Below, in pieces: positions 1 through 64,000 of a stretch of 64,000 nucleotides of DNA (position 1 is the first letter of the stretch; each line of letters starts with the position of its first letter). The translations under genes and the position numbers were made by a program. The DNA comes from Cyanobacteriota bacterium (GTDB taxonomy: Bacteria > Cyanobacteriota > Cyanobacteriia > CACIAM-69d): assembly GCA_022402445.1 (NCBI GenBank), contig JAKRSF010000013.1, positions 62,001 to 126,000 on the forward strand, written 5' to 3'. Under the pieces are notes generated by a model. It did not search any database, was not told the origin of the DNA, and worked only from the letters and a program-made list of their open reading frames with translations.

Positions 1-1504
1 AACCTGCCTCCGGCCCCGGCGCGATCGCGGCCTTTTCCCCCCTTGGTTCGCCCTTGCGCCCCAGCAGCCAATAGGTTTCCATCTGGCCGCGCCCTTTCAC
101 TTCCACCGGCCCGCGCGCCTCGAAGTCATAGCTGTCCTTGAGCCGCTCATAGACCGCCTTGGTCACCTGGATGCGATCGGGTGCCCCCAAGGACTCCATG
201 CGGCTCGCCACATTGACCGTATCGCCCCACAGGTCATAGATGAATTTCTTGGTGCCAATGACCCCCGCCACCACCATGCCCGTGTTGATGCCGATGCGCA
301 GTTGCAGACAGTCGGTGGCGTAGAACGGACTGCGGGGGCAAAATTTCGCCGCCGCCGTCAGCATATCCAGCGCCATTTCCGCGATCGCCTCCGCATGATC
401 ATCCCGCTTGTCCGGCAGGCCCCCCACCACCATGTAGGCATCGCCAATGGTTTTAATTTTTTCGAGGCCGTGGCGATCGGCTAGCTCATCAAACGTGGAA
501 AAAATCTGATTGAGCCAATGGACTAGCTCCTCCGGCGGCGTGCGGGACGAAAATTCCGTGAAGCCGACGATATCCGCAAAGAGCACCGTCACCCGGTCAA
601 ACTGCTGGGCGATCGCGCCGGGATCCTGCTTGAGGCGCTCCGCAATGGGCATCGGCAAAATATTGAGTAGCAGGCGATCGGCCGTTGCCCGTTCCTTCGC
701 CAAACTTTGGTTCGCCTGCTGAAGATCCGCCGTCCGGTGGCGCACCTGCCGCTCCAGTTCCCGGGAGGTTTGTTTGATGCGCGCGACGGTGGTGCCAATG
801 CCCGCCATGGCCAGCACCCCCAACAGCCCAAAGGCAAAGGCCGTGCGGCGGGTGCCCTCCTGGGTTTTGGCTAGGAAGGAATCGAGGGGCTGGGTAATTT
901 CCAGCACGCCGCGCACGTCCCCCACCTTCCAGTCGCGCTTGGGGCTGTCGGGGTGGGTATTGTGGCAACCGACGCAGCTTGGCTTGAGCACATCCGCCTG
1001 GGCATAGCGGAAGGCCCGCTGGCCGCGAAAGGTTTCGGTGCGGGTGTAGGGCTCTTTGGGATTGCGGCGCAACTGGGCGATCGCGGCCCGTTCAAAATCA
1101 TCCCGTGGCCCCCCCTCTTCGGCCCGCCAGGGGAAGGGGTAGTCACTGAACAGGCGCACGGAGAGGTTTTCGTTGCGCTCTTGAATTTCATTGCCCAATT
1201 CGATCAAAAAGGTGGCGGGCAGGGGCACCACCCCCGCCAAGTCCCCGTGTTCATGGGACACCCGCACATTGGGCAGCCCCTCGATCGCCTGGACGGCGGT
1301 GGAGTTATAGAGGGTGCGCGCTTCCGACAGCACCTGGGCATAGAGTCTGGCGCTGGCGAGGGCTTGGAAATCGATCAGTTCCTTCGACAGTTGCGACAGG
1401 TGGGCAACGGCGGCGATGCCCCCCAGAAACAGCAGCACCGCCAACACGCGCACGGTGCGGCGATAGAGAAATTGGATGAGCGCTTGGCCGAGCGATCGCA
1501 CCAT
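1..1504 (-). CDS. Class III nucleotide cyclase with DUF3365 (Tll0287-like) haem-type sensor, C-terminus cut by window edge
   Basis: About 501 residues are visible; the reading frame is still open at base 1. The ATG at 1504 follows a GAGG ribosome site. An N-terminal membrane segment (about residues 18-36) precedes an extracytoplasmic DUF3365-type domain with a c-type haem motif CVGCH near residues 177-181. A second membrane segment and a short coiled linker follow. The linker resembles the LLLNILP signature that precedes the catalytic domain in many cyanobacterial cyclases. The cyclase domain shows VLFADIVGF (metal Asp), KIKTIGDAYM (Lys in the base-recognition position, favouring ATP) and LWGDTVNVASRME (Asn/Arg of the transition-state pair). 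It should make cAMP (less likely cGMP) in response to a redox or ligand signal sensed by the haem domain. The domain assignment is strong; the nucleotide and the signal are inferred. Confidence 0.88.
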   Translation of the reverse strand, partial: MVRSLGQALIQFLYRRTVRVLAVLLFLGGIAAVAHLSQLSKELIDFQALASARLYAQVLSEARTLYNSTAVQAIEGLPNVRVSHEHGDLAGVVPLPATFLIELGNEIQERNENLSVRLFSDYPFPWRAEEGGPRDDFERAAIAQLRRNPKEPYTRTETFRGQRAFRYAQADVLKPSCVGCHNTHPDSPKRDWKVGDVRGVLEITQPLDSFLAKTQEGTRRTAFAFGLLGVLAMAGIGTTVARIKQTSRELERQVRHRTADLQQANQSLAKERATADRLLLNILPMPIAERLKQDPGAIAQQFDRVTVLFADIVGFTEFSSRTPPEELVHWLNQIFSTFDELADRHGLEKIKTIGDAYMVVGGLPDKRDDHAEAIAEMALDMLTAAAKFCPRSPFYATDCLQLRIGINTGMVVAGVIGTKKFIYDLWGDTVNVASRMESLGAPDRIQVTKAVYERLKDSYDFEARGPVEVKGRGQMETYWLLGRKGEPRGEKAAIAPGPEAG

Positions 1505-1847
1505 GGGGGCCTCATGAATATGCGGAACGGTCCTCCCCTAGGGGAAGCGGAAGATGCCACGGTGGAGAGCCGCCGATGTGAGGCCCTGACGGACGGCTAG
1601 GGGAAATGTAGATGCGGGATTTGCCCACCTGGGGGATCCGCCAGTGCGGAGTCGGAGGGATCAATATGGGCTCCACTGCTTCTAGTTGTAATCACTGAAG
1701 CGGTGCGATCGCCACTGACCCCCACCCAAGCACCCTAGGGCAACGTTGGATCCATGGAGCAACGGAGCGGTAATAGAAAATTAATAGATCAATGGCTTCC
1801 GGGCGATCGCGGCCCCCGTGATCCCCCGACCGACAGCCTTCCCTGGC
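1505..1847. other. Intergenic region, no gene seen
   Basis: This 343-bp spacer lies between the start of the cyclase gene and the end of the EAL gene, both read leftward. It contains HIP1 sites and one TGGATCCA (1748-1755). I see no convincing ORF, RNA or terminator. It presumably holds the cyclase promoter. Confidence 0.5.
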
Positions 1848-2654
1848 CTAGGCGATCGCCCCCCAGTCCACCGCCGGAAGCGCCTCAAAGGCCGGCCGCG
1901 CCAGATAGAACCCCTGGAACAGACAAATGCCAAAGCCCCGCAGCACCTCCAGTTCCGCCCGGGACTCCACCCCCTCCGCAATAATTTCGATATTCAGCTC
2001 CCGGCAGACCATCACAATGGAGCGAACGATCGCCTGCCGGGGCAAATCCGACTCGATGCCCTGGGTCAGATCCATATCAATTTTGATAATATCCGGCTGA
2101 AATTCCGCCAGCAGATTCAGCCCCGCATAGCCCGCCCCAAAATCATCAATGGCCGTCTTGAAGCCCAGCCGTTTATATTCACAAATAATGTTTTGCAGGT
2201 GGGCTTTATTTTCTACCTTCTCCCCCTCCGTCACCTCAAAGATCAATTTATCTTTGGGGAAATTAAATTCACTGGCGGCGGCCAAGGTGGCGCGAATGCA
2301 GGTTTCCGGTTGATACACCGCATTGGGCAAAAAATTAATGCTCAAATAGGTGTCTAAATGCAACGACGCCGCCAACTGAATGGCCCGACGGCGACAGCAC
2401 TGATCAAAGGCGTAGCGATTTTGGTCATTGATGCGCTGAAGCACTTCCCCCGCCGGTTCGCCATTGATCCCGCGCACCAGGGCCTCGTAGGCAAAAATAC
2501 GCTGGGCGGGCACATCGACAATGGGCTGAAATGCCATGGAAAATTCAAAGCCGAGGTCCGGCAGCTCGCACCGACCCGGACAAGCGTGGGCCACCTCGGC
2601 GGGGAATTTTAGGGGGGTTGGGGCATTACGATGGTGCACGATTGTCGGGCGCAA
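1848..2654 (-). CDS. EAL-domain cyclic-di-GMP phosphodiesterase
   Basis: 268 residues, essentially a stand-alone EAL domain that hydrolyses c-di-GMP to pGpG. The catalytic set looks complete: E57 in EALVRG, N107 in SINFL, E140 in FEVTE, D170-D171 in IDDFGAG, K191 in KIDMDL, E227 in AEGVE and Q247 in LFQGFYLARP. The loop-6 sequence DDFGAG is conserved, so activity is expected. No GGDEF, PAS or membrane segment is visible. The first 35 residues carry a small CPGRC Cys pair and may be linker; an in-frame Met at residue 40 is too close to the domain to be the start. The gene is divergent from the prolyl oligopeptidase and co-oriented with the cyclase, so two second-messenger genes lie together. 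An operon is not shown. Confidence 0.9.
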   Translation of the reverse strand: MRPTIVHHRNAPTPLKFPAEVAHACPGRCELPDLGFEFSMAFQPIVDVPAQRIFAYEALVRGINGEPAGEVLQRINDQNRYAFDQCCRRRAIQLAASLHLDTYLSINFLPNAVYQPETCIRATLAAASEFNFPKDKLIFEVTEGEKVENKAHLQNIICEYKRLGFKTAIDDFGAGYAGLNLLAEFQPDIIKIDMDLTQGIESDLPRQAIVRSIVMVCRELNIEIIAEGVESRAELEVLRGFGICLFQGFYLARPAFEALPAVDWGAIA

Positions 2655-2809
2655 CGCTAGGGCGCGGTAGGGGGGAAGGGGGGACGGGCTGAGGGGGTAG
2701 ATCCTTGATTCATGGTAGACGATTGCTTCCCCAATGGTGCCGTTGGTCCGGCATACTGCTAAGGGTTTGCCGATGGTTTCGGCGGTTAGCTTTGCGAGAG
2801 GTTTGTGCC

Positions 2810-4930
2810 ATGTGCGATCGCCCTGCGCTTCCGAGTCCCTATCCCACCACGCGCCGGTGCGATCAGGTGGATGACTACCACGGGACGATCGTGGCGGATC
2901 CGTACCGCTGGCTGGAGGCGGGGGCGGATGAGCCGGAGGTGCGTGCCTGGATCGGGGCGCAAAATGCCCTGACCTTTGACTACCTGGAGCGGTTGCCGGG
3001 GCGGGGGGCGATCGCGGCGCGGCTGGCCCAGCTTTGGGACTATGAGAAGTTTGGGGTGCCGTTCAAGCGGGGCGATCGCTACTTCTATTTCAAGAACGAT
3101 GGCCTGCAAAACCAAAGCGTCCTCTACGTGCAGGAGTCGTTGACGGGTCCGGCGCGGGTTTTGTTAGATCCCAATGCCCTGTCGGAGGATGGCACCGTGG
3201 CCCTCGGCCCCTACGCCGTCAGCCACGATGCGCGCTATTTGGCCTATAGCCTGTCGCGATCGGGCTCCGACTGGCAGGAATGGCGGGTGCGCGATGTAAT
3301 GACCGGTGAGGATTTGCCGGATCTGGTGCAGTGGTCCAAGTTCTCCGGTGCAAGCTGGACCCACGACGGGGCGGGCTTTTTCTACAGTCGCTACGATGAG
3401 CCGATCGCCGACCGGCAATTTGAAGACGCCAATTTTTACCAGAAGCTGTATTACCACCGGCTGGGCACGGCGCAGGCGGAGGATGAACTGATCTTCCACT
3501 GCCCCGACCAAAAGGAATGGAGCGCTTCTGGGGAAGTGACGGAGGACGGGCGTTTTCTCTGCGTGAGCATTTGGCGCGACACCACCCACCGCTGCCGCTT
3601 TCTTTATCGGGATTTGCAGGATCCATCGGCAGACTTTGTGGAATTAATCGACAATTTCGATGCGGTCTATAGGCTCATTGGCAATGACGATCGCACCTTT
3701 TGGTTTTTGACAGACAATGGGGCGTCGCGACAGCGGGTGATTGCCATTGATCTAGACCGTCCGGAGCCGGAACATTGGCGGGAGTTGATTCCGGAGGCGG
3801 CGGAAACCTTAGATCAAGTGAGTGTGCTCAACGATCGCTTCGTGGCGGGATACCTAAAGGATGCCCGCAGTGTGGTCAGAATTTTTGCGTTGACGGGGCA
3901 GTTCGAGCGGGAAATGGATCTGCCGGGAATCGGATCTGTGGGGGGCTTCCGGGGCGATCGCGCGGACACGGAAACGTTCTATAGCTTCACCAGTTTCACG
4001 ACGCCGACGACGATTTATCGCTACGATTTGGTCACCCATGAGCAGACGGTATTCCGTGCGCCGACGGTGGCCTTTGATCCCCAGGATTATGAAACCCGCC
4101 AGTTTTTTTACCAAAGTCTAGATGGCACCACGGTGCCCATGTTTATTAGTCACCGCAAGGGTTTAAAGCTAGATGGCAACAACCCCACGTTGCTCTATGG
4201 CTATGGCGGTTTCAATGTGTCCCTGACGCCGACCTTTTCCATTTCTAATTTGGTGTGGATGGAGTTGGGGGGCGTGTATGCCCTGCCGAACCTGCGGGGC
4301 GGCGGCGAGTACGGGGAAGATTGGCACGAGGCGGGCACTAAAACCAAAAAGCAAAATGTGTTTGATGATTTTATTGCCGCTGCCCAATGGTTAATTGATC
4401 AGGGCTATACGCGATCGCAAAATCTGGCGATCTATGGCGGCAGTAATGGCGGTTTGTTGGTGGGAGCCTGTATGGTGCAGCGGCCCGATTTATTCGCCGT
4501 GGCCATTCCCGCCGTCGGCGTTTTAGATATGCTGCGGTTCCACCAATTCACCATTGGCTGGGCCTGGTGTTCGGACTATGGACATCCGGATAATCCCGAG
4601 GAATTTGCGGCCCTCTATGGCTATTCACCCCTCCATAATCTCAAGCCCCAAACGGCCTACCCCGCTACGATGATTACGACGGGCGATCGCGATGATCGCG
4701 TGGTTCCGGCCCACAGTTTCAAGTTTGCGGCGGCGTTGCAGGCGGCCCAGGGGGGTGATGCGCCCACGCTGATTCGCATTGACACCAAGGCGGGCCACGG
4801 GGCCGGTAAACCCACCGCTAAATTAATCGAGGAGGCGGGCGATCGCCTGACGTTCAGCTTAGCCCACATGGAAGCGGGCACGGCTATTCTAGAGGCCCTA
4901 GAAACGGATCAAGACAGCTCCAATTCCTAG
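2810..4930 (+). CDS. Prolyl oligopeptidase (peptidase family S9A)
   Basis: 706 residues from the ATG at 2810, the normal family length. An upstream in-frame ATG at 2705 would add 35 Arg/Trp-rich residues not typical of the family. The 2810 start also has a GAGAGG ribosome site. The N-terminal region reads like the S9 beta-propeller (PYPTTRR, DPYRWLE, YFYFKNDG). The C-terminal alpha/beta hydrolase carries the catalytic Ser in GGSNGG (about residue 545), Asp in GDRDDRVVP and His in AGHGAG. It should cut short proline-containing peptides in the cytoplasm; no signal peptide is visible. It converges on leuS, with a perfect 20-bp palindrome between the two stop codons. Confidence 0.92.
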   Translation: MCDRPALPSPYPTTRRCDQVDDYHGTIVADPYRWLEAGADEPEVRAWIGAQNALTFDYLERLPGRGAIAARLAQLWDYEKFGVPFKRGDRYFYFKNDGLQNQSVLYVQESLTGPARVLLDPNALSEDGTVALGPYAVSHDARYLAYSLSRSGSDWQEWRVRDVMTGEDLPDLVQWSKFSGASWTHDGAGFFYSRYDEPIADRQFEDANFYQKLYYHRLGTAQAEDELIFHCPDQKEWSASGEVTEDGRFLCVSIWRDTTHRCRFLYRDLQDPSADFVELIDNFDAVYRLIGNDDRTFWFLTDNGASRQRVIAIDLDRPEPEHWRELIPEAAETLDQVSVLNDRFVAGYLKDARSVVRIFALTGQFEREMDLPGIGSVGGFRGDRADTETFYSFTSFTTPTTIYRYDLVTHEQTVFRAPTVAFDPQDYETRQFFYQSLDGTTVPMFISHRKGLKLDGNNPTLLYGYGGFNVSLTPTFSISNLVWMELGGVYALPNLRGGGEYGEDWHEAGTKTKKQNVFDDFIAAAQWLIDQGYTRSQNLAIYGGSNGGLLVGACMVQRPDLFAVAIPAVGVLDMLRFHQFTIGWAWCSDYGHPDNPEEFAALYGYSPLHNLKPQTAYPATMITTGDRDDRVVPAHSFKFAAALQAAQGGDAPTLIRIDTKAGHGAGKPTAKLIEEAGDRLTFSLAHMEAGTAILEALETDQDSSNS

Positions 4931-4958
4931 GATTTACCACCTATAACATCGGTCAAGA

Positions 4959-4978
4959 CAAGGGGCTTAAGCCCCTTG
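4959..4978. repeat. 20-bp perfect palindrome, copy 1 of a dispersed family
   Basis: CAAGGGGCTTAAGCCCCTTG is its own reverse complement. It lies 28 bp after the oligopeptidase stop and before the convergent leuS stop. Identical copies occur at 7824 and 42559, with degenerate copies at 27172 and 52670. It could fold as a hairpin, but no T-tract follows. It may act as a bidirectional terminator or be a mobile REP-like repeat. Confidence 0.85.
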
Positions 4979-5012
4979 CTCCACCGGATTTCGTGCCAGG
5001 AAAAGTCCCGAC

Positions 5013-7613
5013 CTACACGACAAAATTCACCAGCTTATTGGGCACCACAATCACCTTTTTCACCGTTTCGCCTGCGATGTACTTTTGGGCCACCTCGCTC
5101 TCCGTCGCCAACTGTTCCAGGGCCGCGCGATCGCACCCTGCGGGCACCTGAATCGTCCCGCGCGTTTTGCCCTTAATTTGAATGACGATCGTCAACTCGT
5201 CCGCCACCAGGGCCGCCTCATCCAGCGCAGGCCAGGGAGCCCGGTGGACCGAGCCCGATTGACCCAGATTTTGCCAAAGTTCTTCGGCCAAGTGGGGCGC
5301 AAAGGGGGCCAGTAGCAGAATGAGCGTCGTAATCCCTTCCCGATAAACCGGCGAGGTTTTGGTGGCGTAATCCCCCAACGCATTGCTCAGTTTCATCAAC
5401 TCCGACACGGCGGTATTGAGTTGATAATCGCCGTTTAAATCCTCGCTAATTTCCTTGATCGCCGTATGGATGGCCCGCCGTAGATCCTTTTCTGCTTTCG
5501 CATCCACCAGATCCGCCGCCGCTTCCCCCTGGGCGATTTCGAGGTAGGTGGTCACCAGCCGCCACACCCGATTCAGGAAGCGGAATTGGCCTTCCACATC
5601 CGCATCATCCCACTCCAAATCCTTCTCGGGGGGCGCTTTGAATAGGATGAACATGCGGGCCGTATCTGCTCCATATTTTTCCAGGACCGAGGCCGGTTCA
5701 ACGCCGTTATATTTCGACTTCGACATTTTTTCGTAGACCGCCTGAAGGCGATCGCCCGTGGCCGGATCCTTAGGCGCTTCAGGGTCCGAAAAATCCACAT
5801 CCGCCGGGGCCACATATTTACCGGTTTGGGTATTTTTGTAGGCCGTTGCCTGCACCATGCCCTGGGTCAACAGTTGCTTGAAGGGCTCATCGAAATTCAC
5901 CAGACCGCGATCGCGCAGCACCTTCGTAAAAAAGCGGGAGTAAAGTAAATGCAAAATCGCATGTTCAATGCCCCCCACATACTGATCCACCGGTGCCCAA
6001 TCGTTCACTTTGGCCGCATCAAAGGGGGCCGTTTCATTGTTTGCATCCGGGTAGCGCAGGTAATACCAGGAGGAGTCAATGAACGTATCCATCGTGTCCG
6101 TTTCCCGCTTTGCCGGCGTTCCGCAATTGGGGCAGGGTACATTCACCCAATCCGTCAGTTTCGCCAGGGGGGAGGGGCCGCGCCCGGAAAATTCCACGTT
6201 CTCCGGCAAAGTAACCGGTAATTGATCCGCCGGGACCGGCACCGGGCCGCAGTCGGGGCAATGGACCACGGGGATCGGCACACCCCAGTAGCGCTGTCTG
6301 GAAATTAGCCAATCCCGCAGCCGGTACTGGATCCGCGCCTTGCCGTAGCCCTGGGCCTCCGCGTAGGCGACGATTTTTTCCTTCGCTTCCCCGGACGGCA
6401 GGCCATCAAATTCACCGGAGTTCACTAAAACCCCCGCTTCCGTATAGGCATCTTCAGGGGTTTCATCCGCCGCGATCGCGGTGCCCTCCGGCACAATCAC
6501 CGTCCGCATGGGCAGATCATTCTGGCGCGCAAACTGGAAATCCCGGCGATCGTGGGTGGGCACCCCCATCACCGCCCCGGTGCCGTATTCATAGAGCACA
6601 TAATCGGCAATCCAAATGGGAATTTCCTCGCCCGTAAAGGGATTGAGGGCCATACCACCGGTAGGAATACCGCGCTTGGGTTTATCCTCCGCCGTCCGCT
6701 CAATCTCGCTTTCCCGGCCAATTTCTTCCACGAAGGACGCCACCGCCGCCGCCCGATCCGCCGTGGTCACCCGCGCCGTCAGGGGATGCTCCGGCGCAAG
6801 GACAACATAAGTGACCCCATACACCGTGTCAGGACGGGTGGTAAACACCGCAATTTTCTCACCGGCCAGGGCTTCATTGCCCACAATCGGAAATTCCAGA
6901 TAGGCCCCGGTGGACTTGCCGATCCAGTTGGCCTGCATGGTTTTGACGCGCTCCGGCCAACCGGTCAGTTGATCGAGATCCGTCAGCAATTGCTCAGCGT
7001 AATCGGTAATTTTAAGGAACCACTGGCGCAACTGCCGCCGCTCCACCAGGGCACCCGATCGCCACGATCGCCCCTCCGCGTCCACCTGTTCATTGGCCAA
7101 AACCGTTTGATCGACGGGATCCCAGTTCACCGTCGCTTCCTTCTGGTAGGCCAGCCCCGCCTCAAAAAATTGCAGGAACAGCCACTGGGTCCACCGGTAA
7201 TAGTCCGGGCGGCAGGTGGCCACCTCCCGATCCCAGTCATAGGACAGCCCCAGCTTTTTGAACTGGGCCTGCATCTGGGCGATATTCTGCTCCGTCCAGG
7301 CCGCCGGATGCACCCCCCGTTCGATCGCGGCATTTTCCGCCGGTAGCCCAAACGCATCCCAGCCCATCGGGTGCAGCACATCGTAGCCCTGCATCCGCTT
7401 CACCCGCGCGATCGCGTCCGTGATCGTGTAATTGCGGACATGGCCCATGTGGATATTGCCCGACGGGTACGGGAACATGGACAGGGCATAGAATTTTGGG
7501 CGTTTTTCCGCAGAATCCGCCAGGTCGCGCTCCGGCGTGCGATCGGCCCGTTGCTCTGCCCAAGTGGCCTGCCATTTGGCTTCAATATCGTTGGGATTGT
7601 AGCGAGCGTCCAC
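5013..7613 (-). CDS. leuS: Leucyl-tRNA synthetase
   Basis: 866 residues, full length for bacterial LeuRS. It charges tRNA-Leu with leucine in the cytoplasm. The class I signatures are present: HMGH at residues 55-58 (HIGH motif) and KMSKSKYNG in the C-terminal third. The CP1 editing insertion shows TTRPDTVYG and the [10 protein letters not shown] segment that holds the editing Asp. The C-terminus contains the usual IQIKGKTRG tRNA-binding region. The ATG at 7613 gives the expected [15 protein letters not shown] beginning. A 348-bp spacer with repeats separates it from htpG. Confidence 0.98.
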
Positions 7614-7823
7614 GGCGATCGATCCTCCTGGGGGATTAAGGGCGTTAACGGCGAATTTTGCCGATTTTTTGAACCGGTTGGCGCGTGCGGCGACACGGGC
7701 GCGGCTTCACAATCTACCGCATGTTGACCGCATTCTAATGCCCCATTCATTGTCCCACAGGGTCCATCCGCCTTAGATTGCGCCGATTGATGGGACCGGG
7801 CACCACACCAAAAAAGAGTGAGA

Positions 7824-7843
7824 CAAGGGGCTTAAGCCCCTTG
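7824..7843. repeat. 20-bp perfect palindrome, copy 2
   Basis: Identical to the copy at 4959-4978, and also preceded by a GACAAGG-type flank. It lies 118 bp beyond the htpG stop in the direction of htpG transcription, separated from it by the 12-bp tandem array. Confidence 0.85.
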
Positions 7844-7858
7844 CCCCAAAGGTCCAAG

Positions 7859-7942
7859 CGCGAGATCAATTACAGGATCAATCGCGAAATCCATCGCAAG
7901 ATTAATCACCGAATCAGGCGCAAGACTAATCACGAAATCAGG
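7859..7942. repeat. Degenerate 12-bp tandem repeat, seven units
   Basis: Seven consecutive 12-mers in strict phase: CGCGAGATCAAT, TACAGGATCAAT, CGCGAAATCCAT, CGCAAGATTAAT, CACCGAATCAGG, CGCAAGACTAAT and CACGAAATCAGG. The consensus is close to CGCRARATCAAT. The array begins 19 bp after the end of htpG. Confidence 0.8.
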
Positions 7943-7961
7943 GCGGCGGTTTGCGAAAAAT

Positions 7962-9950
7962 CTACCGTTCCGTCAACCGCGTCAGCACCTGATTAGACCG
8001 GGACACAAACGACTTCATGCTATTGGCATCAAACCCCCGTTGGGCAATCAGCGCCAAATCATAGATATGATTGCACAGGGATTTAGATAGCACCGCACTC
8101 GGCGAATCACCACCCTCCGTAATAATCGATCCCTGATTCATTTTCAGGAGATTTTCCACCAGCGGATGGGCGCTATTAACCAACAGAATGTGGTCATCCG
8201 GGAACGTCGCCATCTTATTTTCAAAGAGGGCCGTCATGTCCTGGAGTCGGCGCATACTTTCCGGCAACAGCACCATCGCCGGGGGCGCACTGGCGGGATC
8301 ATCCCCCTTCAGGGCCTCCACCTTAATATTCACGCGGGGGTTTTCTAGGGCCGCTTCAAACAGTTCCTTGATCTGCTCACTGCGGGTTTTATTGGTGGTC
8401 GGATCAACGATTTCCGTGTCTTTCTTGTCCTTGTCCACCAGGGCATCGTCAATTTCCGCATCCACCCGCGAGAATTTGACGTCCGTGTATTCCCGCTCCA
8501 GGAAGCTGATGAAATGGGTGTCAATGAAGGAATCGAGGAACAGCACCTCTAGCCCTTGGCTTTTATGCAATTCCACATAGGTGGCCTGGGCGGCGGGATC
8601 GGTGCAGTAGAATACGCGATCCTTGTGGTGGGATTCGTTGCGCTCTAGGTATTCCTTGAGGGTGGTGTAGTAATAGCCGTTTTCATCCTGGGGAGATTGG
8701 CTTTCCGTGGGGCTTTCCCAGGCGTCTCCGTCCTCCGTTTGCACTTCCACGGCGACGGCATCGGATGCTTCGGATGCACTGGCAAGATCGGCGGTGGTGC
8801 GGAAGATGAGAATGTCTTCCACTTGCTTTTTGAATTTGTCGTCGTTGAGGGAGCCGAATTTAACGAACGTGCCCAGATCCTGCCAGCAGCGGATGTATTC
8901 CTTGCGATCGCTGCGGTAGAGATCCTTGAGTTGTCCGGCGACCTTCTTGGCAATGTAGTCGGCGATTTTGCGGACCGTGCGATCGCCCTGGAGGTAGCTG
9001 CGGGACACGTTCAGGGGAATGTCCGTGCTGTCAATGACGCCGCGCAGGGGCAGGAGGAATTTGGGGATAACCTCTTCGCAATTGTCGCTGACAAAAACCT
9101 GGTTGCAGAAGAGTTTGATTTGACCCTTCGTGACATCCACATCCGGCTTCAGCTTCGGGAAATAGAGGATGCCATTGACCACGAAGGGATAGTCGGTGTT
9201 GAGATGAATCCACAGGAGCGGATCCTCCTGAAACGGGTAGAGATAGCGATAGAATTCTAGGTAGTCGTCTTTGGTGAGGTTGCTGGCGGATTCCTTCCAG
9301 GGGGCCTTTTCCTGGTTGATGCGCTCCCCGTTGAGGGTGATGGGGTAGGGCATGAAGTCGCAATATTTTTTGACGATATTGCGGATGCGGAATTCTTCTA
9401 AATAGTCCGCTTCCTCGTCCATGAGGGTGAGGGTGACGGTGGTGCCGCGATCGCGCCGTTCGGAGGTATCCAATTCAAATTCCGTGGAGCCTTCGCAGCG
9501 CCAATGGACCGCCTCGGCCCCCTCTTGGTAGGACAGGGTATCGATCTCGACGGTGGTGGCGACCATGAAGGAGGAGTAGAAGCCGAGGCCAAAGTGGCCG
9601 ATGATTTGCTCCTTGGAATCCTTGAATTTTTCGACAAATTCTTCGGCGCTGGAGAAGGCCACTTGGTTAATGTACTTCTCGATTTCTTCGGCGGTCATGC
9701 CGATGCCGTTGTCGGTGATGGAAAGCTGTTTCTTTTCCTTATCGATGGAGATTTGAATTTCCGGTTCACCGAGATCAATGGATTGGCCGCTGCCGTAGAC
9801 CGCCATTTTCAGCTTGGAGATGGCATCAACGGCGTTAGAAATTAGCTCCCGCAGGAAGATTTCGTGATCTGAATAAATAGATTTTTTGATAATGGGAAAA
9901 ATATTCTCGGTGTGAACCGTGATGTTACCGCGTTTGAGGACGGTGGCCAT
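7962..9950 (-). CDS. htpG: Hsp90-family molecular chaperone HtpG
   Basis: 662 residues from the ATG at 9950, giving MATVLKRGNITVHTEN. A longer in-frame start at 10130 would add 60 Pro/Arg-rich residues unlike any HtpG. The N-terminal GHKL ATPase is complete: ELISNAVDAISK (Mg-binding Asn), DNGIGMT and GHFGLGFYSSFMV. The middle domain includes the SREDIPLNVSR-like segment, here DSTDIPLNVSRSYLQ with the catalytic-loop Arg. The C-terminal dimer domain ends near SNQVLTRLTER. It is an ATP-driven cytoplasmic dimer important in heat and light stress in cyanobacteria. An acidic, Ser-rich insertion (VQTEDGDAWESPTESQ) near residue 450 is somewhat unusual. Confidence 0.97.
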   Translation of the reverse strand: MATVLKRGNITVHTENIFPIIKKSIYSDHEIFLRELISNAVDAISKLKMAVYGSGQSIDLGEPEIQISIDKEKKQLSITDNGIGMTAEEIEKYINQVAFSSAEEFVEKFKDSKEQIIGHFGLGFYSSFMVATTVEIDTLSYQEGAEAVHWRCEGSTEFELDTSERRDRGTTVTLTLMDEEADYLEEFRIRNIVKKYCDFMPYPITLNGERINQEKAPWKESASNLTKDDYLEFYRYLYPFQEDPLLWIHLNTDYPFVVNGILYFPKLKPDVDVTKGQIKLFCNQVFVSDNCEEVIPKFLLPLRGVIDSTDIPLNVSRSYLQGDRTVRKIADYIAKKVAGQLKDLYRSDRKEYIRCWQDLGTFVKFGSLNDDKFKKQVEDILIFRTTADLASASEASDAVAVEVQTEDGDAWESPTESQSPQDENGYYYTTLKEYLERNESHHKDRVFYCTDPAAQATYVELHKSQGLEVLFLDSFIDTHFISFLEREYTDVKFSRVDAEIDDALVDKDKKDTEIVDPTTNKTRSEQIKELFEAALENPRVNIKVEALKGDDPASAPPAMVLLPESMRRLQDMTALFENKMATFPDDHILLVNSAHPLVENLLKMNQGSIITEGGDSPSAVLSKSLCNHIYDLALIAQRGFDANSMKSFVSRSNQVLTRLTER

Positions 9951-10301
9951 GGTTTTTAGGGGTAATGGAGCTAGGGGTTTTCTCGGATCAAGCCCTAGGC
10001 TAGCGTGGGGGTGGGGGGGATGGGTTCGGGTTTCGGATTCGGATTTCCCTACTTCTGGGGCCGATCGCGGGGGGATTTGCGTAACGAGATGTCGCGATCG
10101 CGGGGATGAACGGCGGGCGAGCGGGCGCAATCCGGTTTAATGGAAAGCAAGCCTGGGGGGCGCTCTGCGGGGGTCTGCGGGCTTGGGCGGCGATCGCTGG
10201 GGCGATTGAAAACGATTCAATAACGGTTCAGGTTCGACGATTTCGGCTACATTTCGGACGAGTCAAACCATTCACGGTGGCGTTGGGAGGACAGTGAGTT
10301 C
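9951..10301. other. Divergent intergenic region, htpG / GTPase
   Basis: This 351-bp divergent spacer must carry the htpG promoter (leftward) and the GTPase promoter (rightward). I cannot point to a clear CIRCE element (TTAGCACTC-N9-GAGTGCTAA) or a strong -35/-10 pair. It contains HIP1 copies and nothing else recognisable. Confidence 0.5.
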
Positions 10302-11813
10302 ATGGTTGGGCAGCTAAAGCAAAAGCCCCTATGGATTGCGGGGGCGGCGGTGGTGGGGACGATGGTGGGGATTGATGCCCTGGGCCATGCCCTCGATGGG
10401 TTGGGGTCGGCGCTGCCGGTGGGGATGGCGATCGCGGCGGGGGCGCTCTGGTGGCGGCGGCGGTCGGGGGCGATCGCGCCGAAGGGAAATACTGTGCCGG
10501 TGCCCAGTTCCCGCGATCGCGTGGTGGCGGCCATTGCTCGCACGGGGGTCATTTTGGAGCGGCTCCAGGGGGAAATCCCAGCCCCCGATCTGACGAAACT
10601 GCCCCTGGACGGTTGGCGCGATCGCTTGGCGCAACTGACGGCGGCGGTGGATCGGCCTGAAACCACCGTGGCGATCGTTGGGGGCGCGGGCGTGGGCAAA
10701 ACTACCCTGACGAAGGCCCTCGCGATCGCGCAGCCGCCCTCAAATTTCCAATGGATTGATACGCCAAGCCTGTTTGTGGGGGCCGATGCGATCACCGAAG
10801 CAGGTTCGGACACCGATCCCGCGCGATCGAGCCTGCTGGCCCAAACCCTCGGGGCGGATGTTGTGCTGTTCGTCACGGCGGCGGACCTGACGGCGACGGA
10901 ATTTGACGCGATCGCGGCCTTGACGGCGGCGGATCGGTTCCCGCTGGTGGTTTTTAATAAGCAGGATCGCTACTTGCCCGCCGATCGCGAGGCCATCTTG
11001 ACCCGCCTCGGCCACGAACTCCACGGGCAACTGACCCGCGATCGCATCGTCGCGATCGCCGCCGCCCCGGCCCCCATCAAGGTGCGCCGCCACCAAACCG
11101 ATGGCACCGTTCAGGAATTTATGGAGCAACCCGCCCCGGATTTGACGCCCCTCGTCGGCCCCCTGCAAACCCTGCGGACGGCCCAGGGCGATCGCCTGCG
11201 CTGGCAAACCATCACGCGGGAAACGGCGGCGGTGCAAACGGAACTGCTCACGATCCTGAACAGCCAGCGGCGATCGCGGGCCATTTCCCTCGTCGAGCAA
11301 AGCCAGTGGATCGCCGGAGCCGCCGCCTTCGCCAATCCCATGCCGGGACTCGATCTCGTCGCCACCGCAGCGGTCAACGGCCAACTGGTCCTGGAGGTGG
11401 GCCAAATTTATCAGCAAAAATTCTCCCTCGATCGCGCCCAGGGGGTCGCCGCCACCCTCGCGGAACTGTTGATTAAGCAGGGGGCCGTGGAGCTCGCCAG
11501 CCAGGCGATCGGCAGCGCCCTCAAGGCCAGTGCGGTCACCTACGCCGTCGGGGGGGCGGTCCAGGGCATCAGCGCCGCCTACCTCACCCGCATCGCCGGC
11601 CAGAGTTTGATTGACCTATTCGAGGCCAAGGCGATCGCGGAGTTGACCGGCACCGCCACCGATGATCGCTGGTTTGCCCCGGAGCGGCTGACGGCGGCGA
11701 TCGCCCAGGCCCTCGACCGGACCCGCCAGGGATTAAACCTGCAAACCTTTGTGCAGCAGGCGCTCCAGCGGCTCCCCCAACGGCCCGCCAGCGCCCCAGC
11801 CACCGCCCCCTAG
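10302..11813 (+). CDS. Membrane-associated GTPase with C-terminal DUF697 domain
   Basis: 503 residues. A hydrophobic N-terminal hairpin (about residues 10-50) precedes a TRAFAC/Era-like G domain. That domain has a P-loop GGAGVGKT at 127-134, a WIDTPSLF segment in the G3 position (a degenerate DxxG) and NKQD (G4) near 219. The C-terminal half reads like DUF697, with AFANPMPGLDLVATAAVNG and a long hydrophobic helical region. Cyanobacterial proteins of this build are generally annotated only as GTP-binding or YcjF-family proteins. A role in membrane remodelling or stress is possible but not shown. It is followed by the Uma2 gene 62 bp downstream on the same strand. Confidence 0.82.
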   Translation: MVGQLKQKPLWIAGAAVVGTMVGIDALGHALDGLGSALPVGMAIAAGALWWRRRSGAIAPKGNTVPVPSSRDRVVAAIARTGVILERLQGEIPAPDLTKLPLDGWRDRLAQLTAAVDRPETTVAIVGGAGVGKTTLTKALAIAQPPSNFQWIDTPSLFVGADAITEAGSDTDPARSSLLAQTLGADVVLFVTAADLTATEFDAIAALTAADRFPLVVFNKQDRYLPADREAILTRLGHELHGQLTRDRIVAIAAAPAPIKVRRHQTDGTVQEFMEQPAPDLTPLVGPLQTLRTAQGDRLRWQTITRETAAVQTELLTILNSQRRSRAISLVEQSQWIAGAAAFANPMPGLDLVATAAVNGQLVLEVGQIYQQKFSLDRAQGVAATLAELLIKQGAVELASQAIGSALKASAVTYAVGGAVQGISAAYLTRIAGQSLIDLFEAKAIAELTGTATDDRWFAPERLTAAIAQALDRTRQGLNLQTFVQQALQRLPQRPASAPATAP

Positions 11814-11875
11814 GGCCACACCAGCGGCCCCCTCCCCATCGATTGATCCATCGATCTAAACGTTTCCCCTCTTGA

Positions 11876-12442
11876 GTGCGTATGGTTCCTGTGCCCCTGT
11901 CGTCCGTTGAATCCGCGATCGCGCCCTACCTCAACACCCTCCAACACACCGGCCCCACGATCGAACTGGTGCGCGGCCAAACGGTCCCCCTGCCGGAGGC
12001 GAGCCCCCAGCGCGATCGCATCCTCCAAAAACTCACGATCGCCCTCACGGACCTGTGCCGGAGCGATCGCCCGGACCTGCACATTTGGAACATTCCCCAC
12101 CTGATCCGCACCGGCCTAACCACCGTGCGCCTGCCGGACCTGTCCCTCATCGATGCCCCCCCCGAGGGAGCCCTACCGCTGCTGGAGAGCGCCCCCGCCC
12201 TGACGGTCGAAATCGTCGCCCCCAGCCGCCCGAGGGATGACTACCGGGCCAAGCGATCGGAATACGCCGCCCTGGGCATTTCGGAATATTGGATCATCGA
12301 TCCCGATAACCGCAAGGTGTCGGTGATGCTCTGGTCCGATGGCTTCTACGACTGCACGGAATATTCCGGCAATACGGGCCTTGTGTCCCCCCGCTTCCCC
12401 CTGCGATCGCTCACCGTCGAGGGTCTCTTCGGCGATCGGTAG
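11876..12442 (+). CDS. Uma2 family (DUF820) PD-(D/E)xK nuclease-like protein
   Basis: 188 residues from a GTG at 11876, or 186 from the ATG two codons later. The pattern is that of the cyanobacteria-expanded Uma2 family: PDLSLI near the middle, then VEIVAPSR with the putative metal Glu, DYRAKRSEYAALGI with the catalytic Lys, and EYWIIDPDNRKV. The fold is related to restriction endonucleases. Its biological role is unsettled; these genes are often thought of as mobile or associated with toxin-like modules. The stop codon TAG lies inside the left arm of a nested inverted repeat (12438-12618). Confidence 0.85.
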   Translation: MRMVPVPLSSVESAIAPYLNTLQHTGPTIELVRGQTVPLPEASPQRDRILQKLTIALTDLCRSDRPDLHIWNIPHLIRTGLTTVRLPDLSLIDAPPEGALPLLESAPALTVEIVAPSRPRDDYRAKRSEYAALGISEYWIIDPDNRKVSVMLWSDGFYDCTEYSGNTGLVSPRFPLRSLTVEGLFGDR

Positions 12443-12618
12443 GGTGCGTTCGGTGCGGCTCAAATCCCGCGATCGCGCCTCTACCCCGAACGCACCGACA
12501 ACCCAGGATCAACGCGATCACGGTCCCTAGCAAACCAGATCGGCGATGTTGCAAGGGGTCGGTGCGTTCGCAGTATCCACGTTCCGGTGAAAATTGACGG
12601 TTGCGAACGCACCCTACC
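12438..12618. repeat. Nested inverted-repeat element, MITE-like
   Basis: The outer arms are perfect 15-mers: GGTAGGGTGCGTTCG at 12438-12452 and CGAACGCACCCTACC at 12604-12618. The inner arms are perfect 13-mers: CGAACGCACCGAC at 12487-12499 and GTCGGTGCGTTCG at 12558-12570. All four arms share the core GGTGCGTTCG or GGGTGCGTTCG. The 181-bp unit has no ORF and fills the space between the Uma2 and metX stop codons. A lone GGTGCGTTCG also occurs at 39783. Confidence 0.75.
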
Positions 12619-12648
12619 AGAACTCAGAATTTGGCAGGATCCGCCCGA

Positions 12649-13713
12649 TTAAAGGCCCACGCGATCGCGGAACGCCGCCACCGCATCATTGAGCGCCTCT
12701 AACTCAATCAAAAACGCATCATGGCCGTGGATCGACGGCAACTCCACCAGCGTCGCCCCCGGCAACAGCCGCGCCAACTCCGCCTGCTCCTGGGGTGGAT
12801 AGAGCACATCCGACGGAATACTCACCACCAGCGCCGGTTGCGCGATCGCGCCCAGCACCGTGCCGTAGTCGCGATCGGGCCGCGCCAAATCATGCCGATC
12901 CATCGCCAAACTCAGGGCCACATAGGTATTCGCATCAAACCGCTGAATTAACTTGTCCCCCTGGTAGCGCAGATAGCTCGCCATGGCAAACTCATCCGTC
13001 GCGCGGTGGGGCTGCAATTTGCGGCCAAACCGTTCCTCAAAACTGTCCCAGGTGCGATAGGTACACATGGCGATCGCCCGCGCCGCCGCCAACCCCGCCA
13101 CCGGCTGCTGCTCCGGGTCATAGCGCCCCCCCTGCCACAGCGGATCCGCATAGATCGCCAGCCGCTGCGCCTCACTCCAGCCAATGCACCAGGCGGAATG
13201 GCGGCCCGAAATCGCCATCGGCGCGATCGCCCCCACGCGATCGGGGAACATCGCCGCCCACTCCAGCACCTGCATCCCCCCCAGCGACCCGCCAATCACC
13301 AGCCGCAGCCGCCGCACCCCCAACCCATCGAGCAGCATCGCTTGGAGCCGCACCATATCCCGAATCGTAATGGCAGGAAAATCTGGCCCATAGGGCAGCC
13401 CCGTCGCCGGATTGATCGACGTCGGCCCCGTCGTGCCGTAGCAACTGCCCAAAATATTGCTGCAAATAATAAAATCCCGCTCCGGATCCAGCGATCGCCC
13501 CGGCCCCAGCAGCGGCGACCACCACCAATCCGCATCCGCCGATCCCGTAAAGGCATGGCAGATCAACACCCCATTATCCCCCGCCCCATTCAGCGTCCCC
13601 CAGGTACGATAGGCCACCTGCACCCCCTCTAGGCGATCGCCCCCCTCCAGCGGCAGCGGCTCCGGCAGGGCATAGAACAGGGTTTCCGGGGCAATAAACG
13701 AGCGGTAATCCAT
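12649..13713 (-). CDS. metX: Homoserine O-acetyltransferase (MetX family)
   Basis: 354 residues from the ATG at 13713 (MDYRSFIAPETLFY). An upstream ATG at 13788 would add 25 hydrophobic residues and is less likely. It transfers an acetyl (or succinyl) group from CoA to homoserine in methionine synthesis. The alpha/beta hydrolase triad is visible: nucleophile S143 in GGSLGGMQ, Asp in IPSDVLYPP and His in HGHDAFL near the end. The oxyanion region NILGSCYGTTGP is typical of MetX. It follows metY by 163 bp on the same strand, so the two genes for direct sulfhydrylation of homoserine esters are paired. Acyl specificity cannot be read with certainty from the sequence. Confidence 0.93.
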   Translation of the reverse strand: MDYRSFIAPETLFYALPEPLPLEGGDRLEGVQVAYRTWGTLNGAGDNGVLICHAFTGSADADWWWSPLLGPGRSLDPERDFIICSNILGSCYGTTGPTSINPATGLPYGPDFPAITIRDMVRLQAMLLDGLGVRRLRLVIGGSLGGMQVLEWAAMFPDRVGAIAPMAISGRHSAWCIGWSEAQRLAIYADPLWQGGRYDPEQQPVAGLAAARAIAMCTYRTWDSFEERFGRKLQPHRATDEFAMASYLRYQGDKLIQRFDANTYVALSLAMDRHDLARPDRDYGTVLGAIAQPALVVSIPSDVLYPPQEQAELARLLPGATLVELPSIHGHDAFLIELEALNDAVAAFRDRVGL

Positions 13714-13876
13714 GGACGCAGTGGGGCCGAGCAATATAACCAACGGACGGGGCGGCAACCTAGCAAACAATACCAAGGCCGACAGCATTCCCGCGATCGG
13801 CCCTGATCAACCTAAATAATCAACCTGATTCAAACCGTGTCCCCCCAGGACAACCTAGGGGGCAGAGGCCCAAACC

Positions 13877-15289
<1,413 letters not shown>

Positions 15290-15437
15290 TCAGTGCCGTT
15301 GGGGTTGGGCCGTTGAGTCACTGCCGTTGAACCATTGCCATTGTTCCACGGGGACTGACCGGCCTGGGGGCGGTGCAACGATTGGTTACAACTGCGTCGG
15401 GTTTGGCCCCTTGGGGGATGAATGGCGGCGGCGGGGA

Positions 15438-16208
15438 TCAGCGGGGGAGGCGATGGGGCGATCGCGGGGCGGGCGATCGCTGGAACTGCCGCAGGCGCAC
15501 CCAACTGCCCAGGCCACATAGGACCGCTGCTCCGGCAAAGAGGGCCACCGGCGGACGCGAGGCGGGCAGGGGGGTGGTCATGGGGATGGGGCGATCGCGG
15601 CCCTGGGCTTGGCCGGCCATGGGGGTGTCGTCCCCAAAGGTGGGGGCGGGGTCGGGGGCCGTGGCCATTTCGGCCCTTGGGGGGGCGGGGGAGGCGATCG
15701 CGGGGGCCTTGGGGGGTAGCGGCCGCTGGTCAATGGTGATCAATCCCACCATGGCGACGCCCCCCAGCAGCCACAGGAGCGCCCAGGCCCCAAACAGCCA
15801 AAACAGCAATTTGCCCCGGAATAGGCGATCGCCCCACTCCAGCACCCGCCGCAGGGTCAAGGGCGATCGACGGCGACCCGAGGCGCGACGGCCAGGGTTC
15901 GGCACCAGCGATCGCGCCGGACGGCCAGAAAAATTGGGGATCGGGCGGGGGGCCGATGGGCGGGACCAATGGTCTAAAGGGGGCGGCGGCGGCGGCGGCG
16001 AACTGGCGGGCGGCTGGGGCGATCGCGGCGGCTCCGCAGGGCGGTAATCGGATGGGGGGGGCGGCGGCTGGGGCGATCGCGGCGGCGGATCAAAGCGGGG
16101 CAACTGGGGCGATCGCGGCGGCGCAACCCGATCGAGGGCCGCCCGGAACGGATCAACGTCAGTAAACCGGGGAATGGGCCGGTCAGATTGCGGAGGCTGC
16201 CTATCCAC
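15438..16208 (-). CDS. Proline-rich membrane protein, unknown function
   Basis: 256 residues that I do not recognise. The first 100 are low-complexity Pro/Arg/Ser. They include three PPRSPQ units (starting near residues 30, 43 and 60) that are encoded by HIP1 sites (CCGCGATCGCCCCAG). A basic stretch RRASGRRRS leads to a clear membrane segment (about 131-154, LLFWLFGAWALLWLLGGVAMVGL). A Pro/Ala-rich loop and a second membrane segment near the C-terminus (VALFAGAAVLCGLGSWV) follow. The N-terminus is probably cytosolic and disordered. The reading frame is credible because the opposite frames also look low-complexity and only this one gives clean membrane helices, but certainty is moderate. Confidence 0.6.
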   Translation of the reverse strand: MDRQPPQSDRPIPRFTDVDPFRAALDRVAPPRSPQLPRFDPPPRSPQPPPPPSDYRPAEPPRSPQPPASSPPPPPPPLDHWSRPSAPRPIPNFSGRPARSLVPNPGRRASGRRRSPLTLRRVLEWGDRLFRGKLLFWLFGAWALLWLLGGVAMVGLITIDQRPLPPKAPAIASPAPPRAEMATAPDPAPTFGDDTPMAGQAQGRDRPIPMTTPLPASRPPVALFAGAAVLCGLGSWVRLRQFQRSPAPRSPHRLPR

Positions 16209-16297
16209 GGTTACCAGTACGTCCTTATGCGCCTTACCACAGTTTCACACCATCATCCTAACGGACGGGCCTAGGGCTGCCCCCCGCGATCGCGCCC

Positions 16298-17401
16298 CTA
16301 GGGGGTTGCCCCATGGCGTTCGAGGGCCAGTTGAATCAGCCGATCCACCAATTGAGTGAAGGGCACACCGCTGGCCTCCCACAGTTGGGGGTACATGCTC
16401 GTGGCGGTGAATCCCGGCAGGGTATTGATTTCGTTGATCAACACCTCGCCGGTGGCCTCCACATAGAAAAAGTCCACCCGCCCGAGGCCCGCGCAGTCCA
16501 CCGCCAAAAACGCATCGATCGCCCGTTGCCGCACCTGCTCGGCGATCGCGTCGGGCAGTTGGGCCGGAATGAACAGATCCGCCGCCCCGTCCGTGTATTT
16601 GGTCTCGTAGTCGTAAAAATCGCTCTTGAACGTGATCTCCCCCACCACGGAGGCTTCGGGGCGATCGTTCCCCAACACGGCGCATTCCACCTCCCGCGCG
16701 ATCACCCCCGCTTCGACGATGATCCGGCGATCATAGCTGGCGGCGCTGTCGAGGGCTTTTTCTAGCTCGTCGCGCGATCGCACCTTAGCAATGCCCACAG
16801 ACGAGCCCAGATTGGCGGGTTTGACGAAGCAGGGATAGCCCAACTCCGCCTCGATGTCTTCGCACAGTTTCGGGAATACGCAGGGATTGGACCACACCTG
16901 ATCCCGCGTGACGGCCCGGTAGGCCACCTGGGGCAGACCGGCGGCGGCAAAGGCCATTTTCATCGCCAGCTTGTCCATGCCCACCGCCGACCCGAGGACG
17001 CCGCCGCCCACAAAGGGCACATTCGCCAGTTGCAGCAGCCCCTGGAGGGCACCGTCTTCGCCGTTGGGGCCGTGGACAATCGGAAACCACACGTCCACCT
17101 GGGCCGCTGCGGCGGGGAATTGCCAGCGGAGGGCGCGATCGCCGCCCCCATTCACGTCATCCACCGGATCCGGCGTCCCGCGATCGAGCACCGGCGCTGA
17201 CTCCTCCGGCGATCGCCACAGGCCATCCTTGCGGATATAGAAGGGCAACAGGCGATATTTTTCCCCATTGCCCCCGCTGGCGAAGGCCCGGGCGATCGCG
17301 GCGGCGGACCGGATCGACACATCATGCTCCCCGGAGCGGCCCCCAAAGATTAAGCCAACGGTGAGCGGCGACGCGGAAGACGAGGAAGCGGTTGAGGTCA
17401 T
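16298..17401 (-). CDS. ddl: D-alanine--D-alanine ligase
   Basis: 367 residues, an ATP-grasp enzyme that joins two D-alanines for peptidoglycan precursors in the cytoplasm. The N-terminus shows [17 protein letters not shown], the Ddl signature. The ATP-grasp body shows [15 protein letters not shown]. The metal/ADP end shows GRVDFF and [12 protein letters not shown]. The length matches the DdlA-type subgroup. The ATG at 17401 is followed by an Ala/Ser-rich leader that is probably non-essential; no alternative start fits before LTVGLIFGG. Confidence 0.96.
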
Positions 17402-17554
17402 GGCCGTGGGGGGAGATCGCCCCCGCCACCCGCCCAGGGAACACCAAGGGGCCGGGGGGCGCAGGGGTTAGCTCGCATGGGTTGGGATTGATTTAGACCC
17501 TAGTTAACCACAGATCCTTCAGATTCTTCGGTCGCCCGCGATCGCCGCCACCGA

Positions 17555-18673
17555 TCACCCCTCGGCCCCATCCTCCAGGGTCAAGCAAGGGGCGACTTGA
17601 TCCCCCTCCCAGGTCGTCAAGGTCGTTTCATTGGCATAGTGGCGCGGCGTCGAAAGCAGCGATCGCCACACGGCCCCCCCCGATCGCAGATAGCCCATGC
17701 GATCGGGATAATGCTGTTGAATGAGTTCCCGCACCTGGGGATAGTAATCGGAATTAATGGACGGGAAAATATGGTGCTCCGCATGGTAGGAAAAATTGCA
17801 GTGGAGCACATCCAAAATCTTCGGCAATTTCAGGGAGATACTATTAGCCAACGGATCATTCACCTCCATCATCGGCGACACCAAATGGTTGGTGTAGATA
17901 TAGCCAATCACCCCCGCATACCCCAGGCCAATGGGCAAGAAATAGGCCAGGGCCAGGGCCAAGGGATTGAAGTGCAGGGCCGCCATAATGCCCAGGTGAA
18001 TCGCCATCATCGCGACCCATTCCACCGCGATCGCGCGGCGCTTGGCCTCGGACACCGCAAAGGACGCGGGCACATAGGCCAACCCCTCCCGGTTAAAAAA
18101 CACCACCGCCGTAATGTTCCGAAAGGCATAGACGCCCCAGGCCATGGTCATGCCCAATACAAACCCGATGGGCGACACCGTATTCGAGGGAGTGTAGGCA
18201 TTTTGGATCCATTTCCCCCAGGTGAACGGGTCATCGTGGCGGTAGTTGCGATCGGGATCCGCGATCGCATTGGTATTGCTGTGGTGGACGCGGTTATGGA
18301 GACTTTTCCAGAGGGTCGGCGGCATCCACATCACCGTCAGGGCCAAAAAAGCGATCGCGTCCGTGAATTTGGTTTGGCGCACCGCACTGCCGTGGAGCAA
18401 ATCATGGCTGGTGAACAGCAGCACAACCACACTGTTGCCCATCACCAAACTCAGGGGCAAAAACAGGGCGATCGCCCAGGCGGGCCAATGGTCAAACCGG
18501 GCTGCCATCGCCCAGCCCAACCCTAAAATGGCCAAATTAATCAACAACAGCACAAACTTACTGGCATCCGGCTGGAATGCGGCCTCCGGCAGATGGGGAC
18601 GCAGGGTTTTGACGTAATCCCCCTGGGGAATCAAGGGGGGTGGACTTTGGGTCTGGGAAATGGCAACGGTCAT
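17555..18673 (-). CDS. Membrane fatty-acid desaturase family protein
   Basis: 372 residues from the ATG at 18673 (MTVAISQTQ). A longer start at 18841 adds 56 Arg/Cys-rich residues and is rejected. Three histidine boxes of the di-iron membrane desaturase/hydroxylase superfamily are present: HDLLH, HNRVHH and HAEHH. They lie between hydrophobic segments (for example LLLINLAILGLGWAMAARF and LALALAYFLPIGLGYAGVIGY). The third box lies in NFSYHAEHHIFP, as in fatty-acid desaturases. The position of the introduced double bond cannot be told; a carotenoid or hydroxylase substrate is less likely but not excluded. Confidence 0.85.
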   Translation of the reverse strand: MTVAISQTQSPPPLIPQGDYVKTLRPHLPEAAFQPDASKFVLLLINLAILGLGWAMAARFDHWPAWAIALFLPLSLVMGNSVVVLLFTSHDLLHGSAVRQTKFTDAIAFLALTVMWMPPTLWKSLHNRVHHSNTNAIADPDRNYRHDDPFTWGKWIQNAYTPSNTVSPIGFVLGMTMAWGVYAFRNITAVVFFNREGLAYVPASFAVSEAKRRAIAVEWVAMMAIHLGIMAALHFNPLALALAYFLPIGLGYAGVIGYIYTNHLVSPMMEVNDPLANSISLKLPKILDVLHCNFSYHAEHHIFPSINSDYYPQVRELIQQHYPDRMGYLRSGGAVWRSLLSTPRHYANETTLTTWEGDQVAPCLTLEDGAEG

Positions 18674-18904
18674 GCAAAAAAGACAAATGGGACGAAAAAT
18701 CAGCGGCCAACGGCGGCCAATGCCACAGCAGCGCGCCTCAAGCATCCTAGCGCCGAATTTGAATTGCCCTCGCCCCAACGCCCTAGGGGGTGGCCGACGG
18801 AACCGCGATCGCCCCACCACAGGAAAGGCCGCCCAACCCAATGGACGGCCCTCATTGCTCGATTTCGCTGTTGCAAAAGCCCGGAGATACCGCGGCGATC
18901 GCCA

Positions 18905-19084
18905 CTAATTTTCGTAGCGAATCCCGCGATAGACCAAGGCCAAGTGCTGATTATCAACCGGCGTGGCGGTCCGACACAACTGAATCGGCAAACCACGATA
19001 GCGACCCGTTGCCCCCGCTTGGCGAATCTGGGGCTCACGTAGACCAACTGCGTAATGAACACCGCGATAGAGAAGATCCATCAT
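18905..19084 (-). CDS. Small DUF4278 protein
   Basis: 59 residues beginning MMDLLYRGVHYAVG and ending ALVYRGIRYEN. The doubled (L)YRG(V/I)xY motif near each end, plus RYRGLPIQL in the middle, is characteristic of DUF4278, a small family almost restricted to cyanobacteria and of unknown function. Two consecutive ATGs (19084 and 19081) are preceded by a perfect AGGAGG ribosome site (19090-19095). A promoter lies about 105 bp upstream (19196-19224). The gene is easily missed because of its size. Confidence 0.85.
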   Translation of the reverse strand: MMDLLYRGVHYAVGLREPQIRQAGATGRYRGLPIQLCRTATPVDNQHLALVYRGIRYEN

Positions 19085-19195
19085 TCTCGCCTCCTATGGC
19101 AAAACCTGAAACGTTTGTCTAGGGGCGCGTTCCTTCGGGATGACCCTACTTCCGTCCCTCCCCAACGGGAGAGATGAACGATTTATCCTACTTCC

Positions 19196-19224
19196 AATTT
19201 AGTTAAGAAATAAAAAACTGTCAA
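19196..19224 (-). promoter_or_regulatory. Sigma-70-type promoter of the DUF4278 gene
   Basis: Read on the minus strand: a perfect -35 TTGACA (19219-19224), a 17-bp A/T-rich spacer and a -10 TAAATT (19196-19201). Transcription would begin near 19189, leaving a leader of about 105 nt. The leader contains a small CTCCC/GGGAG hairpin. Confidence 0.55.
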
Positions 19225-19311
19225 TCTAAAAACAGACGATCTTGGTGAAATGTGCATTAAGATTTTGCGATCTTGACCTTAAGGGGCCAAGCCCTTGGGG
19301 GCTTCGGGGGT

Positions 19312-20403
19312 TCAACCGAGGCGATCGCCGGTTTGGCTGTCGAACCAGTGGAGGCGATCGCTGGGCAGGTGCAGGGAAATTTGGTCGCTGGGCAGGGGCA
19401 GATCGTGGGGCACGAGGGCGCGCAGGGTGAGGCGATCGCGATCGCCGTGGGGGATGCTGAGGCTCAGGAGTTTGGCGGTGCCTAGGTTTTCGATCAAGAA
19501 GCAGTGGCCCTCCGCGATCGCCCGGTCCGAGGCGGGCTCCACCACGGCCACATCCTCCGGACGGATGCCCAGGACGATGGTTTGGGGGATGGCCTGGGGC
19601 GATCGCGCGATCGGCTCCGGCAGGGGAATTTTATAGGCTCCCAAGCACGCAAAATTTCCCTCACACATCAGCGTCAGCAGGTTCATTTGCGGACTGCCCA
19701 CGAACCCGGCCACAAACCGATTGGCGGGACGATGGTAAATCTCCGACGGGGCCGCAAGCTGCTGCACCGTGCCGTCATAGAGCACGGCCACCTGGGTCGA
19801 GAGGGTCATGGCCTCCGTTTGGTCATGGGTCACATAAACCACGGGGGCCGACTGACGCTCAAAAATTTGCTTCAGTTCCGCCCGCACCTGTTCCCGCAGC
19901 AGGGCATCGAGATTACTCAAGGGTTCATCGAGCAAAAAGACCTCGGGCCGCCGCACCAGGGCTCGGGCGAGGGCAACCCGCTGCCGTTGGCCACCGGACA
20001 GTTGGCTGGGTTTACGGTCCAGGAGGGAATCTAGACCCAATTTGGCACTCACATCCCGCAGCCGTTGATTCACGTCGGATTCTGGCAATTTTCGCAGCCG
20101 CAGACTGGCACTGATGTTCGCCCGCACGTTCATGTGGGGATAGAGGGCGTAGCTTTGGAACACCATGGCCATGTTGCGATCGCCGGGGCGCAGGGGGGTC
20201 ACATCGCGATCGCCCACCCAAATTCGGCCGCGCGTGGGCATCTCCAGGCCCGCAATCATCCGCAGCATCGTCGATTTGCCACAGCCGGACGGCCCCAACA
20301 GGGTCAAAAATTCCTGATCCTTGACCGTCAAACTGACATTTTTGACGGGAATCGATTTGGGGGAATAGGTTTTATTGAGATTGTCAACCTTTAGGATTGC
20401 CAT
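19312..20403 (-). CDS. ABC importer ATPase, MalK/UgpC type
   Basis: 363 residues. Walker A GPSGCGKST, Q-loop VFQSYALYPHM, signature LSGGQRQRVALARAL, Walker B FLLDEPLSNLD and switch His in VYVTHDQTEAM are all present. The C-terminal third is a TOBE/MOP-type domain (GIRPEDVAVVEPASD), as in MalK-like subunits of carbohydrate importers. It energises the two permeases upstream in the same minus-strand operon. The last gene of the set binding protein - MalF-like - MalG-like - ATPase. Confidence 0.94.
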   Translation of the reverse strand: MAILKVDNLNKTYSPKSIPVKNVSLTVKDQEFLTLLGPSGCGKSTMLRMIAGLEMPTRGRIWVGDRDVTPLRPGDRNMAMVFQSYALYPHMNVRANISASLRLRKLPESDVNQRLRDVSAKLGLDSLLDRKPSQLSGGQRQRVALARALVRRPEVFLLDEPLSNLDALLREQVRAELKQIFERQSAPVVYVTHDQTEAMTLSTQVAVLYDGTVQQLAAPSEIYHRPANRFVAGFVGSPQMNLLTLMCEGNFACLGAYKIPLPEPIARSPQAIPQTIVLGIRPEDVAVVEPASDRAIAEGHCFLIENLGTAKLLSLSIPHGDRDRLTLRALVPHDLPLPSDQISLHLPSDRLHWFDSQTGDRLG

Positions 20404-20473
20404 AATTATTTCACCTCAACCATTGCGTTAAATAGCCATCACATCAAAAAGCCATTTTTGGGGATCATGGGTA

Positions 20474-21319
20474 CTAGCCCTTCACGGCCCCCGCCGTCAG
20501 CCCTTGCACAATTTTGCGCTGGAAAAATAGCACCAACATCACCAGGGGAATGGTGCCCACCACCGTCGCCGCCGCCAGGGGACCGTAGGGAGTTTCAAAC
20601 TGACTTGCGCCGCTCAGTTGGGCCGTGGCGACGGGAATCGTTTTCAAGGATTCTTCGGTCATGAAGGTGAAGGCAAAGAGAAATTCATTCCAGGAAAAAA
20701 TGAAGGTCAAAATGCCGGTGGTCACCAGGGCAGGCAGGGTCAGGGGCAGCAGAATGTTGAGGAGCATTTGGCCGGTGCTGTAGCCATCCATCTGGGCGGC
20801 GTCTTCTAAATCCCGAGGGAGCTGCTGAAAAAAGCTCCGCATCACCAGAATGGTTAGGGGTAGGTTGATGGCGGTGTAGGGCACAATTAGGGCTAGATAA
20901 TTGTTGCCGAGGCCAAAGGCGCGGGCCAGTTCTAGCAATCCTAAAAATAGGAGAATGTAGGGAAACAGGGTGACAATTAGGATCAAGCCTAAAATCAGGG
21001 AGCGGCCGGGGATGGGCTGCCGCGCGAGGCTGTAGGCGGCGGGGGTGCCGATCGCTAAACACAGCACCGTGGACGCGATCGCAACGAAACCGCTGTTGAA
21101 AAGGTAATTAAAGAACGGTCGCCGCACGAACAGTTCCGCATAGTGGCTGAGGGTTTGGCGACTGGGCCAATAGATATTGGGGATTGTTTCAATGTCGGCG
21201 TTGACTTTGATGGAGGTGATCAGTTGCCAGAGGACGGGGGCGAGGCAAAAGATCATCAACAGGACAATGGCGAGGGTAAAGGCGATCGCGGGGCTCCGCC
21301 GTGGGGGGGATGACGTCAT
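20474..21319 (-). CDS. ABC sugar-type permease, MalG-like
   Basis: 281 residues with about six membrane segments. The coupling EAA loop is seen as EDAAQMDGYSTGQMLLNILLP, the site that contacts the ATPase. The start gives a short Arg-rich cytosolic tail, then a first membrane helix. It pairs with the MalF-like permease encoded 74 bp upstream. Confidence 0.92.
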   Translation of the reverse strand: MTSSPPRRSPAIAFTLAIVLLMIFCLAPVLWQLITSIKVNADIETIPNIYWPSRQTLSHYAELFVRRPFFNYLFNSGFVAIASTVLCLAIGTPAAYSLARQPIPGRSLILGLILIVTLFPYILLFLGLLELARAFGLGNNYLALIVPYTAINLPLTILVMRSFFQQLPRDLEDAAQMDGYSTGQMLLNILLPLTLPALVTTGILTFIFSWNEFLFAFTFMTEESLKTIPVATAQLSGASQFETPYGPLAAATVVGTIPLVMLVLFFQRKIVQGLTAGAVKG

Positions 21320-21392
21320 GGAATTGGAGTGTTTTGGGCTTGGTTTTTAGGATTGTTTGAAGAGGGCAAGCAGGGGTGAATTTGGGGTGTCC

Positions 21393-22298
21393 TTAAAGCT
21401 GTCGAAGTCCCCGCCGCCCCAGCAGGGCGATCGCGATCGCCACCGTCGCCACCAATAGCAAAAAGGTCACCACCGTCAGGGCCGCGCCGTAGCCAAAGTC
21501 GAGGTAGCGCATCACCGTGGCGTAGATGTAGAGGGACACGGTTTCCGTCGAGCCCGCCGGACCGCCGCCGGTCATCACCTGCACCAGATCAAAGACGCCG
21601 AAGGATTGGGCAAATCGAAACAGCACCGCGATCGCCAGTTGGGGCATCAGGAGCGGCAGGGTGATGGCCCAAAAACTTTGCCAGGGGGTGGCCCCGTCGA
21701 TCGCGTGGGCCTCGTAGAGATCGTCGGGGATGCTTTGCAGGCCCGCCAGCAGGAGGACGCTCACAAAGGGGGTCGTTTTCCAGACATCCGCCACGATTAG
21801 GGACACCATCGCCAGCGCCGGATCCCCGAGCCAGTTGATGGGGCCGCTGATCAGATGCAGCCGCTGCAACAGGTCATTCACGACGCCGTACTGGTCATTA
21901 AAAATCCAGGCCCAGCCCACGGCCATCACCGCCGTCGGTAAGGCCCAGGGCAAAATGGCGATGGTCCGCACCAGGCCGCGCCCCCAAAATTTCCGGTGGA
22001 GCAGCAGGGCGATCGCCAGCCCCAGGACCAGTTCAATGGTCACCGCCGCGATCGTGAATACCGCCGTGTTGCCCAGGGTGTGCCAAAAACGCCCATCCCC
22101 CACCATGCGCCCGTAGTTGCCCAGGCCGCTGAACTGGGGCTCCAGTTGGGTGCCGAGGTTTTGGGTCATCAGGCTCAGGCCCAGCGATCGCGCGATCGGA
22201 TAGCCATAGATCAGCAGCAGCAGGGCGATCGCCGGGGCCAAAAATAGGAACACTGTCGGCCAGGTCCGCGATCGCGAGGGGGAGGGGGGCATGTCCAT
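21393..22298 (-). CDS. ABC sugar-type permease, MalF-like
   Basis: 301 residues with about six membrane segments. The EAA loop appears as EAHAIDGATPWQSFWAITLP. It lacks the large second periplasmic loop of E. coli MalF, like most binding-protein-dependent carbohydrate permeases. It forms the channel with the MalG-like partner. Confidence 0.92.
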   Translation of the reverse strand: MDMPPSPSRSRTWPTVFLFLAPAIALLLLIYGYPIARSLGLSLMTQNLGTQLEPQFSGLGNYGRMVGDGRFWHTLGNTAVFTIAAVTIELVLGLAIALLLHRKFWGRGLVRTIAILPWALPTAVMAVGWAWIFNDQYGVVNDLLQRLHLISGPINWLGDPALAMVSLIVADVWKTTPFVSVLLLAGLQSIPDDLYEAHAIDGATPWQSFWAITLPLLMPQLAIAVLFRFAQSFGVFDLVQVMTGGGPAGSTETVSLYIYATVMRYLDFGYGAALTVVTFLLLVATVAIAIALLGRRGLRQL

Positions 22299-22358
22299 AG
22301 GCTCAGATCAATTTCGATATCAACTCTTGAATTACCGGTCATTTTTCAGCACCAGCCC

Positions 22359-23708
22359 CTAGGCCGTCCCCAGGAGCGATCGCGTCTCCCGCGCCGCCGC
22401 CGCCATGGCATCCGTGGGGGTCATGGAGCCGGAAAAGGCCGCCGTGAGATAGCGCTGCAAAATGTCCGACGCTTGGGCATATTGGGGCACTGGGGGCCGC
22501 AACACCGCGTAATTGTCTAAAATCTCGACCCAGGTGCGGTATTGGGGATAGGCGGCTTGAATATCCGGGTCATCCGCCAGTGATCGCAGGCTAGACACAT
22601 AGCTGTTTTCCAGGACGAATTGCTTTTGCACATCCGCGCGCCCAAAGAATTCCAAGGCTCGCCAAGCAGCCTCCGGGTGCCGGGTGGCGCGGTTGATCCC
22701 CAGGCCCCAGCCCCCCTGGCACGCGCCGGACCGTTCCCCCGGTGCATGGACCATCGGCGCGATCGCCACCTGGCCGCGAATGGGGGAGTCGGGGCGGTTC
22801 ACCTCATTCCAGACATAGGGCCAATTTCTCAGGAAGACACTATTACCGGTGCGAAAGAGGCGCAGGGTTTCCGGTTCCGTGTAGGTGGTGGTGCCGGGGG
22901 GCGAGATGCCGCTGGCGATGGTCCGCTGCAAAAATTCCACCGCCGCGATCGCCGCCGGTTCATCGAGGCCAACCGCTTGGGTTTCCGGATCGACCCAAAA
23001 ACCGCCAAATCCCGCCAAAACCTCCGCAAACATGGCGGACAAACCCTCATATTGCTTGCCCTGCCAGAGGTAACCCCAGTCCACCCCCTGCGATCGCTGC
23101 AACTGCTCCGACGCGGCGATCAGCTCCATAAACGTTTCCGGGGGCTCCAGACCCGCCGCCTCCAGCAGATCCTTGCGGTAATACAGCATCCCCATGTCCG
23201 TGCGGAAGGGCAGGCGATAGAGCCCATCCCGGTAGCGGCCCCCCGCCACATCACCGGGGAGATATTCAGCTAACTGGGCCGGTGTCAGGCGATCGCGCAG
23301 GTCCATCAGCCAGCCCGCCGCCGCGAATTTCGGCACCCAGGCCACATCTAAATAAATGAGGTCATAGGGGGAATCCCCGAGGATGAACGCCGCCGTGTGG
23401 AGGTCTTCGATCGCATTGGTGGCGCTGGGGCCTTCGATGATCTTGAGGCGCAGGTCCGGGTTTTCCGCCTCGAACCGATCCGCGATCGTCCGCCACTGCT
23501 GGGCTTCGGGCACGTGCAGGAGCATCGTCAATTCCACGGGGGCGTCCGACGGTTGCGCCGTTGCCCCCAGATGCCACAGGCCCGTCACGGCGATCGCTGC
23601 GGCCATCCCCACCAGGGCACCGGCCAGGGCGAAAAGGGGACGCGATCGCGATCGACCCGGCCCCCGATTGAACAGGCGGCTGATCCAACGGTTGATCAAA
23701 TCATGCAT
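22359..23708 (-). CDS. Extracellular solute-binding protein of sugar/osmolyte ABC importer (family 1)
   Basis: 449 residues from the ATG at 23708. A longer in-frame start at 23867 is unlikely because it would precede the membrane anchor by 50 extra residues. An Arg-rich cytosolic tip and one membrane segment (LFALAGALVGMAAAIAVTGLWHL) anchor the protein; I see no lipobox Cys. The mature region shows the family 1 pattern: VELTMLLH, WRTIADRFEAENPDLRLKIIEGPS, PYDLIYLDVAWVPKFAAAGWLMDL and WPYVWNEVN. The substrate could be a disaccharide, glucosylglycerol or a similar osmolyte, as in cyanobacterial Ggt- and Tre-type importers. The sequence alone does not decide. Confidence 0.88.
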   Translation of the reverse strand: MHDLINRWISRLFNRGPGRSRSRPLFALAGALVGMAAAIAVTGLWHLGATAQPSDAPVELTMLLHVPEAQQWRTIADRFEAENPDLRLKIIEGPSATNAIEDLHTAAFILGDSPYDLIYLDVAWVPKFAAAGWLMDLRDRLTPAQLAEYLPGDVAGGRYRDGLYRLPFRTDMGMLYYRKDLLEAAGLEPPETFMELIAASEQLQRSQGVDWGYLWQGKQYEGLSAMFAEVLAGFGGFWVDPETQAVGLDEPAAIAAVEFLQRTIASGISPPGTTTYTEPETLRLFRTGNSVFLRNWPYVWNEVNRPDSPIRGQVAIAPMVHAPGERSGACQGGWGLGINRATRHPEAAWRALEFFGRADVQKQFVLENSYVSSLRSLADDPDIQAAYPQYRTWVEILDNYAVLRPPVPQYAQASDILQRYLTAAFSGSMTPTDAMAAAARETRSLLGTA

Positions 23709-24188
23709 GGATTCAGAACAAACTTTGAAACGGCAGGGCGCGCCCCAGCGATCGGGCTGCGTCTTTGGGCTGGCCCCTGCGACACGCCATGGGGGCCGCG
23801 ATCGCGCGGTCCTCCGATCCCATTCTGCCACAGGGTCATGGTTAGCCTTGCCTATCCACCCCCGCAAAGGTGGCCAAAAAACTTGCTTTACGCCTATTCA
23901 ATACTTAATTTTTTAAGTGTTTCTCAATTTTCACAAGAGCAAGGTTGATTTTGATCGCAGCCTAGGATTTGGCCCCTTCCCAAGGGGGAGATTGGGCGGG
24001 GATTGCAGCGATCGCACCGACGGCCAACCCAGGGCGATCGCGGTTCACCAAGGGCCAATTGAGGGGGTGAATCGGGGGCGATCACCCTTCCAAGGATTTC
24101 CCTGAAATCCTGATGAATCAACGGTCCTAGCCCTTGATTTTTCGCAAATCCTCGCTAGGTTGAAGGTAGAGAGTTGGCAAAAACAGCG
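23709..24188. other. Divergent intergenic region upstream of the ABC operon
   Basis: A 480-bp divergent spacer. It includes an A/T-rich segment with the palindrome ACTTAATTTTTTAAGT (23903-23918), a possible operator or hairpin about 195 bp upstream of the binding-protein start. No supported gene lies here. Confidence 0.5.
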
Positions 24189-24599
24189 ATGACGCAACAA
24201 CGGATCAGTCACCGGGCGATCGCGGCAACCTTTCGGGCCGAGCGGGTGCGGGCGCGGCTGGATTTAGTGAATTTGCTGTGTCGGAAAGGGGCCGACCGGG
24301 AGGGCATTTCCGCCGTCACGAATGTGCAATACGAAGCCCTCTACGGGGTGGATGCCACGGCCCTCTACGGGGAATATGGCGGCAAGAAGGGCGATCGCGA
24401 CACCCTACCGCCCCAGGTGCAGGAGGACATTTGGGTGGCGGAGGTGGTCAATGCGCGGCTGCTGCGGGGGTATGTGCTGCGCTGTCGGCTGGGCGATCGC
24501 GCGGCGGCCAATGGGGAACTGTGTCAGATTTTGGAGCAGTCCACCCGCCTGGTGCGCCAGTTGCTCTATCCCCCGCGATCGCGCCGCACGGTTTCCTAG
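24189..24599 (+). CDS. Unknown small protein
   Basis: 136 residues from the ATG at 24189; a TTG at 24174 with AAGG upstream would add five residues (MAKTA) and is an alternative. I do not recognise the family. Features: an Arg-rich N-terminus (AATFRAERVRARLDLVNLLCRKG), a central segment ITN-like AVTNVQYEALYGVDATALYGEYGGKKGDRD, and a helical end. It is soluble, with no signal peptide or membrane helix. HIP1 content and codon use match the neighbours. It converges on the LapA-like gene. Confidence 0.6.
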   Translation: MTQQRISHRAIAATFRAERVRARLDLVNLLCRKGADREGISAVTNVQYEALYGVDATALYGEYGGKKGDRDTLPPQVQEDIWVAEVVNARLLRGYVLRCRLGDRAAANGELCQILEQSTRLVRQLLYPPRSRRTVS

Positions 24600-24632
24600 G
24601 GGGTTTTCCGGGAACTTACGGCAACGGCACCC

Positions 24633-25799
24633 CTACCAGCTTTCCTCGGGGCGATCGCCAGTGGGTTGATCCCAATCATCCCAATCGTCCCAGTCTTCGC
24701 CATTGGCCGTTCGGTCCGCTGGCCTGCGGTTGGGGCGATCGCCTGCGGGGTCGGCGGGGGGCCGCAATACGCGATAGTCCGCATCCATGACCGAGCGCGA
24801 TCGCGTCTCCGGGGGCGGCAAATCCAGGGCGGGCGGGCGTTTCGGCTCCGGCAGGCGCACCGGTTCGAGGGGTTCGGGGTTTGGCCCTTCATCGAGCAGC
24901 GGCGGCGCGTCCGGGGGCTCCGGCGCGATCGCCTCCGGCGGTTGGGGTTGGGGGGGATTGCTATCCCTAGGCGGCGGCGGGATCAGGGTGCGGGGCGGCG
25001 CTTCATCCCCTGCGGTGTCGTCCGGCCCATCCCCCTCGCGGTAGCTGTAGGAATAGACGCTGCCCTGGCGATCTTGGCGAATGGGGCGCTGCGATCGCTC
25101 CACCGGCGGTGCAGGGGGCGGCGTGGGGCGTGGGGCGGGGCGCGGCGATCGCGGTTGGGGCGTTTCGGGTAGCGCTTCCTCGTCCCAGTCCAAATCATCC
25201 GGGTCGCGATCGCGGGGGGCCGACCGATCCGCTGACCAACCCTTCGCGGGGCGATCGGGCTCAGTCCAACCCGCCATTTCCTCCTCAAATGCTGCCGCTG
25301 TGGCCGCCGGATCCGGTCGCCGCCGTCGGGGCTGCCGTTTACGCGGCTCCCCCGCCCATTCCCGCGCGATCGCGTCGGCTTCGGCTTCCTCATAGGCCGT
25401 TTCATCCCAGGATTCCGGGTCCGCCGCCGGGACCGATCGCGCCGCCGAGGCTGATCGCCGGGATGATTTCCCTTCAGGGGGGTCCGCCGTTTCCCACACC
25501 TCCTCCGCGAGGGACTCCACCGATCGCTGGCGGGCCGAGCGCTGACGGACATAGGTGGGCTTTTCCTTGGCGGACCAGTCCAGCCGATCGCGCGATCGCC
25601 CCCCCACCCCCAGCAGCAGCCCCAGCAGCAGCGACGTCACCAGCCCCGCCGCGATCGCCATCGCCATCCACAGGCCCACCGGCAACGCCAAAGTGGACTG
25701 CCCCAGCACCACCAGGGCAACCGTCATTTGCCAATTCTGTCCCGCGATCGCCAGGGGCAACCCCACCGCGATCGCCACCACGATCCACCGGCCCGCCAT
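24633..25799 (-). CDS. LapA/DUF1049-like membrane protein with long disordered Pro/Asp-rich tail
   Basis: 388 residues. Two membrane segments at the N-terminus (about 5-20 and 25-65) flank a QNWQMTVALVVLGQSTLALPVGLWM sequence resembling DUF1049/LapA hairpins of cyanobacterial proteins. A 300-residue low-complexity tail follows, rich in Pro, Arg, Asp and Glu. It ends with DADYRVLRPP and a DWDDWDDWD acidic stretch. The conserved-looking end after a variable tail suggests a binding peptide. Function unknown. It is read leftward, opposite to the preceding small unknown gene and in line with ubiX to its right. Confidence 0.7.
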   Translation of the reverse strand: MAGRWIVVAIAVGLPLAIAGQNWQMTVALVVLGQSTLALPVGLWMAMAIAAGLVTSLLLGLLLGVGGRSRDRLDWSAKEKPTYVRQRSARQRSVESLAEEVWETADPPEGKSSRRSASAARSVPAADPESWDETAYEEAEADAIAREWAGEPRKRQPRRRRPDPAATAAAFEEEMAGWTEPDRPAKGWSADRSAPRDRDPDDLDWDEEALPETPQPRSPRPAPRPTPPPAPPVERSQRPIRQDRQGSVYSYSYREGDGPDDTAGDEAPPRTLIPPPPRDSNPPQPQPPEAIAPEPPDAPPLLDEGPNPEPLEPVRLPEPKRPPALDLPPPETRSRSVMDADYRVLRPPADPAGDRPNRRPADRTANGEDWDDWDDWDQPTGDRPEESW

Positions 25800-25874
25800 G
25801 GCACCTCTCCGACGCCGACTGTCCCCGCCGTGCTCAATCGCCGCAGGAATCAGGGCGAAAAAATGTCCCTAAGC

Positions 25875-26546
25875 TCACTCTAGCGCGTCGGGCGATCGCC
25901 CCATGCCCCCATCCCAGCGCCGCAGGGGCACCACCCCATCGAGGCCAAAGCGATCGAGCACCCGCGCCACCACAAAATCCACCAAATCCTCAATGGTCTG
26001 GGGGCGATGGTACCAGGCGGGAATCGCCGGGATCACCGCCACCCCCACTTCCGCCAACGTCGTCAAATTCCGCAAATGGATCGCACTCAGGGGCGTTTCC
26101 CGGGGCACCACCGCCAGCGATCGCCCCTCCTTGAGATGCACATCCGCCGTGCGCTCCAGCAGATCGCCGCTCAATCCCCCCGCCAACTTCGCCACGGTGC
26201 CCATACTGCACGGCATCACCACCATCCCTCGGGTTCTGAAGGAGCCGCTGGCGATCGTTGCGCCAATGTCATTCCAGCGGTGGCACACCAGCCGCCCCCC
26301 CGTGACGCCCCCAGAGCGATCGCGCCAAAACTGCGCCTGCTTATCCGGATCCGAGGGCAACTGCACCCCCTCCTCCGCCTGATAAACGCTGTAGGCCGCC
26401 CTAGAGGCCACCACTTCGACCCATTCATCGGCCCCGAGGAGATATTTCAGGGCGCGCTCGGCATAGATCAACCCCGACGCCCCCGTCACCCCCAGCACCA
26501 GAGGACGGCGATCGCCCGTCGCCGATTGAGGACTCACTTGCGCCAT
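25875..26546 (-). CDS. ubiX: Flavin prenyltransferase UbiX
   Basis: 223 residues. UbiX makes prenylated FMN, the cofactor of UbiD-type decarboxylases. Motifs: VLGVTGASGLIYAERALKYL (FMN-binding Gly loop), MVVMPCSMGTVAKLAGGLSGDLLERTADV (prenyl-phosphate/FMN region) and VPRETPLSAIHLRNL (the conserved Arg/Glu). It overlaps the upstream redoxin gene by 13 bp, so translation is likely coupled. Cyanobacteria use this for plastoquinone-related or other UbiD decarboxylations; a UbiD gene is not in this window. Confidence 0.94.
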   Translation of the reverse strand: MAQVSPQSATGDRRPLVLGVTGASGLIYAERALKYLLGADEWVEVVASRAAYSVYQAEEGVQLPSDPDKQAQFWRDRSGGVTGGRLVCHRWNDIGATIASGSFRTRGMVVMPCSMGTVAKLAGGLSGDLLERTADVHLKEGRSLAVVPRETPLSAIHLRNLTTLAEVGVAVIPAIPAWYHRPQTIEDLVDFVVARVLDRFGLDGVVPLRRWDGGMGRSPDALE

Positions 26547-27067
26547 TTCACCGCACAGCCCACCGCCGCCGTGAAGGGCACCGCCACCTCTTGCCCCGCC
26601 AGGATTTGCATCAGGGCATTGCGGAGATAGGTTTCCGTCGGCTCATCGCTGCTGCTGGTGGCATTGTCGATCGCGCCGATGTAGCGAATGCGGCTTTCCG
26701 CATCGATCGCAAACACCTGGGGCGTCACCTCCGCCCGGAACCCCTGGGCCACATCCTGGGTCGAATCCCACAGGTAGGGGAAATTCAGGCCGCGATCGCG
26801 GTAAAACCCCTTCATCGCCACAAAACTATCCCCCGGCGACACCAGTTCACTATTGGAATTGATGCCAATAATGGCCGCCCCCTTCGGCTCTAGCTCCCCG
26901 TGGAGAGCCTTGAGGCGTTTGAGATAGGCCCGGGAAACCGGACAATCATTGCCCAGGAAGACCACCGCAACAGCCCTATAGGTTTCGAGATATCGAGCGA
27001 GGTGATGAACTTCGCCATTCACGCCAGGAATCTCGAAGTCGGGCGCGTATTTGCCAATTCGTTCCAT
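26534..27067 (-). CDS. Peroxiredoxin/AhpC-TSA-like redoxin
   Basis: 177 residues with a thioredoxin-like fold. It begins MERIGKYAPDFEIPGVNGE, typical of the AhpC/TSA-redoxin superfamily. The active region FLGNDCPVSRAYLKRL keeps a single Cys in a CPVS setting, so it lacks a CxxC pair. The TPQVFAID segment carries the cis-Pro. It may be a peroxide- or thiol-handling protein. It overlaps ubiX by 13 bp and shares its operon. Confidence 0.82.
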   Translation of the reverse strand: MERIGKYAPDFEIPGVNGEVHHLARYLETYRAVAVVFLGNDCPVSRAYLKRLKALHGELEPKGAAIIGINSNSELVSPGDSFVAMKGFYRDRGLNFPYLWDSTQDVAQGFRAEVTPQVFAIDAESRIRYIGAIDNATSSSDEPTETYLRNALMQILAGQEVAVPFTAAVGCAVKWRK

Positions 27068-27171
27068 GGTGGCTGAGGGAGATCTGCAATCGTGAGGGAT
27101 TGACGGAAAGCCTGGAGGCCGTCATCAACTGACCTCAAACTCTGATACCACCGTTGCAAAACCGGCGGGGG

Positions 27172-27192
27172 CAAGGGGCTTAAATCCCCCTG
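27172..27192. repeat. Degenerate copy of the 20-bp palindrome family
   Basis: CAAGGGGCTTAAATCCCCCTG keeps the left arm and most of the right arm of the palindrome at 4959. It lies 45 bp beyond the stop of the ureohydrolase gene, in that gene's direction of transcription. Confidence 0.6.
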
Positions 27193-27237
27193 TCTCAGTC
27201 GCTGAAGCCCGATTGATGACACGCCCTAGGGCATGGC

Positions 27238-28161
27238 TTACCAGCCGCGAGCCGTTGCCTGGTAAGCGATGAGCTTATAGACCAGCTTGGCCGAAACAAA
27301 TTCTGAAACCACCGATTCGCCCAAGGGTGCCAGTTCCATTACATCACAGCCGATGACGTTTCGTTCGCTGAACAGCCGCCGCAGAAAGGCTAACATGCCA
27401 TACCAGTTCAGGCCGCCCGGTTCGGGGGTGCCGACGCCGGGGAGCAAGGAGGGGTCGATGCCGTCGAGATCGATGGTTAAAAAGACCTTTTCGGTGCCGA
27501 TCGCGGCGATCGCGTCATCGATCCAGTGGGGGTTGGTGGCGATGTCGCGGCCCCAGAAGATGTTGATTTGGGGCGTTTCGCGGATCAGGGCGGCCTCTTC
27601 GCTGCATACGCTGCGGATGCCGAGCTGCACGGTGGGCAGGCCCATATCTACCACCCGCCGCATGACGCAGGCGTGGTTGTGGATCGAGCCTTCGTATTCG
27701 TGGCGCAGGTCGCCGTGGGCGTCGATTTGGACCACCGTGAAGGGTTCGCCCCCTTCGTCTTTGTGGTGGGCGGCGACGAGGCCGGCGGTGATGCTGTGTT
27801 CGCCGCCGATGCCGATGGGGAATTTGCCGTCGGCGATCGCGCGGGCCGTGGCGGCTTCCACTTCGGCGAGCATGGCTTCGCAGGTCAGGTCGGGGTTGGT
27901 GCGGCTGTCGGCGATCGCGGCGTGGGTCCAGATGCCGACGGGCCAGAATTCGCGATCGAGTTCGTCGTCATAGAATTCCACCTGCTGGGAAGCGTCCAAG
28001 AGGGCATCGGGGCCGTTGGCGCAGCCCTGGCGGTAGGTGGTGGTGGCCTCGAAGGGGATGGGCAGCAGGACGACTTTGGCTTGGTCGTAGCTGGCGGCCA
28101 CGTCGTCGCCGAGGAATTGGACGGGGGACGCGATCGCGCGGGTGGGGGTCGAAGCGGTCAT
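27238..28161 (-). CDS. speB: Ureohydrolase, probable agmatinase
   Basis: 307 residues of the arginase/agmatinase family. Mn-binding motifs: IGGEHS, QIDAHGDLR, SIHNHACVMRR and TIDLDGIDPS, with GTPEPGGL downstream. It should hydrolyse agmatine to putrescine and urea in polyamine synthesis. In cyanobacteria some members of this family hydrolyse guanidine instead, so the substrate needs care; the length here fits ordinary agmatinases rather than the longer guanidine hydrolase. The ATG at 28161 is followed by a short unstructured lead. Confidence 0.88.
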   Translation of the reverse strand: MTASTPTRAIASPVQFLGDDVAASYDQAKVVLLPIPFEATTTYRQGCANGPDALLDASQQVEFYDDELDREFWPVGIWTHAAIADSRTNPDLTCEAMLAEVEAATARAIADGKFPIGIGGEHSITAGLVAAHHKDEGGEPFTVVQIDAHGDLRHEYEGSIHNHACVMRRVVDMGLPTVQLGIRSVCSEEAALIRETPQINIFWGRDIATNPHWIDDAIAAIGTEKVFLTIDLDGIDPSLLPGVGTPEPGGLNWYGMLAFLRRLFSERNVIGCDVMELAPLGESVVSEFVSAKLVYKLIAYQATARGW

Positions 28162-28323
28162 GGGCTCGCGGGGGTGAGGAGATTAGGGGGCGCTTGGTCG
28201 GATGCTTGGTCGGGCGCTTGGTCGGGCGCAGTGTTTGCCAAGCCTTGTAAATTTTAAGAATAAATTGGGGCCGCGTTGCCCTTTTTCCCCTTCCCCATCC
28301 ATTTCTATTCCGAGAGCTAGCCC

Positions 28324-29973
28324 ATGACCCTCGCGATCGACTTCGGGACGAGTAATACGGTGGTGGCCCGCTGGAACCCTGTGGAGCAGCGCCCGGAAAC
28401 GTTGGAGCTGAAGGGGTTGGCCCTGCGTCAGGGGGAGAGTCCGGCCCTGGTGCCCAGTTTGGTCTATGTGGAGGATGGGGCGATCGCCCAGGTGGTGGCG
28501 GGGCAGATGGTGCGCGATCGCGGCCTCGATGGCCTCACGAATGGGCGGCTGTTCAGTAATTTCAAGCGGGGCATTGGCACGGCGGTGCGGGGGTTTGTGC
28601 CGGAACTGGACGGGGTGGCCGTGGGCTGCGATCGCGTGGGGCAGTGGTTTTTGGGGGCGCTGGGGGGGGCGATCGCGTCGGACTGGCCGGAGCTGCTGAC
28701 GGCGGGCAACGATTCGCAACTGATCCTGACGGTGCCGGTGGATAGTTTTGAAGCCTACCGCCACTGGCTCACCCGGGCGATCGCCGAAACACCCCTGGGC
28801 CAGTGCGATCGCGTGCGGCTGATTGATGAACCGACGGCGGCGGCCCTGGGCTACGGCAAGGGCAACTGCGAAAAAGTCCTCGTGGTGGACTTCGGCGGCG
28901 GCACCCTCGATCTGGCCCTCGTGCAGCGGCCCCGGTCGGCGACGCGATCGGCCCAGGGAAACGCCAATGCCACTCAAAAACCCCTCGGCTTTCTGCTGCG
29001 GTGGGGCGGCCAAGCGGTCACCAGCGACGCCCAACCCCAAACCACGGCCCAGGTTTTAGCCAAGGCGGGCCTCAACCTCGGCGGGGCGGATCTGGACAAC
29101 TGGCTGATGGACCATTTCACCGAAACCCAGGGCACGGCCCCCGATCGCCTGGTGGCCCGGATGGTGGAGCGGCTGAAGGTGCGCCTCTCGACGGAAACGG
29201 AAGCCCAGGAGGTCTATTTCGACAGCGATGCCCTCGATACGGTGGAGTTGGCCCTCACGCGATCGCGGTTTGAGCAGATCCTGCGTGATCGCGGCTTTTT
29301 CGAGCAACTGGACGGGGCCATGGGCAGCGTCTTGCAGCAGGCCCGCCGCCAGGGCATCGCCCCCGACGACATCGAAGCGGTGCTATTGGTGGGCGGCACC
29401 AGCCAAATTCCCGCCGTCCGCGCTTGGCTAGAAACCTATTTCCCCGCCGACAAAATCGCGGGTGATCGCCCCTTTGAAGCGGTGGCCTGGGGGGCGCTGC
29501 AACTGTCCCAGGGTACCGACCTGAAGGATTTTCTGTATCACGGCTACGGCATCCGCTACTGGAACCACCGGGAAAAATGCCACGGCTGGCACCCGATCAT
29601 CGACAAGGGCCAACCCTACCCCATGGCGGAGCCGGTGGAACTGGTCCTGGGGGCGTCGGTCGAAAATCAACCGTCCCTTGAACTGGTGATCGGCGAACTG
29701 GGGGAAGCCCAAACCGCCATGGAAATTTTCTTCGAGGGCGATCGCCTAGTCACCCGCAGCAGCCAGAGCGGATCCAGCGCCGCCGTGCAGCCCCTCAACG
29801 ATCGCGACGGTGCCCGCAGCCTTGCCCCCCTCGATCCCCCCGGCAGTCCGGGCAGCGATCGCGTCCGCGTCCGGTTTCAGGTGGACCGCGATCGGCAACT
29901 GCGCGTCACCATCGACGACCTGCTCACCGATCGCACCCTCCTCGACGACCAAGCCCTCGTTCAACTGAGCTAG
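28324..29973 (+). CDS. Hsp70-superfamily ATPase (DnaK-like, atypical)
   Basis: 549 residues. The actin-like ATPase region starts MTLAIDFGTSNTVVARW (phosphate 1) and has VLVVDFGGGTLDLALV (phosphate 2), IDEPTAAALGYG and VLLVGGTSQIPAVRAWL (adenosine motif). The C-terminal substrate part is short and divergent compared with DnaK and lacks a typical lid. It is therefore one of the extra Hsp70-like proteins that cyanobacteria carry besides true DnaK. Its partners are unknown. It converges on argB. Confidence 0.88.
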   Translation: MTLAIDFGTSNTVVARWNPVEQRPETLELKGLALRQGESPALVPSLVYVEDGAIAQVVAGQMVRDRGLDGLTNGRLFSNFKRGIGTAVRGFVPELDGVAVGCDRVGQWFLGALGGAIASDWPELLTAGNDSQLILTVPVDSFEAYRHWLTRAIAETPLGQCDRVRLIDEPTAAALGYGKGNCEKVLVVDFGGGTLDLALVQRPRSATRSAQGNANATQKPLGFLLRWGGQAVTSDAQPQTTAQVLAKAGLNLGGADLDNWLMDHFTETQGTAPDRLVARMVERLKVRLSTETEAQEVYFDSDALDTVELALTRSRFEQILRDRGFFEQLDGAMGSVLQQARRQGIAPDDIEAVLLVGGTSQIPAVRAWLETYFPADKIAGDRPFEAVAWGALQLSQGTDLKDFLYHGYGIRYWNHREKCHGWHPIIDKGQPYPMAEPVELVLGASVENQPSLELVIGELGEAQTAMEIFFEGDRLVTRSSQSGSSAAVQPLNDRDGARSLAPLDPPGSPGSDRVRVRFQVDRDRQLRVTIDDLLTDRTLLDDQALVQLS

Positions 29974-30000
29974 CCACCCCACTGAAAACCGACCAACCCC

Positions 30001-30024
30001 CGTAGGGGCGGGGTTTTCCCGCCC
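30001..30024. repeat. GC-rich hairpin repeat (GTAGGGG family), copy 1
   Basis: GGGCGGG at 30007-30013, loop GTTTT, CCCGCCC at 30019-30025. It follows the Hsp70-like stop by about 27 bp and lies between that gene and the convergent argB. The sequence GTAGGGGCGGGG leading it recurs, in reverse, at 45412-45435, and a related hairpin lies at 39701. There is no T-tract, so termination is not assured. Confidence 0.65.
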
Positions 30025-30048
30025 AGCCCAGCCCCGCCAAAAAACGCC

Positions 30049-30942
30049 CTAAAAATGCTCCGACGCCACGATCATTGACCCGATCCCCGAATCCGTAAAA
30101 ATTTCCAGCAGCAGCGCATGGGGCACCCGGCCATCGAGGATGTGGGCCGCCCGAACCCCCTGGGCCAGCGATCGCACGCAGCAATTCACCTTGGGGATCA
30201 TGCCACCGGACACAACACCCTTAGCGATCAACTGCCGCGCCTGCTGGATATCCACCTTCGGGATCAGCGTCGATGGGTCGTGGTAGTTCTCCAAAATGCC
30301 CGCCGTATCCGTCAGCAGGATCAGCTTTTCCGCCCCCAACGACGCCGCCAACTCCCCCGCCACCGTATCCGCATTGATGTTGTAGGCTTGGCCCGTCTCA
30401 TCCGCCGCCACGCTCGACACCACGGGGATATAGCCCGCATCCAAGAGCGGTTCAAGGACCGACGGATTGACGCTGCTGACCTCCCCCACAAAGCCGATAT
30501 CTTCCCGGTTGCCCTGCTGACGGGCGCGGATGAGGTTGCCGTCCTTGCCGCATAGGCCGATCGCGGAACCACCCGCCTGGTTGATGAGCGACACCAGTTC
30601 TTTGTTGACCCGCCCCACCAGGACCATTTCCACCACATCCATCGTGGCGGCGTCGGTCACCCGCAGGCCATCGCGGAATTGGGGTTCAATGTTGAGCTTT
30701 TCGAGCCAGGTATTGATTTCCGGGCCGCCCCCATGGACGACGATCGGCCGCAGGCCCACGCAGGCCAAAAAGACCACATCGCGGATGACCTTATCCTTCA
30801 GGCTGCCGTCCTTCATGGCCGCGCCGCCGTACTTGACGACGATTTTCCGGCCGGCGAACTGCTGAATGTAGGGCAGCGCTTCGCTGAGGATGCGGACGCG
30901 GGTGGCTTCGGCCTGTTGGATGTATTCGGTTTCGTTGGGCAT
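30049..30942 (-). CDS. argB: Acetylglutamate kinase
   Basis: 297 residues from the ATG at 30942 ([19 protein letters not shown]). A longer start at 30984 adds 14 residues and is less likely. It phosphorylates N-acetylglutamate, the controlled step of arginine synthesis in cyanobacteria. Motifs: [38 protein letters not shown], and the C-terminal [15 protein letters not shown]. The N-terminal helix (about residues 1-25) is the one found in arginine-sensitive, PII-controlled kinases. The PII gene glnB lies 11 kb away in this window; the two are known partners. Confidence 0.95.
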
Positions 30943-31078
30943 CGTTGGGGGCGGCAGATGGGGTGAACGGTGGGAGCGCGCCAAGCTAAATCTTAAGGGG
31001 GCTGGGGGGGCTGACGCGATCGCGTGTCACGGAATCCTGAATCTTGGGGTTGGCCTGGGGGAGTTCCCTAGGGATGCA

Positions 31079-31654
31079 TCAGGGATGCAGGGCCGCAAGC
31101 TGGGGCAAAAGCTGGGCGAAGGCGCGGCCCCGGTGGCCGATCGCGCGCTTGGTGTCCGGGGGCATGTCCGCGAAGGTTTGGCCCACCTCGGGCACATAGA
31201 AAATCGGGTCGTAGCCAAAGCCGCCGGAGCCCGATCGCGATCGCGCAATTTCCCCCGGACAGATGCCGGTGGTTTCTGCGGCGATGGACCCGTCGGGCCG
31301 CGCCACCACCAGGGCACAAATGAATTCCGCCGCGCGATCGCCGCGATCGCCCAGGGCCGCCAGCAATTTATCAATCCGTTCCCCATCCGTTGCGCCATAG
31401 CGAGCGGAATAGAGCCCCGGTGCCCCATCAAGGGCCGCCACCGCCAACCCCGAATCATCCGCGATCGCCCAGGATTCCGTCGCGATCGCCACCTGGACCG
31501 CCTTGAGCCGCGCATTGGCAATGAACGTATCGCCCGTCTCCTCCACCTCCAGCTCCGGCGGCTTGAGGGCCAACTCCCAGGGGGTACCCACCAGGTAGGC
31601 TTGCATTTCCTTGAGTTTGCCGGGGTTGCCCGTGGCGACGATCAGGGGGGTCAT
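31079..31654 (-). CDS. rdgB: XTP/dITP diphosphatase (RdgB/HAM1)
   Basis: 191 residues. It removes deaminated purine nucleoside triphosphates (ITP, dITP, XTP). Signature blocks: LIVATGNPGKLKEM, EETGDTFIANARLKA, AIADDSGLAVAALDGAPGLYSARY, GYDPIFYVPEVGQTFADM and GHRGRAF. Nothing odd. The gene is 106 bp downstream of a unrelated minus-strand gene start and read leftward. Confidence 0.95.
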   Translation of the reverse strand: MTPLIVATGNPGKLKEMQAYLVGTPWELALKPPELEVEETGDTFIANARLKAVQVAIATESWAIADDSGLAVAALDGAPGLYSARYGATDGERIDKLLAALGDRGDRAAEFICALVVARPDGSIAAETTGICPGEIARSRSGSGGFGYDPIFYVPEVGQTFADMPPDTKRAIGHRGRAFAQLLPQLAALHP

Positions 31655-31664
31655 GGGGAGATAA

Positions 31665-31706
31665 GGCTGGAAGATTGAGGCTGGAAGATCAGAAATCGGA
31701 AGATCG
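31665..31706. repeat. Short tandem repeat, 14-bp (2 x 7) units
   Basis: GGCTGGAAGATTGA (31665-31678) and GGCTGGAAGATCAG (31679-31692) are followed by AAATCGGAAGATCG. The 14-bp phase equals two heptamers, matching the heptanucleotide arrays at 32545 and 45507. Confidence 0.6.
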
Positions 31707-31723
31707 GGAATTAGGGCAATGCC

Positions 31724-32032
31724 CTAGGGATTGAGCAAATTGAGATAGGTCGGGTCGGGGCAGTGGTCCACCACCGGCCACCGGGCGATCGCCTTGCCCT
31801 GGAAGCGCACACACAGGCTCCGGGCGAGGCGCAACTGCGACACGGGCACTTTAACTAACGCCGCCACCGCCATGGCCTCCTCCGTGATCGCACGGCTGGG
31901 GCAATCAATATAGAGCGATCGCCAGCGCCGCACCAGTCGGCAATGGAGCAACACGTTGAGTTGGGTATATTCCGCCCGATTTTCGCGGTAATAGTCCAAA
32001 ATTACCCGCGCCTGTAACGTTGACCCCACCAT
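31724..32032 (-). CDS. Unknown protein, 102 residues
   Basis: I do not recognise the family. The sequence MVGSTLQARVILDYYRENRAEY is followed by LNVLLHCRLVRRWRSLYIDC and AITEEAMAVAALVKVPVSQLRLARSLCVRFQGKAIARWP. It contains three Cys and no membrane segment or signal peptide. The helical pattern with basic and hydrophobic residues would suit a nucleic-acid or protein-binding role, but this is guesswork. HIP1 in the coding region and normal codon use support it as a real gene. It is upstream of rdgB on the same strand. Confidence 0.6.
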   Translation of the reverse strand: MVGSTLQARVILDYYRENRAEYTQLNVLLHCRLVRRWRSLYIDCPSRAITEEAMAVAALVKVPVSQLRLARSLCVRFQGKAIARWPVVDHCPDPTYLNLLNP

Positions 32033-32280
32033 CGCCAGACCTCCTGATCACAAACGCTCCTACTGGCGATTGAACCCCCTTTACCACCGGGCCGTCCGAC
32101 CCTTGAGAAAACTCTTCATGACTGTTTGAATTCCTTCACAGGAACCCGTTTCTCACTCCCCACCGACGGGTTTCCCAACCGGCCCTACCGCGTCCCACCG
32201 CCGCGATCGCCGCCCCCGGAGCCAAAACGGTAAACTGAAAGGCAGCATTTGTAACCCAGCACACCTAAACAGACGCGACC

Positions 32281-32520
32281 ATGGCCACCCTACCGCTAAC
32301 TCCCGAAAACGTAGAAACCACCCTCGACGAACTGCGCCCCTACCTGATGGCGGACGGCGGCAACGTCGAACTCGTCGAAATTGACGGCCCCGTCGTCAAG
32401 CTGCGGCTGCAAGGGGCCTGCGGCTCCTGCCCCAGTTCCGCCATGACCCTGCGCATGGGCATCGAGCGCCGTCTGCGGGAAATCATCCCCGAAATCGCCG
32501 AAGTCGAGCAGGTGATCTAG
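32281..32520 (+). CDS. NifU-like iron-sulfur scaffold (Nfu)
   Basis: 79 residues, only the C-terminal NifU/Nfu domain. The Fe-S-binding CxxC is seen as GACGSCPSS, and the lead [24 protein letters not shown] is typical. In cyanobacteria this single-domain protein is the principal Fe-S scaffold supplying photosystem I and ferredoxins. The ATG at 32281 is the normal start. Tandem repeats begin immediately after its stop codon. Confidence 0.93.
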
Positions 32521-32538
32521 ATCCAGATCCAGATCCAG
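32521..32538. repeat. Hexamer tandem repeat, three units
   Basis: ATCCAG is repeated three times directly after the nfu stop codon. Confidence 0.65.
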
Positions 32539-32544
32539 ACGGGT

Positions 32545-32579
32545 TTTAAGCCTTAAGCCTTAAGTCTTAAGCATCAAGC
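32545..32579. repeat. Heptanucleotide tandem repeat, five units
   Basis: Five 7-bp units in phase, consensus CTTAAGC: TTTAAGC, CTTAAGC, CTTAAGT, CTTAAGC, ATCAAGC. This is the short tandemly repeated heptamer type known from cyanobacteria. Confidence 0.75.
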
Positions 32580-32642
32580 CCGCGCCACCGCCCCCATTTC
32601 ATCACCCATCCAGTTCCAGTCCTCCCAACCTTTCCCGTCACC

Positions 32643-33278
32643 ATGACCGCAACCCAAATCAGCGCCCGCGACCTATTCCGCACCGCCTACGACAACCGCT
32701 ACACCTGGGATAGCGCCTTCCCCGGCTACCGCGCCGATGTGGAAGTGATCCAAGGGGACGAGACCTTTCGCGGCACGGTGGACATCGCCGCCGATCTGAA
32801 ATTGACCATTGAGGGGATCGACCATCCCGAGGTCCAGAAAACCCTAGAGGCCCAACTGCGCGACATCACGGTCCACCGGGTGCGCCGCCCCTTCGAGGCG
32901 AGCCACGGGGAGAATGAGTTTGCCTACGGCGAAACGGACGAAACCGGCGCGGTGGAAATCCAGGTGTCCGGCAAGGCCATGGGCTCGGGCTACAAAATTC
33001 GCGATGGGGTGATTACCCACGTGTCGCGTCCGGTCCATGGGATGCACTTCGAGATTGAAACCCGGTCGGTGTTCCAAACGGGCAGCGGCTATGTGCCGAC
33101 GGAAACCGATGCGGAATTTTTCAAGGATGGTCAGTTGGTGAAGCGCATGACCTATACCGATACCTATGAGGTGGTGGGGGGCTATCCCCTGCTGGCGAAG
33201 CAGGTGCTGACGGCGACGGATCCCGATGGCACGGCGACGGTGACGGAAATTCGCTTCTTGAATTTGGCCCTCCGGTAG
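32643..33278 (+). CDS. DUF3386 family protein
   Basis: 211 residues matching the cyanobacterial and plastid DUF3386 family. The N-terminus ARDLFRTAYDNRYTWDSAFPGYRADV is the family hallmark, followed by beta-rich segments (YKIRDGVITHVSRPVHGMHFEIE). No catalytic motif is known; a lipid- or pigment-related role has been suggested only by fold. No signal peptide or membrane helix. It follows nfu by 122 bp on the same strand. Confidence 0.8.
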   Translation: MTATQISARDLFRTAYDNRYTWDSAFPGYRADVEVIQGDETFRGTVDIAADLKLTIEGIDHPEVQKTLEAQLRDITVHRVRRPFEASHGENEFAYGETDETGAVEIQVSGKAMGSGYKIRDGVITHVSRPVHGMHFEIETRSVFQTGSGYVPTETDAEFFKDGQLVKRMTYTDTYEVVGGYPLLAKQVLTATDPDGTATVTEIRFLNLALR

Positions 33279-33621
33279 GTTCGCTGAATCTGTAATGTTC
33301 TTTGATGGGGCGTTACAGTTCCAGGCGATCGCGCCTTCCTGGACCGTCGTTAGCGGCTGGGGGATGAGATCACCGTGATCCCCGATGGGTGGGGGCGCGA
33401 TCGCGACTTCACAAACCGTAAAAAACCGTAAAACCTTGGCCCTGCTTCCGTGCCGCTGACGGGGGTGGGGCCTTGGGCGTCGGGGGGGAGTCCCGGCAAA
33501 AAACCTAGAATGGACGGTATGGACCCGCCTAGGGGTTGAAGTTGCCGCGATCGCCCCCTTGCAAGTCGTTCTGCGCGATCGCCCCCCGGCCTGTCCCCGA
33601 TCCTCGTTTGGCTCCGTTCCC
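33279..33621. other. Intergenic region before the GH57 gene
   Basis: A 343-bp spacer with no supported gene. It contains the 13-bp palindrome GATCACCGTGATC (33368-33380), a possible operator, and a direct pair of ACCGTAAA (about 33415-33432). Confidence 0.45.
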
Positions 33622-35904
33622 ATGGCCCATCCCCTCTACGTCGCCTTCGTTTGGCACCAGCATCAGCCCCTCTACAAAAGTCGCGGCACCCTCTCGGAAG
33701 GAGTATTAAAGGATCTCCCCGTCGGCGATACCCCCAGTGAAGGGGCCTATCGTCTGCCGTGGGTGCGGCTCCATGGCACGAAGGATTATCTGGACCTGGC
33801 CCAGATCCTCAGCCATTACCCGAAGCTGCACCAGACGTTTAATTTGGTGCCGTCCCTGATTTTGCAGATCGAGGATTATGTCGCCAACCGGGCGATGGAC
33901 CCTTATCTGGCGGCGGCCCTGACTCCCGTCGAGCAGTTGCAGCCGAAGGATTACGAGTTCATCGTCGATCACTTTTTCGATGGCAATCACCACACGTTGG
34001 TGGACCCACACCCGCGCTACCGGGAACTCTATGAGCAGCGGCAGGATAAGGGCCGAAGCTGGTGTTTAGAGCATTGGCGTGGTGAGGAATGGGGTGATCT
34101 GCTGGCGTGGCATAACCTCGCTTGGATTGATCCGCTGTTCTGGGATGATCCGGAGATTGCCGGGTGGCTGAAGCGCGATCGCGGCTTTACGTTGGCCGAT
34201 CGTCAGGCCATTTGGGAAAAGCAGCGGCAAATCATGGCGCGAATTTTGCCCCAGCATCGCCAAATGCAGGAGGCGGGCCAGATTGAAATTACGACGACGC
34301 CCTATACCCATCCGATCCTGCCGCTGCTGATGGATACGGATGCGGGCCGGGTGGCGGTGCCGGGGATGGAGTTGCCCAAAACCCGTTTCCAATACGGCGT
34401 CGATGTGCCCCGCCATCTGCGCAAGGCGAAGGAGGTCTACCGCGATCGCTTTGGCTGCGAACCGAAGGGGCTGTGGCCGTCGGAGCAGTCCGTCAGTCCG
34501 GCGATTTTGCCCGATGTGGCGGCGGCGGGCTTCCAGTGGCTAATCTCCGATGAGGCGGTCCTCGGCTGGACGCTGGGCCATTTCTTCCATCGGGATGCGT
34601 CGGGCAATGTGCTGGAGCCGGAGTTGCTCTATCGCCCCTATCGCCTGGAAACGGAGGCGGGGGAGTTGGCGATTGTCTTCCGGGATCACCGCCTGTCGGA
34701 TTTGATCGGCTTTACCTATGGGGCCATGGATCCGAAGCGGGCGGCGGCGGACCTGGTGGGGCATTTGGAGGCGATCGCGCGATCGCTCAAATACAGCCAG
34801 CCGGACGGGGGCACCACCCTAGAGGAACCGCGCCTGGTGACGATCGCCCTGGACGGCGAAAACTGCTGGGAATATTACGCCCAGGATGGCAAACCGTTCC
34901 TCGAAGCGCTCTACGGCACCCTCAGCGCGATCGACGATATTCAACTGGTGACCGTGGGCGAATTTGTCGAAAAATTCCCGCCCATCGAAACCCTGCCCGC
35001 CGACAAACTCCACAGCGGCTCCTGGGTGGATGGCTCGTTTACGACCTGGATCGGCGATCCCGCCAAAAACCGCGCCTGGGATCTCCTAAAAGCCGCCCGC
35101 GACACGATGGCCGCCCACCCGGAAGCGACAGAGGAAACTAACCCCGCCGCCTGGGAAGCGCTCTACGCCGCAGAAGGGTCCGATTGGTTTTGGTGGTTTG
35201 GCTTCGGCCATTCGTCCAATCAAGATGCCCTATTCGATCGCCTATTCCGGGAGCACCTTTGCGCCATTTATCAAGGCCTCGGGGAACCGGTGCCGGATTC
35301 GCTCCTTGGCCCCATTGAGGTGCATGAGGCCCTGGGCGATCGCCGTCCCCAGAGTTTTATTCACCCGATCATCGACGGGCGCGGCGACGAGCAGGATTGG
35401 GATCGGGCCGGTTGCATCGACGTGGGCGGCGCGCGGGGCACCATGCACCAGGCATCGCCGGTCCAGCGCATCTGGTACGGCGTCGATCACCTGAACTTCT
35501 ACCTGCGGATCGATTTCCAGACCGGTGCGGAACCGGGCAAAACCTGTCCGCGTGATCTCAATTTGGTTTGGTACTACCCCAACCGCCCCGGCATCACCAG
35601 TCCAGCCCCCTTTGCGGCGGTGCCGGATTTTGCCCCGGCCAACTATCGCTTCCGCAACCATCTGGGCATTGATCTGGTGACGGATTATGTCTGGGCCCAG
35701 GAGGCGATCGATAACCATTGCTGGCACAGTCGCCCCACCCGCGCCCAGGCCAAGCGCGATCGCTGCCTAGAGGTGGCGGTGCCCTGGGCGGATCTGCCAG
35801 CGGAACCGGACTGGGATTTGCATTTGATCGTGATCCTCAGCGATCGCGGCCAATATTGCGACGTTCTGCCCCTCGGGAGCACCATCGCGATCGGGATGCC
35901 GTAA
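33622..35904 (+). CDS. Glycoside hydrolase family 57 enzyme with C-terminal beta domain
   Basis: 760 residues from the ATG at 33622 (MAHPLYVAFVWHQHQPLY). A start at 33559 would add 21 residues before the conserved HQHQP and is rejected. GH57 conserved regions are seen: HQHQPLY, the putative nucleophile Glu in GLWPSEQSVSP, the acid/base Asp in FRDHRLSDLIGF and ALDGENCWEYY. After about residue 590 a beta-rich domain (IHPIIDGRGDEQDWD, WYGVDHLNFYLRI) is probably carbohydrate-binding. It likely acts on alpha-1,4 glucans such as glycogen, as a hydrolase or a transferase. malQ also lies in this window. Confidence 0.9.
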   Translation: MAHPLYVAFVWHQHQPLYKSRGTLSEGVLKDLPVGDTPSEGAYRLPWVRLHGTKDYLDLAQILSHYPKLHQTFNLVPSLILQIEDYVANRAMDPYLAAALTPVEQLQPKDYEFIVDHFFDGNHHTLVDPHPRYRELYEQRQDKGRSWCLEHWRGEEWGDLLAWHNLAWIDPLFWDDPEIAGWLKRDRGFTLADRQAIWEKQRQIMARILPQHRQMQEAGQIEITTTPYTHPILPLLMDTDAGRVAVPGMELPKTRFQYGVDVPRHLRKAKEVYRDRFGCEPKGLWPSEQSVSPAILPDVAAAGFQWLISDEAVLGWTLGHFFHRDASGNVLEPELLYRPYRLETEAGELAIVFRDHRLSDLIGFTYGAMDPKRAAADLVGHLEAIARSLKYSQPDGGTTLEEPRLVTIALDGENCWEYYAQDGKPFLEALYGTLSAIDDIQLVTVGEFVEKFPPIETLPADKLHSGSWVDGSFTTWIGDPAKNRAWDLLKAARDTMAAHPEATEETNPAAWEALYAAEGSDWFWWFGFGHSSNQDALFDRLFREHLCAIYQGLGEPVPDSLLGPIEVHEALGDRRPQSFIHPIIDGRGDEQDWDRAGCIDVGGARGTMHQASPVQRIWYGVDHLNFYLRIDFQTGAEPGKTCPRDLNLVWYYPNRPGITSPAPFAAVPDFAPANYRFRNHLGIDLVTDYVWAQEAIDNHCWHSRPTRAQAKRDRCLEVAVPWADLPAEPDWDLHLIVILSDRGQYCDVLPLGSTIAIGMP

Positions 35905-37138
35905 TCACCCCTTGCGGTCAAAGGGGCAGGGCGATCAAATCCCGGCGATCAAAGCCCAGGATTTGGGGCTCGCCCCATCGATCGATGGTGGCTGGGGTGG
36001 GGGTTCAGGTCCCATCCGAGCCACCATTTTGATGCCATTTTTTCAGGATTCGTCCCCCCTCCGGCGACGCTCTTTCCGTCAAACCAGGGCATCGCCACCC
36101 GGTTCAAGGGGACAATTTTTGGAGGGGGCACCGCTTCACCACAACGCCCCAACGGTTGCAAGGAAGCTGGCCTAAAAAGTGGCGAACTATCATCTTTTTT
36201 TAATGGCCCGATTGGGGAATTTAATCATCAAAGTGTGACGGTCAACGGCCCCGGCGACGCCAACTTTGACGCCAATTTTAGGGACCTCTATTCCCCTTCA
36301 AAATCCTTCAGAACTTTGGGTGAGAGGCGTTGGTCCGGTGAAAATCCCGCCCACCCCGAACCGGCATGATGGCCATGCCCGCCGACGGCCACGGGGTTCC
36401 CAACAGCACCCGCCCCCCATCGCGGCGATCGCCCGCCCCCTGAAGCCCCAACCCAGGCCCTAATCTCCGGATCTAGCGCCCTTCCATCCGCGATCGCATC
36501 CCCCCATCCGGCTCACAATCCCCCCCTCATCACCCTTCACAGGGGGCCTTCACCCGCCACCGTCCGGAAACCAATATGAAGGTTTCGTAAAATTATCGAA
36601 ACACAGTGTCCGTTTTAGTTTGTTTTTGAATCATTTTTCAGCCAAAGCCACGCCCCACAAGGGTTTTAGGAATGGCGAACCGCCTTAGCTCCCCCCCAGA
36701 ATCCCCCCCCAGAGGACTAGGCCGCCGCCAGGGATCAACGGAAATTGACGAAGCCCAAAGTCAAACCCATGAACCACAAGGGCTTTAGCCATCTCCCGCC
36801 CTAAAACCCCTAAAAAGAAAATAAAGGTTCCTTGTGAATAAAACCGCCGGAATGTTAAGAAGTAAGACATAACTTCAAGAAAGCCCGACGATCCCAAAGG
36901 AAATCCGACAGTATGAAAGGGAAGATACTATGCATCTCCCTTAACGCGGCCCCTGAAAATCTTCGCCTTTTCTTAAGTCCCTGCCGTAGGGCCATAGGGT
37001 TCAGCCTGCCAGCATCTCTCCGCCTCAGCCCCTCGCTGTAACCGTCCCCTCGCCGTCGGCCCGGTTCGCCCCCCTTCTGCCCTGCGGGGATCGCCCATCA
37101 CGCGCCAGAGCCGTCGTTCATCAGCCCTGAGATCCGCC
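35905..37138. other. Long intergenic region, 1.2 kb
   Basis: No supported gene. Contents: a strong hairpin at 35985-36027; an A/T-richer part at about 36570-36960, unlike the surrounding DNA; a small inverted repeat GTTTCG...CGAAAC (36582-36602) beside ACACAGTGT (36601-36609); and two similar 16-mers, CCCACAAGGGTTTTAG near 36652 and ACCACAAGGGCTTTAG near 36772. A 70-codon minus frame (36685-36897) uses a TTG start and has no family resemblance, so I do not call it. The promoter of the histidine kinase must lie toward the right end. Confidence 0.55.
35985..36030 (+). terminator. Probable intrinsic terminator of the GH57 gene
   Basis: A 9-bp arm ATGGTGGCT pairs with AGCCACCAT. Inside it, after one mismatch, GGGTGGG pairs with CCCATCC (one G-U), around a loop GGTTCAGGT. 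ATTTT follows at once and a second T-run 7 bases later. It begins 80 bp after the stop codon. It looks superficially like a tRNA 3' half (TTCAGGT, CCGAGCC, ACCA), but the fold is a simple hairpin. Confidence 0.55.
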
Positions 37139-39697
37139 ATGCAAGACTGCAACCTCCCCGGCATTATTTACCAATGCCTGACCACACCGGACGGGGCGCT
37201 CTCTTTCCCCTACGTCAGCGATAGCTGTGAACGGCTATTGGGCATCTCGGCGGCGGAGGTGGCGGCGGATCCGGAGCTGCTGTGGGCGGTGCTGTACCCC
37301 GACGATCGCGGCGCGATCCAGGGCAGTTTGCGGCAGGCCCTGGCGGCGGGCACCCCCTGGCGTTGGGAGGGGCGGTTTTTGCTCCGGTCGGGCCAGGTGC
37401 GTTGGATGCACGGCGAAGCGAACCCCACTCCCCAGGGGGATGGCTCGGTCCTGTGGTCCGGTCTGATGATGGACATGACCGAGCAGAAGGCCGAGGAGGC
37501 GGCCCTGGCGGCGGAGCGCGATCGCCTGTGGCAAGCATCGCCGGATCTGCTGGTGGTCATGGGGTTCGACGGGCAATGCCAGTGGGTGAACCCCGCCGTG
37601 ACCCGTGTTTTGGGCTATGAACCGGAGGAATTTGTTGGCTGTCCGTGGCGGGAGCTGGTCCACCGGGACGACTGGGCCGTGACGGTGGCGGAACTGGAGC
37701 GGTTGGCCAGCGGGGGCAAGGGGGGCGGGGGCGTCTTTGAAAACCGCTACCGCACCAAGGGCGATGGCTATTGCTGGATGTCCTGGAAGTTTGTGGCGGT
37801 CCCGGAGGAGGGGGTGGTTTATGCGTCCGGGCGCGATGTGACCCACCGCAAGCGGGCGGAGAAGGATCTGCTGCGCTATAAATATGCGGTCGAGAGTGCC
37901 AGTGACGCGATCGCGATCGCCGATGGGGACGGCCGGCACCTCTACCACAACGCCGCCTTTGCCCGCCTGTTAGAAACCCCCAGCGTCGAAGCCTTCCGCC
38001 AGTGGGGCGGCACCGCCAAAACCTTTTGTGATGCCGCCGTGGCCGAGGCCGCGATCGCCGCCATCCGCAGTGGCCAAGCCTGGAGCGGTGAAGTCACCCA
38101 GCGATCGTGCAACGACAACCCCCTCGAGGTATTCCTGCGGGCCAGCGCCATCACCGATCCCCAGGGCACCGCCGTCGGGCAACTGTTCATCTCCAGCGAC
38201 ATCACCGGCCGCCGCCGCGCCAGCCGCGAACGCCGCCAACTGGCCGCCCTCATTGAACACAGCGCCGACTTCATCGCCCTGCTGTCCCTCGATGGCACCC
38301 CCCTCTACATCAACCCCGCCGGCCTTAGCATGGTGGGCCTTGAGGACATGGAAGCGGCCCGCCTCAAGCATTTGGATGATTTTTTCGAGGTGGAAGATCG
38401 CGCGATCGCCCGCAATCTGATCTACCCCAGCGTCGATGGCACCGGCCAATGGCAGGGGGAATTTCGGTTCTGGCATTTCCAGCGCCAGCGGACGATCCCC
38501 GTGGATTTTCACCTGTTCACCATTCGCCAGCCGGAAACGGGCGAGCCCCTGTGTCTGGCCACCATCACCCGCAACGCCAGCGAACGGAAGGCGGTGGAGC
38601 TGGCCCTGCGGGCGTCGGAATTGCAGTTGCGGCAGCAGGCGGCGGATCTTGAAGAAACCCTCAGCCGCCTCAAGCAAACCCAAACCCAGCTCATCCACCA
38701 GGAGAAAATGTCGAGCCTGGGGCAGTTGGTGGCGGGGGTGGCCCATGAGATCAATAACCCGGTCAGCTTCATCTATGGCAATGTGAAGCACGCCCAGGAA
38801 TATACGATGTCGCTCCTGAAGGCGGTGCAGCACCTGCGATCGGCGGTTGGCCCCCTAGAGGATCATCCGGAGCTGGAGGCGGCCCTGGATGCGTTGGATT
38901 TGGACTATATCGAAGAGGATTTGCCCCATTTGCTGGCGTCGATGCAGGTGGGGGCCGATCGCATCAAGGGCATTGTGAAGTCACTGCGGACGTTTTCGCG
39001 GATGGATGAGGCGGATCTCAAGGGGGTGGATCTGCACGATGGCCTCGACAGTACCCTGCTGATTTTGCAGCATCGTCTCAAGGGCAATGGCGATCGCCCC
39101 AGCATTGATCTGGTGAAGCGCTATGGGTCGCTGCCGGTGGTGGAGTGCTATCCGGGGCTGCTCAATCAGGTGTTTATGAATGTGCTGACCAATGCGATCG
39201 ATGCCCTGGAGGAGTCGGGGGTGACCCTATGCAAGCTTGATCGCGGGGAGGGGGCGCGGCCTCGCATTGAGATTGAAACCCGGCGATCGCCCAACGGCGA
39301 TCGCGTGATTGTGGCCATCTCGGACAATGGCCCCGGCATTCCCGAGAGCATCCGCCGCAATCTCTTTGATCCGTTTTTCACCACGAAGGATGTGGGCAAG
39401 GGGACGGGGTTGGGCCTGTCGATTTCCTATCAAATCGTGACGGAGCAGCATCGGGGGCGGCTGGAGTGCCAGTCCCAGCCCGGAGTGGGCACCACGTTCG
39501 AGATTGAGGTGCCCCTGGTGCAAAAGCTGCGATCGCCCGTCAATCCGGCGGATGATCTGACCCACGGCCATGCGGCGACGGTGCTGGCGAGCTACCGGGC
39601 GTCGGTTCTGGGCGATCGCCGGGGGCGGCTGGCGGAGGTGCGGCGGCCTGACCTGGAACTGACCCTGGGGCTCCACGGCCAAAGTGAGGCGTCCTAG
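37139..39697 (+). CDS. Multi-PAS sensor histidine kinase
   Basis: 852 residues, cytosolic (no membrane segment or signal peptide). Four PAS/PAC repeats are recognisable at about 5-115, 125-245, 245-365 and 370-490; the third is less clear. A coiled linker ([22 protein letters not shown]) leads to an H-box [17 protein letters not shown] with the phosphorylated His. The ATPase has N-box [11 protein letters not shown]1 DNGPGIP, F-box FDPFFTTK and G2 GKGTGLGLS. The long helical HisKA insertion (about 575-640) fits the kinases related to NtrB/HWE-like complexes. The ligand is unknown. There is no adjacent response regulator, so it is an orphan kinase. Convergent with the penicillin-binding protein gene. 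Confidence 0.92.
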
Positions 39698-39700
39698 TAG

Positions 39701-39719
39701 GGGTTGGGTTTCCCAACCC
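39701..39719. repeat. GC-rich hairpin repeat, copy 2 (variant)
   Basis: GGGTTGGG, TTT loop, CCCAACCC: a perfect 8-bp stem starting four bases after the kinase stop codon, preceded by GTAGG. It belongs with the hairpins at 30007 and 45412. It lies between convergent genes. Confidence 0.65.
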
Positions 39720-39841
39720 GCCCCCACGCGATCGCCAAAAAACCGTTCGACGGAAAAAGAACTCGCGGGATCACCCCCAGCCGGTGCGTTCGAGGTGGCG
39801 GCACGATCGCGGGATTATCACCTAACCAAACGCGCCCGACC

Positions 39842-41644
39842 CTAGTCACGGACTGCCGGGGGTGGAGCCGCAGGGGCAGCGCTGGTGGGCCGTCGGAAAT
39901 AGGCCCGATACATTTCCTTCGCGATCGGAGCCGCCACCGCCCCCCCATAGCCCGCATTTTCCACCGCGATCGCCACGGCAATTTCCGGGCGATCGGCCGG
40001 CGCAAACCCAACGAACATGGCATTACTGCGCCCCGACGGCACCTCCGCCGTCCCGGTTTTGCCGCCGCTCAGGGGAATAGACCCATCCCCCAAAATTTTC
40101 GCCGTCCCCTTTTTGACCGTATCCACCAGCCCCTGGCGCACCACCTGGAGCGTGGCGGGATTGATCCCCGTCGGCTGGGGCTTCATTTCGGGATCATTGA
40201 CCTGGGACGCCAGCAGGTGCGGCACCACGCGGTTACCGCCATTGACCACCGTCGCCACCACCGTTGCCAGCTCCAGCGGCGTCGCCAGCACCAGCCCCTG
40301 GCCGATGGACATGCTGACCGTATCGCCCCCGTACCAGGGCTGGCCATAGAGCTTTTGCTTCTCTGCGGGCGTGGGCAGCGATCCCACCGTGCCGCCCCCA
40401 AGGCCCAGCTTCAGGGGCTGACCGATGCCCAGGATTTTGCCCCATTTGGCGATCGCCTCCGGGCCGATTTTGATACCGATTTGGTAATAGAACGTATTGC
40501 TGCTGTAGGCGAGGGCGTCGCGGAAGCCAATGGCCCCATAGCCACTGCCGCTGTGCTCCCGGAACAGGTGGCCGCCTAGGGAAATGGCCGCTGAGGTTTG
40601 GATGCGGGAGTTGGGATTGTAGGCCCCCGACTCCATCCCGGCGATGCTGGTGATGATTTTGAAGGTGCTGGCGGGGGGATATCCCTGGAGGGCGCGGTTG
40701 AGCAGGGGGCGATCGGGCGCTTGCAGGGCCTTCCACTCCGTGCCGGTGATGCGATCGACAAACCAGTTGGGATCAAAGGAAGGGTTGCTGGCCATGGCGA
40801 CGATGCCGCCGGTTTTGATGTCGATCGCCACCGCCGCCCCCCGATGGCCAGCCAGGGCCGCCGCCGCCGCCCGTTGGGTGGGTAGATCTAAGGTGAGCTG
40901 CACCGGATCTCCGGCGATCGGGTCCGTGCGGTCCAGCACTTCCCCCAGTTCCCCCTTGGCGTCCGATTCGATGCGATCAAAGCCCCAGGTGCCCAGGAGG
41001 CGATCGTCCGCCAGCCGCTCGACCCCCGTCCGCCCGACGATCGCGCCATAGGGCAACGACGGATTGGCCTTGAGATCATCCGGATCCGCTTCGCCGATGT
41101 GGCCGATGATGTGGGCCGCCACCTGCCCATTGGGATAGGACCGGCTCGATTCCGACTGGATCCACACCCCCGCCGTCTGGGCATTCTGCTCCGCCAGGAT
41201 CACAAAGGCCCTCGGGGAGATGCTGCGGGCGATGCGGATGGGATCATCGTTGCCACTGCGCTGGCGGTCGGCAATTTCCGTCAGGATCGCGGGCACCGGG
41301 CGATCAAGCTGGCCCGCCAATGGCGTCAGGAACTGCTGCCACGCGGCAAGGGACTGGCGCATGGGCGAGAGGTAGGCCGATCGCGCTAGGCGGCTCGTGG
41401 CCAATACTTTGCCCTGGCGATCGAGGATCGGCCCCCGTTCCGCCGGGATCGGTCGGCGGCGCGATCGGTTGTCTTCCGCGCGATCGCGGAACTGCGTCCC
41501 CTCCACCAATTGCAGTTGCGCCAGACGGAACGCCAACGCCGTAATCGGCACCGAAATAATCATCGAAAGGATCAAAGCCCGTGCAGCCCGCTCGCGGGAA
41601 ATCTCGATCCATCGAATTCCCTGCAATGGTAAGCGAATGGCCAT
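39842..41644 (-). CDS. mrdA: Penicillin-binding protein 2 (class B, elongation transpeptidase)
   Basis: 600 residues. One N-terminal membrane helix (about 22-42, ARALILSMIISVPITALAF) anchors the protein. The dimerisation domain holds the class B signature RRRPIPAERGPILDRQG. The transpeptidase has the catalytic Ser in PASTFKIITS (about residue 325), SxN as YSSNTF (about 383) and SGGKTGTAE (about 528). It cross-links peptidoglycan in lateral wall growth. No UTRA or PASTA domain. It is read toward the histidine kinase. Confidence 0.93.
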   Translation of the reverse strand: MAIRLPLQGIRWIEISRERAARALILSMIISVPITALAFRLAQLQLVEGTQFRDRAEDNRSRRRPIPAERGPILDRQGKVLATSRLARSAYLSPMRQSLAAWQQFLTPLAGQLDRPVPAILTEIADRQRSGNDDPIRIARSISPRAFVILAEQNAQTAGVWIQSESSRSYPNGQVAAHIIGHIGEADPDDLKANPSLPYGAIVGRTGVERLADDRLLGTWGFDRIESDAKGELGEVLDRTDPIAGDPVQLTLDLPTQRAAAAALAGHRGAAVAIDIKTGGIVAMASNPSFDPNWFVDRITGTEWKALQAPDRPLLNRALQGYPPASTFKIITSIAGMESGAYNPNSRIQTSAAISLGGHLFREHSGSGYGAIGFRDALAYSSNTFYYQIGIKIGPEAIAKWGKILGIGQPLKLGLGGGTVGSLPTPAEKQKLYGQPWYGGDTVSMSIGQGLVLATPLELATVVATVVNGGNRVVPHLLASQVNDPEMKPQPTGINPATLQVVRQGLVDTVKKGTAKILGDGSIPLSGGKTGTAEVPSGRSNAMFVGFAPADRPEIAVAIAVENAGYGGAVAAPIAKEMYRAYFRRPTSAAPAAPPPAVRD

Positions 41645-42503
<859 letters not shown>

Positions 42504-42558
42504 GGTCTGTCATCCCATGGCCTCAACCCCTAATGCCACCCTTACTAACCGAGTGGGG

Positions 42559-42578
42559 CAAGGGGCTTAAGCCCCTTG
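42559..42578. repeat. 20-bp perfect palindrome, copy 3
   Basis: Identical to copies at 4959 and 7824. It lies 55 bp after the glnB stop codon and could end that transcript. Confidence 0.85.
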
Positions 42579-42866
42579 TTTCGGTTTCGGGGGCTCCGTT
42601 GGGTGACCTGTCCGAGGGCCGCTGGTCCGTTGGCTGACCCCTGGGGTTGGCTGAGCCCATCCAACTGGGCTTGAGTTGGACCGATGGGACGCTGCCGTGG
42701 GGTGGCGTCTTTATTTTTGGGTTTTTATGGGCTGGTCTGGATGCTGTTTTGGAGCGGGTGCCGCTGCTGGCGGTTTTAGAGCTGATTTCTAAAGAGATCC
42801 TAAACAATATGCCGCTAGTTCAGGGCTCGGTACTAGTTTGCGGGAATAGCTATCTCCCGCGTAGCC

Positions 42867-43304
42867 ATGAGTCGCCTCCCCGAGATTGCCCACCCCCACC
42901 GAAAGCCCTACCCTAGCGACCTGAGCGATGCAGAATGGGAAGTGCTCCGTCCCCTCCTGCCCGCCTCCAAAGGCTTCGGTCACCCGGTCACCGTTGATTT
43001 TCGAGAAATCCTCAACGCCATCTTCTACGTCCAACGCAGCGGTTGTCAGTGGGAAATGCTCCCCCATGACCTGCCCCACCCCTCAACGGTCTATCGTTAC
43101 TTTTCCCGTTGGCAGCGGCGGGGACTCTGGCAACAGATGCACGACCAAGTACGAGGGCAACTGCGACAGCGCTCCGGTCGTGCCATTGAACCGACCGCTG
43201 CCATTGCGGATTCCCAGTCGGTCAAAACGACGGAAAAAAGGGGGAGGTGTACGGCTTCGATGGTGGCAAGCAGGTTAAAGGGCGTCGTCGGCACATCGTC
43301 GTAG
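42867..43304 (+). CDS. IS5-family transposase, N-terminal frame (orfA)
   Basis: 145 residues. It holds the DUF4096-like helical N-terminus (YPSDLSDAEWEVLRPLLP), the GCQWEMLPHDLP and STVYRYFSRW segments, and the first catalytic Asp in AIADSQSVKT. The homologous reading frame stops being transposase-like after TTEKRG (about 43240), where the second frame takes over. orfA continues to 43304 with unrelated residues. Confidence 0.88.
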   Translation: MSRLPEIAHPHRKPYPSDLSDAEWEVLRPLLPASKGFGHPVTVDFREILNAIFYVQRSGCQWEMLPHDLPHPSTVYRYFSRWQRRGLWQQMHDQVRGQLRQRSGRAIEPTAAIADSQSVKTTEKRGRCTASMVASRLKGVVGTSS

Positions 43305-43684
43305 ATACCCAAGGCTTGGGCGTGGGCATATTGGTAACGGAAGCGAATGCATCAGAGCGGCTAGGGGCCTTGGTGATTCTCGACGAGTCGCGAGAGAAGC
43401 TGGGGCAGTTGCAAAAGCTTTGGGTTGATGGAGGCTATTGCGGTATCAAATTCCATCAGGCGGTGCAGCGAATCTGTGGTCCGCAGGTAGAGGTGGAGGT
43501 CGTCAAGCGCCAGAGTAAGGAATTTAAGGCATTACCCCAGCGTTGGATCGTGGAGCGGACCTTTGGCTGGCTGAATCGTTTTCGTCGGCTGAGCAAGGAC
43601 TATGAGCTTCATTCGGAGGTGAGCGAAGGGATGATTTATGGAGCCCTGTTGAAGGTGATGCTGAAGCGCCTGGCGGTTTCATGA
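43247..43684 (+). CDS. IS5-family transposase, C-terminal frame (orfB)
   Basis: 145 residues in the -1 frame relative to orfA. It contains GRRRHIVVDTQGLGVGILV, VDGGYCGIKF (second Asp) and the ERTFGWLNRFRRLSKDYE region (Glu). The overlap holds an A6G5 run (43234-43244), a plausible slippage site giving a joined protein. The GTG at 43247 lies right after it and has no ribosome site, so independent translation is unlikely. Confidence 0.85.
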   Translation: MYGFDGGKQVKGRRRHIVVDTQGLGVGILVTEANASERLGALVILDESREKLGQLQKLWVDGGYCGIKFHQAVQRICGPQVEVEVVKRQSKEFKALPQRWIVERTFGWLNRFRRLSKDYELHSEVSEGMIYGALLKVMLKRLAVS

Positions 43685-43703
43685 TTACTTTATAAATCAG
43701 CTC

Positions 43704-44321
43704 TTAGTTGTGGCTGGGGTCGGGGGGGGCGGGGCGATCGCTCGGATCCCGCAGGGCGGTGGGCAGGGCGGCGAGGATGCGATCGGCAACCCGATCGGCG
43801 GTGTCGGTGGGGTCGGGGATGAGGCGGAGGTCGGCCTGTTCGTAGAGGTGCGATCGCTGCTGGCGCAGGGTTTCGAGGGCCGCCTGGGGATCGGGGGTTT
43901 GCAGGAGGGGCCGCTGGGCAATTTCGGCCGGGTCGGCCATGAGCCGTTGATAGATCTGGGAGACGGGGACATCGAGCCAGATGATCACCCCCTGGCGTAG
44001 GGCGCTCCAGTTGTTGCGCTCTAGGACGATGCCGCCGCCGGTGGCCACTACGGAGCGCTGGTAGGCGGCCAGTTGGCTGAGGGTTTGCTGTTCGAGCTGG
44101 CGGAAGGTGGCTTCGCCGTCTTCGGCAAAGAGGGTGGCGATGGATTTCCCGGCGATGCGTTCGATCAGGGTGTCCGTGTCGAAGAATCGGTACTGGAGGC
44201 GCTGGGCGATCGCGTGGCCGGTGGCGCTTTTGCCGCTGCCCATGAGGCCAATTAGGTAGAGGTTGAGCCCTTGGAGTTGCTGGCGGATGGGGGCGTCGGA
44301 GGGGGAGGGGATGGCGGCCAT
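43704..44321 (-). CDS. aroK: Shikimate kinase
   Basis: 205 residues. It phosphorylates shikimate in the route to chorismate. P-loop GLMGSGKS at residues 25-32, DTDTLIE (shikimate Asp), VVATGGGIVLERNNW and QRPLLQ. The C-terminal 20 residues are a Pro/Asp-rich tail. The stop codon TAA (43704-43706) coincides with the target duplication of the adjacent IS5 element, and the coding region is intact. Confidence 0.95.
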   Translation of the reverse strand: MAAIPSPSDAPIRQQLQGLNLYLIGLMGSGKSATGHAIAQRLQYRFFDTDTLIERIAGKSIATLFAEDGEATFRQLEQQTLSQLAAYQRSVVATGGGIVLERNNWSALRQGVIIWLDVPVSQIYQRLMADPAEIAQRPLLQTPDPQAALETLRQQRSHLYEQADLRLIPDPTDTADRVADRILAALPTALRDPSDRPAPPDPSHN

Positions 44322-44448
44322 GGGGCTAGGTTCGGCGGCGGGTCGGAGGTCAGGGGGGATAGCAATGCTCGCAGTAGAATACCATCGACCTTATGAACTG
44401 GGGCGGCGGTATGGCCGCTGGGGTGTGCGCGGTGGGTGACGGCGGCTG

Positions 44449-45336
44449 ATGGCGGGGCAACGGCGGGGCCTATGGATTGATGCGGCGCGGCGGTTTCGGC
44501 GCGATCGCCCGGCGGTGCTGGGGCTGGTGGTGTTCGGGGCGATCGCCCTGGCGGCGGTGGTGGGGCCGTGGCTCTATGGGGTGGATCCGGCGGCGATCGA
44601 CTATGGCCGCGCGAATCTGCCACCGGGGGCGGGCCACTGGCTGGGGACGAACGATCGCGGGCAGGATCTGCTGGCGCGGCTGCTGCGGGGGGGGCGGGTG
44701 TCGCTGACGGTGGGTCTGGCGGCGATGGTGGTGGCGACGGGTCTGGGGACGGGCATCGGGGCGATCGCGGGATTCTACGGCGGCTGGCTCGATGGGATTT
44801 TGATGCGCCTGACGGATTTATTTTTGTCGCTGCCCCAACTGCCCCTGCTGCTGCTGATTGTGTACCTCTTCCGCGATGGGGTCCGGGCGATCGCGGGGCC
44901 GGAGACGGGAATTTTTGCCCTGGTGGTGTTGACCATTGGTGGCCTGAACTGGATGGCGACGGCCCGCCTGATCCGCGCCAATTTCCTGAGTTTGCGAGAG
45001 GCGGATTTCGTCAAGGCCGCCGAAACCCTCGGGGCGCGGCCCGCCCGCTTGATCTGGAAACATATCCTCCCCAATGCCATTGGCCCCGCGATCGTCGCCG
45101 CCACCCTCTCCGTGGGCTCCGCCATCTTGACGGAATCCACCCTCAATTTCCTGGGGCTGGGTTTTCCGCCGGATGTGCCCACCTGGGGGCGAATGCTCTA
45201 CGATGCCCAGAATTTTCTAGAAATTTCGCCCCATATGGCCCTCTTCCCCGGTTTGGCGGTCTTTTTGACGGTTCTGAGCATCAACTTCGTCGGTGATGGC
45301 CTGCGAGATGCCCTTGATCCCCACCAGCGGCGGTAG
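44449..45336 (+). CDS. Dipeptide/oligopeptide-type ABC permease, DppC/OppC-like
   Basis: 295 residues, about six membrane segments. The N-terminus has the OppC_N lead (RRFRRDRPAVLGLVVFGAIAL) and HWLGTNDRGQDLLARLLRGGRVSL, diagnostic for DppC/OppC. The EAA-like loop is AAETLGARPARLIWKHILPNAIGP. The other subunits are not adjacent, which is common in cyanobacteria. The substrate may be a peptide, nickel or another small solute. Divergent from aroK by 127 bp. Confidence 0.9.
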   Translation: MAGQRRGLWIDAARRFRRDRPAVLGLVVFGAIALAAVVGPWLYGVDPAAIDYGRANLPPGAGHWLGTNDRGQDLLARLLRGGRVSLTVGLAAMVVATGLGTGIGAIAGFYGGWLDGILMRLTDLFLSLPQLPLLLLIVYLFRDGVRAIAGPETGIFALVVLTIGGLNWMATARLIRANFLSLREADFVKAAETLGARPARLIWKHILPNAIGPAIVAATLSVGSAILTESTLNFLGLGFPPDVPTWGRMLYDAQNFLEISPHMALFPGLAVFLTVLSINFVGDGLRDALDPHQRR

Positions 45337-45350
45337 GACGCGATCGCGGG

Positions 45351-45406
45351 GCCTGGACTGGGTGGAACTGGGCCGGGGGCCTGGACTGGGTGGAATTGGG
45401 CCGGGG
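45351..45406. repeat. 28-bp tandem duplication
   Basis: Two adjacent copies of a 28-bp GC-rich unit beginning GCCTGGACTGGGTGG differ at one base (AACTGG versus AATTGG). They lie in the spacer between the DppC-like and CysW genes. Confidence 0.75.
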
Positions 45407-45411
45407 GGGCT

Positions 45412-45430
45412 GGGCGGGGTTTCCCCGCCC
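45412..45430. repeat. GC-rich hairpin repeat, copy 3 (reverse orientation)
   Basis: GGGCGGGG, TTT loop, CCCCGCCC: a perfect 8-bp stem followed by CTACGG. This is the reverse orientation of the repeat at 30001-30025. Confidence 0.65.
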
Positions 45431-45506
45431 CTACGGTCGGTGGATGGGGGGTGGATCGTTTGATGGTGGACCCGCTGCCTTCGACCCTGAATTTCTGCCT
45501 CGGGGG

Positions 45507-45569
45507 TCAACATGCAAGGCTCAAAATGCAAGACTCAAGGTTCAAGATGCAAGATTTAAGATTCAAGAT
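45507..45569. repeat. Heptanucleotide tandem repeat, nine units
   Basis: Nine consecutive 7-bp units in strict phase with consensus TCAAGAT: TCAACAT, GCAAGGC, TCAAAAT, GCAAGAC, TCAAGGT, TCAAGAT, GCAAGAT, TTAAGAT, TCAAGAT. It is the short tandemly repeated heptamer type of cyanobacteria and lies 21 bp before the cysW start. Confidence 0.85.
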
Positions 45570-45590
45570 CCAGCCCGACCTAGCACCGTG

Positions 45591-46490
45591 ATGATGGACC
45601 GCAACTCAACCCCCACGATCGCCCCCGAACCACCCCCGGCCACCGACACCTCACCGATCCCCACGGGCCAGGGCTGGGAACGGTGGATCCCGCCGATCGC
45701 GATCGCGATCGCCCTGGGTTACCTGGGCCTGATCCTGTTTTTGCCCACGCTGAATGTGTTCGTGCAGGCATTCAGCCGGGGATTTGGTCCCTTTTGGGCG
45801 GCCCTCCAGACGGCGGAATTTCGCTCGGCGGCGGGCCTGACCCTCCTGGTCACCGCGATCGTCGTGCCCATTAACGCCGCCTTTGGCCTGTGTGCCGCCG
45901 TGGTCCTGGCCCGCAGTCGATTCCCTGGCCGCGCGTTGGCGATCAGTTTGCTGGATTTGCCCTTTTCCATCTCGCCGGTGGTGGTGGGGTTGATGATCGT
46001 CTTGCTCTACGGGCGGCGGGGCTGGTTTGGGCCGCTGCTGGACTCGGGGAGGCTCCAGATCGTTTTTGCCCTGCCCGCCATGATCCTGGCCACCGCATTT
46101 GTGACCCTGCCCTTCGTGGCGCGGGAGGTGCTGCCGATTCTAGAGGAGGCGGGCACAGATCAAGAGGAGGCCGCCCGCACCCTTGGGGCCAGCGAGTGGC
46201 AAATTTTCTTCCGGGTCACCCTGCCCAATATCCGGTGGGGGCTGATGTACGGCACGATCTTGAGCACCGCCCGCGCCCTGGGGGAATTTGGGGCCGTGTC
46301 GGTGGTGTCGGGGAATATCATCCGCCGCACCCAAACCCTGCCCCTGTTTGTGGAGGATGCCTATAAGCAGTACGACACGACAGCGGCCTATGCGGCGGCG
46401 GTGGTGCTGGCCCTGTTGGCCGCGATCGCCCTGGTGCTGAAGATCATCCTGGAGCGGCATTTGGGGGAAAGTCCCTCCCGAGGCCACTAG
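45591..46490 (+). CDS. cysW: Sulfate/thiosulfate ABC permease CysW
   Basis: 299 residues from the ATG at 45591. Upstream in-frame codons from 45390 run through the heptamer array and are rejected. Six membrane segments follow a Pro-rich cytosolic lead. CysW hallmarks: FVQAFSRGFGPFW, DLPFSISPVVVGLM, the EAA loop EEAARTLGASEWQIFFRVTLPNI and ARALGEFGAVSVVSGNI. It imports sulfate together with CysT and CysA, whose genes are not in the window, so cysW is isolated here. Confidence 0.92.
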   Translation: MMDRNSTPTIAPEPPPATDTSPIPTGQGWERWIPPIAIAIALGYLGLILFLPTLNVFVQAFSRGFGPFWAALQTAEFRSAAGLTLLVTAIVVPINAAFGLCAAVVLARSRFPGRALAISLLDLPFSISPVVVGLMIVLLYGRRGWFGPLLDSGRLQIVFALPAMILATAFVTLPFVAREVLPILEEAGTDQEEAARTLGASEWQIFFRVTLPNIRWGLMYGTILSTARALGEFGAVSVVSGNIIRRTQTLPLFVEDAYKQYDTTAAYAAAVVLALLAAIALVLKIILERHLGESPSRGH

Positions 46491-46494
46491 GGCA

Positions 46495-47760
46495 TTAGAC
46501 ATATCGAGGATCGCGGTAGACCGTCAGCACCTGATGGATCCATTCCCCGTGGCTCCACAGTTGGCTCAAGGCGAGGGCGATCGCCAGCAGCATGACGGCC
46601 TGGGCGAGGCGATCGCGCCGTTGCAGCAGGGGCAGCAATCCCGCCATCACCCCCACCATCAGGGAGCCGGTCCAGTGGGGGGCATAGAGAAATAGCTCCT
46701 CCGGTGCCCCATAGACCGTGTGCAGGAGGCCATTGAAGAGCAGCACCCCCCCCACCCCCCAGAGCACGGGGGCGCGATCGCGGCCGTGGCGGTAGATGCC
46801 ATAGATCGCAATCCCCAAAAGCGCCACCCACAGCAGTTGGGTCAGGGCCACCGCGATCGTCCACTCGGTCAGATCAAAGCGCAGGTTTGGCGGATAGGGG
46901 GGCGTCGTCCGGCCAATCCAAAGGCCCGGTCGCGCCACGCCAAAAACCCCCAGGTACAGCACCATCCGCAGCACCCGACCGGGGCCAACCTCCCTGAAAT
47001 ATTGAGGATGACCCAGGCCGTCCTCATCGGAGATCCAAAAAAGGCCCGCCCCAGGCCAGAGGAGATGTTGCAAATAGGTGAGGGCGCTGCCCACCGCCAC
47101 CGTGATCGTTCCCCACAGGACCACCGATCGGAGGCGCTGTCGCCAGGTTCCACTCCCCAGACAGCCATAGATCCAGGCCGCCGGCAGCAGATTGGTGGCC
47201 GTCGCCCCAAAGGCCAAGAGCCCCGGCCCCAGGGCAGGCCAGGTTTGACCGGGCGATCGCAGCGCCACCGCCCACAGGCACAGCAAACTCAGCCCCCCCA
47301 GGCCAAAGGTCTCCGGCGTCGCGGAAAACCACACCTGCGAAGCGCTCAGGCCAAAGAGCACCGCCCCCCCCACGGCCACGGCGGGCGACGCCCCCAACCG
47401 CCGAAAGATACTGCGGGCCAGAATCACCCCCAGGGCACCAATCAGCGCCATCACCAGGACCACCGCCAGCCGTGGATCGCCGATCGCCCCGGTCAGGGCC
47501 ATGGTCACGGGGGTCGTCAGCAGCAAAAACAGGGTATGGGTCACGGTGTCCATGGGGCGGGCGTTCCCCTGGGTCATGTTGCGCATGACGCGCCGGAGAT
47601 CGGCCCCAAAGAGTAAATCCTGGTGGCTGTAGGCGGCGGAGTTGGTGATCGCGCCCCCCACGCAAAAGTACAGACTGAAAAAAGCGGCCCCCAGGGCGAT
47701 CGCGCCCCAGTCTAGCGATCGCCAGCGGCCAGCGGAATGGGGAAATCGGGAGACAGCCAT
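46495..47760 (-). CDS. Polytopic membrane protein, GT-C-like, unknown
   Basis: 421 residues with about ten membrane segments. The first periplasmic loop carries HQDLLFGADLRRVMRNMT, and the region after it reads like members of the GT-C (dolichol/undecaprenyl-phosphate sugar) glycosyltransferase superfamily, where acidic residues in this loop are important. I cannot name the family. It is the last of four minus-strand genes starting with a UbiA-type prenyltransferase, which supports a lipid-linked sugar role. Confidence 0.6.
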   Translation of the reverse strand: MAVSRFPHSAGRWRSLDWGAIALGAAFFSLYFCVGGAITNSAAYSHQDLLFGADLRRVMRNMTQGNARPMDTVTHTLFLLLTTPVTMALTGAIGDPRLAVVLVMALIGALGVILARSIFRRLGASPAVAVGGAVLFGLSASQVWFSATPETFGLGGLSLLCLWAVALRSPGQTWPALGPGLLAFGATATNLLPAAWIYGCLGSGTWRQRLRSVVLWGTITVAVGSALTYLQHLLWPGAGLFWISDEDGLGHPQYFREVGPGRVLRMVLYLGVFGVARPGLWIGRTTPPYPPNLRFDLTEWTIAVALTQLLWVALLGIAIYGIYRHGRDRAPVLWGVGGVLLFNGLLHTVYGAPEELFLYAPHWTGSLMVGVMAGLLPLLQRRDRLAQAVMLLAIALALSQLWSHGEWIHQVLTVYRDPRYV

Positions 47761-47837
47761 GGCCTAGACTCCAAAGCTCCTAAGGGATTGATCTAAACAG
47801 GGGTCGGGGAAATCGGGGGGATCAGGCTAGGAAAAAT

Positions 47838-48170
47838 CTAGGGCTGGGTGAGACCGGCGATCGCGATCGCGCCGATGCCACTGAGGATCAGGCCAATGCC
47901 CACCCAGGCCAAAAACGGCACCCGCTCCGCCAGCAGCCACACGCCCCCAAAGGTGGTCGCCGCAATGGTGAGGCCAATGGTGGTGGGATAGGCCAGGGAG
48001 AGCTGCGATCGCCCCAGCACCACCACATACAGCACCGTACTGAGGCCATAGACCCCCACCCCCGCCAGCAGATGGCCATTGATCCCCCGCCCCGATCCCA
48101 GCTTCAACAGCACCTGGGCGATCGCGTTGAGCAGGGCGATCGCACCGATCAGCACACCAACCATGGGCAT
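47838..48170 (-). CDS. Small multidrug-resistance/DMT-type membrane protein
   Basis: 110 residues, four membrane segments. A longer start at 48215 is possible; the ATG at 48170 gives MPMVGVLIGAIALLNAIAQVLLKLG. The EmrE proton/drug Glu14 is absent (Gln occurs in NAIAQVLLK), as in ArnE/ArnF-type flippase subunits rather than drug exporters. LSLAYPTTIGLTIAATTFGGVWLLAERVP and the Gly-rich fourth helix fit the family. In this neighbourhood a lipid-sugar flippase role is plausible. Confidence 0.75.
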   Translation of the reverse strand: MPMVGVLIGAIALLNAIAQVLLKLGSGRGINGHLLAGVGVYGLSTVLYVVVLGRSQLSLAYPTTIGLTIAATTFGGVWLLAERVPFLAWVGIGLILSGIGAIAIAGLTQP

Positions 48171-48288
48171 CGATAGGGATGGCACAGCACTTCCTCCAAA
48201 CCCACAAGGGGGCAACGCAAACTTCAGAAATTTAGAAATTTAGAATCAGAGACTCGGAAATGTAGAGCTTGAGGCATCTAGACCAGGG

Positions 48289-48825
48289 CTAGTCCGGCAA
48301 ACGCTCCAGCACCGGCTCCACCGGATCGAGGGGGGGATAGCCCGGTCCACCGTAGGGCCATTGCACCCAGCGGCCCGCCAGCCGTTCCCACCAGCGGGGC
48401 GGATGGGGCAAACTCGCCACCTGGATCCAGCGGCAGCCGATCCACAGGGCTCCCAAGCCATCCGTGTGCCAACTGTCCCCCACCACGGCCACGCGATCGC
48501 GCGGCAGATCCAACTGGCGCAAGGCCCGCTCAAAGGCCGACGGAAAGGGCTTGCGGGCCACACAAATCCCCTCCAGGCCAAAGCACCCCAGCCACCGCTC
48601 AAACCGCCCGCGCCGTTTGCCATTGGACAGGACAAAACAGGGCATCCCGCGATCGCGCAACTGCCCCAACCACCCCTCCACCCCGGGCGACAGCCAGCGA
48701 TCGTCCTCCGACACCAGGGTGTTATCCAAATCCAGCACCAGCCCCTCAATGCCCAGCTCCCGCAGCCCCTCCACCTCCAGGGCCGCCACCCAGCCACAGC
48801 GCGATCGCCGCACCCCCTTCCTCAT
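48289..48825 (-). CDS. YqeG-family HAD phosphatase
   Basis: 178 residues from the ATG at 48825, which overlaps the stop of the upstream UbiA gene as ATGA. A longer start at 48879 would run deeper into that gene. HAD motifs: I LVLDLDNTLV, II FVLSNGKRR, III KPFPSAFERAL, IV VVGDSWHTDGLGA. YqeG proteins are class IIIA HAD phosphatases; their substrates are largely unknown. The tight overlap with a prenyl-transferase gene suggests a phosphorylated lipid-sugar substrate, but this is inference. Confidence 0.88.
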   Translation of the reverse strand: MRKGVRRSRCGWVAALEVEGLRELGIEGLVLDLDNTLVSEDDRWLSPGVEGWLGQLRDRGMPCFVLSNGKRRGRFERWLGCFGLEGICVARKPFPSAFERALRQLDLPRDRVAVVGDSWHTDGLGALWIGCRWIQVASLPHPPRWWERLAGRWVQWPYGGPGYPPLDPVEPVLERLPD

Positions 48826-49817
48826 GTCACCAGCCCCCAGCGATGGAGACACAGCACCGCCGCCGTGGACACCACCCACCCCGCCGCCGTCAGCAGCATC
48901 GCCCAGTCCGACAGCAACATCTCCTCGGGCCGTTCACTCGTGGCGATCGCCCCCTTACCCCCCATCTCCCGCCGCCGCAGGGCCTCCTTCGGATCACTCA
49001 CCAACTGGTAGCGGAACACCCCATAGAGCACAAACGGCACCGTAATCAACATCCACTTCGTCGGAGCCCCCTGCAACTGCGGCCCCGCGCTCCAGAGGGA
49101 ATAGAACACGATCGCACTCGACGACACAATCCCCTCCATGCGGCTGAGCAAATCCATCGAATAGCGCAGCAGCACCGATCGCGTCTGGATGGGCTGCCCC
49201 TGGCGCTGGCCCTCGCCAAACTCCAGCATCAGCGCCCAGCGCAACTCCGCCTTCCGCTTCTCGATCGCGAAAAACAGCGACAGCATACTGATGCACAGCA
49301 AAAACCACGGGGAAAGGATCACCCCCGTCGCGCAGCCCCCCGCCACCGCCCGCAGCACAAACCCCGCCGCAATGCACATCACATCCAGCACAATTGTCCG
49401 CTTCAGACGGTAGTTATAGGCCACCTGCAACAGGCCATAGGCCACCAACGTGATCCCCAACGGCACCGCCTGGGCAAACCCCACCGCCACGCCCCCCGCC
49501 AGCAGCACCACCGCCATTCCCCAGGCCAGGGGGATTGGCACCTGCCCCGCCGCGATCGGCCGATGGCGCTTGATCGGATGCAGGCGATCGGCCGCCACGT
49601 CCATCAAATCGTTAATCAAATAAAAACCACTCGACACCGCCGCAAAGGCTGCGAAGGCGATCGCCACCTGGAGGGCAATCAATGGGCTGATTTCAAAGGC
49701 AAACAGGGGTGCCGCTGCAATCAACACATTTTTTGTCCACTGTTTCGGGCGAAGGGCCTTCACCAGGGCCTTGGGATTGGGGCGGGGAGACGATCGCGGC
49801 GGCGGAGAAACCGTCAT
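48822..49817 (-). CDS. UbiA-superfamily prenyltransferase, decaprenyl-phosphate phosphoribosyltransferase-like
   Basis: 331 residues, about eight or nine membrane segments. It starts with LRPKQWTKNVLIAAAPLFA, the hallmark of the phosphoribosyltransferase branch of UbiA. The catalytic motif is NDLMDVAAD followed by RHRPIAAG. The branch-typical LLRYSMDLLSRMEGIVSSSAIVFYSLWS is also present. The family enzyme moves phosphoribose from PRPP onto polyprenyl phosphate. It heads a four-gene minus-strand group and overlaps the HAD gene by four bases. Confidence 0.85.
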   Translation of the reverse strand: MTVSPPPRSSPRPNPKALVKALRPKQWTKNVLIAAAPLFAFEISPLIALQVAIAFAAFAAVSSGFYLINDLMDVAADRLHPIKRHRPIAAGQVPIPLAWGMAVVLLAGGVAVGFAQAVPLGITLVAYGLLQVAYNYRLKRTIVLDVMCIAAGFVLRAVAGGCATGVILSPWFLLCISMLSLFFAIEKRKAELRWALMLEFGEGQRQGQPIQTRSVLLRYSMDLLSRMEGIVSSSAIVFYSLWSAGPQLQGAPTKWMLITVPFVLYGVFRYQLVSDPKEALRRREMGGKGAIATSERPEEMLLSDWAMLLTAAGWVVSTAAVLCLHRWGLVT

Positions 49818-50198
49818 AGCACTTGGGGCTCCAGAACCAGGGCAACGGGAGAAACAAGGGCAAATTCAGGGCGGGGCCAACGACGCCCAAGGATTAGATC
49901 AACCCAGCGAGGGGCAATCCACCGGTTTATGGCCCTAAACCCCTAGGAATTCGCACCAATCCTGGCACACGCTTCCCACAACGTCCTCCCCGGGCGGGGG
50001 AAATGTTTTTTAAGTGACTAGGGGCACTCCGGAGCCGCGCCAACAGCGTCGGTCCTAGGGACGCGATCGCCCCCCCATGGCGGACCGCGCGATCGCCTGA
50101 AATGACCGAAATTTAAGGGAATCGAAGCTTTGTTAACCGCCGCGATCGGCCCCAAAGCCCCATGCTAGAGTCGAACCGATCTACCCGGCAGAGACGGA
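49818..50198. other. Divergent intergenic region, UbiA-like / malQ
   Basis: A 381-bp spacer with no supported gene. A TGCTAGAGT sequence (50163-50171) could be an extended -10 for malQ, but I see no matching -35. Promoters of both flanking genes must lie here. Confidence 0.45.
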
Positions 50199-51707
50199 AT
50201 GGCAATTTTCCGAGCCAGCGGCATTCTTCTTCACCCCACCTCCCTCCCCGGTCGCTTTGGCATTGGCGATCTGGGGCAGGCGGCCTATCGCTTCGTGGAC
50301 TTTTTGGGGGACAGCGGCCAGCAAATCTGGCAAATTCTGCCCCTGGGGCCGACGGGCTACGGTAATTCCCCCTACATGTGCTATTCCGCCCTGGCAGGCA
50401 ATCCCCTGTTGATTGATCTCGATGCCCTGCGGGAAGAGGGGCTCCTGGAGGAATCGGAACTCGACCCAGGGCGGCCCACCGAGGGCGATCGCGTGGACTT
50501 CGACGCGGTGATTCCCTACAAAATGGCCCTCCTCCACCGGGCCTATGGCCGCTTCAAGGATGGGGCCAACCCGGACCTGGCCCAGGAATTTGAGCAGTTT
50601 TGTGAGGCGCAGCAATCCTGGCTGGAGGACTATGCCCTGTTCATCGCCGTGAAGCGCACCACGGACGATGCCCCCTGGTATGACTGGGAACCGGCCCTGG
50701 CCAAGCGGGAACCGGAGGCCCTGGCGGCGTGGCGCGATCGCCTCGGGGACGAGGTTGGCTTCAGCAAATATGTGCAGTTCGAGTTTTTCCGCCAGTGGCA
50801 GGCCCTGAAAGCCTACGCCAACGATCGCGGCATTGCCATCTTTGGCGATATTCCTATCTATGTGGCGGGCGACAGCGCGGACGTATGGGCCAACCCCGAC
50901 CTCTTTTGCCTCAACCCCGAAACGGGCAAAGCGGCCCTGATGGCGGGCGTACCGCCGGACTATTTCAGCGAAACGGGCCAACTCTGGGGCAATCCGGTCT
51001 ACGACTGGGATGCCCTGGCGGCCACGGGCTACCGCTGGTGGATCGAGCGGTTCCGCCATACCCTCACCGTGGTGGACTGGATTCGGGTGGACCATTTCCG
51101 AGGGTTTGAAGGCTATTGGGCGGTGCCGGAGGGGGAAACTACGGCGATCGCGGGGGAGTGGCTCCCCGGTCCGGGGGCGGCCCTGTTCGAGGCGGTGGAT
51201 CAAGCCCTGGGGCAACTGCCGATCATTGCCGAAGATTTGGGCATCATCACGCCGGAGGTGGAGGCCCTGCGCGATCGCTTCGGGTTCCCTGGCATGAAGA
51301 TCCTGCACTTCGCCTTCGATTCCGGCGCGGGCAACCCCTATCTGCCCCACAACTTCGGCAGCCCCAATTATTTGATCTACACGGGCACCCACGACAACGA
51401 CACGACGGTGGGCTGGTTCCGCCAGCGATCGCCCGAAGACCAGGAGCGCGTCTACAACTACCTCGGCTACGGCAACCCCGACAGTATCCACTGGGACTTG
51501 ATCCGCGCCGCCCACGCCTCCGTGGCCGTCTGGTCGATCATTCCCCTCCAGGATCTCTTTGGCCTCGGAACTGAATGCCGGTTTAATACCCCCGGCCTAG
51601 CCACGGGCAACTGGGACTGGCGCTACGGCCCCGATGACTGCACCGACGCGATCGCCCAGCGCCTGCGGTGGCTCACGGAACTATACGGCCGAGCGCCCCA
51701 ATCCTAG
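50199..51707 (+). CDS. malQ: 4-alpha-glucanotransferase (GH77)
   Basis: 502 residues, the size of plant- and cyanobacterial-type D-enzyme. It transfers alpha-1,4-glucan segments in glycogen and maltooligosaccharide metabolism. Signatures: GILLHPTSLPGRFGIGDLG at the start, the catalytic Asp in WIRVDHFRGFEGYW, the acid/base Glu in IIAEDLGIITPEV and the stabilising Asp in THDNDTTVGW. No extra domains. It likely works with the GH57 enzyme on storage glucan. Confidence 0.96.
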   Translation: MAIFRASGILLHPTSLPGRFGIGDLGQAAYRFVDFLGDSGQQIWQILPLGPTGYGNSPYMCYSALAGNPLLIDLDALREEGLLEESELDPGRPTEGDRVDFDAVIPYKMALLHRAYGRFKDGANPDLAQEFEQFCEAQQSWLEDYALFIAVKRTTDDAPWYDWEPALAKREPEALAAWRDRLGDEVGFSKYVQFEFFRQWQALKAYANDRGIAIFGDIPIYVAGDSADVWANPDLFCLNPETGKAALMAGVPPDYFSETGQLWGNPVYDWDALAATGYRWWIERFRHTLTVVDWIRVDHFRGFEGYWAVPEGETTAIAGEWLPGPGAALFEAVDQALGQLPIIAEDLGIITPEVEALRDRFGFPGMKILHFAFDSGAGNPYLPHNFGSPNYLIYTGTHDNDTTVGWFRQRSPEDQERVYNYLGYGNPDSIHWDLIRAAHASVAVWSIIPLQDLFGLGTECRFNTPGLATGNWDWRYGPDDCTDAIAQRLRWLTELYGRAPQS

Positions 51708-51902
51708 GGATTGCCTAGGGATCGAGGGTTCCGGGGCGATCGCACAGCCCCCCACCGGCCCCCTCGATCCTGCCCAGTCCGCCGCGATCGTGTTGCACAA
51801 TCCCCCAGGAACCCCGCCCATGGGGGACAATCTCGGGTTATGCACCCGGACAGCCGTCCGTGGGAGCGTTAGGCTGACGTAAGAGGCCCGAGTCAGATCC
51901 CC

Positions 51903-52622
51903 ATGAGCAGAGATTTTGCAAAACGCCGTCTGGAGGTCGCCCAAGTCGTCCCTGAAGCCTTCCTGGCGGAATTTTGCCAGCGGGACGCGGGGACGCGGCG
52001 TTTTCTGCTCAATGCCCTGACCCTCTTCGCCGCCATTTCCCCCGAGCAGCAGCACCAGGCCATCAATGATCTGATCCAGTCAGAAATTTTTCTGCTGGCG
52101 GAAAAATCCCTTCAATTCCTCCAGCGCCGCGTCAAGGATGTTCTCTACCCGTTCCACATTGCCAAGGAACTGGAAGACGACGATATTCGGGAATATTACT
52201 ACCGCTATTACATGCAAACGGGCCAAATTCCTGAGCGCCTCACGCCGGAATACCTGAATGTCATGCTGAAATTCATCGTGGGCGTTGAGCTACTCAAAAC
52301 CCTCTTTCGCATGAGTTTCATGGAGCAGCAGCGGTTCTTTGAAATTCAGGGCAAATATTCAACCCAGGCCCTCCTTTTCTATCGCTACATTAAACCCATT
52401 CGTCGCAAGCTAGCCCGAGAGCGCGTCACTTCCCGCGATCCCTCCGGCACCCATTACTATCAGCATCCCAAGCTCGATGATGCGGAATTGATGGACTATA
52501 TTTTTGATATTTTTGACCTGGAAACGATTGTGCATCTGGGGGAATTTTCAGAAAAATTATCCTTCGAGCCAGACTACATCTACGCCAAGGAAACGGATGA
52601 CGATCGCGACGTCATTTCCTAG
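51903..52622 (+). CDS. Unknown soluble helical protein
   Basis: 239 residues that I do not recognise. The composition is helical and charged, with many Arg, Tyr and Phe (REYYYRYYMQTGQ, FQLL-type repeats) and an acidic end (KETDDDRDV). No signal peptide, membrane helix or metal motif. It begins MSRDFAKRRLEVAQVVPEAFLAEF. It may be a cyanobacterial conserved protein. It is read after malQ with a 195-bp gap and has lower GC than its neighbours. Confidence 0.65.
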   Translation: MSRDFAKRRLEVAQVVPEAFLAEFCQRDAGTRRFLLNALTLFAAISPEQQHQAINDLIQSEIFLLAEKSLQFLQRRVKDVLYPFHIAKELEDDDIREYYYRYYMQTGQIPERLTPEYLNVMLKFIVGVELLKTLFRMSFMEQQRFFEIQGKYSTQALLFYRYIKPIRRKLARERVTSRDPSGTHYYQHPKLDDAELMDYIFDIFDLETIVHLGEFSEKLSFEPDYIYAKETDDDRDVIS

Positions 52623-52669
52623 GCAATTTTCCTCAAGTCCGATGGCATCCCCATCCACACTGACGGGGG

Positions 52670-52694
52670 CAAGGGGTTTGATTGGCCCCCCTTG
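52670..52694. repeat. Degenerate member of the 20-bp palindrome family
   Basis: CAAGGGG and CCCCTTG arms are preserved, but the centre is expanded to TTTGATTGGCC. It lies between the converging 51903 gene and ispF, as the other copies lie at gene ends. Confidence 0.5.
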
Positions 52695-52727
52695 TCCCAA
52701 AGCCAGTCCCCAGCGATCGCGGGAATC

Positions 52728-53246
52728 CTAACCCTTAGCCAGCAGGACAACCGCATAGGCAGCGATGCCCTCCTCGCGGCCCGTGGGTCCGAGCCCTTCA
52801 TTGGTGGTGGCCTTGACGCCGATGCGATCGCGCTCAATGCTCAAGGCCGCCCCCAAGGCCCGTTTCATGGCCTCGATGTGGGGTTTGAGCTTCGGGCGCT
52901 CCGCCACCACGGTCGAATCAATATTGATCACCCGCCAGCCGCGATCGCGCACCAGCCGATGCACCTGGGTCAATAGTTTTAGGCTATCGGCCCCCTCCCA
53001 CTGGGGATCCGTCGGCGGGAAATAGTGGCCAATATCCCCCAAACTCAAGGCCCCCAACATGGCATCCATGATCGCGTGGGTGAGCACATCCGCATCGCTA
53101 TGGCCCACCAGGCCCAACTCATGCTCAATGCACACGCCCCCCAGGATCAACCGGCGATCGCGCCCCAGCCGATGGATGTCATAGCCATTACCAATGCGTA
53201 CGTCCACGGGTTTGTCTCGCCCCCAATGCGTATCAGTCAAGATCAA
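52728..53246 (-). CDS. ispF: 2-C-methyl-D-erythritol 2,4-cyclodiphosphate synthase
   Basis: 172 residues, MEP pathway enzyme. The conserved start [12 protein letters not shown] has the zinc ligands D and [39 protein letters not shown] and [22 protein letters not shown] follow. The ATG at 53246 adds 15 residues before VRIG; a GTG at 53207 would remove most of them. Isoprenoid precursors feed pigments and quinones. Confidence 0.95.
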
Positions 53247-53309
53247 CGCCAGCCATCATGCCACGGCCCCGCGATCGCATCACAAGTTTTGCAGCCCATC
53301 AGAGAAGAA

Positions 53310-54110
53310 CTAGGACTTTCTCCTATCTGACGCCTCTCGCTTGAGCTTTTCAAGTTGGGAGCAGGATGCCACCCCATACACCATTTCCCGTGCCCAATGC
53401 TCGCAGTTGTAGGTCATCTTGTTCCAAACACGACCATGGGCATTGAGAATTGCCGCCTTAGAAGCCTCAATGCGGGCCTGAATTTGGTGATAGGGAATGG
53501 CAGCATCAAGTTTTTCCTTCAAAAGCCAGCGCTCATCATAGGGCATATGATGAACGTAGCCGACGCCAATCTCCGCAATGCGATTATTGGGCTGAACCGT
53601 CGGGCCAGAAAAGAAATGCACCACCTCAAATCCTGTCGCCGCCGCAATCACAACCCCATAATGCTCATAGTCGCGATCGCATTCGTCCTTGCAAGGAAAC
53701 ACAACTAGGTCGCCAGGATTGACTTCAAAATTATTTGGCTTGCGATCCAACAATGCCACAAGTTGCGAGAGTCTTACAAATTGAAATTCAACGCGATCAA
53801 ATAGGGGCTGCACCCAATGGGGATCATAGTAATTAACCGATTTAGAGATATCCTGAAACACCTCATTGACTCGTCCCATATGTCTTGCAATGGTTCTCAT
53901 CGAATCTCGATGTTGAGACATCGAAATTGACCGAAATTGCGTGTCGATCTTGATGCCAAGCAGTTCAGCCGCTTGAGATGCAGCCGCTATTAATCCTCGA
54001 TCCTTAGTATGGCGGCAAATTTGGCTTAACTCGTGCCGAAAGTGTCCATCATGAATGAGTTCATGGTAATCGGCAATTTTATGGAGGATTTTGGTAGGAT
54101 CAGATTTCAT
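53310..54110 (-). CDS. LRAT/NC-domain (NlpC-P60-related) acyltransferase-like protein
   Basis: 266 residues from the ATG at 54110 (MKSDPTKILHKIADYHELIH); a TTG at 54128 would add six. The C-terminal half shows the LRAT-type fold: GDLVVFPCKDECDRDYEHYGVVIAA with the catalytic-type His in EHYG, and YNCEHWAREMVYG with NCEH. Family members transfer acyl chains or hydrolyse lipids. The N-terminal 130 residues are helical and unlike known domains. The gene has noticeably lower GC and fewer HIP1 sites than surrounding DNA. A small Ser/Ala-rich gene lies 64 bp upstream, with a terminator between them. Confidence 0.78.
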   Translation of the reverse strand: MKSDPTKILHKIADYHELIHDGHFRHELSQICRHTKDRGLIAAASQAAELLGIKIDTQFRSISMSQHRDSMRTIARHMGRVNEVFQDISKSVNYYDPHWVQPLFDRVEFQFVRLSQLVALLDRKPNNFEVNPGDLVVFPCKDECDRDYEHYGVVIAAATGFEVVHFFSGPTVQPNNRIAEIGVGYVHHMPYDERWLLKEKLDAAIPYHQIQARIEASKAAILNAHGRVWNKMTYNCEHWAREMVYGVASCSQLEKLKREASDRRKS

Positions 54111-54125
54111 AGCAATTCCAAAAAG

Positions 54126-54154
54126 CAAAAAAGCCGCCCCGTACCAGGGCGACT
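54126..54154 (-). terminator. Intrinsic terminator after the small Ser/Ala gene
   Basis: Read on the minus strand, AGTCGCCC pairs with GGGGCGGCT (one T-G) around a TGGTAC loop, and a T-tract follows (A-run 54126-54132 on the plus strand). It lies between the 73-residue gene and the LRAT-like start. Confidence 0.65.
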
Positions 54155-54174
54155 TGCGTGCCGTATCAACAACG

Positions 54175-54396
54175 CTAGGATTTTGACCGGTCGGACGAAG
54201 AAGCAGACTGCTGAGCTTGGTGCTCTTTTGCGAGGCGCTCCATCTCCTCCACCAAGCCCGAAGAAACTACAACTTCACCCATCTTGGAGAGTATGGAGCT
54301 GGCCTTAAACGCGGAGGAGGCAACCTTCGAGGCTTGAGAAGCGGAAGAGACCCCTTTGGAAGCCTGCGAAGCGGGAACACCGGCGGAAAAACTCAT
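54175..54396 (-). CDS. Small Ser/Ala-rich repeat protein beside the LRAT gene
   Basis: 73 residues, unknown. It starts MSFSAGVPASQASKGVSS and repeats A(S)xASK-like units (ASQASKG, ASQASKV, AFKASS) before an amphipathic end (GLVEEMERLAKEHQAQ). No membrane segment or signal peptide. A GGGAG ribosome site lies eight bases upstream of the ATG. It precedes the LRAT-like gene on the same strand with a terminator between. Confidence 0.6.
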   Translation of the reverse strand: MSFSAGVPASQASKGVSSASQASKVASSAFKASSILSKMGEVVVSSGLVEEMERLAKEHQAQQSASSSDRSKS

Positions 54397-54550
54397 CTTT
54401 TTACTCCCACTAGGGGCCTTATATCTCGCTCACTAAATCTTAACCAGCGAGCGAGCTGCCTGTCACGTCACCCGCCAACACTCAAACAACTGGCTCTCAG
54501 GGAATTGACCGGTAGACCAGAACGCGATCGCCCCACCCCCCAGCAACCCA

Positions 54551-55546
54551 CTAGCGATAAATCTGGCCATCCGGCATCGTCGCACAAAACAAATTCGCCC
54601 CCGACAAATTCGCACTACTAATATCCGCCCGATTCATCAACACCTTCGTCAAATTCGCATCCTTAAGGATCGACCGAATCAAATGGGCCTCCACCAAATC
54701 CGCCTGGGATAAATCCGCCCGCGACAGATCCGCCCGCGACAGATCCGCCCGCGTCAGCCGCGCATAGGTCAAATCCGCCTGGAGCAGCGTCGTCTCCTTC
54801 AGGGTCGCATCCACCAGCATCGCCATTTGCAGCAGCGCCCCATTCAAATTCGCCCCATCCAAACAGGCCCGCTCCAGCCGCGCCGCCGTCAAATTCGCCT
54901 TCACCAGCGACGTTTTCACCAACTGGCAATCCGCCAGCGTCGCCTTCGTCATCAGCGCCCCATTCAAATTCGCCCCATTCAGCGTCGCCCCCCGCAGCAT
55001 CGTCTCCCGCAGATTCGCCCCCGTCAGGGTCGCCCGGGTCAGATCCGCCCCCGTCAGGTCCGCCCCCTGCAAATCCGCAAAACTCAAATCCGCCCCCCGC
55101 AGATTCGCCCCCTGATACACCCGCTTCTCCTCCCGCAGGTTTGCCCCCCGCAGGCAGGCCCCGCGCCCATTGACGCCGCTGAGGTTGGTGTTGCGCAGAT
55201 CCGCCTCCACGAAGCTCGCATCCGTCAGGGTCGCCAGGGCCAAATTGGCATTGCGCAGATCCGCCCCCTGGAGCCGCGCCCCGTGCAGATCCGCATCCCG
55301 CAGATTCGAGGCGCTGAGGTTGGCATTGTCGAGGTTGGCACCGCTGAGTTTGATGTGGGCCAGGTTCGCCCCGCGCATGACCGAGCGGTTGAGGTAAGCC
55401 AAGATCAAGTTGGCGCGGCTGAGGTCTGCCCCCGTGAAGTTGATGCCCACGAGATCCGCCCGGATGAGCTTGAGGCCGCTGAGGTTCGCGCCGCTGAAAT
55501 TGGTTTTGCCAGCTTGGTAGCGTTGCAGGAGTTCTTGGGCATTCAT
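54551..55546 (-). CDS. Pentapeptide-repeat protein
   Basis: 331 residues, almost entirely A(D/N)LxX repeats that fold as a right-handed beta-helix (for example ANLSGLKLIRADLVGINFTGADLSRANL). A short helical cap (MNAQELLQRYQAGKTNFSG) begins the protein. Cyanobacteria encode many of these; most functions are unknown, although some mimic DNA or interact with membranes. The gene lies 12 bp after the upstream 319-residue gene in what may be one transcript. Confidence 0.92.
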   Translation of the reverse strand: MNAQELLQRYQAGKTNFSGANLSGLKLIRADLVGINFTGADLSRANLILAYLNRSVMRGANLAHIKLSGANLDNANLSASNLRDADLHGARLQGADLRNANLALATLTDASFVEADLRNTNLSGVNGRGACLRGANLREEKRVYQGANLRGADLSFADLQGADLTGADLTRATLTGANLRETMLRGATLNGANLNGALMTKATLADCQLVKTSLVKANLTAARLERACLDGANLNGALLQMAMLVDATLKETTLLQADLTYARLTRADLSRADLSRADLSQADLVEAHLIRSILKDANLTKVLMNRADISSANLSGANLFCATMPDGQIYR

Positions 55547-55558
55547 GCCGGGGGGCGT

Positions 55559-56518
55559 TTAGGGGCGAGTGAAAGCATTTTCGACGGCAAAGAGCGATCG
55601 CTCTACGCCGACGCCCCCATCTTCCTCCCCTTCGGCCATGGCGACGGTGGATTGATCGTCGCTGGGTTGAAAGAGTTCAAAGCCGGGGAATTGGCCCGTT
55701 GCGCCAAAGGATTCGTTGTCTTCGGCCCCCGGATCGGCGGAGTAGATGAGGCGATCGAGCGCCCGCAGCATGGCATCGGCCGTCTGGGCATATTCTTCCA
55801 CTTCTGGGAACCGTTTGACGGTGGCGTTGATGTGTTCGGTGAGTTCTTCGATGGTGGTGAAGGTTTCGCAGAGGCGATAGAGCAGGCGATCGAGCATTTC
55901 GGCTTTGATCGAGGCCCAGGTGTAGGCGTTGAAGCTGGTTTGGGGTTCGAGGGTGAAGAAGCTGAGGATTTTGACCCGCAGGGGGTTGGCGGCGCGCATG
56001 ATGTCGAGGCGGACGCTGAACCAGTCGTAGGCGCTGAGGGGTTTGGGCAGCAGGGGGGTGTTGAAGGTGGGGTGGGGGGGATCGCCGTCGGGGGGGCCGC
56101 TGGGGGGGCTGGGGGCTTCGGGCATGGCGAGGGCGGTGGCTTCGCCGCCGGGGGCGCTGGGGGGCGCGGCGCTGAAGACGGTGGGGAAGGTGTCGGGGGG
56201 GCGGACCTTGGGGGGGGTGGCGGCGGGGTAGAAGGCCGTGAAGAGGTTACACAGTTCGGTGGCGATGACGCCGTAGACGCTGGGTTTGTTGAGGTTGGCG
56301 GCGGCTTGGTGGAGGGTGTAGGTCAGGCGATCGTGGGTGGGGCAGAGCGATCGCATCCGCTTGACGAGCCGCCCGGTGTCGAGGAGGTCAATTTTTTGGT
56401 TATCGCTTTCCCAATGGCCGGTGCAGGCCAGGAGCAGCAGTTTTTTGATGCGCGTGACGTTGCGGTCAGCTTCGAGCTGCTGAACGACCTGCTGCAACTG
56501 GGGATGGACGGTGCTCAT
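55559..56518 (-). CDS. Unknown conserved-looking protein upstream of pentapeptide gene
   Basis: 319 residues from the ATG at 56518 (MSTVHPQLQQVVQQLEADRN). A longer start at 56680 adds 54 residues rich in Pro and Arg and is rejected. Helical N-terminal part with VTRIKKLLLLACTGHWESDNQKIDLL; a Pro-rich linker at about 115-155 (SAAPPSAPGGEATALAMPEAPSPP); and a second helical region (YDWFSVRLDIMRAANPLRVKILSFFT). No motif I can assign. It ends 12 bp before the pentapeptide-repeat gene. HIP1 content and codon use match the host. Confidence 0.7.
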   Translation of the reverse strand: MSTVHPQLQQVVQQLEADRNVTRIKKLLLLACTGHWESDNQKIDLLDTGRLVKRMRSLCPTHDRLTYTLHQAAANLNKPSVYGVIATELCNLFTAFYPAATPPKVRPPDTFPTVFSAAPPSAPGGEATALAMPEAPSPPSGPPDGDPPHPTFNTPLLPKPLSAYDWFSVRLDIMRAANPLRVKILSFFTLEPQTSFNAYTWASIKAEMLDRLLYRLCETFTTIEELTEHINATVKRFPEVEEYAQTADAMLRALDRLIYSADPGAEDNESFGATGQFPGFELFQPSDDQSTVAMAEGEEDGGVGVERSLFAVENAFTRP

Positions 56519-57360
56519 GGGGGCGAACGGGGGAGGACGTTGGCCGGGGCAGCGGCGGTGGGTGGGGGGGCGCGATCGCGCCGGAAGGGCGCAGCAAAAG
56601 GGCGTCATAACGGACACTGCGGTGGCCCATCCATGGGGTCCGGCGATCGCCCCAGGGCTACCGGTGGGCCTAGGAGTCATCGTCCGCGCAGGGAGGCGAC
56701 CCCCCAGAGTGACCTCAGGAACAACCGGCCCGCGTGCGGATGGGCTGCCCCCTGTCTACACCCATTCCAGCGGTTCAGCCGGAGGGTCATGGCGGCCCCG
56801 TCCCCAGGAATCGGGCTCGGGCGGGGGGTCAGGGGCTTTGGGGGCGATGCACCGGCTGGGGGGGGGCTCCGGCGGACGGATCTGGCATAACCAAGGGCAC
56901 CCTAGGGGTTTTAAGTTGGGTCTCGGGTTCGTCCAAGTCAAGTCTAAGCCAGGTTCATGGGCCTAGGGGGCGCGGTGGAAGTTTGGAGCTTACCCTCACC
57001 CAAGATTTAAACCCATTCTTAGGGGCAGCGGATCGCGATCGCGCCTCCAGTTTACGTAATTTTTCGGATAGATCCCCTTCGGAACGCCCCCGCCTTGGAG
57101 ACAACCCAGCAGATGGGAACCGGCGCGATCGCAGGGGTCTGTTTTTTTTTGATAAGCTCAATGGGGACTGAACCAACGGGGACCCAACGCACCCAGGGCA
57201 ATGCTGTAGCAGCCCTACCGTTCCCAACACGCTACCAAACCCCATCGCGTGGTCCGGGCTACCCCAGTCCAACCCTAGCCCCCGCCACCCCCCGGTCTTA
57301 CCCCGCGAACCGTTGAATGGGCTACCCATGCCCCCTGCACCGAAGTACTGACGACACCCT
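56519..57360. other. Intergenic region, 0.84 kb
   Basis: No supported gene. The segment is GC-rich with a run of nine T (57142-57150) after a HIP1 site. The opposite-strand frames look low-complexity and mostly read through the flanking genes. The map promoter should lie near the right end. Confidence 0.5.
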
Positions 57361-58194
57361 ATGAACATTCTGACCGATTTGCTGCCGAAATCCGAGCCCG
57401 CCCCCGGGCCGCGCATCCAAAAGGGCCGTCGGGGCATCGAGATCAAATCGAAGCGCGAAATCGAGATCATGCGTCAGGCCTCGGCCATTGTGGCAACGGT
57501 CCTGAAGGAAATCATGGCCCTGACGGAACCGGGCATGACCACGGCGGATCTGGACGCCCATGCGGAAAAGCGCATCCGCGAAATGGGGGCGGTGCCGAGT
57601 TTTAAGGGCTACCACGGCTTCCCGGCGTCCATCTGCGCCAGCATCAACCATGAGGTGGTCCACGGGATTCCTAGCCGCAAGCGGGTGATCCAAGAGGGGG
57701 ATCTGCTGAAGGTGGATACGGGGGCCTACTTTAATGGCTTCCACGGGGATTCCTGCGTGACGATTCGGGTGGGGCAGGTGCCGGAGGTGGCCGATCGTCT
57801 GGCGACGGTGGCGGAGGAGGCCCTGTTTGCGGGGATCCGTCAGGTGCGGGCGGGGGCGCGGCTGTTGGATATTGCCGGGGCGATCGAGGATGTGGTGAAG
57901 AAGAATCGCTTTGCGGTGGTGGAGGATTTTACGGGCCACGGGGTGGGGCGCAATCTCCATGAGGAACCGGCGGTGTTTAATTTCCGCACGCGGGAGATGC
58001 CGAATGTGCAACTGCGGGCGGGGATGACGCTGGCGATTGAGCCGATCCTGAACCAGGGCTCGAAGAAGACGAAGATTCTGCGCGATCGCTGGACGGCGGT
58101 GACGGTGGATCGGGGCCTGTCGGCCCAGTGGGAGCATACGGTGCTGGTGACGGAGGAGGGCTACGAGATTTTGACCGATCGCACGAAGGTCTAG
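57361..58194 (+). CDS. map: Methionine aminopeptidase type I
   Basis: 277 residues. It removes the initiator Met co-translationally. The metal ligands are seen in [15 protein letters not shown] (two Asp), [13 protein letters not shown] (His), IEPIL (Glu) and WEHTVLV (Glu before His). The long N-terminal lead to about residue 30 ([19 protein letters not shown]) resembles other cyanobacterial MAPs. recQ starts 14 bases later, so the two form an operon. Confidence 0.95.
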
Positions 58195-58208
58195 GGTTAG
58201 GGCGCGTA

Positions 58209-60446
58209 ATGCAGGAGTGGCAGGGGCGGCAGGGGGCTGGGGGGGCGATCGCGGCTCCCCCGGCGGTTTCGGTGGCGGAATTTGGGGGGCTGGAGGAGGC
58301 GCTCAAAAACTTCTTTGGCTACGATTCGTTCCGACCGGGCCAGCGGGAGATTGTGGAGGCGGGGCTGCGGGGGCGCGATCGCCTGGCGATTTTGCCGACG
58401 GGGGCCGGAAAGTCCCTGTGTTTCCAGTTGCCCGCGTTGCTGATGCCGGGACTGACCGTTGTGGTGTCGCCGTTGATTGCCCTGATGCAGGATCAGGTGA
58501 CGGCCCTCAAGAGTAATGGCATTGCGGCGACGTTCCTCAATAGCAGTCTGGGGCTCGATCAGGTGCGATCGCGGGAGCAAGCGCTGCTGGCGGGGCGGGT
58601 GAAGCTGCTTTATGTGGCTCCGGAGCGGCTGTTTGCGGAGTCGTTTTTGCCCCTGCTCGATCGCGTGGCCCAGACCGTTGGCATCGCCGCGATCGCCATT
58701 GATGAGGCCCACTGCGTCTCGGAATGGGGCCATGATTTTCGGCCTGAGTATCGCCAGTTGGGGCTTCTGCGCGATCGCTACCCCCAGGTGCCCATGGCGG
58801 CCCTCACGGCCACGGCGACCGATCGCGTGCGCCAGGATATTGTGACCCAACTGCGCCTGCGGGATCCGTTGGTTTATGTGGCGAGCTTCAATCGCCCTAA
58901 CCTATATTACGAAGTGCGCCCCCGCACGGCCAGCACCTATGGGGAACTGCTGCGCCTCCTGCGGACGACGGATGGATCCGCGATCGTCTACTGCACCAGC
59001 CGCAAAAAGGTGGACGAACTGGCGGCCAAGCTCCGGGCGGATGATATTAACGCCCTGCCCTACCACGCGGGCCTGGGCAACGAGGAGCGCACGGATCACC
59101 AGGATCGGTTCATCCGCGATGACGTTAAGGTGATCGTCGCCACGGTGGCCTTTGGCATGGGCATCAATAAGCCGGACGTGCGGGCCGTGGTCCATTACAA
59201 CCTGCCGCGCAATCTGGAGAGCTACTACCAGGAGGCGGGGCGCGCGGGGCGCGATGGGGATCCGGCCCAGTGCATTTTGTACTTCAATCCGGGGGACATT
59301 CCCAGTCTGGAATATCTGATTGCCCAAAAGCCCAGTGAAACGGAGCAGCGCATCGCCCAGCAGCAGCTCCGGCAGGTGGTGGACTATGCGGAAAGTGCCC
59401 TTTGTCGCCGGACGATTCAATTAGGCTATTTCGGAGAATCTTTTCCGGGCAATTGTGAAAACTGCGATAACTGCCGCGAGCCCAAACCCCTCGAAGATCG
59501 CACGATCGCGGCCCAGAAATTCCTGTCCTGCGTGGCCCGCTGCAAGGAGCGCTACGGGGCGAGCCACATCATCAATGTGCTCCTGGGCAAGAAGGAGAAA
59601 AAAATCATCGAACGCCGCCACCACGAGCTATCCACCTACGGCATTGGCAAGGAATATACCCTGGATGATTGGCGGATTATTGCGCGATCGCTGGTGCATC
59701 AGGGGCTGGTGGACGAGAGCACGGACGGCTATCGGATCCTGAAACTCAATGGCCTCAGTTGGGAGGTGTTGCGGAAACAGCGATCGGTGCAGGTGGCGAT
59801 TCCTCCCAAACGGGCCGCCGTGGCTAAGGTCAGCGCTGAGGTGGAGCTACAGCCGCGCGATCGCGCCCTGTATGAAGCCCTGCGATCGCTGCGCAAGACC
59901 CTGGCCGACCGCGCCAATGTGCCGCCCTATGTGATTTTTGGTGACGGCACCCTACGGCAAATGGCCCAACTGCGGCCCCAAACGACGGATCATCTGCTAA
60001 GAATTTCCGGCGTCGGTCCCCAAAAGCTCCAGCGCTACGGCCAGCTATTTCTCGATGAAATCCTGGACCATTGCCAGGAATTCCAGTTGGATAGCCCCAT
60101 GGCTGGCATCGAGGCGGCGGTCAGTCGCAAGAGCGATTTGATCCCATCGAGCACCAGCCGCCTAACCCTGGAGCTGTATCAGCAGGGGCTCACGCCAGCG
60201 GAAATCGCCGAGCGGCGCGGGTTTCGCCTTTCAACGGTAATTTCTCACTTTGTGGAACTGCTGCAAAAGCGGGCGGATGTGGATCTCCATGCCCTGGTGC
60301 CACCGGAGCGCTGCTACGCCATCCAGAACGCGATCGCGGCATTGGACGTTTCGGGGGTCTCGGTGCGGGAAGTTCATGATCACCTGCGGGGCCAATACAC
60401 CTACGAGGAAATCCGTTTGGTCATTGCGGCGTCGGAGAAAATCTAA
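58209..60446 (+). CDS. recQ: ATP-dependent DNA helicase RecQ
   Basis: 745 residues from the ATG at 58209. An upstream in-frame ATG inside map is rejected. Superfamily 2 helicase: motif I ILPTGAGKSL, II IDEAHCVSEWGHDF (DEAH), III ALTATAT, VI YYQEAGRAGRDG. The RQC zinc site CENCDNCREP follows at about residue 415. A HRDC region lies near 545-620 (ALYEALRSLRKTLADRANVPPYVIF). A C-terminal HTH_40-like region completes the protein. It unwinds DNA 3'-5' in recombination and fork repair. Confidence 0.96.
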   Translation: MQEWQGRQGAGGAIAAPPAVSVAEFGGLEEALKNFFGYDSFRPGQREIVEAGLRGRDRLAILPTGAGKSLCFQLPALLMPGLTVVVSPLIALMQDQVTALKSNGIAATFLNSSLGLDQVRSREQALLAGRVKLLYVAPERLFAESFLPLLDRVAQTVGIAAIAIDEAHCVSEWGHDFRPEYRQLGLLRDRYPQVPMAALTATATDRVRQDIVTQLRLRDPLVYVASFNRPNLYYEVRPRTASTYGELLRLLRTTDGSAIVYCTSRKKVDELAAKLRADDINALPYHAGLGNEERTDHQDRFIRDDVKVIVATVAFGMGINKPDVRAVVHYNLPRNLESYYQEAGRAGRDGDPAQCILYFNPGDIPSLEYLIAQKPSETEQRIAQQQLRQVVDYAESALCRRTIQLGYFGESFPGNCENCDNCREPKPLEDRTIAAQKFLSCVARCKERYGASHIINVLLGKKEKKIIERRHHELSTYGIGKEYTLDDWRIIARSLVHQGLVDESTDGYRILKLNGLSWEVLRKQRSVQVAIPPKRAAVAKVSAEVELQPRDRALYEALRSLRKTLADRANVPPYVIFGDGTLRQMAQLRPQTTDHLLRISGVGPQKLQRYGQLFLDEILDHCQEFQLDSPMAGIEAAVSRKSDLIPSSTSRLTLELYQQGLTPAEIAERRGFRLSTVISHFVELLQKRADVDLHALVPPERCYAIQNAIAALDVSGVSVREVHDHLRGQYTYEEIRLVIAASEKI

Positions 60447-60458
60447 CCGGTCATATCC

Positions 60459-61442
60459 CTAGGGCTCCATTGGGGCGGGCGACAGGACAAAATCCCCAGG
60501 CGCGCGATCGCCCCGCCAGGGAATCGATTCCTCCCCATCCGCCGCCAGCAGCAGCACCGTTTGAGCCGATTGATCAGTTTGATCGGGATCAGCCCCCGCA
60601 GATCCAAACAATCGCGCCGTCCATGTCGGCAACCCATAGCCATAGATCACGTGGCCGCGCCCCACAATCACCGCCATCCGCCCACCGCGATCGCCCCCCC
60701 AGCGATCGAACTGCCGAGCCATCGCTGCCGCCATCGCCCCATCCCAGAGGTGCTGCACCTGCCAAAACCGCTCGAAGCCCGCCCGGTTACCCAGATCCCG
60801 ATGGGACTGGTCATAGATTTCGCCCAGCCAGTCCAGCCACGCCGGTGACGGTTCCCCCAGCCCATCCGTCGGTAACCACCGCCCATCCTCCGGCTCCAAC
60901 GCCCCAAACCCGCCCGCCACCACTTTCCGCCAGGTTTCCGTCGGCGCGCTCAGGGCCACCACCGGCACCCGATGGTCCCGCGCCCAGCGAAACAGCCGCA
61001 GGGCCGACGGCCAGTCATAGCCCCACCGATCATCAAACTCAATGCCCAGCCGGAGCGCCCCCTCATCAATCTCACCGGTCAGATATTGATCCACCACCGG
61101 CTGAAATTGCTGCTGCACCATCTCCACGCCGATCGCGAAGTTTTCCCCAGTTTCCACAGATTGTTGAAAAAGTCTGTGGATAACTGCGATCTGTAGATCC
61201 CGATCCGACTCGCGATTGTGAACTTCCCCCAGAAATATCCGCCGCGATCGCCCCAACCGCCCCCAAAGATCCTCCGCCAGCACCGGCTCCCACCGCTCCA
61301 CCGCCACCGACTGCCGCACCGCGATCGCCAACTCCTCCGCCCCCTCAGCCGCCCAAACCGTCCCAGACGCGATCGCCCCCCAGGACAACCCCAGAACCAT
61401 CAGCCCCGCCAGGAATCCCCCTCGCCAGCCCCAGCGTCCCAT
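60459..61442 (-). CDS. ChaN-like haem-binding lipoprotein family protein (DUF399)
   Basis: 327 residues from the ATG at 61442, with AGAGG before it; a start at 61475 adds 11 and is less likely. A signal peptide (GGFLAGLMVLGLSWGAIASG) precedes the mature protein, which I expect in the periplasm. ChaN signatures are IFLGEVHNRESDRDLQ (the E-x-H region) and AVIVGRGHVIYGYGLP near the end, with an acidic helical middle. ChaN family proteins bind haem; the physiological role in cyanobacteria is not established. Converges on recQ. Confidence 0.85.
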   Translation of the reverse strand: MGRWGWRGGFLAGLMVLGLSWGAIASGTVWAAEGAEELAIAVRQSVAVERWEPVLAEDLWGRLGRSRRIFLGEVHNRESDRDLQIAVIHRLFQQSVETGENFAIGVEMVQQQFQPVVDQYLTGEIDEGALRLGIEFDDRWGYDWPSALRLFRWARDHRVPVVALSAPTETWRKVVAGGFGALEPEDGRWLPTDGLGEPSPAWLDWLGEIYDQSHRDLGNRAGFERFWQVQHLWDGAMAAAMARQFDRWGGDRGGRMAVIVGRGHVIYGYGLPTWTARLFGSAGADPDQTDQSAQTVLLLAADGEESIPWRGDRAPGDFVLSPAPMEP

Positions 61443-61538
61443 GGTTCCTCTCACTTCCCTCAGTAGAGCCACCAACCACCCCTATTCCCAACAGCCCCTC
61501 AGCGGCCCCCAGCAAGCCCCCGGCGGCCCCAAAACCCC

Positions 61539-62693
61539 TTAGCTGCGCACCTGCACCGGCATCACCAAATGGGTCGCCTTAATACCCCCCAACGGCGACA
61601 GCACCACCGGCGACGTCGGCGTATTCAACTGCACCTGCACCTCCGTCGATTGGAGATTTTTGAGCGACTCCATCAGGTAGCGCACATTGAACGCAATCTC
61701 CAGGTCATCCCCCGAAATCTGCACCGACTCCATAAACTCCCGGCCACTGCCCACATCCTGGGCATCCGCCGACAGGCACACCCGCTGCGCCGCGCTATCA
61801 ATCTCAAACTTCACAATGTGATTACTCTTCTGGTCCGCCAGCACCGCAATCCGCTCCAGGGACGCCAGCAGCGCCTTGCGATCCACCGTCAACTGCCGAT
61901 CAAACTGCCGGGGAATCAACTGCTGATAGGCCGGATACTGGCCCTCCAGCGTCCGGCTCGTGATGTAGTAATCGCTCCACTGGATCGCCACCTGACCCCG
62001 GTCAAAATACAGCGCCACCGGCTCATCCGCATGGTGAGCCGACAAAATCCGCTCCAGTTCCCGCAACGTGCGACCGGGCACCGTCACCTCAAACTCCTCC
62101 AGGGGCGGCAGCTCCTCCCCATCATCATCGAGGCCCCCCACCGCCGCCTTCACCACCGCCAGCCGGTGGCCATCCGTCGCCGCAAACTCCAGGGAATCCC
62201 CCTTCACCGACAGATGCACCCCCGTCAGCACCTGCTTCGTCTCATCGGAACTGGCGGCAAACAGCGCCCCCCGCAGCCCCTCTAGGAGCGCATCCACGGG
62301 CAAATAGGCCGGTTCACCATTTTCGACCACCGGCAGGGCCGTGAACTCCTCAGCCCCCATGCCCTGGATGCTGTAGCGACCGCTCTGGGCCGTCAGGATG
62401 GCGGTGCTCTCGTCCGTCAACTCCAGGGTCAAGGCCCCATTGGGCAAACGGCTCACAATGTCCGCCAGCAGCTTCGCCGGTAGGGTAATTTCCCCCGAGT
62501 CATCCACCTCCGCCGGGAAGCTGGTTTGGATCCCAAAGCTCAGGTCAAAGGCCGTCAGGCTCACCCGCTGGGTGCCCGCATCGCAGGTGAGGAGAACGTT
62601 GGCCAGGACCGGGTGGGTCGGGCGCGAGGGCACGGCGCGGCTCACCAGGGACAGGTTGGCGTTCAGGTCGCTTTGGGCGCAGAGCAGTTTCAC
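61539..62693 (-). CDS. dnaN: DNA polymerase III beta subunit (sliding clamp)
   Basis: 384 residues. Three clamp domains; starts MKLLCAQSDLNANLSLVSRAVPSR and ends LVMPVQVRS, both typical. It forms the ring that tethers the replicative polymerase. It is read away from the nearby replication origin, as found in other cyanobacteria where oriC lies beside dnaN. Nothing unusual. Confidence 0.97.
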   Translation of the reverse strand: MKLLCAQSDLNANLSLVSRAVPSRPTHPVLANVLLTCDAGTQRVSLTAFDLSFGIQTSFPAEVDDSGEITLPAKLLADIVSRLPNGALTLELTDESTAILTAQSGRYSIQGMGAEEFTALPVVENGEPAYLPVDALLEGLRGALFAASSDETKQVLTGVHLSVKGDSLEFAATDGHRLAVVKAAVGGLDDDGEELPPLEEFEVTVPGRTLRELERILSAHHADEPVALYFDRGQVAIQWSDYYITSRTLEGQYPAYQQLIPRQFDRQLTVDRKALLASLERIAVLADQKSNHIVKFEIDSAAQRVCLSADAQDVGSGREFMESVQISGDDLEIAFNVRYLMESLKNLQSTEVQVQLNTPTSPVVLSPLGGIKATHLVMPVQVRS

Positions 62694-63159
62694 GGGGACG
62701 GGGGGTCGGGGGGTGACGATGGCGCGCGGTGCCCTGGAGGACGGCGCGGCGCGGCCAAAAAAGCAAACCCGATGCTACCACAGGTCGCGGGGGGAGGGCG
62801 TTCTGAATTGTTAAGTCTTTCGGTGGCGTTGGGCTTTGGGCGGTGCCTTCGCGATGGCTCCACGGCCCCTGGCCTCCACCGCTGGGCTCGCTACGGCGGT
62901 GGAGGCGTTTGGAGCGTTTGGAATCGTGCGGTTGCTGAATTTTGGGCCGTTTTGTCGAAGGGCGGTGCGGCTCAAATCCGTTCAAAGCCGTCAGCGGGGT
63001 TTTGGGCTTGGGGAGCCGACCTGTGAAGTTGGGGTTTTGGGGTGCTGAGCGTGGATCCAGATCCCCTGGATTTTGCAAGTCTAGCTCTACGGGTTTTCGA
63101 TCCCGGTTCCACGGGTCCGGGTGGATCCAACCTTGCGCGCGATCAACCCTCCTCTGATC
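62694..63159. other. Spacer between dnaN and the origin
   Basis: About 466 bp with no supported gene. It holds two of the TGGATCCA palindromes (63052 and 63122) and the dnaN promoter. Confidence 0.5.
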
Positions 63160-63203
63160 GACCCCTATTTTCTTATTTATTCTTGTTTAGTAGTAGTAGA
63201 GCC
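63160..63203 (+). other. Origin unwinding region: A/T-rich stretch plus DnaA-trio
   Basis: An A/T-rich stretch (TTTTCTTATTTATTCTTG, about 63165-63182) is followed by TAGTAGTAGTAG (63189-63200) and GCC, then the first DnaA box. Reading the plus strand 3' to 5' away from the box gives GAT four times, matching the DnaA-trio consensus 3'-(G/A)A(T/A)-5'. Confidence 0.7.
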
Positions 63204-63442
63204 TGTGGAAAATGTGGAAAACTTTTAAAAACCCTTACGGGCCAAAGGGTACAGCCGTCGATGCCTGTGGAAAACCTGTGGAAAAACCCACCTACTTTTC
63301 CACAGAGTATTTATACTTAGGAATTAATTTCCACAGGGTATAGGGCCTTTTCCACAGGTTTTCCACAGGTTTTCCACAAAATTATCCACAGATGGCGATC
63401 CGTAGGAAAACTTTTCCACAGGTTTTCCACAGGTTTTCCACA
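63204..63442. other. Chromosomal replication origin (oriC), thirteen DnaA boxes
   Basis: Four boxes face left as TGTGGAAAA: 63204, 63213, 63266 and 63277. Nine face right as TTTTCCACA or near: 63296, 63327 (ATTTCCACA), 63348, 63359, 63370, 63382 (TTATCCACA, the E. coli consensus), 63412, 63423 and 63434. The array is A/T-rich and lies beside dnaN. Several boxes are spaced exactly 11 bp apart (TTTTCCACAGG as the unit). I see no dnaA gene in the window. Confidence 0.92.
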
Positions 63443-63526
63443 AGACTCTTAAAACCCTTATGACGAGGGGGTTGTGGAGATCGCTAGGGGGCGATCGCGG
63501 GGCCATTGGACCCCCTTAGGCATGAA

Positions 63527-63640
63527 AATCTGGATCCAGCCCTCAAAAAATGGATCCAACCATGGATCCAGTATGGATCCGTAAGCGCCGGGATGGAATC
63601 CACCGGAGGCCCGGATTTTGGATCCATTTTTGGATCCAGT
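63527..63640. repeat. TGGATCCA palindrome cluster, right flank of oriC
   Basis: Perfect copies at 63531, 63551, 63563, 63619 and 63631, and TGGATCCG at 63574. Two more lie left of the origin at 63052 and 63122. Seven perfect copies in about 590 bp, compared with a few in the remaining window. Confidence 0.8.
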
Positions 63641-63647
63641 TCTGGAT

Positions 63648-64000
63648 TTAGCCTTGGGGTTGAGGTGGGGATTGGGGGCGCTTGGGTTGGTAGAGGATGA
63701 CCCGGTTGCCCTGGGGGTCAAGGCCATAGACTTCCTGGCCGTGGGAGGCGGTTTGGATGGGTCCGACGGATCCGCCCGCCGCCTCGAACCGCGCGATCGC
63801 CCCCTGGAGATCCGTCACCTGTAGACAGAGGCTCATCCCCCCCGGCCCCATCCCTTGGAAATCCGGCACCGCCGACGGCTTGGGCACAAAAATTGCCAAC
63901 ACCAGCCCCCCCGGCAGCGTAAATTCCCCGTAGCGGCCCGGTTGGTACCGTTGGGGCTCCGTGCCGAGCAGCCCCCCATAGAACGCCAATAAATCCCCCC
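63648..64000 (-). CDS. VOC (glyoxalase/bleomycin-resistance-like) family protein, N-terminus cut by window edge
   Basis: About 117 residues are visible; the frame is open at base 64000. The segments LLAFYGGLLGTEPQRYQ, LAIFVPKPSAVPDFQGMGPGGMSLCLQVTDLQGAIARFEAAGGSV and GQEVYGLDPQGNRVILYQP follow the VOC fold pattern with a glyoxalase-like second half. Metal ligands cannot be fixed because the protein is incomplete. Enzymatic role unknown. The stop codon (63648-63650) lies just right of the TGGATCCA cluster. Confidence 0.85.
   Translation of the reverse strand, partial: GDLLAFYGGLLGTEPQRYQPGRYGEFTLPGGLVLAIFVPKPSAVPDFQGMGPGGMSLCLQVTDLQGAIARFEAAGGSVGPIQTASHGQEVYGLDPQGNRVILYQPKRPQSPPQPQG

Follow-up and report, generated by a model that had tools for sequence, protein, structure and literature searches.

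In Citrobacter youngae, a polyprenyl phosphoribose synthase, a phosphatase, a flippase, and a GT-C glycosyltransferase have been characterised in a study that does not mention cyanobacteria (PMC11127046; PNAS 2024). The three-component set of C. youngae O1/O2 consists of ORF15 (PPPRS-PRP), ORF14 (a MATE flippase), and ORF12 (a GT136 GT-C) (PMC11127046). A second point of comparison is the mycobacterial DPA pathway (Rv3806c, Rv3807c, DprE1/E2, Rv3789, and the Emb/Aft proteins), for which the structure of Rv3806c has allowed ten residues (R22, K28, Y70, N73, D77, K87, R90, Q135, Y138, and K143) to be assigned to the binding of Mg, ribose, 5'-phosphate, and pyrophosphate (PMC10994848). Our search of the literature found no description of a lipid-linked ribofuranose route in cyanobacteria; the UbiA protein of PMC9235831 is a different one, of the Ebo type.

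A four-gene cyanobacterial locus

The window analysed here, a stretch of 64,000 nucleotides of a cyanobacterial contig, contains four genes on the minus strand between positions 49817 and 46495:

48822..49817, minus strand: UbiA-superfamily polyprenyl-phosphate phosphoribosyltransferase (PPPRS/DPPRS-like), 331 aa, identified from NF008978, PDB 8j8j, and the Rv3806c residues
48289..48825, minus strand: YqeG-type HAD phosphatase paralogue, 178 aa, identified from TIGR01668, the HAD motifs, and its separate clade
47838..48170, minus strand: four-helix SMR/ArnE-like protein, 110 aa, identified from weak family matches and gene order
46495..47760, minus strand: GT-C-fold membrane protein, probably a distant DUF6080 relative, 421 aa, identified from invariant residues, profile, and fold

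The genes are consecutive, as the first-pass annotation had listed them, and the overlap it had described between the first two is real: the TGA stop of the UbiA gene and the start of the HAD gene overlap as ATGA (HAD start at 48825, UbiA end at 48822). The SMR gene most likely starts at the ATG at 48170, 118 bases beyond the HAD stop, and a gap of 77 bases separates it from the gene for the polytopic GT-C protein. The genes flanking the cluster in the window carried no clue to the acceptor. Elsewhere in the window (42867-43684, plus strand), two overlapping 145-aa frames resemble, by eye, an IS5-type transposase split over two frames.

We consider it likely that these four genes together encode a lipid-linked pentofuranose pathway of cyanobacteria. 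The UbiA protein would load ribose onto a membrane lipid, as phosphoribose from PRPP, the dedicated YqeG-type HAD would remove the 5'-phosphate to give polyprenyl-P-ribofuranose, an oligomer of the SMR protein would flip this product outward, and the GT-C protein would pass the ribofuranose on to an acceptor outside the cytoplasm, for which a polysaccharide, either released or at the cell surface, is the likeliest candidate. We infer from sequence each of these reactions, the identity of the lipid and of the acceptor, and that the sugar finally transferred is ribofuranose; the order of synthesis, dephosphorylation, flipping, and transfer, which had been proposed from the window sequence, is supported by the conserved neighbours and the GT-C fold. 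A complete and testable lipid-linked ribofuranose route is thereby predicted for cyanobacteria.

As in the Citrobacter type, a PPPRS, a HAD phosphatase, a putative flippase, and a GT-C are encoded together, and the two systems would share a PRPP-using UbiA and the formation of ribofuranose without DprE1. They differ in that the phosphatase is a separate YqeG-type protein in cyanobacteria, whereas in Citrobacter it is a PRP domain fused within ORF15, and in that the candidate flippase is a 110-aa SMR-like protein rather than a MATE protein. The cyanobacterial GT-C appears to be related to DUF6080 and may belong to another transferase family than the GT136 of Citrobacter. The pathway had been called undescribed, which does not hold for its class, known from Citrobacter youngae (PMC11127046); in the literature searched we found no account of the cyanobacterial variant, in which the phosphatase, the flippase, and, apparently, the transferase family differ.

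The UbiA protein and predicted phosphoribosyl transfer

The UbiA protein matched PF01040, scored 252 bits against NF008978 (cut-off 207), and matched PDB 8j8j, annotated as a decaprenyl-phosphate phosphoribosyltransferase, at 137 bits. In the alignment, all ten Mg/PRPP residues of Rv3806c are retained (as R23, K29, Y66, N69, D73, K83, R86, Q131, Y134, and K139), and these positions are invariant in 53/53 cyanobacterial homologues. The initial description of the protein as decaprenyl-phosphate phosphoribosyltransferase-like is borne out by this score and these residues, and both the first-enzyme family and the PRPP residues are common to this locus and the mycobacterial pathway. Y157 of Rv3806c is replaced by F, a change that occurs in some mycobacteria (PMC10994848), and K208 is not conserved. 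Membership of PF01040 is broad and would also accommodate an ordinary quinone, chlorophyll, or glycerolipid prenyltransferase, with the other three genes serving unrelated membrane metabolism, but models of other prenyltransferases (excluding the phosphoribosyltransferase and HAD-UbiA types) reached at most 46 bits, and the PRPP-specific residues are invariant, so that we give this reading almost no credence. A role as an aromatic prenyltransferase was rejected on the NF008978 score and the conservation of the PRPP residues. At three loci (L009, L010, and L014), the UbiA matches lie inside open frames 469-509 aa long, which may encode fusions of a HAD with UbiA, as in Citrobacter ORF15.

A dedicated YqeG paralogue and an SMR-like protein

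The HAD protein passed the TIGR01668 (YqeG) cut-off (116 bits against 89), in agreement with the YqeG-type identity first proposed, and the motifs LDLDNTLV, LSNG, RKP, and GDSWHTD are readable in its sequence. YqeG relatives function in PG synthesis, and the protein has both the HAD-IIIA family and the over-cut-off score in common with the housekeeping YqeG/PGP phosphatase; it could on these grounds be a housekeeping phosphatidylglycerophosphate phosphatase (YqeG/Gep4-like) placed beside UbiA incidentally. However, a second YqeG gene in the same genome (C5:343996) scores better, at 162 bits, and the overlap of the HAD start with the UbiA stop argues against an incidental neighbourhood. At least two YqeG genes were present in 23/23 of the UbiA-HAD cluster genomes tested, compared with one or none in 19/19 others, and in a tree in which the HAD of the window sits on a long branch, the cluster copies formed a monophyletic clade, present only with the cluster, apart from the lone or housekeeping copies (support 100/100). 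The cluster HAD is therefore not an orthologue of the single-copy cyanobacterial YqeG. Because of the second copies, the separate clade, and the higher-scoring YqeG elsewhere, it is best read as a specialised, dedicated paralogue tied to the UbiA cluster, and a housekeeping role is very unlikely.

The SMR protein showed weak similarity to TMEM234, Multi_Drug_Res, and ArnE, all below the cut-offs, with TMEM234 as the best Pfam match (24.1 bits, cut-off 30.1). It was first described as an ArnE-like four-helix SMR protein; the ArnE model gave 25 bits (cut-off 92), and an SMR gene stands in order at 36 of 54 loci. Its family assignment is weak, and the putative flippase is the weakest part of the pathway assignment.

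Conservation of gene order

UbiA was found in 53 of the 388 genomes of the class that were sampled, and within the window's own family only in this genome. At the 54 cyanobacterial UbiA loci, with neighbourhood ORFs called mechanically and counts that depend on the regions fetched, a YqeG-type HAD gene lay downstream of UbiA at 36, an SMR gene in order at 36, both at 33, a GT-C homologue within 8 kb at 18, and all four genes together at 14. Since the same order and orientation recur over many cyanobacterial families, the neighbourhood is not due to chance, and the conservation of neighbours on which the initial proposal depended is confirmed. In some genomes the cluster is part of a polysaccharide locus that also encodes glycosyltransferases and an ABC exporter bearing a Wzt-like domain, a setting consistent with a polysaccharide acceptor.

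GT-C homologues were present in 20/388 genomes, 18 of which also carry UbiA (co-occurrence p 2.4e-15). At many UbiA-HAD-SMR loci no GT-C homologue lies close by, so that their transferase may be encoded elsewhere or replaced. In several genomes the GT-C homologue is far from UbiA or on another contig. The distance seen in those genomes, together with the small number of loci (18/54) at which the two genes are close, would also suit a scheme in which the products of the first three genes suffice to synthesise the donor and flip it, while the adjacent GT-C uses another lipid donor or serves another pathway. We think this unlikely given the presence of UbiA in 18/20 GT-C genomes and the renewed adjacency of GT-C homologues to UbiA in Paenibacillus and Prevotella-family genomes.

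The predicted sugar

No ALO-domain (DprE1) protein was found in the genome of the window by a search that detected the C. glutamicum control, and the DprE1 domain was not found in 20 of 23 cluster genomes. For this reason ribofuranose is favoured over arabinofuranose, and the donor is probably polyprenyl-phosphate-ribofuranose. The parallel drawn at first with the mycobacterial arabinan route, which concerned the first step, holds for the family of the first enzyme, but the product is probably another: mycobacteria use DprE1 and the phosphatase Rv3807c, whereas the cyanobacterial genome has no DprE1 and a HAD instead, the small flippase-like protein differs from the mycobacterial one, and nothing at this cluster points to an arabinan.

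DprE1-like genes occur at ten other UbiA loci, usually with a DprE2-like gene and never with the YqeG-type HAD (0/36 loci carry both). As the DprE1-bearing UbiA loci all lack this HAD, there are probably two types of cyanobacterial UbiA locus, one for a ribofuranose route and one for an arabinofuranose route. An epimerase encoded elsewhere could in principle convert the lipid-linked ribose before transfer, giving an arabinofuranose or xylofuranose donor after the same first steps; epimerases serve in this way in mycobacteria (DprE1/E2) and in Citrobacter O2 (ORF13) (PMC11127046), and other cyanobacterial UbiA loci do carry DprE1 and DprE2-like genes, one of them with a long GT-C homologue. Both the lack of an ALO-domain DprE1, the epimerase type that the search covered, and its separation from the YqeG-type HAD speak against such a conversion here, and we judge it improbable.

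UbiA, DprE1, and DprE2-like genes were seen together at nine loci (L074, L075, L078, L094, L103, L109, L111, L114, and L115), often with HAD or HAD-LPG_synthase_TM proteins, and probably represent an arabinofuranose route. The locus with the long GT-C homologue (L084) combines UbiA and DprE1 and lacks the YqeG HAD; the GT-C family thus occurs with arabinofuranose-type genes too.

Fold and family of the GT-C protein

The fourth protein had no confident family match and is divergent, with 18-25% identity to its relatives. Across 28 homologues from two phyla, D54, H75, T187, T189, N190, and Q231 (numbered from the start Met) are invariant, and the acidic D54 is predicted to follow the first membrane helix, within the extracytoplasmic loop where a conserved acidic residue is expected of a GT-C enzyme. 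The family profile matched the PMT_2 GT-C set with E 6e-6 and 85% probability, compared with E 0.2 for MFS; MFS transporters and reversed controls stayed at or below 0.3% probability. A single-sequence AlphaFold model (pLDDT 48) was too poor for use. With a model from a five-row alignment (pTM 0.61; mean pLDDT 54, a low per-residue confidence), Foldseek placed PglB, AftA, OST, and AftB near the top, and in VIA-align the first 47 rows were all GT-C (Z 10.8-15.7), followed by a row at 5.9. Fold matches include the mycobacterial arabinosyltransferases AftA, AftB, AftD, and EmbB/C, so that a GT-C fold is common to the window protein and the mycobacterial Aft and Emb enzymes. The family profile found no match among PDB sequences, and the fold assignment therefore rests on the profile comparison and the five-row model. 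As modelled, the protein adopts the fold of a GT-C enzyme and not that of a transporter, and the suggestion that it is GT-C-like stood up to structural comparison, which gave no sign of an unrelated transporter.

PF19558 (DUF6080) did not match the window protein itself but matched 6/28 family members (best 7e-14); the DUF6080 proteins of Prevotella were added to the GT-C profile by motif. We found no paper on DUF6080, a family without an assigned function, for which our data propose a candidate one. Among the GT-C homologues of cyanobacteria, many reach a length of about 1000-1100 aa (e.g. L073:13064-16378 and L084:8-3040), and their C-terminal halves show weak similarity to six-hairpin glycosidase models.

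The same logic in other phyla

In Paenibacillus pabuli and P. kobensis, UbiA, a PF12710 HAD, SMR proteins, and a GT-C homologue are encoded together in the run UbiA-HAD(PF12710)-SMR-SMR-GT-C, and other Paenibacillus carry UbiA-SMR-DUF212 divergent PAP2. A Prevotella MAG encodes UbiA, a PF12710 HAD, GtrA, and two DUF6080 proteins, and UbiA and HAD genes stood beside DUF6080 in 9/13 regions fetched from the Prevotella family. Loci of this family resemble the cyanobacterial ones in having UbiA, a HAD phosphatase, and a homologous GT-C (PF19558) in one run, often with GtrA, and differ in their PF12710 HAD, GtrA, and often two GT-C genes, compared with the YqeG HAD and SMR protein of cyanobacteria. 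UbiA and the GT-C thus appear to be the constant core, around which different protein families would fill the phosphatase and flippase steps in different phyla, and of all the comparative evidence, this recurrence speaks most strongly for the steps as assigned.

Nostoc heteroglycans carry D-ribofuranose pendant groups (PMC5635763), for which the pathway offers a candidate origin. We tentatively suggest, as a proposal somewhat short of an even chance, that DUF6080 and the cyanobacterial GT-Cs, including the forms of about 1000 residues with a glycosidase-like C-terminal half, are one new UbiA-phosphoribosyltransferase-linked pentofuranosyltransferase family across Cyanobacteria, Bacillota, and Bacteroidota, which in cyanobacteria would install the ribofuranose side groups of Nostoc-like surface heteroglycans.

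On two Chloroflexota contigs (L145 and L149), UbiA phosphoribosyltransferase-like genes occur as a tandem pair.
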